A DNA stretch of 39,869 nt, taken from contig JAAWBG010000005.1 of the NCBI GenBank assembly GCA_022792535.1, positions 1 to 39,869 on the forward strand, given 5' to 3'. Below are positions 1-39,869 of this stretch, in pieces. A program made the translations under genes and the position numbers. The notes beneath the pieces are model-generated. The model searched no databases. It saw only the letters and a list, made by a program, of their open reading frames with translations, and was not told the DNA's origin. How positions within the stretch are numbered: position 1 is the stretch's first letter; every line of letters starts with the position of its first letter. Source of the stretch: Lachnospiraceae bacterium. Lineage in GTDB: Bacteria; Bacillota; Clostridia; Lachnospirales; Lachnospiraceae.

Positions 1-25
1 TGTAGGATTACAATACATGTGTTAC
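1..25 (+). repeat. IS left terminal inverted repeat
   Basis: Bases 1-25 match the reverse complement of 1039-1063 at 20 of 25 positions, with identical 6-bp tips and an identical 11-bp inner block. Confidence 0.85.
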
Positions 26-112
26 AACTCAATATTTAAAAAGCAGAGACACTGCCTTTGTGTTATAATTTAAGTCACCACAACCAAAACAAACCGAAAG
101 GAGTTCTCTGCT

Positions 113-1042
113 ATGACTACTATAACACAAGATATGCGCTATCGTCTATCACTTATTAAATATGCTGACAAATACGGGGTTACCAAAGCCGCTGTTAAGT
201 ACAAGACGAACAGACAGTATATCTACCGTTGGAAGCGTCGTTATGATGGCTCTATGGAATCTTTACGCGAACGTTCCAGACGCCCGCTTCATCATCCAAA
301 CCAGCATACGCCGGAAGAAATCAGGCTCATTCACAACATGCGCAGACGTAACCCTGATGCCGGATTAGTTATTTTCTGGGTAAAACTCATGCAGCGCGGT
401 TACACCCGTTCCATTCCAGGCTTGTATCGATTTTTACGCAAGCAGGGCTTAATGGCAGTAAAACCACCTAATCCTAAATATGCTGCCAAACCCTATGAGC
501 AGATGAATTATCCAGGACAGCGTATTCAGATCGATGTAAAATTTGTTCCATCCGCTTGTCTGGCCAACGGAGCAAAAGGTCAAAAGTTTTTCCAGTATAC
601 CGCCATGGATGAGTATTCCAGATGGCGTTTTGTTGAGGCTTTTGAGGAGCACAGCACCTATTCGTCTGCCATGTTTGTGGACCATCTGGTGAAAGCGTTC
701 CCCTTTCCCATAGAATGCGTCCAGACGGACAACGGGACAGAATTCACCAACCGCTTTACAAGCCACAAAGACAAGCCAACGCTCTTCGAGGCACATCTGG
801 AACACCATGGTATCCGGCACAAGCTGATCCGGCCATATACACCCAGACATAACGGTAAAGTGGAACGCAGCCACCGAAAAGATAATGAACGGTTTTATGC
901 CACCCACGCCTTTTATTCCTTTGACGACTTTGCAAAACAGCTTAAAGTGTATAACCGCAGGGATTACAATAACTTTCCCATGCGGCCGCTTGGGTGGAAA
1001 ACACCTAATGAAGTGTTAAAGAATTATCTGCGGTCAGTGTAA
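113..1042 (+). CDS. IS481-family DDE transposase
   Basis: Transposase that cuts and joins the ends of the surrounding insertion sequence. The N-terminal ~60 residues form a helix-turn-helix (KYGVTKAAVKY, then a YRWKRRYDG helix) that would bind the terminal repeats. Residues ~130-290 are an rve/RNase-H-like integrase core with a readable catalytic triad: D141 in QIDVKF, D206 in QTDNGTEF and E251 in NGKVERS. A PYTPRHNGKVER block is typical of IS481/IS3-type enzymes. At 309 aa it is of normal length and uninterrupted. AAAGGAG lies 9 nt before the ATG, and a TATAAT with an upstream TG (64-69) may be its own promoter. Family assignment between IS481 and related rve groups is from motif memory. Confidence 0.9.
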   Translation: MTTITQDMRYRLSLIKYADKYGVTKAAVKYKTNRQYIYRWKRRYDGSMESLRERSRRPLHHPNQHTPEEIRLIHNMRRRNPDAGLVIFWVKLMQRGYTRSIPGLYRFLRKQGLMAVKPPNPKYAAKPYEQMNYPGQRIQIDVKFVPSACLANGAKGQKFFQYTAMDEYSRWRFVEAFEEHSTYSSAMFVDHLVKAFPFPIECVQTDNGTEFTNRFTSHKDKPTLFEAHLEHHGIRHKLIRPYTPRHNGKVERSHRKDNERFYATHAFYSFDDFAKQLKVYNRRDYNNFPMRPLGWKTPNEVLKNYLRSV

Positions 1043-1063
1043 CACATGTTTGACAAACCTACA
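1039..1063 (-). repeat. IS right terminal inverted repeat
   Basis: Inverted partner of 1-25. It overlaps the last codons and stop of the transposase, as is common in compact insertion sequences. Confidence 0.85.
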
Positions 1064-1080
1064 TTCAGTATTTAAAAAAT

Positions 1081-1120
1081 AAAAGGGAGACAATTTCTGC
1101 CTGGAATTGTCTCCCTTTTT
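1081..1120 (-). terminator. Rho-independent terminator of glgP
   Basis: A 15-bp perfect stem (1081-1095 with 1105-1119) built on AGGGAGACAATT. Read on the minus strand it is followed by a T-rich run. It lies just past the glgP stop and also faces the IS transposase, so it can work in both directions. Confidence 0.85.
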
Positions 1121-1143
1121 AAATCTTTCTTCTCTAATTCTGC

Positions 1144-3405
1144 CTATTTTAAATGCCAGATATCTTTGTCATACTCTCCGATGGTCCGGTCAGAGGAGAA
1201 GAATCCTGCCTTGGCTGTATTTACCAGCATTTTTTTCGCCCATGCAGTTCTGTTTTCATAATCCTTGTAAATCTGCTCTTTTTTCTCTGCATAATCTTTA
1301 TAATCCAGCAAAGTCATAAACCAGTCTTTGTTCAGCAGTTCATGGTAAAGGCGCTCCAAATGCTCTCTATGTCCCACTTTCAGCAGCTCCTCACTGACGA
1401 TAAAGTCCACTGCCTCTTTGATCTCTTCGTCCTCTTCATAGAATTTCCGTGAGACATAATCTGCTTTTTCATAGTGTTCAATCACCGTATCGGAGCTTTC
1501 ACCGAAAATATAAATATTTTCTTTTCCCACCAGATCTGCAATTTCCACATTGGCGCCATCCATAGTTCCCAATGTCACCGCCCCATTCAGCATAAACTTC
1601 ATATTTCCAGTGCCAGAAGCTTCCTTGGAAGCCAGAGAAATCTGCTCGGAAATATCACAGGCCGGAATCAATTTCTCTGCATTGGTCACATTATAATTTT
1701 CCACCATTACTACTTTCAAATAAGGGCTTACCTCTGGATCCTTGTTGATCAGTTCCTGAAGGCACAGGATCAGGTGGATAATATCTTTGGCAATCACATA
1801 AGCTGGAGCCGCTTTCGCGCCAAAAATCACCGTGACAGGTGTGGAAGGTTTTCTGCCCTTTTTAATCTCCAGATATTTGTGAATCACATACAGGGCGTTC
1901 ATCTGCTGGCGTTTGTACTCATGGAGACGTTTAATCTGAATATCAAAAATAGAATTCTCATCAATCTCTATTCCCTGGGTCTCTTTCAGATAAGCAGCCA
2001 GATGTTTCTTATTTTCTTTTTTGATTTCCAATAATTTATTCAGTACAGCTTCATCGTTCACAGACGCTAAGAGCTTTTCCAATTCATCCGCATCTTTGTG
2101 CCATCCGGTTCCGATCTTCTCATCCAGATAATGGCTCAATCCTTTATTGCAGTGCATCAGCCATCGGCGGAATGTAATTCCATTCGTCTTATTGTTGAAT
2201 TTCTCCGGATAGATTTTATAAAAATTATTCAGTTCATTTTTCTTTAGAATCTCTGTGTGCAAATATGCCACGCCATTGACACTGTAACCGTAGTGAATGT
2301 CCATATGTGCCATATGTACACGGTTCTCCTGGTCAATAATCGCTACGGACTTATCCTCAAATTTATCTTTTACAATGGTATCCAGCTCGCGGATAATGGG
2401 CATTAACTGAGGCACCGCCTTATTCAGATAATCCATGGGCCATTTTTCCAATGCCTCTGCCAGAATCGTATGGTTAGTGTATGCGCATGTCTTTGACACA
2501 ATCTCAATGGCGTCGTTCATGCGGATTCCCTTTTCCATCAACAAGCGGATCAGTTCTGGAATCACCATGCTGGGATGGGTATCGTTGATCTGAATCGCCG
2601 CATAATCCGGCAGGTCATATAACTTGCACCCTTTTGCTTCACACTCTGCCAGAATCAGTCTTGCCGCGTTGCTCACCATAAAGTACTGCTGATAGACCCG
2701 CAGCAATCTTCCTGCATCATCAGAATCATCAGGATATAAGAATAAGGTCAGGTTTTTCATAATATCTTCTTTGTTGAAATTGATTCCCTCTCCTACCAGG
2801 CTCTCGTCTACAGTCTCAATATCAAACAAATGCAGTTTGTTAGTTCTGTTCTCAAATCCTGTCACATCCAGATCATACATTCTGGACTGTACGGTAAATC
2901 CGCCGAACTGAATGGGATACGTAACATCTGTTTTGGTAAGCCAGCTGTCTGTCTCAATCCAGGGATTCTTGTTTTCTTTCTGAAGACGATTTTCAAAAGT
3001 CTGTAAAAATAATCCGAAGTGGTAATTCAGGCCGATTCCGTCTCCGTTCATTCCAAGAGTAGCCATGGAATCTAAAAAACATGCGGCCAGACGTCCCAGT
3101 CCGCCATTTCCCAGAGAGGGTTCCGGTTCCACCTGCTCGATCAGATTGATATCTTTTCCATACTGGGCCAGCATTTCGGCCACTTCGTCATAGATTCCCA
3201 GATTGATCAGATTATTGGACAGCAATTTTCCAATCAAAAATTCTGCTGAAATGTAATAGATCTTTTTCTTCCCCTCATTGCTCTCTTTTTCCTTAGCAAG
3301 GTCTTTTACGATTCCCAGCAGGCCATAATAAATCTGTTCGTTGGTGCAGGCAGCAATATTGTTACAGCATTTTTTTTCCAATAACTCTCTTACATTTACA
3401 CTCAT
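1144..3405 (-). CDS. glgP: Glycogen/maltodextrin phosphorylase
   Basis: Phosphorolyses alpha-1,4-glucans (glycogen, maltodextrin) to glucose-1-phosphate in the cytoplasm, using pyridoxal phosphate. The 753-residue product has the usual length for bacterial GT35 enzymes. Visible family blocks are [16 protein letters not shown] near the N-terminus, [40 protein letters not shown], and the PLP-lysine motif [10 protein letters not shown] with the lysine near residue 603. An upstream in-frame ATG at 3471 exists, but the ATG at 3405 has AGGAGG 8 nt upstream and starts the conserved protein (MSVNVRELL). It stands alone rather than in a glg operon. The divergent AraC-type gene and the amylase at 8.8 kb suggest a role in using stored or imported alpha-glucan. 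Confidence 0.95.
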
Positions 3406-3626
3406 CTTCTCTTCCTCCTGATCTCTGAGACAGTCTGGCTTTCTATCTTTATATGAAGTAAGACGAATCACGCCTCTCCTGTCTCACTAAACGCTTATCT
3501 TCATCTTTCCCAAAGTTCTGGCTGCTTATTCCAGTTTCTTATGTAAATCCTTTGCATGTTCTTTTCCTATTGGTTTTTTATTTTTCTAAATACAAACACA
3601 GTATATATCTCTCTTCCATATTTTTC

Positions 3627-3656
3627 TTGCAGTATGATGGGAAAATATAGTACAAT
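3627..3656 (+). promoter_or_regulatory. Probable promoter of the AraC-type regulator
   Basis: TTGCAG (3627-3632) and TACAAT (3651-3656), separated by 18 bp, end 30 bp before the chosen start codon. No clear sigma-A promoter for glgP was seen in the rest of the 3406-3686 intergenic region. Confidence 0.5.
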
Positions 3657-3686
3657 ACTATCAAAATGCGAAATGGGGACCAGCTT

Positions 3687-4565
3687 ATGAACATTTTAGA
3701 ATACGAGAACACCCAGGAATTAAAATCCCATGGACCGGAAGATTTTCCTTTTAATATCTATCTCTGCAGCATTCCTTTGGATTTTGCAGTAGTCCCCCTT
3801 CACTGGCACAATGATATGGAAATCATCTATATCAAAAAGGGAGACGGCAAAGTCACTCTGGACTTAGAGCCTTTTTTCGTACAGCAGGGAGATATTCTTA
3901 TTGTTCCTCCGGGACACCTGCATTCTATTGAGCAGTGCGAAGATCATTCCATGGAATATGAAAATATTATTTTTCAGCTCACCATGTTAATGGCGTCCCA
4001 GGGAGACGCCTGTACGGAAGAATTCTTTCAGCCTCTGCTTCAGGGACAGCTTCTGCTTCCCGGCTGTTTTTCCAGAAATGCCCCACTGTATCCTAAGCTG
4101 GCCCTCTGTCTGGATACCATAGATGAGATCTGCAAGACTTTTCCCAAAGGTTATCAGCTTGCCATCAAGGGGCAGCTCTTTTCTCTTTTTTATGCTTTGG
4201 CATCCTCTGTGCAGGCTCCTCTGCCCCGCCAGAAAAATAAATCTCTGGACCGTTTAAAAAACATTTTAAAATATGTGGAGACAAACTATCATGATAAAAT
4301 CTCCATTGCAGACGCGGCCAGAATCTGCGGTTTCAGTCAGTCTCATTTTATGAAGTTTTTTAAATCTGCCATGAACGTCTCTTTCACCGATTATCTAAAC
4401 GATTACCGGCTGACAATGGCGGCAAGGCTTCTCTTGTCCTCTTCCGATTCCATTGTAACCATTGCCGTTGAGACTGGATTTGAAAATCTTTCGTATTTTA
4501 ACCGGATGTTTAAGCGAAAGTATCGCTGCACCCCCACTGCATTCCGCCAAAGAAGCGGATATTGA
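3687..4565 (+). CDS. AraC-family transcriptional regulator (cupin + HTH)
   Basis: Likely sugar-responsive activator. The N-terminal half is a cupin-type AraC sensor domain (PLHWHNDMEIIYIKKGDGKVTLDLE, then GDILIVPPGHLHSIE, with the histidines of the cupin fold). The C-terminal ~100 residues are the double helix-turn-helix DNA-binding domain (KISIADAARICGFSQSHFMKFFK and IVTIAVETGFENLSYFNRMFKRKYRCTPTAFR). The start at 3687 is preferred over an in-frame ATG at 3666 because GGGGA lies 7 nt upstream of it. It is divergent from glgP, so glgP is a plausible target, but the ligand cannot be inferred from sequence. Confidence 0.85.
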   Translation: MNILEYENTQELKSHGPEDFPFNIYLCSIPLDFAVVPLHWHNDMEIIYIKKGDGKVTLDLEPFFVQQGDILIVPPGHLHSIEQCEDHSMEYENIIFQLTMLMASQGDACTEEFFQPLLQGQLLLPGCFSRNAPLYPKLALCLDTIDEICKTFPKGYQLAIKGQLFSLFYALASSVQAPLPRQKNKSLDRLKNILKYVETNYHDKISIADAARICGFSQSHFMKFFKSAMNVSFTDYLNDYRLTMAARLLLSSSDSIVTIAVETGFENLSYFNRMFKRKYRCTPTAFRQRSGY

Positions 4566-4583
4566 AGAAACGTTGATTCCTTA

Positions 4584-4612
4584 TTGACAAAATTTTGTCA
4601 AAGTTATATATT
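4584..4612 (+). promoter_or_regulatory. Strong crt promoter overlapped by a perfect 18-bp palindrome
   Basis: TTGACA (4584-4589), a 17-bp spacer and TATATT (4607-4612) form a near-consensus sigma-A promoter. Bases 4584-4601 (TTGACAAAATTTTGTCAA) are a perfect palindrome that begins at the -35 box and covers most of the spacer, as a repressor operator would. It matches the clostridial Rex consensus TTGTTAA-N4-TTAACAA at 10 of 14 fixed positions, so a Rex-like redox repressor is possible but not shown. Confidence 0.75.
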
Positions 4613-4661
4613 TAGAGTATCATAAACACTAATATTACATATTTTTAGGAGGGTTCTACAC

Positions 4662-5456
4662 ATGAACAATTTAAAATTAGACGTAGCAGATCAGATTGCT
4701 GTTTTGACTATCAGCAGACCGGGTGCATTAAATGCTCTGAACAGTGAGACATTGGATGAACTGAACGTGGCATTGACTGAGATTGAAGCAAGAGACGATG
4801 TAAAAGTTGTTATCTTAACCGGCGGCCCGGATAAAAAAGACAACCCATTCAAATCTTTCGTAGCCGGCGCTGATATTGCGGAAATGGTAAACTTTACTGC
4901 TGCTGAAGCTCGTGCTTTCGGTATGAGAGCTGCTGAGCCATTTTTCAAATTGATGAACATGCGTCAGGTTACTATCGCTGCTATTAACGGATTTGCTCTG
5001 GGCGGCGGATGCGAGATCGCTATGGCATGCGATATCCGTATTGCTGCTGAGAACGCTACTTTCGCTCAGCCTGAGACAGGCCTCGGCATTATTCCAGGAT
5101 TCGGCGGAACACAGAGACTTGCTCGTCTGGTTGGAATGGGACGTGCAAAAGAGCTGATCTTCACCTGCGATAACATTGACGCGGCAGAAGCATACAGAAT
5201 CGGCCTTGTTAACAAAGTCGTTGCAAAAGAAGAATTGATGGATACCGCTAAGAAAATGGCTTCTAAGATCATCTCCAAAGGAAGCTACGCTGTTTCTATC
5301 GCAAAAGCTGCCATCAACAATGGATATGATATGGATATCAAGAACGCTGTTGAGATGGAAGCAAACCTGTTCGGCATTACCTGCTCTACTCATGACAAGA
5401 CAGAAGGCATGACTGCTTTCTTAGAGAGAAGAGCTGCCGACCTGACAGATTTCTAA
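4662..5456 (+). CDS. crt: Crotonase / short-chain enoyl-CoA hydratase
   Basis: Hydrates crotonyl-CoA to 3-hydroxybutyryl-CoA (run in either direction) in the butyryl-CoA pathway; cytosolic homohexamer in the family. The 264-aa product has the ClpP/crotonase oxyanion-hole blocks SFVAGADIAEM and AAINGFALGGGCEIAMACD, and both catalytic glutamates (E118 in GGGCE, E138 in QPETGLG). AGGAGGG lies 8 nt before the ATG. The usual partners thl, hbd, bcd and etfBA are not beside it in this window. Codon choice is strongly biased (many GCT, TTC, AAA, CGT codons) unlike neighbouring genes, which with the near-consensus promoter suggests very high expression. The alternative is a crotonase of another acyl-CoA pathway. 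Confidence 0.9.
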   Translation: MNNLKLDVADQIAVLTISRPGALNALNSETLDELNVALTEIEARDDVKVVILTGGPDKKDNPFKSFVAGADIAEMVNFTAAEARAFGMRAAEPFFKLMNMRQVTIAAINGFALGGGCEIAMACDIRIAAENATFAQPETGLGIIPGFGGTQRLARLVGMGRAKELIFTCDNIDAAEAYRIGLVNKVVAKEELMDTAKKMASKIISKGSYAVSIAKAAINNGYDMDIKNAVEMEANLFGITCSTHDKTEGMTAFLERRAADLTDF

Positions 5457-5476
5457 TAAGAATTCTATCTATAAGG

Positions 5477-5527
5477 ATACCCCTCCGTCATCCCAAACAG
5501 ACGACGGAGGGGTATTCTCTTTTCTCA
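5477..5527. terminator. Bidirectional terminator between crt and the aldolase gene
   Basis: A 13-bp perfect stem (5477-5489 with 5503-5515, ATACCCCTCCGTC/complement) followed on the plus strand by a T-rich run. It lies between two convergent genes and probably ends both transcripts. Confidence 0.85.
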
Positions 5528-6550
5528 CAGCAGCTCTCTTAACCTCTCAATTTCTTCTAACCTGGTGGACCAGCTGGTCACAAGCCTTACCACCGTATGA
5601 GTATCATCTGCTTTTTCCCAGAAACTAAAAATTATATGCTGTTTTAATTTTTCCATCCTGCTGTTTTCCAGTATAATAAACTGCTGATTCGTAGGAGATT
5701 CCAGATAAAAAGAACATTCTTTTTCTTTTAAGACCTTCTTCAATTGTTCTGCCATCTCAATGGCATATTCGCTGATCTCCAAATACAATCCGTCTGTAAA
5801 TAAGGTGTCAAACTGTATCCCAAGCAGACGACCTTTTGCCAAGAGGGCGCCATTCTGCTTGATCATAGTGAAAAAGTGAGCTGGCGCATTATTTTGTGGA
5901 AATACTACTGCCTCTCCGCAGAGGGCCCCTACTTTGGTGCCTCCAATGTAAAACACATCACAGATTCTGGCAATATCGGATAGTTCCATATCCCGCTCCC
6001 TGCTCATCAGTCCATAACCCAGACGAGCCCCGTCTAAAAATAGAGGAATCTTATATTCTCTGCAGATACCTGCTATTTCTTCTAATTCCTCTTTCTTATA
6101 TAAAGTTCCGTACTCTGTAGGATATGAAAGATACACCATACCTGGATAAACCATGTGTTCCTGACTCTCATCTTCATAAAAACCCTGCAGATATCTTTTC
6201 AGCTCATCCGCCTTTATTTTTCCCTGATATTCTGGCAGTGCAAGCACTTTATGACCGGTATGCTCAATGGCTCCGGCTTCATGCACATGAATATGGCCCG
6301 TCTCGGCTGCAATCACGCCCTCATAGTTTTGAAGCATAGACGAGATCACAACTGCATTGGTCTGGGTACCGCCCGCCAGAAAATAGATATCTGCATTGGG
6401 ACATCCACAGGCTTTCCTGATCTTATTGCGGGCTTTTTCACAATAAACATCTGTCCCATACCCAGACGCAGCCTCTAAGTTCGTCTCCATCAGTCTCTGA
6501 AGAATTTTGGGATGAGCTCCCGTAGTATAATCACTCTCAAAAGAAATCAT
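5525..6550 (-). CDS. Low-specificity L-threonine aldolase-like PLP lyase
   Basis: A fold-type I PLP enzyme of the beta-eliminating lyase/threonine aldolase family, expected to cleave L-threonine or allo-threonine to glycine and acetaldehyde. The start at 6550 (MISFESDYTTGAHPKIL, 341 aa) has AAGGAGG just upstream; the longer reading frame adds an implausible hydrophobic tail. Visible motifs are SDYTTGAHP at the N-terminus, FLAGGTQTNAVV, AETGHIHVHEAGAIE, IPLFLDGARLGYGL with the cofactor-binding aspartate, and YIGGTKVGALCGEA with the likely PLP lysine at residue 206. It is monocistronic, ends at the terminator shared with crt and diverges from proC. Substrate is inferred from the family only. 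Confidence 0.85.
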   Translation of the reverse strand: MISFESDYTTGAHPKILQRLMETNLEAASGYGTDVYCEKARNKIRKACGCPNADIYFLAGGTQTNAVVISSMLQNYEGVIAAETGHIHVHEAGAIEHTGHKVLALPEYQGKIKADELKRYLQGFYEDESQEHMVYPGMVYLSYPTEYGTLYKKEELEEIAGICREYKIPLFLDGARLGYGLMSRERDMELSDIARICDVFYIGGTKVGALCGEAVVFPQNNAPAHFFTMIKQNGALLAKGRLLGIQFDTLFTDGLYLEISEYAIEMAEQLKKVLKEKECSFYLESPTNQQFIILENSRMEKLKQHIIFSFWEKADDTHTVVRLVTSWSTRLEEIERLRELL

Positions 6551-6569
6551 TTCTTTCCTCCTTATAACA

Positions 6570-6598
6570 CTGACAAACAAAAAACAACATGATATAAT
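6570..6598 (+). promoter_or_regulatory. Promoter of the proC transcript
   Basis: CTGACA (6570-6575), a 17-bp spacer and a perfect TATAAT (6593-6598). It implies a leader of about 115 nt before proC that contains the small ORF at 6638. Confidence 0.7.
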
Positions 6599-6637
6599 AT
6601 GCACTGAGAAGGAACCCACTCACTGGGAGGCATTTTC

Positions 6638-6721
6638 ATGGCCAATTCCATCCCCTTCTCTGCAGTCTCACAAACAACTGTAATCTATCTACAAACATAC
6701 AACAGGAGGTTTCGACTATGA
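6638..6721 (+). CDS. Possible 27-aa leader peptide overlapping proC
   Basis: A small ORF downstream of the proC promoter. GGGAGG lies 7 nt before its ATG, and its TGA (6719-6721) overlaps the proC ATG (6718-6720) in an ATGA junction, the usual sign of translational coupling. The peptide begins MANSIPFSAVSQ and contains a single proline, so it is not an obvious proline-attenuation leader. Its last codons read through the proC ribosome binding site, so ribosomes on the ORF would affect access to it. Function and translation are unproven; it may be a chance ORF. Confidence 0.4.
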   Translation: MANSIPFSAVSQTTVIYLQTYNRRFRL

Positions 6722-7539
6722 ACAAAATCATCGGCTTTATCGGCGGCGGAAATATGGCGGGAGCCATTATCGGAGGCATTCTCCATTCCGGCCTGGCCCC
6801 CAAAGAACAGATCCTTGCCAGCGATATATCCAGTCAGGCTCTTCAGTCTCTAAAAGATCGGTTTGACATTCAGACAGCTGAGAATAATCAAGAGACAGCT
6901 CAAAAGGCTGAGATCCTCTTTCTCTCTGTAAAGCCTCAATTCTTCCCAGAAGTCATTGCAGAGATCAAAGACTGTATCCGGGAAGATACCTTGTTAGTGT
7001 CCATTGCAGCGGGACAATCTATCTCCGCTATAGAGGCCAGATTCGGCAGAGAACTCCATTTAGTCCGGGCCATGCCTAACACGCCTGCATTGGTAGGGGC
7101 AGCCATGAGCGCCCTCTGCCCTAATCAGCACGTATCAGAAGCAGAACTGGCCCAGGTCATTTCTATTTTTGAAAGTTTCGGCGCCTGCGAAGTGATGGCG
7201 GAAACCATGATTGATACCGTAGTGGGCGTATCCGGCTCCTCTCCTGCCTATGTCTATCTGTTTATTGAAGCTATGGCTGACGCCGCAGTTGCAGACGGTA
7301 TGCCCCGAAACCAGGCTTACAAATTCGCCGCCCAGTCCGTCCTTGGCTCTGCCAAAATGGTCTTGGAAACAGGGATGCACCCCGGCGCATTAAAAGATGC
7401 TGTCTGCTCTCCAGGAGGCACCACCATTGAAGCTGTGGCTGTTTTAGAAGAACAGGGAATGCGCCATGCAGTCATCGCCGCCCAGCGGGCCTGTGTACAG
7501 AAATCCAAAGACATGAGCAAGGCCAACGTTCCTTCCTGA
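6718..7539 (+). CDS. proC: Pyrroline-5-carboxylate reductase
   Basis: Reduces 1-pyrroline-5-carboxylate to L-proline with NAD(P)H, the last step of proline synthesis. The 273-aa product has the N-terminal Rossmann motif GFIGGGNMAGAI, the conserved LVRAMPNTPALVGAAM stretch, the VSGSSPAYVYLFIEAMADA block and the C-terminal signature DAVCSPGGTTIEAVAVLE. Length is normal. AGGAGG lies 8 nt before the ATG. proA and proB are not in the window. The end lies only 10 nt from the end of the convergent 7550 gene, without a visible terminator between them. Confidence 0.95.
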   Translation: MNKIIGFIGGGNMAGAIIGGILHSGLAPKEQILASDISSQALQSLKDRFDIQTAENNQETAQKAEILFLSVKPQFFPEVIAEIKDCIREDTLLVSIAAGQSISAIEARFGRELHLVRAMPNTPALVGAAMSALCPNQHVSEAELAQVISIFESFGACEVMAETMIDTVVGVSGSSPAYVYLFIEAMADAAVADGMPRNQAYKFAAQSVLGSAKMVLETGMHPGALKDAVCSPGGTTIEAVAVLEEQGMRHAVIAAQRACVQKSKDMSKANVPS

Positions 7540-7549
7540 CCCTGCCCCC

Positions 7550-8569
7550 TTATTCTTCCTGGACCATGGCCCGCAGCAGTTCTAACTCCACTTCCTGGAC
7601 CGTTGGATCCACTGGATATTGGATCAGGCAGGCTTTTAATCTCTGTCCATGCATTCCAATCTTCTTGGTCCGGCTGCCCACCAGAAAAAATGCGGCTGCC
7701 CCATGAGTGATTTCAACCTTATCCTGAAGCTGCTCTTTGGTATAGAATTCCAGCGTTGCCTCCTGGCACTCGTATTCCACTACAAGGTTCCCCATTCCCG
7801 GCGGGCAGATTTTTTGCACATGCTCAAAGAGCGGTTTCATATCCTCTTCCGATACTTCCGGCCTTTCTTTTGCCGCAGCCTCATACTTCTCCCTGCATTC
7901 AGACCAGGTATCTGTCAGAGTGATCTCATTGATATAGTAAAAAATCTCCCGTCCTAATTCCTCACAGAAAAATTTCTGCTTTCTGCCTTTCTGCTGTCCT
8001 AAGGACATTTTCATCTTCCGTTTTACCGGAATATGGTAATGAGGCGGCTGGGTGATCAATTCTAATGTCTCCAGATCCGATCTGGAAAAGGGGATGCCTT
8101 TATAATCCCCTTTTAACTTCATCTCTGCATATTGTATCAAGTTAAGATCCTGCTGCTCCAAAAATCCAAACTCCACCTGATTGGAAATCAAATAATACAG
8201 CATCATTCTCCCTTCCAGATTGTATTCTTCCAATCCGCCCCCTGTGCCGGAACAGTAACGGTATTCTTTTCCATTGACCCGGATTCCCTCTACGAGATCC
8301 AGCAGGTTTGCGTCCCGTTTTTCCACTTCCGCCAGCATTTCTTCCCGCTTGGTGAGAGTTCCCCGCCGGCGTTTTCTCTCCAGTCTGGCATACCGCTTCT
8401 GTTCTTCGCTTCTGTCCTTTTCTTCCGCAAATAAATACAAAAACAACTCTTCCTCTTTCCGGAAAATCCCCGCCGCCAGCACTGGAATTCCCCTTACTTC
8501 TCTCTGAATTCCCAGAAAAAGAGATTCCTGAAACTGCGGCATACATTCACGTATCTCTTGTATCTCCAT
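7550..8569 (-). CDS. Uncharacterised 339-aa protein (possibly DUF3878)
   Basis: I do not recognise a function; it resembles Lachnospiraceae proteins grouped as DUF3878, by memory only. It has no signal peptide or membrane helix and is rich in charged residues, with a basic, helical stretch around residues 55-85 (RYARLERKRRRGTLTKREEMLAEVEKR is its centre in part). Other striking stretches are YRYCSGTGGGLEEYNLEGRM in the middle and a conserved-looking C-terminal half with ITHGAAAFFLVGSRTKKIGM. The composition suggests a soluble cytoplasmic protein. It is monocistronic between convergent proC and the divergent amylase gene, so context gives no clear job. Confidence 0.75.
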   Translation of the reverse strand: MEIQEIRECMPQFQESLFLGIQREVRGIPVLAAGIFRKEEELFLYLFAEEKDRSEEQKRYARLERKRRRGTLTKREEMLAEVEKRDANLLDLVEGIRVNGKEYRYCSGTGGGLEEYNLEGRMMLYYLISNQVEFGFLEQQDLNLIQYAEMKLKGDYKGIPFSRSDLETLELITQPPHYHIPVKRKMKMSLGQQKGRKQKFFCEELGREIFYYINEITLTDTWSECREKYEAAAKERPEVSEEDMKPLFEHVQKICPPGMGNLVVEYECQEATLEFYTKEQLQDKVEITHGAAAFFLVGSRTKKIGMHGQRLKACLIQYPVDPTVQEVELELLRAMVQEE

Positions 8570-8722
8570 CTTTGGCTCCTTCCTGACATATACTTGAATC
8601 GGTAATTGCGAAACTATTAAATTATCAAAATTTCATGTACAATTATAATGGATATTTATGCGAAACACAATTATTCACCAGACTTTTCTGCTTTCTGTTC
8701 CAAAATTTTGTAGGTTTTTCCA

Positions 8723-8751
8723 TTGTAAGGAGGAATATTTCTCTTTATAAT
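8723..8751 (+). promoter_or_regulatory. Probable amylase promoter
   Basis: TTGTAA (8723-8728), a 17-bp spacer and a perfect TATAAT (8746-8751), 57 bp before the start codon. The rest of the 8570-8807 gap is AT-rich with no further feature seen. Confidence 0.65.
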
Positions 8752-8807
8752 AAAGCTATCTATTCAACAACTCCATATTTTATCTTATAGAAAGGAGCTT
8801 CTCTATT

Positions 8808-10118
8808 ATGTGGGCTTATGAAAGTGTATTTTATCAGATTTATCCCCTGGGATTCTGCGGCGCCCCCTTCGAAAACGACGGTGTGCCTGCCAATCGGATC
8901 TTAAAGGTGAAGGAATGGATTCCCCATCTGGAAAAACTTGGGGTAAACGCAGTCTACTTTTCTCCCCTGTTTGAATCAGACACCCATGGATACAATGCCA
9001 GAGATTATCGAAAAGTAGACGTACGTCTGGGAACCAATGAGGACTTCAAGGAGGTCTGCGACGCCCTCCATGAATCAGGCATCCGTGTGGTATTAGACGG
9101 AGTCTTTAACCATGCCGGCAGAGGATTTTTTGCTTTTCAGGATGTGGTGCAGAACCGGGAAAACTCCCGTTACAAAGACTGGTTTCACATTGACCTTAAT
9201 GGAAATTCCAACTACAACGATGGGTTGTGGTACGAAGGATGGGAAGGCAATTACGACCTGGTAAAATTAAATCTTCGAAATGAAGAAGTCATTCAATATC
9301 TATTGGAAAGTATCAACCTTTGGGTGAAAGAATGGGATATTGACGGACTGCGCCTGGATGTGGCTTACTGTCTGGATCATGATTTTGTACGACGGCTGCG
9401 CAGCCATTGCGACAGCTTAAAAGAAGATTTCTTCCTGGTAGGAGAAATGCTGCACGGGGATTACAACCAGCTTGTCAATGAGACTATGCTGCACTCCTCC
9501 ACCAACTATGAATGCTACAAAGGTCTTCATTCCAGTTTTAACTCCATGAATATGTTTGAGATCAACCATTCTCTGCTGCGTCAGTTTGGACCGGAAAACT
9601 GGACCCTTTACAGAGGAAAACATCTGCTCAGCTTTGTGGACAACCATGACGTCTCCCGAATCGCAACCATCCTTGGAAATCCTTCCCATTTACCGCTGAT
9701 CTATGCATTGTCTTTCGGTATGCCAGGCATTCCCTGTGTCTACTACGGCAGTGAATGGGGCGCAGAAGGAGACAAAAAAAATGGAGACCCCAGTCTTCGT
9801 CCCAGCTTTACAAAACCAGAGTGGAATGAACTGACCGACTGGATCGCCAAACTTACTGCCGCCAAAAAATCTTCTGAGGCTTTGAACTATGGCGACTTCC
9901 GCTCTGTGGTGCTGACAAACAAGCAGTGTATCTTTGAGCGGAAAAGCCAGAATGAACGGGTACTGGTTGCAATCAATGCTGACAGCGAACCTTATACCGC
10001 TCATTTTGACGCTGGATGCGGCACGGCCGAAGATCTGATCACCGGCACATCCCATGACTTCGGCGGTGGAAGCGAGCTGCCTCCCTACAGTGCATATTTC
10101 TGGAAATGTGAGCAATAA
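8808..10118 (+). CDS. GH13 alpha-amylase family enzyme (maltodextrin-degrading)
   Basis: Hydrolyses alpha-1,4-glucosidic bonds of maltodextrins or cyclodextrins. It has no signal peptide, so it should act in the cytoplasm on imported or stored glucan. The (beta/alpha)8 barrel motifs are complete: DGVFNH (97-102), GLRLDVA with nucleophile D184, GEMLHGDY with acid/base E213, and FVDNHD with D281. The last ~80 residues form a short beta-rich domain C. At 436 aa it is short and lacks the N-terminal domain of neopullulanase/cyclomaltodextrinase, so it is best described as a compact GH13 glucosidase. Its products could join those of glgP. Exact specificity cannot be read from sequence. Confidence 0.9.
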   Translation: MWAYESVFYQIYPLGFCGAPFENDGVPANRILKVKEWIPHLEKLGVNAVYFSPLFESDTHGYNARDYRKVDVRLGTNEDFKEVCDALHESGIRVVLDGVFNHAGRGFFAFQDVVQNRENSRYKDWFHIDLNGNSNYNDGLWYEGWEGNYDLVKLNLRNEEVIQYLLESINLWVKEWDIDGLRLDVAYCLDHDFVRRLRSHCDSLKEDFFLVGEMLHGDYNQLVNETMLHSSTNYECYKGLHSSFNSMNMFEINHSLLRQFGPENWTLYRGKHLLSFVDNHDVSRIATILGNPSHLPLIYALSFGMPGIPCVYYGSEWGAEGDKKNGDPSLRPSFTKPEWNELTDWIAKLTAAKKSSEALNYGDFRSVVLTNKQCIFERKSQNERVLVAINADSEPYTAHFDAGCGTAEDLITGTSHDFGGGSELPPYSAYFWKCEQ

Positions 10119-10132
10119 TTTCACCCCTATGA

Positions 10133-10175
10133 CAGATTAGACTATTTTTAACAGTCTAATCTGCCTTTTTATTTT
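10133..10175. terminator. Terminator between the amylase gene and thrE operon
   Basis: An 11-bp perfect stem (10133-10143 with 10153-10163, CAGATTAGACT/complement) with a 9-nt loop, followed on the plus strand by CCTTTTTATTTTTT. It ends the amylase transcript and lies beside the end of the convergent exporter gene. Confidence 0.85.
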
Positions 10176-10627
10176 TTAAGATTCAGTCGGCACTTTCGGA
10201 TCTTTCCCAACTGGTTAAACCAGCTCTGAGGCAAAATCAGTCCAAATATCATTCCCAGCACAATAGCCCCCGCTATCTTAAAGGTCTCCGTCCCTTTTGC
10301 CACACATTGATCCAGATCATTCATAATCAGATAATAAGACGTGTAATAGATTCCTGCTCCCGGCACCAAAGTGAAAATTCCTGTAATCAAAAATACAGTA
10401 CTTGGCATTTTTCGGACTGCCGACAGAATCCTTGCAATCAATGTAAGAACCAAAGTAGCCCACATGGAAGCCGAAGCCCCTCCCGTACCATGGGCGGTGC
10501 AAAAGAGATACACCATCCATCCAATGGCTCCATTGACCCCACAGAGAAGATACTCCGATCTAGGTACGTGGAACAGCACTGCAAAGGCAATGGTTGCAGC
10601 CATAGATACCACAATCTGATCTATCAT
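10169..10627 (-). CDS. Threonine/serine exporter, C-terminal-type subunit (ThrE_2)
   Basis: A 152-aa integral membrane protein of the DUF3815/ThrE_2 type, with about four or five hydrophobic segments (residues 5-22, 30-48, 55-70, 74-100, 123-142). FLITGIFTLVPGAGIYYTSYYLIMND is the recognisable family stretch, read here in part. Its ATG overlaps the stop of the upstream gene as ATGA, so the two halves are translationally coupled. In the Corynebacterium ThrE model the two halves are fused in one protein that exports L-threonine and L-serine; the split form is common in Firmicutes. The longer upstream reading frame is not used because the overlap and AGGAGG favour 10627. Confidence 0.85.
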   Translation of the reverse strand: MIDQIVVSMAATIAFAVLFHVPRSEYLLCGVNGAIGWMVYLFCTAHGTGGASASMWATLVLTLIARILSAVRKMPSTVFLITGIFTLVPGAGIYYTSYYLIMNDLDQCVAKGTETFKIAGAIVLGMIFGLILPQSWFNQLGKIRKCRLNLKK

Positions 10628-11460
10628 ATGGGCAGCCCACCTCCTCCCAATAACTGAAATATCTTGATAGCCGCGCCTACTCCGATAGCAATACACATTC
10701 CAGTAAGCAAAGCGTCAATCAGGCGGATACTGCCTGAGAGATAATCTCCGCCAAACAGGTCCCGGATTCCCGTAGTCAGCGCCACTCCCGGCACCAAAGG
10801 AATAATCCCGCCGATAATGATCTTATCAGATAAGATTCCTGCGCCTACTGCATACAGCATCAGGCTTCCTGTAGTGATCAGAGCGCTTCCCAGAATATTC
10901 ATAATAATCCTGGACATGTGGTGCTTTGACGCTATGAGCAAAAACATTTCCAACAGTACCCCCAGAAAAAAGGACATCATAGCGTCATAGGGACGTCCTC
11001 CCAACAGATAACAGAATCCGGCGCTTCCCACGCCGCAGGCAAGGATCTGCCCTCGTTTCCCTGCTCCATTGGACGCTTCCCTGCACTGTTCTAATCTCTC
11101 ATATGCCTCCTGGACCGTACACTTTTTCTCCCAGATCTCTCTGGACAACTGATTGATCTTTGCCACCCGTTCCAAATTTACTTCCCCGATGGTCACATAA
11201 CGCACCATACTTCCTGCGTCTTCCCGCTGTTCATAGACGGTGGCAAAGATTCCATTGGTGATCACAAATACATGGTAATCTTTGATTCCATAAGATTCCA
11301 AGATTCTGCTTACCGTCTCCTGAACTCGGTAAATCTCGCCGCCGCTTTTTAAAAGGACTTCTCCCACGGAAATGGCAAGATTCAGGATGGTTTTACTTTC
11401 CGAGACATTGTTTTTTTCTAAAGATTCTGGCTTATCACTTTTTCTTTCTTTTTCTGACAT
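10624..11460 (-). CDS. Threonine/serine exporter, N-terminal-type subunit (DUF1212/ThrE)
   Basis: A 278-aa membrane protein. The first ~115 residues are cytoplasmic and carry the DUF1212 hallmark ISVGEVLLKSGGEIYRVQET followed by DYHVFVITNGIFATV; the second half holds about five transmembrane helices. Together with the overlapping 10627 gene it makes a two-component homologue of ThrE, inferred to export threonine or serine. The charged, low-complexity N-terminus (MSEKERKSDKPESLEK) is not conserved in the family. It is the first gene of its two-gene operon. Confidence 0.88.
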   Translation of the reverse strand: MSEKERKSDKPESLEKNNVSESKTILNLAISVGEVLLKSGGEIYRVQETVSRILESYGIKDYHVFVITNGIFATVYEQREDAGSMVRYVTIGEVNLERVAKINQLSREIWEKKCTVQEAYERLEQCREASNGAGKRGQILACGVGSAGFCYLLGGRPYDAMMSFFLGVLLEMFLLIASKHHMSRIIMNILGSALITTGSLMLYAVGAGILSDKIIIGGIIPLVPGVALTTGIRDLFGGDYLSGSIRLIDALLTGMCIAIGVGAAIKIFQLLGGGGLPI

Positions 11461-11583
11461 GGCTTTCCTCTTTCATTTTGAATCAAAGTATCTTCCAGAT
11501 TTTCTTCAATCCTCAAAATCTTTTCCATCTTATCAACAACAATCTGAATTGTCAACTACCCTTTCCATACTCTTTTCTATGCC

Positions 11584-11622
11584 CCAAAAAGAGGCCGCCG
11601 CAAATTTGCAGCAACCTCTTTT
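11584..11622 (-). terminator. Probable terminator of the aspartate aminotransferase-relQ-MBL operon
   Basis: A long interrupted hairpin with AAAAGAGG arms around a CAAATTTG core. On the minus strand it ends in CCTCTTTTT, resembling a rho-independent terminator. It lies about 200 bp beyond the MBL stop because the structured element at 11631-11801 separates them. Confidence 0.6.
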
Positions 11623-11623
11623 G

Positions 11624-11683
11624 TTCTCTTATAGGAAAGATCGTGTCACGCTAAAGCGTGAAAGTATCTTCCCTATAAGAGAA
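11624..11683. repeat. 60-bp inverted repeat
   Basis: TTCTCTTATAGG (11624-11635) pairs perfectly with 11672-11683; six further bases continue with one mismatch, and a CACGC-TAAA-GCGTG stem-loop sits inside. No T-run follows on either strand, so it is unlikely to be a simple terminator. Confidence 0.8.
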
Positions 11684-11736
11684 AAATAATATGCGCACTC
11701 GCACAAGAGGTAAAATATTGCTTCGCAATTGTGCTC
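11675..11736 (+). repeat. Dispersed repeat module, copy A
   Basis: Aligns with the minus strand of 20918-20971 over about 50 columns. Shared blocks are AAAAATAAT, ATGCGCACTCG, CAAGAGG, AAAATATTGCTT and a final GCTC. The two copies differ by short indels. Confidence 0.75.
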
Positions 11737-11826
11737 GGCGCGCAAAGTGTCCAGGCCCCTCATGAGTGAGGGGTTAGGGGAGATGAAGTGGGCCTGCCCA
11801 CTTTGTTCTCTTTTTCCAATTAAATT

Positions 11827-12687
11827 TTACAGTATGATCTTTTTTCCCACCTCTGCCAGCACACACTTTTCGCCCAATGCTTTTTTGATGGCGGCAATCT
11901 CAAGGATTCCCGTACAATGCAGGGGAACTACCAGATCCAACTCCAATTCCTGCAGCGCCTGGATTGTAGCCTGAAGGCGTTTCTGACTGCAGCCTTTCAG
12001 GTGCATCCCTGCCACAAGACTGTGAATATGCTCCCCTGGGAAAAAACGCTGGACATGATTCAGACAATTGATGATTCCTGGATGGGCGCAGCCTGCAAAC
12101 ACACACAAGCCTTGATTCTCCCGAACCACCAACAATTGTTCATCCTCCATCCGGTCTCTTGCCAATTCCAGCTGACCGGAAATCTTCTTCCAAAACCTCT
12201 CCGGCGGCGTCTCAAACTCCGTCACATAGGGAACTTCTGACAGCAGATATACATTTTCAGAAATCTCAGTGCATGGTTCTTTCAGGCAGACCACATTTGC
12301 ACGTTCCTGCATCCAGCAAACTGCATCCTCCCGAATTCCATTGTAATACACTTCTCCGTTTTTCGGATGTTTGGAATACTTTCGGTCCAGGGTTTTTTGA
12401 TTGAGATAGACTGGAATCTCTGATCTTAGTTCTTCCGAAATCTGCTTACTTTCACTCCACTCTTTCATTCCATCGCAGTGATCATAGTGGCCGTGACTTA
12501 AAATCACTCCATCCAGATTCTTCAGGTCAACGGAAAGTTTTTCTGCATTCTGCAAAAATACACCGGTTTGGCCCATGTCGAAAAGATAGTTCTTCTGAAC
12601 TTCCGTTTCTAAAAACAAAGATAATCCATGTTCTCCAAGAAATTCTTTTTTATATACGGTATTTTCTGCCAAAACACTTACTTTCAT
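11827..12687 (-). CDS. MBL-fold metallohydrolase (COG1237-like)
   Basis: A 286-aa metallo-beta-lactamase-fold hydrolase. The metal-binding motif ILSHGHYDHCDGM (HxHxDH) is intact, with further ligands in FAGCAHPGIIN and VPLHCTG. This arrangement resembles the COG1237 group, in which archaeal members act in pterin biosynthesis; the true substrate here is unknown. It has no signal peptide. Its ATG overlaps the TGA of the upstream alarmone synthetase (12684-12687), so it is translationally coupled to it and is the last gene of an aminotransferase-relQ-MBL operon. Confidence 0.85.
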   Translation of the reverse strand: MKVSVLAENTVYKKEFLGEHGLSLFLETEVQKNYLFDMGQTGVFLQNAEKLSVDLKNLDGVILSHGHYDHCDGMKEWSESKQISEELRSEIPVYLNQKTLDRKYSKHPKNGEVYYNGIREDAVCWMQERANVVCLKEPCTEISENVYLLSEVPYVTEFETPPERFWKKISGQLELARDRMEDEQLLVVRENQGLCVFAGCAHPGIINCLNHVQRFFPGEHIHSLVAGMHLKGCSQKRLQATIQALQELELDLVVPLHCTGILEIAAIKKALGEKCVLAEVGKKIIL

Positions 12688-13337
12688 TCTTCTTTCTCCA
12701 TCTGTTCTTCCTTGGCCTGTATAATAGCCTCATTTAAAGAAAGCATTTTTGCGTCCAGCATAGACACAATTCCTGCACACTCCCGGAGATCACGGCTGAT
12801 ATATTCCGGCGCATTGCCTTCAAATTTGTAATAAATCTTATGCTCCAGACTGGCCCAGAAATCCATGGCAATGGTTCGAATCTGTATCTCTACCTTTGTA
12901 TCCACAATCCCATCTGTCAAAAAAATAGGAACGGTCACCAGCATATGATAGCTCTTATATCCGCTGTCTTTGGGATTCTTGATATAGTCTTTGATGGAAA
13001 CCACCGTCAGGTCGTTCTGCCTTCCAATCATCTCTGCCAGCCGATAAATATCTGAGGTAAAAGAACACACAATACGAATTCCGGCAATATCGTTGACATG
13101 GCTGACCATATTCTCAATGGTGCTCTCATATCCATGCCTTTTTAACTTTTTTACAATGCTTTCCGGAGACTTAATTCTAGATTTAATATATTCAATTGGA
13201 TTATATTTATGTACGTGCCGAAATTCATCATTCAGAATCTCGACTTTGGTTCCCACTTCCTTTAATGCTGAGTTATACAAAAAAATAACCGTCTCCCAAC
13301 TGGTTACTCCCTCATTAAATTTAAGAGGTACATCCAT
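12684..13337 (-). CDS. Small alarmone synthetase, RelQ-like
   Basis: Transfers pyrophosphate from ATP to GTP/GDP to make (p)ppGpp. The 217-aa product consists of a RelA/SpoT synthetase domain only, without the HD hydrolase and C-terminal TGS/ACT domains of long RSH enzymes, which fits RelQ/YjbM small synthetases. Visible motifs are KRHGYESTIENM, VNDIAGIRIVCSF, DSGYKSYHMLVTVP and VEIQIRTIAMDFWASLEHKIYYK. The last ~25 residues are a charged helix (EQMEKEE). It overlaps the next gene as ATGA and follows the aminotransferase gene by 41 nt. The long bifunctional Rel protein is presumably elsewhere in the genome. Confidence 0.9.
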   Translation of the reverse strand: MDVPLKFNEGVTSWETVIFLYNSALKEVGTKVEILNDEFRHVHKYNPIEYIKSRIKSPESIVKKLKRHGYESTIENMVSHVNDIAGIRIVCSFTSDIYRLAEMIGRQNDLTVVSIKDYIKNPKDSGYKSYHMLVTVPIFLTDGIVDTKVEIQIRTIAMDFWASLEHKIYYKFEGNAPEYISRDLRECAGIVSMLDAKMLSLNEAIIQAKEEQMEKEE

Positions 13338-13378
13338 TTTCTTTTCCTTCTTTCCGCCCTTTTCATTCAGGGATCTCT

Positions 13379-14674
13379 TTAGGAGGCTGACTTTCCCTCC
13401 AAAATCTTTTCAATGCTCACTAACTTTACACAGATCACAAAAATATCTGTGGCAATTTTTAAGTCGTCTAAGGTTGGATAGGTAGGCGCAATACGGATCG
13501 TAGTATCTTTTGGGTCTTTTCCATAGGGATAGGGCGCTCCGGCAGGAGTCATTGTCACGCCTGCTTTTTTTGCCCTTGCCACGATCGCTTTTGCACAGCC
13601 TTCCAATGCTTCAAATGCAATAAAGTATCCGCCTTTGGGGGCAATCCAGGTTCCTGCTTCCCGTCCCTTTAACTCTCGTTCAAAGGTGTCGATAATCATT
13701 TCAAACTTGGGACGCAGAATCTCTGCATGTTTTCTCATATGCTCAGTCATCCCGTAAATATCTTTGAAAAATCTCACATGGCGGAGCTGATTCACCTTAT
13801 CATGTCCAATGGTGGCTACACGCATCTGTTCCCGGATCTCTACTAGATTGTTGGCGGAGGCAGCAATAGCCGCCACTCCAGAACCTGGAAAACTGATCTT
13901 AGAAGTGGAGCAGAACTTATAGACCATATCTGGATTGCCGGCACGTTTACACTCTGCCATAATCTCCACCAGATTATCCTGATCAATATCATACAGATGA
14001 TGCACTCCATAGGCATTATCCCAATAAATACGGAAATCCTTTGCCGCCGGCTTCAATCTGGCAAAACGACGAACCGTCTCGTCTGAGTAAGTGATTCCCT
14101 GGGGATTGGAGTATTTAGGCACGCACCAGATTCCTTTGATGGCTTCATCTTTGCTGACCAGTTCTTCCACCAGATCCATATCCGGCCCGGTGGAAAGCAT
14201 GGGCACGTTGATCATCTCAATTCCAAAATATTCGGTTATGGTAAAATGTCTGTCATACCCTGGCACCGGACACAAAAATTTTACTTTATCTAATTTACAC
14301 CAGGGTGTATTCCCCATCACGCCATGGGTCATAGACCTGGACACTGTATCATACATAATATTCAGGCTGGTATTTCCATAAATAATGATATTGTCTGGAT
14401 GGCATTCGATCATATCGCCCAGCAATACTTTTGCCTCCTGGATTCCATCCAGCACACCGTAATTCCGGCAGTCTGTTCCATCCTCACAGCTCAGATCCGT
14501 ATCACTATTCAACACATCCATCATACCCATTGACAAGTCCAACTGCTCCGCAGAGGGCTTTCCCCTGGACATATCCAGCTTCAATCCGCTTTTTGCATGT
14601 TTTCTGTAAGCCGCTTCCAATGCTGATTTCTCTTTTAACAATTCTTCTCTGCTCATTTCTTGATATGACTGCAT
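13379..14674 (-). CDS. Aspartate aminotransferase, class Ic type (PF12897-like)
   Basis: A PLP-dependent aminotransferase of the MocR-like aspartate aminotransferase group (PF12897). The 431-aa length and motifs fit that group: LDMSRGKPSAEQLDLS at the N-terminus, YGVLDGIQEAKVLLGDM, IWCVPKYSNPQGITYS, IYWDNAYGVHHL, and FCSTSKISFPGSGVAAIAAS with the PLP lysine. The C-terminal domain contains WIAPKGGYFIAFEAL and the substrate-binding arginine in TTIRIAPTYP. Mycobacterial and clostridial homologues convert aspartate and 2-oxoglutarate to oxaloacetate and glutamate. It is the first gene of the operon with the alarmone synthetase and MBL-fold protein; AGGAGG precedes the ATG by 8 nt. Confidence 0.88.
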   Translation of the reverse strand: MQSYQEMSREELLKEKSALEAAYRKHAKSGLKLDMSRGKPSAEQLDLSMGMMDVLNSDTDLSCEDGTDCRNYGVLDGIQEAKVLLGDMIECHPDNIIIYGNTSLNIMYDTVSRSMTHGVMGNTPWCKLDKVKFLCPVPGYDRHFTITEYFGIEMINVPMLSTGPDMDLVEELVSKDEAIKGIWCVPKYSNPQGITYSDETVRRFARLKPAAKDFRIYWDNAYGVHHLYDIDQDNLVEIMAECKRAGNPDMVYKFCSTSKISFPGSGVAAIAASANNLVEIREQMRVATIGHDKVNQLRHVRFFKDIYGMTEHMRKHAEILRPKFEMIIDTFERELKGREAGTWIAPKGGYFIAFEALEGCAKAIVARAKKAGVTMTPAGAPYPYGKDPKDTTIRIAPTYPTLDDLKIATDIFVICVKLVSIEKILEGKSAS

Positions 14675-14709
14675 GTTTTATCCCTCCTGTTTTTTCCTCA
14701 ACCTTCCCT

Positions 14710-14738
14710 ATTATGCACTATTCTGTCCATATTGTAAA
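14710..14738 (-). promoter_or_regulatory. Promoter of the aspartate aminotransferase operon
   Basis: On the minus strand: TTTACA (14733-14738), a 17-bp spacer and CATAAT (14710-14715), 35 bp before the start codon. Confidence 0.65.
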
Positions 14739-14797
14739 GTATTTTCTTTCAGAAATTTACATCTGTCCGCCCATTAAAGACTTTCATCGTAAAAACC

Positions 14798-16117
14798 CTA
14801 TCTTTCCCGCAAGTAGGACAGGTGAGATTTGATCTGCTTTTCATATCCATTTTCAGTAGGTTCATAAAACACTTCCTCTGTCAGAGCATCTGGAAGATAC
14901 TGCTGTTTCACATAGTGATCTGGAAAATCATGGGCATAGAGATATCCCTGTCCATGTCCCAGCTTCTGGGCTCCCCTGTAATGAGAATCTTTAAGATGCA
15001 CTGGAACCTGAGCATTCCTGGCAGTCTTCACCGCTTCCATGGCCCGCCCAATGGCAAGACAGGCCGCATTGCTCTTAGGAGCGCTTGCCACATAAGTCAC
15101 TGCCTGAGAGAGAATCAGCTGAGCCTCCGGCATTCCGATCCGCTCCACAGCCTGGGCCGCACTGACCGCCACCATCAGGGCTTTGGGATCTGCATTTCCC
15201 ACATCTTCAGAGGCACAGATCATGATACGCCTGGCAATAAATTTAATATCTTCTCCTGCATAGAGCATTTTTGCCAGATAGTAAACTGCCGCATCTGGAT
15301 CTGAGCCACGCATGCTCTTGATAAAAGCCGAAATTGTGTCATAGTGATTATCTCCGGTCTTATCATACTGCACCACCCGTTTCTGAATACATTCAGAGGC
15401 CACGTCCAAGGTAATATAGATCTTTCCATCTTCACTCCGAGGAGTGGTAAGTACTCCCAATTCAACAGCCGTCAAGGCCGCTCTTGCATCCCCGTTGGCC
15501 ACATCAGCCAAAAATTCCAGTGCGTCCTCCTCTAACACCGGGTCATAGCTTCCCATCCCCTTTTCCCGGTCGGTCACTGCCCGGATCAGAATCTGCTTGA
15601 TATCCTCTTTTTCCAGAGGCTTCAGCTCAAAAATTACAGACCGGGACAGCAGCGCTCCATTTACCTCAAAATAAGGGTTCTCTGTGGTTGCCCCAATCAG
15701 AATCACTGTTCCGTCCTCCACAAAAGGAAGCAGGTAATCCTGCTGGGACTTATTAAAACGATGAATCTCGTCGATAAACAAAATTGTCTTTTTTCCGTAC
15801 ATTCCCTGGCTGTCTTTGGCCTGCTGCACCACCGTCTCCATATCTTTTTTTCCGGCAGAAGTGGCGTTTATCTGGGTAAATTCTGCACTGGTAGTATGGG
15901 CGATCACCTTTGCCAAAGTAGTCTTCCCCGTTCCCGGCGGTCCATAAAAAATAATGGAGCCGAGCTTATCTGCCTGTATTGCCCGGTACAGCAGTTTATC
16001 TTTTCCTATAATATGCTGCTGGCCTGCCACTTCTTCCAGTTTTGTAGGGCGCAGCCGGCTGGCCAGAGGAGATTCCTTTTCCTGATTCTGTTCTCTCATA
16101 TAATCAAATAAATCCAT
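14798..16117 (-). CDS. rarA: Replication-associated recombination protein A (AAA+ ATPase)
   Basis: A clamp-loader-like AAA+ ATPase that acts at stalled replication forks (MgsA/WRNIP1 family). The 439-aa product shows the N-terminal PLASRLRPTKLEEVAGQQH, Walker A YGPPGTGKTT, Walker B ILFIDEIHRFNKSQQDYLLP, sensor 1 LIGATTENP and the SRS arginine-finger region (GALLSRS). The C-terminal tetramerisation domain carries ALMVAVSAAQAVERIGMPEAQ. Length is standard. AAAGGAGG lies ~8 nt upstream of the ATG. It follows the kinase gene by only 27 nt on the same strand, so it may be partly transcribed with the sensory operon. Confidence 0.95.
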   Translation of the reverse strand: MDLFDYMREQNQEKESPLASRLRPTKLEEVAGQQHIIGKDKLLYRAIQADKLGSIIFYGPPGTGKTTLAKVIAHTTSAEFTQINATSAGKKDMETVVQQAKDSQGMYGKKTILFIDEIHRFNKSQQDYLLPFVEDGTVILIGATTENPYFEVNGALLSRSVIFELKPLEKEDIKQILIRAVTDREKGMGSYDPVLEEDALEFLADVANGDARAALTAVELGVLTTPRSEDGKIYITLDVASECIQKRVVQYDKTGDNHYDTISAFIKSMRGSDPDAAVYYLAKMLYAGEDIKFIARRIMICASEDVGNADPKALMVAVSAAQAVERIGMPEAQLILSQAVTYVASAPKSNAACLAIGRAMEAVKTARNAQVPVHLKDSHYRGAQKLGHGQGYLYAHDFPDHYVKQQYLPDALTEEVFYEPTENGYEKQIKSHLSYLRER

Positions 16118-16144
16118 GAAAGACGCCTCCTTTGTATTTTTCTG

Positions 16145-17464
16145 TTAAACCTTAACCATCACATCTAACAGAAAATGTTCATTTTTCGTGTAGCAGAGCA
16201 CCTCCCCGTTCAGCCTTCTGGCAGAATCCTGAATGGTCCGCAGCCCAAATCCATGCTCCAGCCCACTCTTTGTGCTGTTTGGCAGACTGCCCTTTTCCAC
16301 CTTAAGATCACTTCTACAACGATTTTTCACTCTTATGATAAGATAAGAGTGGTTATAGCGCATCTGCAGTGAAACTTTCCGCTCATGATCGTCGATTTCT
16401 TTTGAAGCATCCCAGGCATTTTCCAATCCATTCGAAAGAATCTGACATAATTCCATATAAGGCAGATCTTCCGTTCCAATCTGAAGCTCTAACTCCAGTT
16501 CTACTCCGATCTCTTCAAATTTCTGTGAAAAATGGCTGAATATGGTATTCAGATATGGATTGACGCAAAATTGATATTTAGACATTTCCTCCTCATAACC
16601 CTGCACCATATTCTGCATATAGCTCTGTGCTTCTTCAATTTTTCCAGCTCCTAGAAGCCCGGACAAGGTTATGGTATGGGCCTTCATATCATGCTTTAAC
16701 CTTCTGATTTCCTGCTGGTTCTCCAGCCTGGATTCTAACTGCTGCTTCTGTTCCTGCCAGATCCGTTCCTCCTGCTGTTTGCGGTACAATAACAGCTGGC
16801 GGTAGAGAGAGGCGAATATGGTGGCATACGTAAGCGGCATCAAAATCAGAATTAATATCATTACAGGCATTGACTGGGGCCGGCTGGTAATGATCGTAGG
16901 AAAATGCGTCGTAGCAATTAAAAGAATATAGTAAAATGCCGACATGACGGCAAAAATCCCCCAGCCTTTAGAAACCGCATCCTGCAGCTCTAAATAGGGT
17001 TTCCGCAGATAACGGACTGCCAGCCATTCTAAGATCGGAAACAACACCAGCCTGCTTAGAAACATCAGAACGCATTTTCCGCCGCCCAGATAAAAATCCA
17101 GCAGATTTGTGATAATAAGCACCCAATAAGCCGCTGTATCAGCAAGGCAGAAAGTAAACAAAAACCTCCACTTCTGATCTCTGGAAATCAAATAGAAAAA
17201 AAGCAGACTGGGAAAAGTACAGGTGAAGATAAAAAGCTTTCCCATCGCTTCCATTCCAAGCAATACCATTCCTGCGATATTCAGCAAAATCAAAGGCCCC
17301 ATTGTAATGCCTGTTAAGAAAAACGTTTTTTTCTGATTGTATTTGGAACGGTACAGCAAAGTAAACAAGATCAAAATATGAAATAAAGACCAAAGCATCG
17401 ACAACTGCCTTAAAATCTCTATTCCGCCTGTTTCCACTGCTCCCGCCACTTCATTTGTTCCCAT
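16145..17464 (-). CDS. GHKL-type sensor histidine kinase (AgrC-like)
   Basis: A membrane sensor kinase for the LytTR regulator encoded directly upstream. The N-terminal ~215 residues contain six to seven hydrophobic segments, like the polytopic AgrC/ComD/VirS sensor. A coiled-coil (KQQEERIWQEQKQQLESRLEN in part) leads to a phosphoacceptor region, IRRLKHDMKAHTITLSGLL. The C-terminal GHKL ATPase domain has the N-box LCQILSNGLENAWDAS and a G-box HGFGLRTIQDSARR. GAGGAG lies ~7 nt before the ATG. Agr-type kinases usually sense a cyclic peptide, but no agrB/agrD gene was found nearby, so the signal is unknown. Confidence 0.9.
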   Translation of the reverse strand: MGTNEVAGAVETGGIEILRQLSMLWSLFHILILFTLLYRSKYNQKKTFFLTGITMGPLILLNIAGMVLLGMEAMGKLFIFTCTFPSLLFFYLISRDQKWRFLFTFCLADTAAYWVLIITNLLDFYLGGGKCVLMFLSRLVLFPILEWLAVRYLRKPYLELQDAVSKGWGIFAVMSAFYYILLIATTHFPTIITSRPQSMPVMILILILMPLTYATIFASLYRQLLLYRKQQEERIWQEQKQQLESRLENQQEIRRLKHDMKAHTITLSGLLGAGKIEEAQSYMQNMVQGYEEEMSKYQFCVNPYLNTIFSHFSQKFEEIGVELELELQIGTEDLPYMELCQILSNGLENAWDASKEIDDHERKVSLQMRYNHSYLIIRVKNRCRSDLKVEKGSLPNSTKSGLEHGFGLRTIQDSARRLNGEVLCYTKNEHFLLDVMVKV

Positions 17465-17493
17465 AATTTATCTCCTCAAGCAATATCTTCTCT

Positions 17494-18198
17494 CTACTCC
17501 ATTTCTTCAAACAAAATTTCCTGATACCGCCTTTTCACATCAGCCAGATACCGCCTGGACACTGGTATACTGTTGCCTGAAACAGACAGTTCATTTCCAT
17601 TCATACTGTTCACGCAATACATATTGACAATAAAGCTCTGGTGGCACCGGAGAAACACTTCTCCGCAGATTTTGGCCGCGATCTCACTTAATTTTCCAAC
17701 ACACTCCTGTACCTGTCCATCTTTACAGTGGATGAACACAGTGTGCTCCCTGCTGGTCACAAATAAAATCTTTCCATAAGAAATTCTTCCAACATGCCCC
17801 CGCCACCGGAACTGTAAAGACCGCTCCAGCTCTTTTTCCATCCTTCTGGAAACTTGTTCCAGTAAACGATCCAGTTCTTCCTGCTGCACAGGTTTTAAAA
17901 GATACTGAACTGCATAGAGATCATAGGCTTCCCGATAAAAATCATCACTGGAAGAGATAAAACAAAGAGCCGACTCCTCTTCCTTTTTCCGCAGTTCTTC
18001 CGCCAACTCAATTCCGTTCATGTCGTTGGGCTGCATATAGATATCAATTAGATACAGGTCATAATGTTTTCCCTCTTCTTTTACCTCTGTTAAAAGCTGC
18101 TTTGTATTTGAATAAAATACGGTATCATGTTTTCCATTTAATAAAGTTTTCAAATGCAGAGCATCCTGCCTGCAGTCATCACATATTGCAATTTTCAT
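17494..18198 (-). CDS. LytTR-family response regulator (AgrA-like)
   Basis: A 234-aa response regulator. The receiver domain (residues 1-120) has the acidic pocket ICDDCRQD, the phosphoacceptor aspartate in YDLYLIDIYMQ, and the LKPVQQEEL lysine. The C-terminal LytTR DNA-binding domain includes GKILFVTSREHTVFIHCKDG, FLRCHQSFIVNMYCV and ISVSRRYLADVKRRYQEIL-like residues (read as IPVSRRYLADVKRRYQ). Such regulators usually control virulence, bacteriocin or envelope genes by binding paired direct repeats. The kinase gene follows after 29 nt, forming a two-component pair. Confidence 0.92.
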   Translation of the reverse strand: MKIAICDDCRQDALHLKTLLNGKHDTVFYSNTKQLLTEVKEEGKHYDLYLIDIYMQPNDMNGIELAEELRKKEEESALCFISSSDDFYREAYDLYAVQYLLKPVQQEELDRLLEQVSRRMEKELERSLQFRWRGHVGRISYGKILFVTSREHTVFIHCKDGQVQECVGKLSEIAAKICGEVFLRCHQSFIVNMYCVNSMNGNELSVSGNSIPVSRRYLADVKRRYQEILFEEME

Positions 18199-18221
18199 AA
18201 CATACGAAACCTCACATTTTT

Positions 18222-18941
18222 CTAGTCAAATAAAAGTTCATCTACTGTCACAAATTCATACCCTTCTTTTTGCAGAGTATCAATAATTTCCATTGCTGCC
18301 GTAACAGAAGTTTCATATCCGTCATGCATCAATATAATATCATTTTCCTGAATGTTTTTGATTACCTTGTTTACAATCGCTCCATGATTCTGGCTGGACC
18401 AATCCAAAGTATCAATGTCCCAGAGAACCTCCACCATATTCATCTCACAATCCAGCTTCTCATGCCAGTCCCCAAAAGGCGGCCGCAGATAGGAAGGATA
18501 TACGCCTGTAATCTCACAGATCAGTTCATTGGTCCGTTCCACCTGCTTACACGCCTGCTCCATAGAGAGCTTGCTTAACTGTTCATGGCGGTAAGAATGG
18601 TTCCCCACCAAATGTCCTTCTTCCTGAATCTGTTTCACTACCTCAGGATATTTCTCCACTTCCTGACCCAGCAGAAAAAAAGTTGCTTTTACCCCTCGCT
18701 CCTTCAATGCTGCAAGCATTTTGGGCGTATACTCAGGATGCGGCCCGTCGTCAAAAGTAAGGGCTATTTTTTTCTTTTCCGACCTTTGAGTTTCCTTTTG
18801 CTGCTGTACCTTGAATACTTCTTTTAATTCCTGCTTTAATTGGGCCCCTCTCCCTGCTCCTGCCAAAATAAGACACAGAATCAAACACAGACAACACAGA
18901 TCAAAAAAACAACATTTCTTCCAGATATGCTTTTTCTTCAT
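18222..18941 (-). CDS. Membrane-anchored polysaccharide deacetylase (CE4)
   Basis: Removes acetyl groups from N-acetylglucosamine in peptidoglycan or another surface glycan. The 239-aa product has a signal anchor (hydrophobic residues ~13-31) and a NodB/CE4 domain with all five motifs: TFDDGPHP (catalytic base and metal aspartate), GNHSYRHEQL (metal histidines), RPPFGD, DIDTLDW and ILMHDG. It resembles PgdA or the sporulation deacetylase PdaA group; the exact substrate is uncertain. It is encoded just upstream of the LytTR regulator (24-nt gap), so its expression may be tied to that sensory pair. Deacetylated peptidoglycan is known to resist lysozyme. Confidence 0.9.
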   Translation of the reverse strand: MKKKHIWKKCCFFDLCCLCLILCLILAGAGRGAQLKQELKEVFKVQQQKETQRSEKKKIALTFDDGPHPEYTPKMLAALKERGVKATFFLLGQEVEKYPEVVKQIQEEGHLVGNHSYRHEQLSKLSMEQACKQVERTNELICEITGVYPSYLRPPFGDWHEKLDCEMNMVEVLWDIDTLDWSSQNHGAIVNKVIKNIQENDIILMHDGYETSVTAAMEIIDTLQKEGYEFVTVDELLFD

Positions 18942-18982
18942 TTCCTGAATACCCCATCTAGATTTCCATAAAATATATGACG

Positions 18983-20410
18983 TCAGGGCTGTATTTTATT
19001 CAGGATATCCTTCGTCTTTTCCCCATCCGCATCTCCCAGCAGATAGCAGGTTCCATCCTCCATCTCGATCATAAGAAAGGGCGGCTCTTTGGGATTTAGG
19101 CACACCTCCATATCTCTTTCATAGACATTGCTGTAAAAACTGCCTTTTTTCAGCACCTCCATTCCTGTTCCGGCCTTTCTTACAAGATCTGGCTCCTCTT
19201 CTAACAGCATTGCCTGATGAATCTCTTCCTGTTTTATATGATATACCTCTTTCCATTGATTTGCAATCAAAATTCCCTCTTCACAGGACAATGATATGGG
19301 TGTAAATTCTTCCAGGATTGCCACCCCGGATGTGCCAAACATCAGGAGACATATGGACACCATAATCAAGATCGTAGAATATCTGATCCCCGGTTTTGCC
19401 ATATTTACGGTAACGCCGATTCCCACCCGGTTTTCCACCATTCTGCGGCTGTCATTTTTATTATAATAAAAGAGGCCCCAGATCCAATGTTCATCTCCCC
19501 CGTCTGTCAGCACAGGTTCCTGGACCAGATATTTCTTACTGTACTTATCAATCTGATGGAAACACCGCAAAATAAGCCATACGCTTAATATCATAGACGC
19601 CAGGCTCAGCGCTGTTATCATGGGTAAAAACCATTCTGCCGGCCCATGAAGCCCCCACAGGATTCCCCAGTTCAGGGCCCCCATAAGCCATGTCATACTC
19701 ATACAAAGCTTACATACTTGATACCACCGTATATTTGCGATCTGCAGATTAATCTGGCTGTTATAAGTAACTGCCTTGGTCCGCTCCTTTGCTGAAAAAT
19801 GAATGTAACAAGGAAATAGTAAGGCTGTCACTGCAATGGAACTTAACACTGCTTCACAGGCCCATAGATCCGGTATCTGGGGACCAGGACGAAGGGTATG
19901 GAGCACATACTCTGCCAGAATCGGAAGAACTGCAAATGCACCCGCCCCATACATACTCTTTCGGAATAATTTTTCTTTCTTCGCGCCGGCCGCTGTCACA
20001 TCCACAAATATTTTATCTTCCGGTTCTCCCTGCTCTTCTTTGGGAAGAGAAGCTATAAATTCCCGTTTCTGTTCCTTCATCCGCTTGTTGGCCCGTGCAA
20101 AGGGAAGAAGCACTGCAAAAATAGCCCAGCACACCCAGACCACCTGTCCGGTAATCACGAGAGACTCCCGCTTCGGCAGCAAAGTCAAAAAGAAAATTAG
20201 CAGGCAGGAAACTGCATAGAAATTCAGTTCCCGTATATAAGTTTTTTGGATCTCCTGCAGCCCATGGCTGTCTCTGGCTCCCGGCCAGAGGGTAACACCA
20301 TACTGGGTCCCATTCTTTTCCTTGCCGGAAAACCAAAAGCCTCCATATAGGATCAGCAATACCGGCAGCATACAGACTGCCATGATGATTTTCATCCCTA
20401 TAATTTCCAT
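18983..20410 (-). CDS. DUF5808-containing polytopic membrane protein
   Basis: A 475-aa membrane protein of unknown function. About eight hydrophobic segments are visible (near residues 8-26, 65-82, 90-108, 155-172, 188-205, 233-250, 262-283, 345-365). Between the seventh and eighth lies WIWGLFYYNKNDSRRMVENR followed by VGIGVTVN, the recognisable DUF5808 motif. The C-terminal ~110 residues resemble a bacterial PH-like fold. The start at 20410 has AGGAGG 8 nt upstream; an in-frame GTG at 20419 has none. It follows the GntR gene by 78 nt, the common pairing of YtrA-type regulators with membrane proteins that they control. Confidence 0.75.
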   Translation of the reverse strand: MEIIGMKIIMAVCMLPVLLILYGGFWFSGKEKNGTQYGVTLWPGARDSHGLQEIQKTYIRELNFYAVSCLLIFFLTLLPKRESLVITGQVVWVCWAIFAVLLPFARANKRMKEQKREFIASLPKEEQGEPEDKIFVDVTAAGAKKEKLFRKSMYGAGAFAVLPILAEYVLHTLRPGPQIPDLWACEAVLSSIAVTALLFPCYIHFSAKERTKAVTYNSQINLQIANIRWYQVCKLCMSMTWLMGALNWGILWGLHGPAEWFLPMITALSLASMILSVWLILRCFHQIDKYSKKYLVQEPVLTDGGDEHWIWGLFYYNKNDSRRMVENRVGIGVTVNMAKPGIRYSTILIMVSICLLMFGTSGVAILEEFTPISLSCEEGILIANQWKEVYHIKQEEIHQAMLLEEEPDLVRKAGTGMEVLKKGSFYSNVYERDMEVCLNPKEPPFLMIEMEDGTCYLLGDADGEKTKDILNKIQP

Positions 20411-20488
20411 TCCACGCACCTCCTAAATATTTCTGAACAATACATAAAATTAGTACAATTACTGGATTGTGCAGTTTATTAAAAAAAC

Positions 20489-20854
20489 TTAACTCCCATA
20501 GATCTCCCTGCAGATCTCTATAAATTCCTCCTCCGGGATTCCCGCAATCTTGGCTTCCGCAGCCAGCACTTCCAGTTCTTTCTTTAGTTTCTTTTCCACA
20601 GACCGTTTCTTTCCGCCAGCACACTGAACCATGGCCCCGTTCCTCCTGTCTGTGACAATATACCCTTCCTGTTTCAAAAGCTGATACGCCTTATTCACAG
20701 TCATGGTATTGATGCCTGCTTCCTGTGCAAGCGCCCGTATTGTGGGCAGCCGATCTCCGTCTTCAAAGGTTCCGTCTGCCACTGCCTGTACGATTTGATC
20801 CCGTATCTGCTGATAAATCGGAACGCTGCTTGCAAAATCTAATTTCATTACCAT
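20489..20854 (-). CDS. GntR-family regulator, YtrA subfamily
   Basis: A 121-aa transcriptional repressor. Residues 1-75 are a GntR winged helix-turn-helix (SVPIYQQIRDQIVQAVADG, then DRLPTIRALAQEAGINTMTVNKAY and LLKQEGYIVTDRRNGAMV). The short C-terminal tail (~45 residues, ending FIEICREIYGS) is the YtrA-type dimerisation helix pair and lacks a large ligand domain. Members of this group usually repress their own operon. The start has AAGGGG ~8 nt upstream, and that site lies inside one arm of the large palindrome at 20859-20915, the obvious candidate operator. Confidence 0.92.
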   Translation of the reverse strand: MVMKLDFASSVPIYQQIRDQIVQAVADGTFEDGDRLPTIRALAQEAGINTMTVNKAYQLLKQEGYIVTDRRNGAMVQCAGGKKRSVEKKLKKELEVLAAEAKIAGIPEEEFIEICREIYGS

Positions 20855-20858
20855 AACG

Positions 20859-20915
20859 ATTCCCCTTTGCCTTATTTATATTATATCATATAATACAAAT
20901 AAGGCAAAGGGGAAT
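20859..20915. promoter_or_regulatory. 57-bp near-perfect palindrome holding the gntR promoter
   Basis: Arms 20859-20877 and 20897-20915 are perfect 19-bp complements, and the 19-bp centre is itself palindromic apart from one pair. On the minus strand, TTGCCT (20902-20907), a 16-bp spacer and TATAAT (20880-20885) form the gntR promoter. Because of the symmetry an equivalent promoter points the other way (20867-20872 and 20889-20894). The gntR ribosome binding site lies in the left arm. This is probably the autoregulatory operator. Confidence 0.8.
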
Positions 20916-20917
20916 TA

Positions 20918-20971
20918 GAGCAAAGCAATATTTTCCTCTTGCACGAGTGCGCATAATTATTTTTATCTTAT
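20918..20971 (-). repeat. Dispersed repeat module, copy B
   Basis: The minus strand aligns with 11675-11736 (copy A): AAAAATAAT, ATGCGCACTCG, GCAAGAGG, AAAATATTGCTT and GCTC occur in the same order. It lies directly upstream of the gntR palindrome, between it and the hairpin at 20987. Confidence 0.75.
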
Positions 20972-20986
20972 CCGCCGCAGTGCAAT

Positions 20987-21034
20987 AATTCTTTACAAGC
21001 ACCTACCATTTCTGATAGATGCTTGTAAAGAATT
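20987..21034 (-). terminator. Hairpin ending the opp/21051 transcript
   Basis: A 15-bp perfect stem (20987-21001 with 21020-21034, AATTCTTTACAAGCA/complement) with an 18-nt loop that extends the pairing. The sequence after it on the minus strand is AT-rich but not a pure T-run, so termination is likely but not certain. Confidence 0.6.
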
Positions 21035-21050
21035 AAAATTCAATTAAAAA

Positions 21051-21332
21051 TCAAGTCCAGGCCAGCAGCATCAGACCGATCAAAATTGCTCCGCCGATGA
21101 GATACGCGCTTCCGATCAACAGGCTGCTTTTCAGCACCCCCAGAACTACCCAATATTTTTCCCGGTTCGTAAGCTGAAGCTCTGGGGATTCCTGTTGGAT
21201 TCGCTCTCCTGGTTCACAGATCATTTCTTCCTGCTGATTCTCTTCCTGTTGATCTTCTCTTATCACGTATTTCACCTTCTTCCGATTTGCTGACAATTCT
21301 GCACAGAATCTGATGCCTTTACTGATTGTCAT
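21051..21332 (-). CDS. Small single-helix membrane protein, unknown function
   Basis: A 93-aa ORF with a polar, glutamine/glutamate-rich N-terminal ~60 residues (REDQQEENQQEEM) and a C-terminal hydrophobic segment at about residues 61-91, enough for one long or two short membrane helices. I do not recognise a family. The ribosome binding site is weak (AGCGGA). It lies 57 nt after oppF on the same strand and before a hairpin, so it may be the last cistron of the opp operon. It could also be a chance ORF, but its organised composition argues against that. Confidence 0.55.
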   Translation of the reverse strand: MTISKGIRFCAELSANRKKVKYVIREDQQEENQQEEMICEPGERIQQESPELQLTNREKYWVVLGVLKSSLLIGSAYLIGGAILIGLMLLAWT

Positions 21333-21388
21333 AACAGTCCGCTAAAAAATTCACTGTTACGCTCTGTTCGACGCCCAGTCCCTGACTG

Positions 21389-22414
21389 CTATTTATCGTA
21401 CAGATGACAGACCACATAATGGCCGGGCTCTATTTCTTTCTGAACCGGCGGCTGGGTCTTGCATTTTTCCATACAGTGGGCGCAACGGGTATGGAACTTA
21501 CATCCTGACGGCGGATTTGCCGGAGAAGGAATAGATCCTTCCAACACGATCCGTTCTTTTTTCACAGTAGGATCTGGAACCGGAATAGCCGAAAACAATG
21601 CCTTCGTATAAGGATGCAGAGGATTCTGAAAAATATTTTCTGTCTTGCCATATTCCACCAGATTGCCCAGATACATCACTCCGACTGTATCTGAAATATG
21701 TTCTACCACAGACAGGTCATGGGAAATAAACAAATACGTCAGTTTATACTGCTCCTGTAATTCCTTCAACAAGTTAATGATCTGAGCCTGAATAGACACA
21801 TCCAGAGCCGACACCGGCTCGTCGCAGACGATAAATTCTGGATTTAGAGCCAGGGCACGAGCGATACAGATACGCTGTCTCTGACCGCCGGAAAACTCAT
21901 GAGGATACCGGTCTTTGTGGAAAGGCTGCAGGCCGCAGTTATCCATGACCTGATCAATATAATCATTAAATTCTGCCTTTGGCACAAGACTATGTTCCCG
22001 AACTGCCTCGCCGATAATCTCTCCTACCGGCAGACGAGGAGATAAGCTGGAAAAAGGGTCCTGGAAAATAATCTGCATCTTCGTGCGCATACTGCGCATC
22101 TCTGCATTGGAAAAATCATAGACTTCTTTTCCATTGAACAACACCTGCCCGCCGGTTTTCTCTCCGGCCAAACGAAGAATGGTGCGTCCAGTGGTGGTCT
22201 TTCCACAGCCGGATTCTCCTACCAGACCCATGGTGGTGCCCCGCTTCAGATTAAAGGTTACCCCATCCACTGCCTTCACCTGACCAGTTACCCTAGAAAC
22301 CATGCCGCCTTTAATGGGAAAATATTTTTTTAACTGATTTACCATCAAAATATATTGGGGATCATAGGTCAGTGGCGTCAAGTTTTCATCTGCCATTCCT
22401 TTTTTCTCAGCCAT
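21389..22414 (-). CDS. oppF: Oligopeptide ABC transporter ATP-binding protein OppF
   Basis: One of two ATPases that power the peptide importer encoded by this operon. The 341-aa product has Walker [16 protein letters not shown], a Q-loop MQIIFQDPFSSLSPR, signature EFSGGQRQRICIARAL, Walker B FIVCDEPVSALD and the H-loop histidine in YLFISHDLSVV. The C-terminal oligopeptide/dipeptide extension contains the cysteine cluster CKFHTRCAHCMEKC, which in this family can bind an iron-sulfur cluster. The start codon directly follows the oppD stop, with GGGGG in the end of oppD as ribosome binding site. Confidence 0.95.
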   Translation of the reverse strand: MAEKKGMADENLTPLTYDPQYILMVNQLKKYFPIKGGMVSRVTGQVKAVDGVTFNLKRGTTMGLVGESGCGKTTTGRTILRLAGEKTGGQVLFNGKEVYDFSNAEMRSMRTKMQIIFQDPFSSLSPRLPVGEIIGEAVREHSLVPKAEFNDYIDQVMDNCGLQPFHKDRYPHEFSGGQRQRICIARALALNPEFIVCDEPVSALDVSIQAQIINLLKELQEQYKLTYLFISHDLSVVEHISDTVGVMYLGNLVEYGKTENIFQNPLHPYTKALFSAIPVPDPTVKKERIVLEGSIPSPANPPSGCKFHTRCAHCMEKCKTQPPVQKEIEPGHYVVCHLYDK

Positions 22415-23557
22415 CTATTTTTCCCCCTTTCCATATCGATAACAGCTTACTTTATGAGTATCGGACAGACTGAGCATAGGCGGATATGCGCCGTCGCAGT
22501 CTTCCACGCACATTTCACAGCGGTCCTTGAAATAACAGTAATCCGGCATATTGATGGGATTTGGCACTTTTCCCGGTATGGAATAGAGCTTATCCACCTG
22601 CTTGCCCACCACTGGCTTGGAAGCCATCAGACCAATCGTATAGGGATGAGAGGGATGTTCAAAAATCTCCTGAGCAGTTCCCTTTTCCACTACGCGCCCT
22701 GCATACATAACTACAATGTAATCCGCCATCTCTGCAATCACGCCCAGGTCATGGGTGATTAAGATGATAGAGGAATTGATTCTATCTTTTAACTGACGCA
22801 GCAGATCTAAGATCTGAGCTTGTATTGTCACGTCCAACGCTGTGGTAGGCTCGTCTGCAATGATTACTCTGGGATTACATGCTAAAGCCATAGCAATCAT
22901 AACACGCTGGCGCATACCGCCGGAAAGTTCATGAGGAAACATTCCATAGACGCCCTGGCTGTTGGCAATTCCAACCATTTCCAGCAATTCAATGGTCCGA
23001 GCCTTGATATCCTCCTGGCTCTTTCCCTCGCCGTCATGAAGCGCGATTACCTCATCCACCTGTCTGCCGATCCGAAATACAGGGTTCAGGCTGGTCATAG
23101 GCTCCTGAAAAATCATGGAGATATAGTTGCCCCGAATGGCCTGCATCTTTTCCTGGGGCGTCTGAATCACATCATAAGCTTTGTCTCCCAGATTCAGACG
23201 GATCTCGCCTTCCACAGTCTGTCCCTGGGGCCGCTGTACCAGCTGCATCAAAGACAGGCTGGTAACAGACTTTCCACAGCCGGATTCTCCTACCACACCT
23301 ACGGTTTTTCCAATGGGCACGTCAAAACTGACGCCATCCACACTTTTTACCACTCCTGTATCTGTAAAAAAATAAGTATGCAGGTTGTCAAATTCCACTG
23401 CATTCTTTGGATCATGCATTTTCGTCAAATATTCCGATTCCGGCACATTTTTCCGTTTCCGCTTTTTCTCATACTCATCGGTAATCTTACGGTTCTCTTT
23501 TGAAATCCGGCGGGATTCTTTCGCTGAGAGATAACCTTCTGCTTTTTTCTTAGCCAT
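22415..23557 (-). CDS. oppD: Oligopeptide ABC transporter ATP-binding protein OppD
   Basis: The second ATPase of the importer, pairing with OppF. The 380-aa product has Walker [20 protein letters not shown]-loop [14 protein letters not shown], signature [17 protein letters not shown], Walker [13 protein letters not shown] and [15 protein letters not shown]. The C-terminal cysteine cluster reads [14 protein letters not shown]. The first ~45 residues are an unusually basic extension ([20 protein letters not shown]) absent from most OppD proteins. It begins 13 nt after oppC. Confidence 0.95.
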
Positions 23558-23570
23558 TTTTCTTCCTCCC

Positions 23571-25121
23571 TTACCGTTTCATTTTCGGGTCAAACGCATC
23601 ACGCAGACCATCGCCTACAAAGTTAAAGCCCAGCACAGCGATCAACAGACAGATACCTGCAGGAATCCATACAAACCAATAATGGGTCATAACATAAGCG
23701 TCATTTACATCGTTAATGATATTTCCCCAGGAAGCAAAGGGGAATTTTACACCGATTCCTAAGAACGACAAAGTTGCCTCCATAATGATAGTGGAGCCAA
23801 GACTCATGGTACAGGTAACGATCAACTGAGGAATAACGTTAGGAATCAAATGTTTGAAAATACGCCTGCTTACCCGGATTCCGCAGGCTTCTGTTGCAGT
23901 CATAAATTCCTGTTCTCGCAGCGACAGAATCTGCCCCCGGACCAAACGGGTAATGGAGGGCCATCCTAAAAATCCCAGAATCAGCATCAGATAGAACATA
24001 CGGATCTGTGGTTCCACCCGCATAGCATCCATAGCAGAACCTAAGATAATAATCAGGGGCAGGGAAGGAATACAGTAGAACACATCCACAATACGCATAA
24101 TCAGGTTATCTACCCATTTGCCAAAATATCCGGCAATACCGCCTAAAATCACCCCCAAAAGGGTCTCAATAAACACAACGATAAAACCAATAATCAAAGA
24201 AACACGTCCCCCATACATCAGACGGGTCAGCATATCCATTCCATTGGTGTCAGTTCCCAGCCAATGGGCCTTGTTGGGCTTGGCATAGGTATCGTACACA
24301 TAAGTCTCTTTTCCCTGTCTTACAGACCAGGTCTTTGTGGTGGGATCATAAGTAATCTGATATTCATATTCTGCTCCCTCTTCATCTACAAAAACAAACT
24401 CTTCCTGGTCCGCATCAATGGCAGCCTCCAGCTCTTCCTTAAAAGTCCGGCTGATGTTTACGCCATTTTCAACGGGGGATACCACAAAACGGCTGATATA
24501 TCCACGCACAGTATCTCCATCCAGAATATTGGCATCTTCATCCAGGGTGTATTCCGTTCCATCCGCCTGGAAAGAAGTCTCTCCATTAGTATAAGCCTTT
24601 AAGGCTTCCATTTTCAGCGTAAAGGGAACTTCCTCCCCTTCTCCATTTACAATATCTTTAAATGCAATGGCCAAAAGAGTTCCCTCTGAAGAGATAGAAT
24701 AAAAATCTGTCCCTTCTTCTTTTACCTCATAATTGATATCTTTATAGGAAAAAGAAGGCTCTTTTTTTTCATAAGCCAGCTGAAATTTTGCCTGAAGCAC
24801 GCTGTCAAATTTCTGACCATCTGCCGCAGTATAGCGGAAATCATCATTGCGCACCACCCCTGCGTACTCTTTCATCTGGCTCTCATAACGGTAAAACTGC
24901 TGATCCTGGCTGTAAGGACTGATCAGTCCGCCGATAAAGGAAAATACAAACATTAGAATCAACATGATCATTCCCAGCACCGCCAGACGGTTCCGCAGAA
25001 ACCGCTTCACCACCAAGGCGCCAGGGGATAGTACTTTTACTCTTCTGTCATCATTCAAAGAATATTCTTCACCGTTGGCCTCGTTTATATTCTTTTTTAC
25101 TTCATCTTTTTCATTGCTCAT
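23571..25121 (-). CDS. oppC: Oligopeptide ABC transporter permease OppC with large extracytoplasmic insertion
   Basis: A transmembrane subunit of the importer. After a cytoplasmic tail and the first helix (residues ~46-67), about 200 residues (72-272) are inserted before the conserved KAHWLGTDTNGMDMLTRLMYGGRVSL block; OppC proteins are usually near 300 aa and this one is 516. The insert is acidic, beta-rich in appearance, and lies on the outer side of the membrane. The remaining helices and the EAA loop (EFMTATEACGIRVSRRIFKHLIPN) are normal. Similar insertions may exist in related gut clostridia; function is unknown. Confidence 0.93.
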   Translation of the reverse strand: MSNEKDEVKKNINEANGEEYSLNDDRRVKVLSPGALVVKRFLRNRLAVLGMIMLILMFVFSFIGGLISPYSQDQQFYRYESQMKEYAGVVRNDDFRYTAADGQKFDSVLQAKFQLAYEKKEPSFSYKDINYEVKEEGTDFYSISSEGTLLAIAFKDIVNGEGEEVPFTLKMEALKAYTNGETSFQADGTEYTLDEDANILDGDTVRGYISRFVVSPVENGVNISRTFKEELEAAIDADQEEFVFVDEEGAEYEYQITYDPTTKTWSVRQGKETYVYDTYAKPNKAHWLGTDTNGMDMLTRLMYGGRVSLIIGFIVVFIETLLGVILGGIAGYFGKWVDNLIMRIVDVFYCIPSLPLIIILGSAMDAMRVEPQIRMFYLMLILGFLGWPSITRLVRGQILSLREQEFMTATEACGIRVSRRIFKHLIPNVIPQLIVTCTMSLGSTIIMEATLSFLGIGVKFPFASWGNIINDVNDAYVMTHYWFVWIPAGICLLIAVLGFNFVGDGLRDAFDPKMKR

Positions 25122-25136
25122 TTTGGCACCTCCTCC

Positions 25137-26123
25137 CTAGGCAATACGTACCCGCGGATCCACCACGGCATACAAAATATCAGAAAGCAGGTTGCTTGCC
25201 AATGTTAGAATTGCCAAAAAGGTCATATAGAACATAGAAAATGGAATATCCCCAATCCGCATGGCTTCATAAGAAGTAAATCCGATTCCTGGAATAGAAA
25301 ACAGCGTTTCTGTAATCAAAGCGCCGGAAAACAAGGTAGGCAGAGAGCCGCCCACAATGGTAACCAGAGGAATCAGCGTATTGCGGAAGGCATGCTGATA
25401 GATCACCTTTTTCTCTGACAATCCCTTTGCACGTGCGGTACGGATATAGTCAGAATTCAACACTTCCAGCATATTCGTACGGGTATAACGCATCAAAGAA
25501 CCAATGGAAACAATCACAAGGGTGGCAATGGGCAGAACCAAATGATTGGCTTTGTCCAAAAATTGTCCCATAGCGTCAAGCTGAGCGTAATCCCGTCCCA
25601 CCAGACCAAAGAGATCAAACCACCCTAATTTTACAGAAAAAATCAGTTTTAAGATTGTAGCGAAAAAGAATGGGGGCAGAGAAATACCAATCAATGCACC
25701 TGCAGTAACAGCATAATCTGTACGGGAATACTGTTTGGTAGAAGCAATCACACCAAGGGGGATTGCAATCACCAGTTCCAATACCAGAGCAATCGCTCCC
25801 ATAATAAAGGATAGCCAAATAACCTCACTGAACTTCTGAAGTACTGGAACGGTATATTTCCAGCTGTCGCCAAAATTTCCCCGAACAGCATCTCCCAGCC
25901 ATGTAACATAGCCTGGCAGAATTCCCTTATCCAGACCATAAGAGGCATTTAACTGTGTCAGCCACTCTTCATAAGGTTTCGCGCCAGGCTTTGATGCAAG
26001 CTGCATAGCCACCGTCTCCACATAAGAAGCAGGCAGACAGCGCAGCAGTGCATAGATAATAAAAGTAACGCAAAACAGAATCATCACTGACAGAAGAAGT
26101 CTTTTCACGATGTATTTTCGCAT
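25137..26123 (-). CDS. oppB: Oligopeptide ABC transporter permease OppB
   Basis: The other permease subunit, 328 aa, with six predicted helices. The first is at residues ~9-30 (LLLSVMILFCVTFIIYALLR). The EAA coupling motif reads DYIRTARAKGLSEKKVIYQHAFRNTL, with the following LIPLVTIVGGSLPTLFSGAL and ETLFSIPGIG typical of OppB/DppB. It lies between the oppA-oppB hairpin and oppC, 15 nt apart from the latter. Confidence 0.95.
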   Translation of the reverse strand: MRKYIVKRLLLSVMILFCVTFIIYALLRCLPASYVETVAMQLASKPGAKPYEEWLTQLNASYGLDKGILPGYVTWLGDAVRGNFGDSWKYTVPVLQKFSEVIWLSFIMGAIALVLELVIAIPLGVIASTKQYSRTDYAVTAGALIGISLPPFFFATILKLIFSVKLGWFDLFGLVGRDYAQLDAMGQFLDKANHLVLPIATLVIVSIGSLMRYTRTNMLEVLNSDYIRTARAKGLSEKKVIYQHAFRNTLIPLVTIVGGSLPTLFSGALITETLFSIPGIGFTSYEAMRIGDIPFSMFYMTFLAILTLASNLLSDILYAVVDPRVRIA

Positions 26124-26145
26124 AAGCTTATCATTCCTCTCTATA

Positions 26146-26188
26146 GATTGAAAGGAACCGGTTCACCTTGGAGCGGTTCCTTTCAATC
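26146..26188 (-). promoter_or_regulatory. Intercistronic hairpin between oppA and oppB
   Basis: A 15-bp perfect stem (26146-26160 with 26174-26188, GATTGAAAGGAACCG/complement) with a 13-nt loop. No T-run follows on the minus strand, so rather than a full terminator it is probably an mRNA-stabilising or processing structure that keeps oppA more abundant than oppBCDF, as known for other binding-protein operons (inference). Confidence 0.7.
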
Positions 26189-26199
26189 TTATGATTCTA

Positions 26200-28515
26200 T
26201 TATTTTACAGCAATTTTCTCAATTTCATTCACCCAGTTCCAATATGGCGTCATATCATTTGGAAGGCTGGATACATCCACACGCTCTGCTGCGATTGTAT
26301 AAGCATCGGAACGCTGGTAAACAGGAATCTCAACACCCCAGTCCATGATAATCTCCATAGCCGCCTTGTACAGACCTTTCCGGTAAGACTGCTCGGTAGA
26401 TTGACGTGCGTCCATGATCAGAGTGTCTAACTCCTCATCATTGATCTGGTAGTAGTTGGTTGCTCCTTCACTGTGATACAGCTGATACATATCTGGATCA
26501 CTGGAAGCCTGCCATGCTGCACACCACAGTTCAGAGTTTCCTGTCTGATAAGACTGATAGAGGTCAGCTGGATTTGCCAAGTCATTGATGCTCAATTTAA
26601 TTCCGATTTCTGCAAATGCATCTGCCGCATTTTTCAGAATCAGGAATGTAGGATGGTCTCCATTTCCACCGCCGCCGATGTCTACGGTGTACTCTAATTT
26701 CGCGCCTTCCGGAGCTGCTGTTACTTTTCCGTCTGCCACGGTATAGCCTGCAGCTTCAAAGAATTTCAATGCTGTTTCTTTTGCTGCTTTGTATTTATCT
26801 TCTGCCTTGGAATCTGCAGTATAGATTGGATTGCCTTCTGGATCTACAGAGTATGAAACCGTATAACCATCGTCTGTTACCTGAGGAGCTGCCCAGGAAG
26901 TATTGGAGATCGGATAGTTGATTACGGAAGCAGTATCTCCATAATAAGAATCAATTCCTTCATCACGGTAAGCTGCAATTACAGTTGCCAACGCTTTTCT
27001 CAGATTCTTGGAAGCATCGGAAGCTGGATCTCCGCCTACATTTACTTTAGTGGAACAGATTCCAATGTAACCATATCCACGGTAATCAATCAGTTTCGTA
27101 GCAATTACTTCGCTTCCTTCTTCCTTATTGATCTCTGCAATATTGTCTGCAACCTGTGTGGAGAAAGAAGGAGATGCAATGTCAAGATCGCCTGTGGTAA
27201 GACCATTTAACATATCTGCCTCTTTGGTCTCCTTAAAATTCAGGTTCTTGGTCTTCGGCTCGCCTAAGCAGTAGTTTGGATTTGCTTCCAAGTAAGCCAC
27301 GCCATTGGAAAATTCCTTAAAAGTGTAAGGACCTGCGCCCAGTGGCTCTGTTGTCTTCTCACGAAGAATGGAAAGGTCACCTTTGGGGAAACCAAATTTG
27401 TGGTTCTCATAATCATACTGTGCTTCATCGCCATAATAATGTAATGGAGCAATCGGAAGATTGAAGTTGTAGATCATGGTAGCATCCAGCTCAGAAGTTA
27501 CCACACGCATGCTGTAATCGTCGATACGCTGAATACCTTCAATATAATCTGCAGAATCGCCTGTCTTGATACCAACTGCGTATTTTTCATACTCGTTCAT
27601 CAGATCAAACAGACTGGAACCTGCTGTCTCTGTCTCAGACATAGTGGTAATATCCCACTCGTATTTTTCGCACAATGCATTGAAGAGATCTGCAGTAGTT
27701 GCGCCTTCTGCAAGACCTTCTACACCCCAGGCTGCGCCTGCCGCCGCCACATCGCCTTCTTCACATTCTTCTGCCGCCACGCAGTAGTCTACGATCTCCT
27801 GCGCAAAAGCTGCGCCTGCCTGATCAAAGTCTTCCCAAAATGCTTTCTGAGTCGCCTCGTCCCAGTTAGTAAAATCTGTGTTGTCGCGTCCTGCTTTTAC
27901 GATCAGGTTGAACATGGTCTCCATACCGCTTCTGTAAGCTTCCAGTCCCTGGATTGGTGCAGAATAGAGGGTATAGGAACCATCATAAGAGGGATCTAAC
28001 ACTCCATATAAAGTAAAAATAAAGTCATCTATATCAATCGGAGTTCCGTCAGAAAATATCAGATCGTCACGCATTTTAATATCATAGGTTACGGTTCCGT
28101 CTTCATTTTCAGTCACTGTGATGTTGGAAGGACCATGATATGTATATTCCGTTCCATTGTACTCACGGGTCTCTCCGTCAATTCCATTCAAAATCGGGTT
28201 AGACACACGGTCTACATACATCATCAGGAGCTGAGTTACATCATTACCAATTATCATGTCATCTGCATTCTGTGCAAAAAATGGGGAGAATTTATTCTCA
28301 AATCCCTGTACAGATACCACGATGGTATTGCCCTCTCTCTTTGCAGAACTGTCCTCTTTGTCCTCTTTTTTGTCAGCGTCTGCGTTGCTTTCATCGGTCT
28401 TATTGGTATCGCCGGTGTCAGTTCCGCCGCTGTTGCTTTTCTGGCAGGCAGTGAGCATACTGCCGCACAGAGCCAGTCCCAATAACAGGGCCAGCAGCTT
28501 TTTGCTTTTTTTCAT
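26200..28515 (-). CDS. oppA: Peptide-binding lipoprotein of the ABC importer
   Basis: Extracellular solute-binding protein (SBP_bac_5 family) that delivers oligopeptides to OppBC. The chosen start at 28515 has AAGGAGG 8 nt upstream and gives 771 aa beginning with a lipoprotein signal, MKKSKKLLALLLGLALCGS and lipobox LTAC. A Ser/Asp/Lys-rich linker follows, then the binding domain with PFFAQNADDMIIGNDVTQLL, MRDDLIFSDGTPIDIDDFIF, LGAGPYTFKEF and, near the C-terminus, LWCAAWQASSDPDMYQLYHS. It is larger than E. coli OppA (~540 aa); extra sequence lies around residues 180-330. Ligand is inferred from family and operon only. Confidence 0.93.
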   Translation of the reverse strand: MKKSKKLLALLLGLALCGSMLTACQKSNSGGTDTGDTNKTDESNADADKKEDKEDSSAKREGNTIVVSVQGFENKFSPFFAQNADDMIIGNDVTQLLMMYVDRVSNPILNGIDGETREYNGTEYTYHGPSNITVTENEDGTVTYDIKMRDDLIFSDGTPIDIDDFIFTLYGVLDPSYDGSYTLYSAPIQGLEAYRSGMETMFNLIVKAGRDNTDFTNWDEATQKAFWEDFDQAGAAFAQEIVDYCVAAEECEEGDVAAAGAAWGVEGLAEGATTADLFNALCEKYEWDITTMSETETAGSSLFDLMNEYEKYAVGIKTGDSADYIEGIQRIDDYSMRVVTSELDATMIYNFNLPIAPLHYYGDEAQYDYENHKFGFPKGDLSILREKTTEPLGAGPYTFKEFSNGVAYLEANPNYCLGEPKTKNLNFKETKEADMLNGLTTGDLDIASPSFSTQVADNIAEINKEEGSEVIATKLIDYRGYGYIGICSTKVNVGGDPASDASKNLRKALATVIAAYRDEGIDSYYGDTASVINYPISNTSWAAPQVTDDGYTVSYSVDPEGNPIYTADSKAEDKYKAAKETALKFFEAAGYTVADGKVTAAPEGAKLEYTVDIGGGGNGDHPTFLILKNAADAFAEIGIKLSINDLANPADLYQSYQTGNSELWCAAWQASSDPDMYQLYHSEGATNYYQINDEELDTLIMDARQSTEQSYRKGLYKAAMEIIMDWGVEIPVYQRSDAYTIAAERVDVSSLPNDMTPYWNWVNEIEKIAVK

Positions 28516-28561
28516 ATAAATTTCCTCCTTTTCCTGAGCCTTGGGACAGACAAGGTGTTTC

Positions 28562-28610
28562 TTTATGTATGCAGCTAGCTGCATACATAAAAGGAGGGTA
28601 CCCTCCTTTT
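28562..28610. promoter_or_regulatory. Two overlapping perfect palindromes in the oppA leader
   Basis: 28562-28591 is a perfect 30-bp palindrome centred on GCAGCTAGCTGC, and 28589-28610 is a perfect 22-bp palindrome centred on GGAGGGTACCCTCC; they share three bases. Both lie in the 5' leader of oppA (promoter at 28712-28740, start at 28515). In the mRNA the GC-rich hairpin comes first and is followed by TTTT, like an attenuator; the second follows at once. A bound regulator or an RNA switch are both possible. Confidence 0.7.
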
Positions 28611-28711
28611 GCGCTTCTTTGTGCTGTTTTACTTCTAATATTTTATACTGCTCTGCAGTATCTTCTTGTCTCCCTGATAAATGTTTGTACACTTGGGGCT
28701 CAATATGTAAT

Positions 28712-28740
28712 ATTATATAGTCCTCCGCTCTATTTGTCAA
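28712..28740 (-). promoter_or_regulatory. Consensus promoter of the opp operon
   Basis: On the minus strand TTGACA (28735-28740), a 17-bp spacer and TATAAT (28712-28717) match the sigma-A consensus perfectly. It predicts a leader of about 190 nt before oppA. Such a strong promoter is usually restrained by a repressor or attenuator. Confidence 0.85.
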
Positions 28741-28961
28741 TTTCAACTTTGTCTGAGTTTCCGCATTTTGCAATTTCACAATGTCAAAAGTGTCATGGAA
28801 AGTCAGTTTTCCAAACATTTTTTGTGCAAGATGTCTATGTCGTCTTTTGCTGCTGGGCCTTTTGGCATTAAAATTATGGAAAGATATAAAAATGCGGAAG
28901 ATCAAACAACTTTGTGGAAGTTTTCATATCTTTGGAAGTTTATCGTGCAGATTCGACAGAT

Positions 28962-29528
28962 CTACAAACTTTTTGGAGATTCCATATTCCTCTCTTTCCT
29001 GCTCCACTCCATCTTCCTGATACACCGCCGCAGCTCCAATGTCAAAAAGATGACCATTCCCTCCAGCAAAAGAAATACTCCCAATCCTGCCCATTTTCCA
29101 TCCAGGCCATTTTGCAGAAGGAAAATAAGTTCCCCCGCAAGTGCTGCCGCAGCTCCAATTACTGTGACAACAGCCCGTTCCGGAATCTTCTCTGCACTGG
29201 CCTGATAAACGTAAACTCTCAGAGGATCTCCCCCTGCGCTGAGTCTGCACAATCCCCAAAATACACTGATCCCTGCCACAAATTCCACCACATAGGGGAG
29301 GATCACATAGGCGCAGTTCAGAGTCCCCGGCGCCTCCACACTGCCGGCAGCCCCTATTGCCCCCAGCATAACAAGGCACAGCACCCAGAGCCGCCTCATC
29401 TTTTTTCGCCGTTCCTGTTCTGTTCCCTGCCAGCAATAGAATTCTCCCTTGTATTCATATTTTCCTTCTGCATTTTTCTGAAATGCTTCCAGATACGCTC
29501 TTTTTCCTTTTTTCTTTTTTTCTTCCAT
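28962..29528 (-). CDS. Four-helix membrane protein of unknown function
   Basis: A 188-aa protein with a basic cytoplasmic N-terminus (MEEKKKKGKRAYLEAFQKN) and four clear hydrophobic helices near residues 46-64, 72-94, 119-138 and 147-165. A short polar motif, FQKNAEGKYEYKGEFYCW, precedes the first helix. I do not recognise a family, though Lachnospiraceae have many small proteins of this shape. AGGA lies ~8 nt before the ATG. It lies between clpB (terminator at 29580) and the opp promoter, so it appears to be transcribed alone. Confidence 0.7.
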   Translation of the reverse strand: MEEKKKKGKRAYLEAFQKNAEGKYEYKGEFYCWQGTEQERRKKMRRLWVLCLVMLGAIGAAGSVEAPGTLNCAYVILPYVVEFVAGISVFWGLCRLSAGGDPLRVYVYQASAEKIPERAVVTVIGAAAALAGELIFLLQNGLDGKWAGLGVFLLLEGMVIFLTLELRRCIRKMEWSRKERNMESPKSL

Positions 29529-29579
29529 TTTTCAATTCCTTTTCTGGTTTTATTTTCCATTCCATTTTCTTCTATTTGT

Positions 29580-29636
29580 AAAAACAGGCCTGAATTCGAA
29601 CAGACGTCATATTTTCCTGTTCATCCTTCAAGCCTG
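29580..29636 (-). terminator. clpB terminator
   Basis: Two-tier stem: 29585-29594 with 29627-29636 (one G-U type mismatch) and inside it GAACAG/CTGTTC (29598-29603 with 29617-29622). On the minus strand a TTTTT run follows directly. It lies about 70 bp beyond the clpB stop. Confidence 0.8.
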
Positions 29637-29708
29637 TCTCAGACAGTATACCTTATAAGATCTTCTTAATTCAATACGTATCACGTATTTTCCTTACCAT
29701 TATTTCTT

Positions 29709-32291
29709 TTATTTCCTTTTTGCAGTCAATCCCTCCTCTTCCACATCAATCAATATCACGTCTCCTGCCCTTACCTGATCTGCCAAAATCAGTTTTGCCG
29801 CAAGGGTTTCCACAGTTTTTTGCAGATACCGTTTCAAGGGCCTTGCCCCATAAACAGGATCGTAACCATGCGCCACGATAAATTCCTGCGCAGACTGAGT
29901 CAATTCCACTGACACTTCTCGTTCTACCAACCGCTGGTTCAATTCCGCCATCAGAAGATGAATAATATTTCCAATATCATTTCTGGTCAGGGGCTTAAAC
30001 AAGATGATCTCATCTAAACGATTGAGAAATTCCGGCCTGAAGTTATTTCGAAGCTCCTGCATCACTGCTTTTTCACACTCTGGTCTGATCTCACCGCTTT
30101 CCTCTATGCCTTCCAGAAGATGGGCGGAACCCAGATTAGAAGTCATAATCAGAATCGTATTCTTGAAATCTACAGTACGCCCCTGAGAATCGGTGATCCG
30201 CCCATCATCCAATACTTGAAGGAGTACATTAAATACATCTGGATGAGCTTTCTCTACTTCATCAAATAATACTACAGAATAGGGTTTTCTGCGCACTGCC
30301 TCTGTCAACTGTCCCCCTTCTTCATACCCTACATATCCGGGAGGCGCTCCAATCAAACGGGAAACAGAATATTTCTCCATGTACTCGCTCATATCAATCC
30401 GCACCATATTGTTTTCATCGTCAAACAGGCTGAAGGCCAGCGCCTTGGCAAGCTCTGTTTTTCCTACTCCGGTAGGTCCCAAAAACAGGAATGAGCCGAT
30501 AGGTTTTCCTGGATCTTTGATGCCTGCCTTAGAACGGATAATGGCTTCTGTCACTTTGGTAACCCCTTCTTCCTGGCCAATCACACGCTTGTGGAGTTCT
30601 TCATCCAGATGCAGGGTTTTATTCCGCTCACTCTCTGTCAGTTTTGCAACAGGGATTCCTGTCCAGCGGGAAATAATCTTGGCAATTTCCTCTTCACTTA
30701 CATTTTCATGAACCAGGCTTAATTCCTTGTTTTTCACCTGTTCCTCTTCGATTTCTAACTGCTGCTGCAGCTGAGGTTTCTTTCCATATTGGAGCTCTGC
30801 CGCCTTATCCAGATCATAATTCTGCTGAGCCAAAGCAATCTCTTTATTGATGGCTTCCAGCTCTTCCCGCAGCTTCTGTACCTTTTCCACAGAATTTTTT
30901 TCATTGTCCCACTGAGCCTTTCTGGACTGAAACTCACTCTTTAAATCTGCCAGTTCTCTCTGCAATGCTTCTAAGCGGTCCTGGCTCAGCCGGTCTTCTT
31001 CTTTCTTCAATGCGGCCTCTTCAATCTCCATCTGCATCACCCTGCGCTGAAGTTCATCCAACTCTGTGGGCATGGAATCCAACTCTGTCTTGATCAGGGC
31101 GCAGGCCTCGTCCACCAAGTCAATGGCCTTATCCGGCAGAAAACGGTCGCTGATATACCGATTAGACAAAACTGCCGCCGATACCAGAGCCGCGTCTGTA
31201 ATCTTAACACCGTGAAATACCTCGTAGCGTTCCTTTAAACCACGGAGAATGGAAACCGTATCTTCTACCGTAGGTTCTGCCACCAGAACCGGCTGAAATC
31301 TCCGTTCCAGGGCTGCATCCTTCTCGATATATTCCCGGTATTCATCTAAAGTGGTAGCTCCGATACAGTGAAGCTCTCCTCTTGCCAGCATGGGTTTCAA
31401 CAATTGTCCTGCATCCATAGCCCCGTCGGTCTTTCCTGCTCCCACAATGGTATGCAGTTCATCAATAAACAAGATAATCTGTCCTTCGCTGCTCTTTACT
31501 TCATCCAGAACTGCTTTCAGACGTTCTTCAAATTCACCGCGATATTTCGCACCTGCTACCAATGCGCCCATATCTAAGGCAAACAGGCGCTTATCTTTCA
31601 GCCCCTCCGGCACATCTCCCCGGACGATTCTCTGAGCCAAACCTTCCACCACTGCAGTCTTTCCTACGCCTGGCTCTCCAATCAGCACCGGATTGTTTTT
31701 GGTTTTTCGTGAAAGGATGCGAACCACATTTCGAATCTCATTGTCCCGGCCGATCACCGGATCTAATTTTTGTTCCCTGGCACGTTCCACCATATCGTAA
31801 CCATATTTGGTCAAAGTATCATAGGTAGCCTCTGGATTGTCTGAAACTACTTTCTGATTCCCCCGTACGGTGGCAAGAGCCTGCAGAAAACGTTCTCTGG
31901 TAATACCATATTCTCTGAAAATTTCTTTTAACGCCTGATTTGGGAATTTTAACAAGGTTAAAAATAAATGTTCCACAGACACATATTCGTCCCCCATTTT
32001 CTTAGCCTCATCTTCCCCGCTGATTAAAACTTTATTCAAATTCTGTCCCATGTATATCTGTCCGCCGGATACCTTTACCCGCTTTGCAAGATAGTCACGA
32101 GCATTCTGGCTAAAATGTTCCAGATTGATCTCCATTTTCTCTATGAGTTTTGGAATCAGTCCGTCTTCCTGCTCCAGCAGAGATACCAGCAGATGTTCCT
32201 GTTCGATTTCCTGATTGCCATACTCGTATGCCAGCTTCTCACATCCATTGACTGCTTCTATGGACTTCTGTGTAAATTTTTGAATATTCAT
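29709..32291 (-). CDS. clpB: ATP-dependent disaggregase ClpB
   Basis: Hexameric AAA+ chaperone that rescues aggregated proteins with DnaK. The 860-aa product has the full architecture: Clp N-domain (1-145), first AAA domain with Walker [14 protein letters not shown] and Walker [16 protein letters not shown], a long middle coiled-coil (~400-520, [20 protein letters not shown] in part) that marks ClpB rather than ClpC/ClpA, and second AAA domain with [15 protein letters not shown] and [26 protein letters not shown] lies 7 nt before the ATG. A CIRCE operator over its promoter indicates HrcA control. Confidence 0.97.
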
Positions 32292-32438
32292 AAGGGTTCC
32301 TCCTTCCCTTCTTCTGAGATCTATTTGTTGTCTACAATCTGATGTTTCTCTTACTCTCCATCACTTTCTAGTATTGATCCCTCAGATCATTGTCATACAA
32401 ATCATATGCTGTTTTCTTTTTGTTCTATTTCTTGTATA

Positions 32439-32467
32439 ACAATATCACTAATTATTAGCACTGTCAA
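32439..32467 (-). promoter_or_regulatory. clpB promoter
   Basis: On the minus strand TTGACA (32462-32467), a 17-bp spacer and TATTGT (32439-32444). The -35 box lies within the CIRCE element. Confidence 0.7.
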
Positions 32468-32481
32468 GACATGAGTGCTAA
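32455..32481. promoter_or_regulatory. CIRCE element (HrcA operator)
   Basis: TTAGCACTG, 9 bp, GAGTGCTAA; it matches the CIRCE consensus TTAGCACTC-N9-GAGTGCTAA at 17 of 18 fixed positions. HrcA binding here would block the clpB promoter, whose -35 box lies inside. CIRCE control of clpB, rather than only of groE and dnaK, is seen in some Firmicutes. Confidence 0.93.
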
Positions 32482-32499
32482 TTTCGTTTTTTGTCACTT

Positions 32500-32510
32500 T
32501 CTGTTATACT
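32500..32510 (+). promoter_or_regulatory. Possible extended -10 promoter of the ECF operon
   Basis: CTGTTATACT contains TG-N-TATACT, an extended -10; no good -35 is present. Nearer the gene, GTACAAGTC and GACTTTTGTAC form an imperfect inverted repeat (about 32564-32593) that could be an alternative regulatory site. Confidence 0.4.
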
Positions 32511-32618
32511 TATCCTATCCTTTAAAGTCTCCCCTTTTTCAAGAATATATCACTTTTTCAAAGGTACAAGTCACCTTTTAAGACTTTTGTACGTGTTATA
32601 AATGAAGGAGGTGAACAA

Positions 32619-33086
32619 ATGAACCTGGAGGAAACAATAAAAACCCACAGCGACATGCTGTACAAAATCTGTATTGTCATGCTGGGCAGCCAGCAGGACG
32701 CCCAGGACGTGATCCAGGAAACTTTTTGCAGATACTGGGAAAAAAAGCCGGTTTTTTCAGACGCAGAACATGAAAAAGCCTGGCTGATCAAAGTTGCCAC
32801 AAACAAGTGCAAAGATATGCTGCGTTTTCGGTTCCGTCATCCACAGATTCCCATGGATGAACTGATCAACAAGCTTGCTCCCCAACAGGAGCAGCAGGAA
32901 AGTTTGACAGAACTTATGGAATTGCCTGAAAATCAGAGAGTGGTCATTTATCTGTACTATGTGGAAGGATATCAAGTCAAAGAAATTGCCAGTCTTTTAG
33001 GTATCTCTGTTCAGGCAGTCAAAAAAAGAATGCAGCGAGGCAGAGAACAGATGCGGATATACTGGAAGGAGGAATGCTGCCGATGA
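32619..33086 (+). CDS. ECF RNA polymerase sigma factor
   Basis: A 155-aa sigma-70 family factor of the extracytoplasmic-function group. Region 2 (residues 1-70) includes GSQQDAQDVIQETFCRYWEK and AWLIKVATNKCKDMLRF; region 4 (100-150) includes LPENQRVVIYLYYVEGYQVKEIA and SLLGISVQAVKKRMQRGREQM, a helix-turn-helix. AAGGAGG lies 6-7 nt before the ATG. Its stop overlaps the ATG of a membrane protein that is probably its anti-sigma factor. The signal and the regulon are unknown. Confidence 0.93.
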   Translation: MNLEETIKTHSDMLYKICIVMLGSQQDAQDVIQETFCRYWEKKPVFSDAEHEKAWLIKVATNKCKDMLRFRFRHPQIPMDELINKLAPQQEQQESLTELMELPENQRVVIYLYYVEGYQVKEIASLLGISVQAVKKRMQRGREQMRIYWKEECCR

Positions 33087-33958
33087 ACAGCCTAAAGTTA
33101 AAAGAAACCATGAATCAAATACATATCAGCCAAACTATGCAGGAGGAAATTATCATGAATGTCAAGAACCAGACAGCCAATAGACAGCGCAGATACAAAG
33201 TTTTGAAAAAAGCAGCCATAACAGCCGCCGCTTTCGTACTATGCTTTGGCGCCGCCATGCCAATTCAGGCAGGTATTCGTAATTATGTAAAAAACCGGTT
33301 AGAACATATTCCAAAACAAGAATTAGAAGCAATGAACCAAATGCTTCAGGCACAGGACAGCCTTTTGGCAGACAGTTTTTCCAGAGAATATTCCAAAGAA
33401 GAACGAACCCGCATGAAACAGCTGGAAGAAGATTATCAAAATGGAACCTTCCCAGAACAGCCTATCATGCAGACTGACAGTTCTAAACAGATACCGGAAG
33501 ATGTTCTCAGCTATGATACAGATACAGGAACTTTTTATCTGCCCGACCGCACTTTAACAGATGAAGAGCTGCTGCAGATTATTGACTTTAAATATACCAG
33601 CGATTACGCCCTTGCGCAGAGCTCCGCTGCTCAAAAAGCCCAAAAATCACAGGAAAAAGAAGAAAAGCGTCTAACTGCAGCAATACAGGAAAAAGGAGGA
33701 ATCACAGAACAGGAAGCTCTGAAAACAGCAGAAACCTATTTGGAAACAGAGTTTGGCCAGTCTGCCAAAAACATGGAAGTTCACGTACTTTCCTATCAAT
33801 CTCCAGACGGTCTTTTGACCTATCACGTCTCCTATCATACACAAGACGACACCTTCTTTTATTCCTATGGTATCGATCTCAATGCGGTAGACGGAAGTTT
33901 GATTGATACCAGCTATGCCTCTCTCCCCCAAGATCCTTCCGCCTTGAAACTTCCCTAA
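33083..33958 (+). CDS. Putative membrane anti-sigma factor
   Basis: A 291-aa single-pass membrane protein. Residues 1-40 are cytoplasmic and helical (MNSLKLKETMNQIHISQTMQ first), residues ~43-62 are a membrane helix, and the rest is outside, with a C-terminal beta-rich domain (VHVLSYQSPDGLLTYHVSYH). Its ATG overlaps the sigma stop as ATGA; the earlier in-frame ATG at 33074 lies only 1 nt after AGGAGG and is rejected. The layout is that of the many ECF partner proteins in Lachnospiraceae; I see no zinc-binding HxxxCxxC motif, so the sigma-binding role rests on position and topology. Confidence 0.7.
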   Translation: MNSLKLKETMNQIHISQTMQEEIIMNVKNQTANRQRRYKVLKKAAITAAAFVLCFGAAMPIQAGIRNYVKNRLEHIPKQELEAMNQMLQAQDSLLADSFSREYSKEERTRMKQLEEDYQNGTFPEQPIMQTDSSKQIPEDVLSYDTDTGTFYLPDRTLTDEELLQIIDFKYTSDYALAQSSAAQKAQKSQEKEEKRLTAAIQEKGGITEQEALKTAETYLETEFGQSAKNMEVHVLSYQSPDGLLTYHVSYHTQDDTFFYSYGIDLNAVDGSLIDTSYASLPQDPSALKLP

Positions 33959-33961
33959 TCA

Positions 33962-34006
33962 AAAATATTCCTCATAGAAAAACAAATCTATGAGGAATAT
34001 TTTTTC
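33962..34006. terminator. Bidirectional terminator after the ECF operon
   Basis: Stem AATATTCCTCATAGA (33964-33978) with its complement at 33987-34001, followed by a T-run on the plus strand and an A-run on the other side. It separates convergent transcripts of the anti-sigma and the diguanylate cyclase genes. Confidence 0.9.
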
Positions 34007-34007
34007 C

Positions 34008-35780
34008 CTATAACATAATCACTTTATTTTTGCCAGCCTTTTTCGCCTTGTAGAGAGCCATATCCACACGGGTGCATAAAGTGTCCAGCGTATCTTCTGG
34101 CCTGGCCTGAGTAACCCCTAGACTCACAGTCTGAGGTCTGGCTGTTGGAAAATTTGTATTGGCAAAACACTGCCGGATCAGCTCTGCAATATAAGATGCC
34201 GCAGAAAGTTCCGTACCACGTAAAAGCATCATAAATTCTTCTCCGCCCCATCTTCCAGAAGAAACATTCCGCAAAGAATCTGATGGTTCATTTTTGAGAA
34301 TATCTGCCAGCCCTATAATGACAGCATCCCCTTCTTGATGGCCAAAAGTATCATTGACCTGCTTGAAATTATCAATATCCAGCATGATAAGGGAAAACTT
34401 TTCTTTTTCAATTTCTAAAAGAGCCCCCTCAATTTGAGACTGTATCTCTTTTCTATTATACAAGCCTGTCAAGCCATCGAGGATTGCCGTCATTTTTAAT
34501 TTTTCATTGGCCAATTCCAGCTTCTGATTAATCTCTTCCAATTCCAGGGAAGTCATACTGATAAAGGTAGCCAGCCGGGAAACCAAAGGCACCTTTGACA
34601 AAGTATTTCCTTCCATGGAAGCCCCTGATGCCTGGGAAGATTTTTTCTCACCTTCCCGCATAGCCGCGATCACAAGAGTTACATTGTGCTGATTTAAGTT
34701 TCCGCTTGTACGTAAAAATTCTCCATGAGAAAAAAATCCGCAGGAAGGCGCCATTTCTTGAAAAGGATAAATCTCATATGTAGGTTCTCTGGAAGTCCAG
34801 AAGGTACGCCTTGCGGCGCAGGAAAAAATATGTAATAGATCTGGCTGAAATTCTCCAATCCGTCTGCTGTCCTCTTTAATGCTCTCAAGGATCGTACCTG
34901 GATCTCCATAAGAAATCCGTACCACGGAGCCTACGTCTATATCCGAAGTCATGGTAATGGACCCATCTTCATTGCTTGCCACCGGAGTACGCAGGATTGT
35001 CGTATCATTGTGCTCATAAAAAAGAGGAAATTCCAAGGTATTATAAAAAAAATTCTCATCATTTTTTATATTCAAATATTTGTGATAGACATCATATGCC
35101 GGAATCCCATCTAATTCCTGCAAAATCGAACCCTCTGATTTTGTCACATGGAATTTTCTCCCCAGAGGCTTCCAACCTGTAACTTTTATGGCGTCCACAT
35201 AAAAATCCGCTCCCCCATAAAATACAATAAGAATGGATTTTTCAGAAAATCCTTTCTCACTGGAAAAGACACAGGAAGCGTCGCTTGTAATATCATCACT
35301 GCAGGCAACCCCGCCGAAAATCTGAATATCAGGCCGGACATCCTTCAACCCATCGCAAAAGCCAGTCGTTGACGTCTCTGGAATGGTAAAAAACATCTCA
35401 ATCGCTTTTACCCAGGGGTTTTCTTTCGTCTCTTCCAGGATCTTTTCTGTGATATTATCTACAGAACACTCAGACAGATCATATTGAAACACTTTCACTT
35501 GAGTGGAAGGAAGCTCAAAGGCGGTACATACCACGCTGATCTTCTCTGCCAGCTGACAGTCTATAATATTTCCACTGGTAGAACATCCCATATACAAAGT
35601 CTTTGGAAATATCTGCTCAATGATGCCGCATACAGTCTGAATGATACTCTGTTCTAATACTTCTGAATAGATCTGGAATAATTTTGGAATCATGCTGTTT
35701 GTCTCGCACCATGCTTTAAAATCTGAAAGTTTTTTCGAAAATACTTCTGAATCGTGATATTCAAATTGAAACTGTTTCAT
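34008..35780 (-). CDS. FIST-domain diguanylate cyclase
   Basis: A 590-aa cytoplasmic signalling protein. The first ~390 residues have FIST-N and FIST-C features (TLYMGCSTSGNIIDCQ, IFGGVACSDDITSD, LLHIFSCAARRTFW), a domain proposed to sense small ligands such as amino acids. A short coiled-coil (LELEEINQKLELANEKLKM) links it to a GGDEF domain, with LTGLYNRKEIQSQI, LIMLDIDNFKQVNDTFGH and the active-site GGEEF at residues 512-516. It should therefore make c-di-GMP. The RxxD inhibitory site normally five residues before GG(D/E)EF is absent (L and V at those positions), so feedback inhibition may be lost. No membrane helix. Confidence 0.92.
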   Translation of the reverse strand: MKQFQFEYHDSEVFSKKLSDFKAWCETNSMIPKLFQIYSEVLEQSIIQTVCGIIEQIFPKTLYMGCSTSGNIIDCQLAEKISVVCTAFELPSTQVKVFQYDLSECSVDNITEKILEETKENPWVKAIEMFFTIPETSTTGFCDGLKDVRPDIQIFGGVACSDDITSDASCVFSSEKGFSEKSILIVFYGGADFYVDAIKVTGWKPLGRKFHVTKSEGSILQELDGIPAYDVYHKYLNIKNDENFFYNTLEFPLFYEHNDTTILRTPVASNEDGSITMTSDIDVGSVVRISYGDPGTILESIKEDSRRIGEFQPDLLHIFSCAARRTFWTSREPTYEIYPFQEMAPSCGFFSHGEFLRTSGNLNQHNVTLVIAAMREGEKKSSQASGASMEGNTLSKVPLVSRLATFISMTSLELEEINQKLELANEKLKMTAILDGLTGLYNRKEIQSQIEGALLEIEKEKFSLIMLDIDNFKQVNDTFGHQEGDAVIIGLADILKNEPSDSLRNVSSGRWGGEEFMMLLRGTELSAASYIAELIRQCFANTNFPTARPQTVSLGVTQARPEDTLDTLCTRVDMALYKAKKAGKNKVIML

Positions 35781-36038
35781 AATACCTTCCCATACCTTCC
35801 CTTCTCTATTTCATTTGCCCTGCGTTATCTTCTCACCTACACATATCCAGCAAATCCCCCATGCTGTTTCTGTGCCTTTCTTTTATTTTCTATTTTTTTC
35901 ATTATAACAACGATAAAAGCATTTTTCCACATACAATCTTGCAGAATCCGTCATAAGATTGCAGACGATCTTGACAGCGCTACTGCCTCGCAGCTTCAAG
36001 CATTAGCTGGTGAATCTGCTGACTGCATATTTTCGAAT
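35781..36038. other. Gap between the cyclase and PspC genes
   Basis: The first ~150 bp are AT-rich. Within 35930-35970 an imperfect inverted repeat of CAATCTTG/CATAAGATTG type is visible. Reading +, 35950-36074 gives a protein-like stretch (RHKIADDLDSATASQLQALA) that starts from no plausible start codon of its own. It may be the remnant of a gene or part of a dispersed intergenic repeat; I cannot identify it. Confidence 0.3.
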
Positions 36039-36090
36039 AAAACAAACACGCCTTGCTTCCCCGTTGAGAAGTAAGGCGCATTTGTTTTTA
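36039..36090 (-). terminator. Terminator of the pspC gene
   Basis: AAAACAAA pairs with TTTGTTTT and GCCTT/AAGGC continues the stem around CTTC/GAAG. It lies about 35 bp beyond the PspC stop; both strands end in T-rich sequence. Confidence 0.75.
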
Positions 36091-36123
36091 TACCTTTTGC
36101 GTTTATGGCAGACTGGCTGTTTT

Positions 36124-36309
36124 CTACATTTCTTCCGGCATAATCACCGCCGCAATCAGATACACAATGATTCCTGTTGTGGTACATCCCAGCAGCACAA
36201 ACAGCAGACGCACAATGGTCGGATCAATGTTCAGATATTCTCCTACACCTCCGCACACACCGCAGATTACTCGATTCTTTTTTGACTTATACAATCTCTT
36301 TGGTTCCAT
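36124..36309 (-). CDS. PspC-domain membrane protein
   Basis: A 61-aa protein that consists only of a PspC domain: basic N-terminus MEPKRLYKSKKNRVICGVCGG, the hallmark GVGEYLNIDPTIVRLLFVLL, and a hydrophobic helix ending IVYLIAAVIMPEEM. In E. coli PspC regulates the phage-shock response to membrane stress; short PspC proteins in Firmicutes are thought to act at the membrane, often beside PadR/DUF4097 genes as here. AGAAGGA lies ~6 nt before the ATG. Function in this organism is inferred. Confidence 0.9.
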   Translation of the reverse strand: MEPKRLYKSKKNRVICGVCGGVGEYLNIDPTIVRLLFVLLGCTTTGIIVYLIAAVIMPEEM

Positions 36310-36451
36310 ACTGATTCCTTCTTTCTATAAAATATACTTGATTTTGTCCTTGCTCTTATATTATTTCAATTTTTACTAGAATACAAGCCTTCCATGCAAA
36401 AATATAACATTCCAAATCTTTGTATTCTATCATCAATCTACATCCTGATTC

Positions 36452-37423
36452 TTATAAAACAAATGAAATATCCACATCACCCACACCGCAGTCAATCTCC
36501 ATTTTTTTCTTTCCAGGATTCTTAATGGTGCGCTCAGAGCCAAATCCGCTGTAATCATGGTCTCCTACTTGCAGATTTCCCACATCGCAGGAAATCTCAT
36601 AACTATAATCGGATTCTTTTCCTGCTACTTCCACTTCCACAGATCCTATCCCGCAGCTAATCTCTATTTTTTCCGCCTGCACCTGTGAAGTATACAATTC
36701 TCCGATTCCAGCGCTCATTTCCAGTTCCTCTGTCTCTAACTCATTCAGTTCCATCCGGCCCGCATCTATTTCGGCAGATATTTTTTTAGCAGCAGTCATT
36801 TTCTCTGCCACAAAGCATTCTCCGGCATCTATGTTAAGCTGAATCTCTTCTGCTGTCAGCGGCGTATCCACATGCAGGTATCCCGCGTCCTGATCCACCT
36901 CTATCTTCTTCAGATATCCAGATTCCATCAGTTCTTTCGGAACTCTCATTGTGATTCTGACGCTCTCATCATTGCGGATACGCCAGGTTCCCTGATCTTC
37001 GATCTTTAAAGTCTCTCCGTCCATTACCACCTTCAGCTGCCGTCTGTGATCTTTCTTCCGATACTCCACATCAAGGTAGAGATTCTCTTTATCTCCTGCA
37101 GTATCCTCTTCTATGGAGATACCTGCATAATCCGCGTCTATCTCTATCTTTTTCATATCTTTCCACGCAAACTGAAAGTTCTCTGTCTTTTGACTGGTCC
37201 AGCTCATTTTTCCTGCCTGATCATCCTCCAAATCAAAATCATCGTTATGATACCGAATATATGGAATGTGACGAAGAGGCCCTATGGAAAATTCACCTGT
37301 CTTCACTTCATCCCAGAAATCGGAAAATTGAAAGCCAATTCCCATTCCCACTGCACATAAAGTACCTCCAGCGATTGCCAGAATCAAGGTTATGATCAAC
37401 GCTATCTTTGTAAAATTTTTCAT
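36452..37423 (-). CDS. DUF4097 membrane-anchored beta-repeat protein
   Basis: A 323-aa protein with an N-terminal membrane helix (residues ~7-27, IALIITLILAIAGGTLC in part) and a long region of short repeated beta strands: KIEIDADYAGISIEED, KKIEVDQDAGYLHVDT, EIQLNIDAGECFV, LEMSAGIGELYT, KIEISCGIGSVEVE, KMEIDCGVGDVDI. The repeated I-D-A/C-G-x-G/V pattern is the DUF4097 (putative adhesin/LiaG-like) solenoid. AAGGAGG lies before the ATG at 37423, which overlaps the stop of the DUF1700 gene. The PadR-DUF1700-DUF4097 operon is a known Firmicutes layout of unknown function, likely envelope-related. Confidence 0.88.
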   Translation of the reverse strand: MKNFTKIALIITLILAIAGGTLCAVGMGIGFQFSDFWDEVKTGEFSIGPLRHIPYIRYHNDDFDLEDDQAGKMSWTSQKTENFQFAWKDMKKIEIDADYAGISIEEDTAGDKENLYLDVEYRKKDHRRQLKVVMDGETLKIEDQGTWRIRNDESVRITMRVPKELMESGYLKKIEVDQDAGYLHVDTPLTAEEIQLNIDAGECFVAEKMTAAKKISAEIDAGRMELNELETEELEMSAGIGELYTSQVQAEKIEISCGIGSVEVEVAGKESDYSYEISCDVGNLQVGDHDYSGFGSERTIKNPGKKKMEIDCGVGDVDISFVL

Positions 37424-38175
37424 GCTCTTTCCTCCTTCCTGGAACATAAGCTTCTCCACAATTTTTTAACCAAGCCGCACAGCCAGGGAATCAGTTTTCC
37501 ACATACCCAGCTGGAAAGAATCGTTGCCAGAATTGCCAGAGCCAAAAACAAGAATCCGCCTCCTGTCAAGGAAAGCCCTATTGCCAAATCTCCTGTTACA
37601 ATCTGACTGATTCCAATTCCAACTAAAACACCTCCTACGATATAAAAAGATCCTGCAATACACACTACAGAAATAGCAAGGCCCAGAACGCTGCCTGCAA
37701 TTCCTCCTACCGCACCGATCCAAACAGGACTTGTCAAAATAAGAAGAAAAACGATCAATGCTATCTCTGAAGCAGTTCTTCCCCTATAGACAGAGGCTCC
37801 GTCTCTCTCTGTATCATCTTTACAGACCCCATCCGCTCTATTTGCAGAACGGCTCTTTTCTGTTGAGGCCTGAGCCTGTTTTCCACCTCTAACATTCCCT
37901 TTTCTAAGGTCTACTTCCTGTTTTTCCTCAAATCTGCTGTCCTCAAATCCATGCTCGGTATATTCTCCTGCTGTCCTTGAATCCATGCCAAGATCTGCTT
38001 TGATCGTAGCGGCAACCTTTTCTGGAGATTCTAACTCTTTCAAAATCCGTTCTTCATTCTCCTCTCCAGCGTCCTCGAAATAACTTCGATAGTAAGACAG
38101 TGCCTCCCGTTTTTCTTCCTCTGGCACATCTTGCAGCAGCGCTTCTAACTGTCTTATAAATTCTTCTCTTCTCAT
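37420..38175 (-). CDS. DUF1700 (HAAS-domain) membrane protein
   Basis: A 251-aa protein. The N-terminal ~60 residues are the HAAS helical domain, MRREEFIRQLEALLQDVPEE followed by YYRSYFEDAGEENEERILKELESPEKVA. A charged linker follows (residues ~70-130), then three to four membrane helices. HAAS domains pair with PadR regulators and are thought to transmit membrane state to them (inference from the family). It overlaps both neighbours by four bases (38172-38175 and 37420-37423). Confidence 0.9.
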   Translation of the reverse strand: MRREEFIRQLEALLQDVPEEEKREALSYYRSYFEDAGEENEERILKELESPEKVAATIKADLGMDSRTAGEYTEHGFEDSRFEEKQEVDLRKGNVRGGKQAQASTEKSRSANRADGVCKDDTERDGASVYRGRTASEIALIVFLLILTSPVWIGAVGGIAGSVLGLAISVVCIAGSFYIVGGVLVGIGISQIVTGDLAIGLSLTGGGFLFLALAILATILSSWVCGKLIPWLCGLVKKLWRSLCSRKEERA

Positions 38176-38495
38176 GCCGACTCTCCTCCCGAAAATAACA
38201 TTGTAATTTTAGAAGAATAATTTACCCATTCTGTGCGATATAAATTTAATTGTGCAATTCCTCTTTCTGTGATCTTATAATACCTGCGGTTTCTTCCGCC
38301 GCATTCCACATCATAAACCTCCAGACAATCATCCTTCTGCAGACGCCGCAGCACTGGATACAATGTGGACTCTGATACCTCAATGGCCTTTCGTACATCC
38401 TGGGTGATCTTATAACCATATGTGCCTTCCTCTTCTTTACACACAACCGCAAGAACAATCGCATCTAAAAGAGCTGCACCTGTGTTAAATACCAT
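38172..38495 (-). CDS. PadR-family transcriptional regulator
   Basis: A 107-aa winged-helix regulator: LDAIVLAVVCKEEEGTYGYK, then VRKAIEVSESTLYPVLRRLQK as the recognition region, and GGRNRRYYKITERGIAQLNLY as the wing. The short C-terminal helix is that of subfamily-2 PadR proteins. It is the first gene of the three-gene operon and is the obvious candidate to bind the repeat array in its own promoter region (38517-38635). Confidence 0.92.
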   Translation of the reverse strand: MVFNTGAALLDAIVLAVVCKEEEGTYGYKITQDVRKAIEVSESTLYPVLRRLQKDDCLEVYDVECGGRNRRYYKITERGIAQLNLYRTEWVNYSSKITMLFSGGESA

Positions 38496-38516
38496 TCCAT
38501 CACTCCTCTTTTCTAC

Positions 38517-38635
38517 TACTATTTTATGCGTAGTACTATTTTTTGAATATTACTATTCTTCAGATATTACTGTTTTTTAAATATTACTATTTTATGTTTA
38601 ATACTATATATCATATAGTATTATTTGTCAATACA
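38517..38635. repeat. Seven tandem 17-bp repeats upstream of padR
   Basis: Units start at 38517, 38534, 38551, 38568, 38585, 38602 and 38619, exactly 17 bp apart. Five read TACTATT or TACTATA, one TACTGTT and one TATTATT, each followed by a variable AT-rich part. The first and sixth units each make a TACTA-N9-TAGTA inverted repeat with the next unit (38517-38535 and 38602-38620). The array covers the -10 box, spacer and 5' leader of padR. Confidence 0.85.
38603..38631 (-). promoter_or_regulatory. padR operon promoter
   Basis: On the minus strand TTGACA (38626-38631), a 17-bp spacer and TATAGT (38603-38608). The -10 box lies inside the TACTA-N9-TAGTA palindrome (38602-38620). The leader before padR is about 100 nt and holds the other repeats. 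Confidence 0.75.
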
Positions 38636-38790
38636 TATTTTTATATTATCACCAGGATTTTTCACCTGAGGCTTATTTCTTTTCCACTCCAGCGGGGGTA
38701 ATCTATTTTTTAAGAAGAAATCCGTAAAGGGACAGTTGATTACAACAAATAAAATCCGTATAGTATATATCAACAAAGCCATATAACTTT

Positions 38791-38822
38791 CTAAGCTACA
38801 ACTAAGCTATTGAATTTATAAT
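38791..38822 (+). promoter_or_regulatory. Regulated promoter of the two-component operon
   Basis: CTAAGCTA occurs twice, at 38791-38798 and 38802-38809, 11 bp apart start to start, and a perfect TATAAT lies at 38817-38822 with no good -35 box. Direct repeats at one helical turn in the -35 position are typical binding sites of phosphorylated OmpR/PhoB-type regulators, so this is probably an autoactivated promoter. Confidence 0.65.
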
Positions 38823-38847
38823 ATAAAACAGATTGGAGTGATGTATA

Positions 38848-39522
38848 ATGAAACTGTTGTATGCAGAAGATGAAAAAAGTATGTCGGATGCCGTAGTAGA
38901 TATTCTTACTTATCATAAATATATAGTGGATGCCGTTTATGACGGAGAAGAAGCCTTGGATTATGCTGCAGCTGAATCGTATGATGGTATTATTTTAGAT
39001 ATTATGATGCCAAAGAAGAATGGTTTTGAGGTATTGAAAACTCTTCGGCAAAAAGGCATCAATACCCCTGTGTTGCTGCTCACAGCAAAGTCAGAAGTTG
39101 AAGATAGAATCGCAGGACTTGATATGGGTGCTGACGATTATCTCCCCAAACCTTTTGCTATGGGGGAATTCCTTGCCCGTGTCCGTGCAATGTTACGTCG
39201 CAAAGAAACTTTTACACCGGACATTTTGAAATGCGCTAACATTTCTCTCAATATGCAAAGCTATGAACTTTCAAATGGGAAGCAAGCCTTTGTTTTGCCC
39301 AAACTTGAATATCAACTTATGGAAATATTTATGCTCAATCGAGGCATTTATTTATCAAGTGAGGACTTGCTTGTTAAGGTGTGGGGCTATGACACCGGCG
39401 CTGAGCTTGGAACTGTTTGGGTATATATTTCATATCTGCGAAAGCGGTTGGCGGCGCTTGACGCCAATGTTGCCATTACCGCCAAGCGTAACGTGGGATA
39501 TACGCTTGAGGTGGTTCAATGA
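38848..39522 (+). CDS. OmpR/PhoB-family response regulator
   Basis: A 224-aa regulator. The receiver has the acidic pair AEDEKS, the phosphoacceptor in GIILDIMMPKKNG (D52), the threonine in VLLLTAKSE and lysine in DDYLPKPF. The C-terminal winged helix contains LPKLEYQLMEIFMLNRG and VWVYISYLRKRLAAL. GGAGTGATG region provides the ribosome binding site. Its stop overlaps the ATG of the kinase gene. Codon use is more AT-biased and less typical of the neighbouring operons, so recent acquisition is possible but weakly supported. Confidence 0.95.
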   Translation: MKLLYAEDEKSMSDAVVDILTYHKYIVDAVYDGEEALDYAAAESYDGIILDIMMPKKNGFEVLKTLRQKGINTPVLLLTAKSEVEDRIAGLDMGADDYLPKPFAMGEFLARVRAMLRRKETFTPDILKCANISLNMQSYELSNGKQAFVLPKLEYQLMEIFMLNRGIYLSSEDLLVKVWGYDTGAELGTVWVYISYLRKRLAALDANVAITAKRNVGYTLEVVQ

Positions 39523-39869
39523 TTAAGACTTTACAGCGAAAGTTTATTGTAACGGCAATGACGGCAATTTCTGCATTACTGTTGCTGTTGCTCGGAACAA
39601 TTAACATTCTAAATATTTACTATGTTGGAAATCAGGTTGATAAAAAACTTGAAATGATTTCCCAAAACGAGGGGAATCCCGATAATATCCCGATGGCTCC
39701 CGGAGATATGCCGCCGAGAGAGCCATATGGAATGAAAAATGATTATGATACCTTTATGTCCTCAAATTTTTTTGTTGTCCGATTTGATAGAAACGGAGAT
39801 ATTGTTTATTCAGATGTTAGCCGAATATCCTCTGTCAGTGAAGAAGAAGCCAAAGAATTGGCAGAAAAA
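39519..39869 (+). CDS. Sensor histidine kinase, truncated by the window end
   Basis: The first 117 codons of a membrane kinase. The start ATG overlaps the regulator stop (ATGA). A basic N-terminus (MIKTLQRKFIVTAM) leads into one hydrophobic helix (residues ~10-34), then an external region rich in Pro and Asp (IPMAPGDMPPREPYGM) and FFVVRFDRNGDIVYSDV, the start of a PAS-like or CACHE-like sensory fold. The catalytic domains lie beyond the window, so kinase identity is inferred from its pairing with the regulator. Confidence 0.85.
   Translation, partial: MIKTLQRKFIVTAMTAISALLLLLLGTINILNIYYVGNQVDKKLEMISQNEGNPDNIPMAPGDMPPREPYGMKNDYDTFMSSNFFVVRFDRNGDIVYSDVSRISSVSEEEAKELAEK

Follow-up and report, generated by a model that had tools for sequence, protein, structure and literature searches.

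A 17-bp-pitch octamer array as the putative autoregulatory operator of a padR–HAAS–DUF4097–PspC operon in a Lachnospiraceae bacterium

The LltR regulator of Listeria monocytogenes (Lmo0599) is encoded in the operon lltR–lmo0600 (DUF1700)–lmo0601 (DUF4097), which it represses ~100- to 150-fold (PMC6624303). Specifically, mutation of the helix-turn-helix residues L49, R51, and L52 raised expression of the regulator's own operon by ~107- to 151-fold, and an lltR promoter fusion rose more than 50-fold in the LltR mutant (PMC6624303). We found no operator palindrome, inverted repeat, binding motif, or TACTA sequence for LltR in the main text of that report. The broader combination of PadR with HAAS, Toastrack, and PspC genes defines HAAS–PadR-like systems, which are tied to the phage-shock response and have been put forward as a substitute for two-component signalling; the sections of this source available to us treat protein domains and gene order, and name no operator (PMC11237479). 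Operators are better described for other PadR proteins. The classical regulators (Pediococcus and Lactobacillus PadR, LadR) recognize an ATGT-N8-ACAT inverted repeat in the promoter region (PMC4517056), and LmrR of Lactococcus lactis has been described with two dimers on one lmrCD operator (PMC5428041), a single dimer on the lmrCD promoter also being stated (PMC4534193). At its own promoter, LmrR binds as several dimers, with a Hill coefficient of 2.43 compared to 1.78 for lmrCD (PMC4534193).

The window (the whole 39,869-nucleotide stretch of DNA analysed here, from a gut bacterium) carries an operon with the gene neighbourhood of a HAAS–PadR system:

38172..38495, minus strand: padR, encoding a 107-aa PadR-type winged-helix regulator (Pfam PF03551, 1.4e-16), the presumed binder of the array
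37420..38175, minus strand: HAAS-domain protein (PF22564, 7.5e-12), with a 4-bp overlap with padR
36452..37459, minus strand: DUF4097 (Toastrack) protein (PF13349, 6.8e-10)
36124..36309, minus strand: PspC-domain protein (PF04024, 4.9e-25)

The four genes characteristic of a HAAS–PadR–Toastrack–PspC operon therefore occur together, and the PadR–HAAS/DUF1700–DUF4097 order matches that of the LltR operon. The two differ in what follows: the Listeria operon continues with the acetyltransferase gene lmo0602, no PspC gene being named in the part of the source available (PMC6624303), whereas the window has one. By analogy with LltR, the window's operon may be auto-repressed. A gene for a FIST-domain diguanylate cyclase (GGDEF) lies after the PspC gene on the same strand (34008-35780). 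On the other side, a response-regulator gene starting at 38848 on the plus strand is divergent from padR, and the array lies in their common intergenic region. Among relatives, the gene directly after padR encodes a HAAS protein in 78 of the 79 scanned loci, the window included; the scan left out L048 and L084, where no closed frame was found. A single open frame in L074 (4001-5223) encodes PadR joined to HAAS, with a core operator (defined below) and one unit upstream, which suggests that the two proteins work together, an assembly error being possible.

At 107 aa and with a single PadR winged-helix domain, the encoded protein has the size and domain content of the PadR family (PadR-2 subfamily). 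Its matches in the PDB include SMU.1704 (3l7w, 1.1e-16) and many other PadR entries, among them 3f8b (4.9e-8), which we take to be LmrR. Across 112 PadRs whose genes have this core operator, the tyrosines Y26, Y28, and Y46 are invariant, and the helix SESTLYPVLRRL and the wing GRNRRYY are nearly so; the LftR tyrosines Y28 and Y48 may have their counterparts among these. Residues L49, R51, and L52 are present in the window's PadR under the same numbers as those mutated in LltR (PMC6624303).

Upstream of padR, the plus strand carries TACTATT or a variant at seven starts (38517, 38534, 38551, 38568, 38585, 38602, and 38619), each exactly 17 bp from the next as an initial sequence-only reading of the region had claimed, with TACTGTT at 38568, TACTATA at 38602, and TATTATT at 38619. 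The two TACTA-N9-TAGTA palindromes that it had placed 85 bp apart were likewise found, at 38517-38535 and 38602-38620; this separation corresponds to ~8.1 helical turns and sets the two on the same DNA face. Read in the padR direction, the unit is an octamer TANTANTA with a 9-bp linker, and the seven octamers at 17-bp pitch are, in order, TAATACTA, TAGTATTA, TAGTAATA, CAGTAATA, TAGTAATA, TAGTACTA, and TAGTAGTA, the fourth starting with C. This array ahead of padR is real and beyond chance. Tandem Repeats Finder reports it at 38517-38626 (period 17, 6.5 copies, 69% matches), and a repeat search of the array returned five copies of a 49-nt repeat at spacings of 17, 17, 17, and 17. At lag 17, 71 of 102 positions match (38514-38632), compared to 28-46 at the nine other lags reported, and to a mean of 47.6 and a maximum of 59 for the best lag from 8 to 30 in 2000 dinucleotide shuffles. 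When the whole 352-bp intergenic region was taken, the observed self-match was reached in 0 of 2000 shuffles.

The array overlaps a padR promoter, TTGACA-17-TATAGT (minus strand, 38631-38603), which has 11 of 12 consensus matches in a promoter scan. The elements of the region, with the two boxes taken from the scan and the other elements from the sequence, are:

38626..38631, minus strand: -35 box TTGACA
38603..38608, minus strand: -10 box TATAGT, behind a 17-bp spacer
38599..38623, no strand assigned: putative core operator, a 25-bp palindrome with 11-bp arms and a 3-bp centre, lying over the spacer and -10 box
38616..38623, minus strand: octamer -1 (TAATACTA), left arm of the core
38599..38606, minus strand: octamer 0 (TAGTATTA), right arm of the core
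38582..38589, minus strand: octamer 1 (TAGTAATA), offset +17
38565..38572, minus strand: octamer 2 (CAGTAATA), offset +34
38548..38555, minus strand: octamer 3 (TAGTAATA), offset +51
38531..38538, minus strand: octamer 4 (TAGTACTA), offset +68
38514..38521, minus strand: octamer 5 (TAGTAGTA), the last, offset +85
38503..38507, minus strand: ribosome-binding site AGGAG, behind the array

The core palindrome consists of octamers -1 and 0, and octamers 1-5 lie downstream of the promoter in the predicted leader, up to the ribosome-binding site; the last octamer ends 18 bp before the padR ATG, with AGGAG in between. The array thus covers the -10 box and runs down the leader, as had been noted at the outset. 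An inverted repeat over the padR promoter is present in the window and likewise in relatives. Of the six dimer sites that neighbouring octamers would form in the window, only two are exact TACTA-N9-TAGTA sequences. Two other roles for the array were rejected: tandem promoters, since the scan gives no minus-strand promoter inside the array besides 38631-38603, and phased-A-tract bending, by reasoning only, since repeats every 17 bp do not keep phase with a helix of 10.5 bp per turn. Separately, ATAGTATATATCA at 38760-38772, ahead of the divergent response-regulator gene, is 92% like part of the core palindrome, which may be chance.

To compare the region in relatives, we kept the best 80 of 547 padR matches and added 29 loci of the same genus (27 further genomes), many of them on contigs already in the set. 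Together with the window this gave 110 upstream regions, 18 of which are duplicates over their final 80 nt (mostly one contig present in two collections), leaving 92 distinct. In 87 of these, the leader could be anchored on a TTGAC box with a half-site 20 bases behind; the other five are L013, at a contig end, L028, with its palindrome at another distance from TTGACA, and L080, L115, and L116, without a core. Half-sites were counted as [TC]A[GA]TA against 1000 shuffles. They occur at +17 in 77 of 87 leaders (shuffle mean 1.5, maximum 6), at +34 in 50 of 84 (mean 1.5, maximum 6), at +51 in 19 of 76 (mean 1.3, maximum 8), and at +68 in 5 of 44 (mean 0.7, maximum 4); the count at +85, 2 of 25, is by itself within the shuffle range (mean 0.35, maximum 3). 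Off-register half-sites are few, with one row each at offsets 16 and 18 and nine of 84 at offset 35, reflecting an 18-bp second step. Distances between neighbouring octamers measured without an anchor agree, being 17 in 143 of 175 cases, 34 in 14, and 18 in 6.

The number of consecutive downstream units is variable: 0 in 10 of the 87 leaders, 1 in 28, 2 in 32, 3 in 13, 4 in 2, and 5 in 2 (the window and L012, from Petralouisia muris), such that 49 leaders have at least two. These counts come from relatives with common ancestry and are not independent. On a PadR tree (112 rows, 107 columns, weakly resolved), a minimum of 39 changes in unit number is required, compared to a mean of 59.6 for shuffled labels. 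The expectation that both period and copy number would be kept in relatives therefore holds for the 17-bp register and fails for the copy number, which ranges from 0 to 5 downstream units. Among the 10 leaders without an in-register downstream unit, L044, L058, L069, and L077 show additional palindromes or octamers outside the register. In L044, L058, L069, and L164, which lack in-register units, an additional palindrome follows the core, another route to a multi-site operator. Within the array the octamer columns are conserved, and the linker columns are mostly poor except for three A-rich positions before each octamer. An exact register across PadRs down to ~77% identity, with linkers that drift, is nonetheless hard to reconcile with neutrality.

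The units also differ in kind along the array. For arrays with at least two downstream units (72 inner and 49 end octamers), inner octamers are mostly TAGTAATR, with G at +2 in 51 of 72 and A at +5 in 51 of 72, whereas end octamers are mostly TAATATTA-like, with A at +2 in 41 of 49 and T at +5 in 35 of 49. In relatives, the core often has this TAATATTA-like form for its left arm as well. A left half-site (T then A/G at +6 and +7) was counted in 68 of 72 inner versus 29 of 49 end octamers, under a rule widened after inspection of the columns; the stricter first rule (TA at +6 and +7) gives 46 of 72 inner versus 37 of 77 end units, one-unit arrays included. This contrast fits dimers placed across neighbouring octamers, in which the last octamer would need only its right half. 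The preceding AAA is rarer at end octamers (31 of 49 versus 59 of 72 inner), which may mean no more than that these are weaker units. The window itself is an exception to the end form, in that it closes with TAGTACTA and TAGTAGTA, neither of the TAATATTA type.

The link between operator and gene was evaluated from the opposite direction using a DNA pattern, blind to protein, consisting of the core and the first unit with up to two mismatches. The pattern matched 39 of 150 genomes of the family (own genome included) at 46 places, and the reversed pattern none. A padR gene lies just downstream in 29 of the 30 loci examined, at PadR identities down to 37%, and the sole exception, L138, is a short locus at a contig end where no padR match was found; four of the 29 padR-linked loci repeat leaders already in the comparison set. 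At class level, the pattern occurred in 11 of 291 genomes, again including the own genome; six of the other ten have padR downstream, and the four without it look like chance. A protein search at order level matched 72 of 196 genomes. Among 29 upstream regions from these, a regular expression found the core palindrome in 15 (by eye some more, weaker), and one unit at +17 follows in five of the 15 by eye (L168, L169, L170, L171, and L177, from three other families). Among the order-level loci L168-L188, a single palindrome like AATATTATA-N5-TATAATATT recurs before PadR genes of other families at ~45-58% identity. The single palindrome is likely the general operator of this PadR group, and looks to be older and wider in distribution, with the longer array an elaboration found mostly in the window's family. 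Within the window's own genome, the core pattern has one exact match, at the array, and the next best has two mismatches; at up to three mismatches it occurs at 30 places per strand, compared to 39 for controls. A two-octamer pattern with up to two mismatches matched only the array (6 places), the reversed pattern giving 2 and 4. A wider regulon was therefore set aside, as no second target stands out in the own genome, weak sites still being possible.

These observations make it probable that the array serves the padR–HAAS–DUF4097–PspC operon as its autoregulatory operator, a PadR operator lengthened to a series of sites. With a spacing that is constant among relatives and a unit number that is not, the most likely reading is a multi-site switch to which the operon's own PadR binds. 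The earlier proposal of a PadR operator array is in this respect strengthened by comparison, as regards the kept 17-bp pitch and the tie to padR genes, whereas PadR binding, repression, cooperativity, and the signal are what we infer, and the titration and graded response of that proposal stay hypothetical. In such a switch, the promoter would be shut by PadR dimers on the strong palindrome of octamers -1 and 0, which spans the spacer and -10 box, and further dimers would occupy the weaker sites of neighbouring octamer pairs down the leader, such that seven octamers would provide six overlapping dimer sites at ~1.6 helical turns per step. Downstream dimers could add repression by cooperativity, by blocking the elongating polymerase, or by holding PadR near the promoter. 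PadR would then be released under membrane stress, for which the HAAS, Toastrack, and PspC proteins would act as sensors, with the unit number setting steepness and threshold. Given the 10 of 87 leaders without an in-register downstream unit, and the many single palindromes at order level, the array appears to be dispensable for autoregulation as such.

More tentatively, PadR may form a short filament on the DNA, starting at the promoter palindrome and extending over the 17-bp units of the transcribed leader as far as a distinct end unit (often TAATATTA), lineages tuning the steepness of the membrane-stress switch by whole 17-bp units gained or lost. A variant compatible with PadR binding, and one that we regard as possible rather than probable, is that overlapping sites exclude each other, which would leave occupied sites in 34-bp registers and make the array a local PadR sink and not a packed filament. 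Neighbouring dimer sites do have one octamer in common, two dimers on one octamer would bring their recognition helices to ~3 bp apart, and the LmrR dimer, at 22 bp, is longer than the 17-bp pitch (PMC5428041). However, a 17-bp step amounts to ~1.6 turns and, reasoning from helical pitch, sets neighbours on nearly opposite faces, in agreement with the different faces originally claimed; moreover, two LmrR dimers are accommodated on one operator, for which QacR and DtxR are named as comparable (PMC5428041).

Binding by PadR could also be confined to the core palindrome as the sole working operator, the downstream units having remained after slippage during replication, or tandem duplication, of AT-rich DNA. 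Unit number does vary among near relatives: L088, the nearest PadR relative of the window (97%), has three units compared to the window's five, and L010, L011, and L012, with identical PadR, have three (four counting TATTA), four, and five, respectively. In addition, the core stands alone in many order-level relatives. We nevertheless consider this explanation unlikely, as half-sites keep an exact 17-bp register across the 87 leaders while most linker positions drift, and slippage would yield alike units without distinct ends, where the observed end units differ in kind from the inner ones. That the number varies mostly by whole 17-bp steps, with distinct end units, argues instead for tuning of a working array.

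Still less probable is a role in RNA, whereby short hairpins or the repeated UAGUAAUA motif in the leader would control translation or transcript stability. Octamers 1-5 are indeed part of the predicted transcript, in which they reach down to the ribosome-binding site, and for the 49 leaders with at least two units the array part folds slightly better than shuffles (mean z -1.06), the lowest values being L025 at -3.57, L011 at -3.35, L012 at -3.07, and the window at -2.42 (window leader z -1.59). Against this, the first members of the octamer series are promoter DNA that precedes the predicted start; DNA inverted repeats yield weak hairpins anyway, with a median energy here of -2.9 kcal/mol; and no Rfam match was found up to E = 1. 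The weak folding excess leaves a transcript role a small probability. Finally, the array's position in a common intergenic region would allow it to serve the divergent response-regulator gene (38848, plus strand), for example as that regulator's own binding site, but this is very improbable given that the block from TTGACA to the leader is kept before padR in relatives while the sequence upstream varies by locus (by eye), and that 29 of the 30 loci reached by searching with core and unit DNA carry padR.

The analysis provides a concrete candidate operator for HAAS–PadR systems, of about AATATTATA-N5-TATARTATT, found before PadR genes down to 37% identity, and its array form is common in the window's family. 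As L011 and L012 differ by one 17-bp unit with an identical PadR, the relatives may offer a natural series for relating operator number to the steepness or threshold of an autoregulated switch.

Relative to described PadR operators, the candidate differs in both motif and arrangement. It does not follow the ATGT-N8-ACAT consensus, its arms being of the TAATATTA / TAGTATTA type, and its half-sites are 14 bp apart from start to start (TACTA to TAGTA), compared to 12 bp in the classical operators, or 14 bp with N10. The classical operator is one inverted repeat and no array (PMC4517056), whereas the window has seven octamers at 17-bp pitch. LmrR resembles the window's PadR as a small PadR protein, and its reported multi-dimer binding gives precedent for such binding by a PadR protein; it differs in its motif (ATGT-N8-ACAT, with N10 in the lmrCD operator) and in responding to drugs, and no in-register array is described in the portions of these sources available (PMC5428041, PMC4534193). 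In the largely open-access literature searched, we found no account of PadR operators arrayed at a 17-bp pitch. Tandem sites that vary in number and serve one repressor are otherwise familiar from MetJ met-box arrays, Fur boxes, and omega-repressor heptads, which are like the window's array in principle but differ in protein fold, pitch, and operon.
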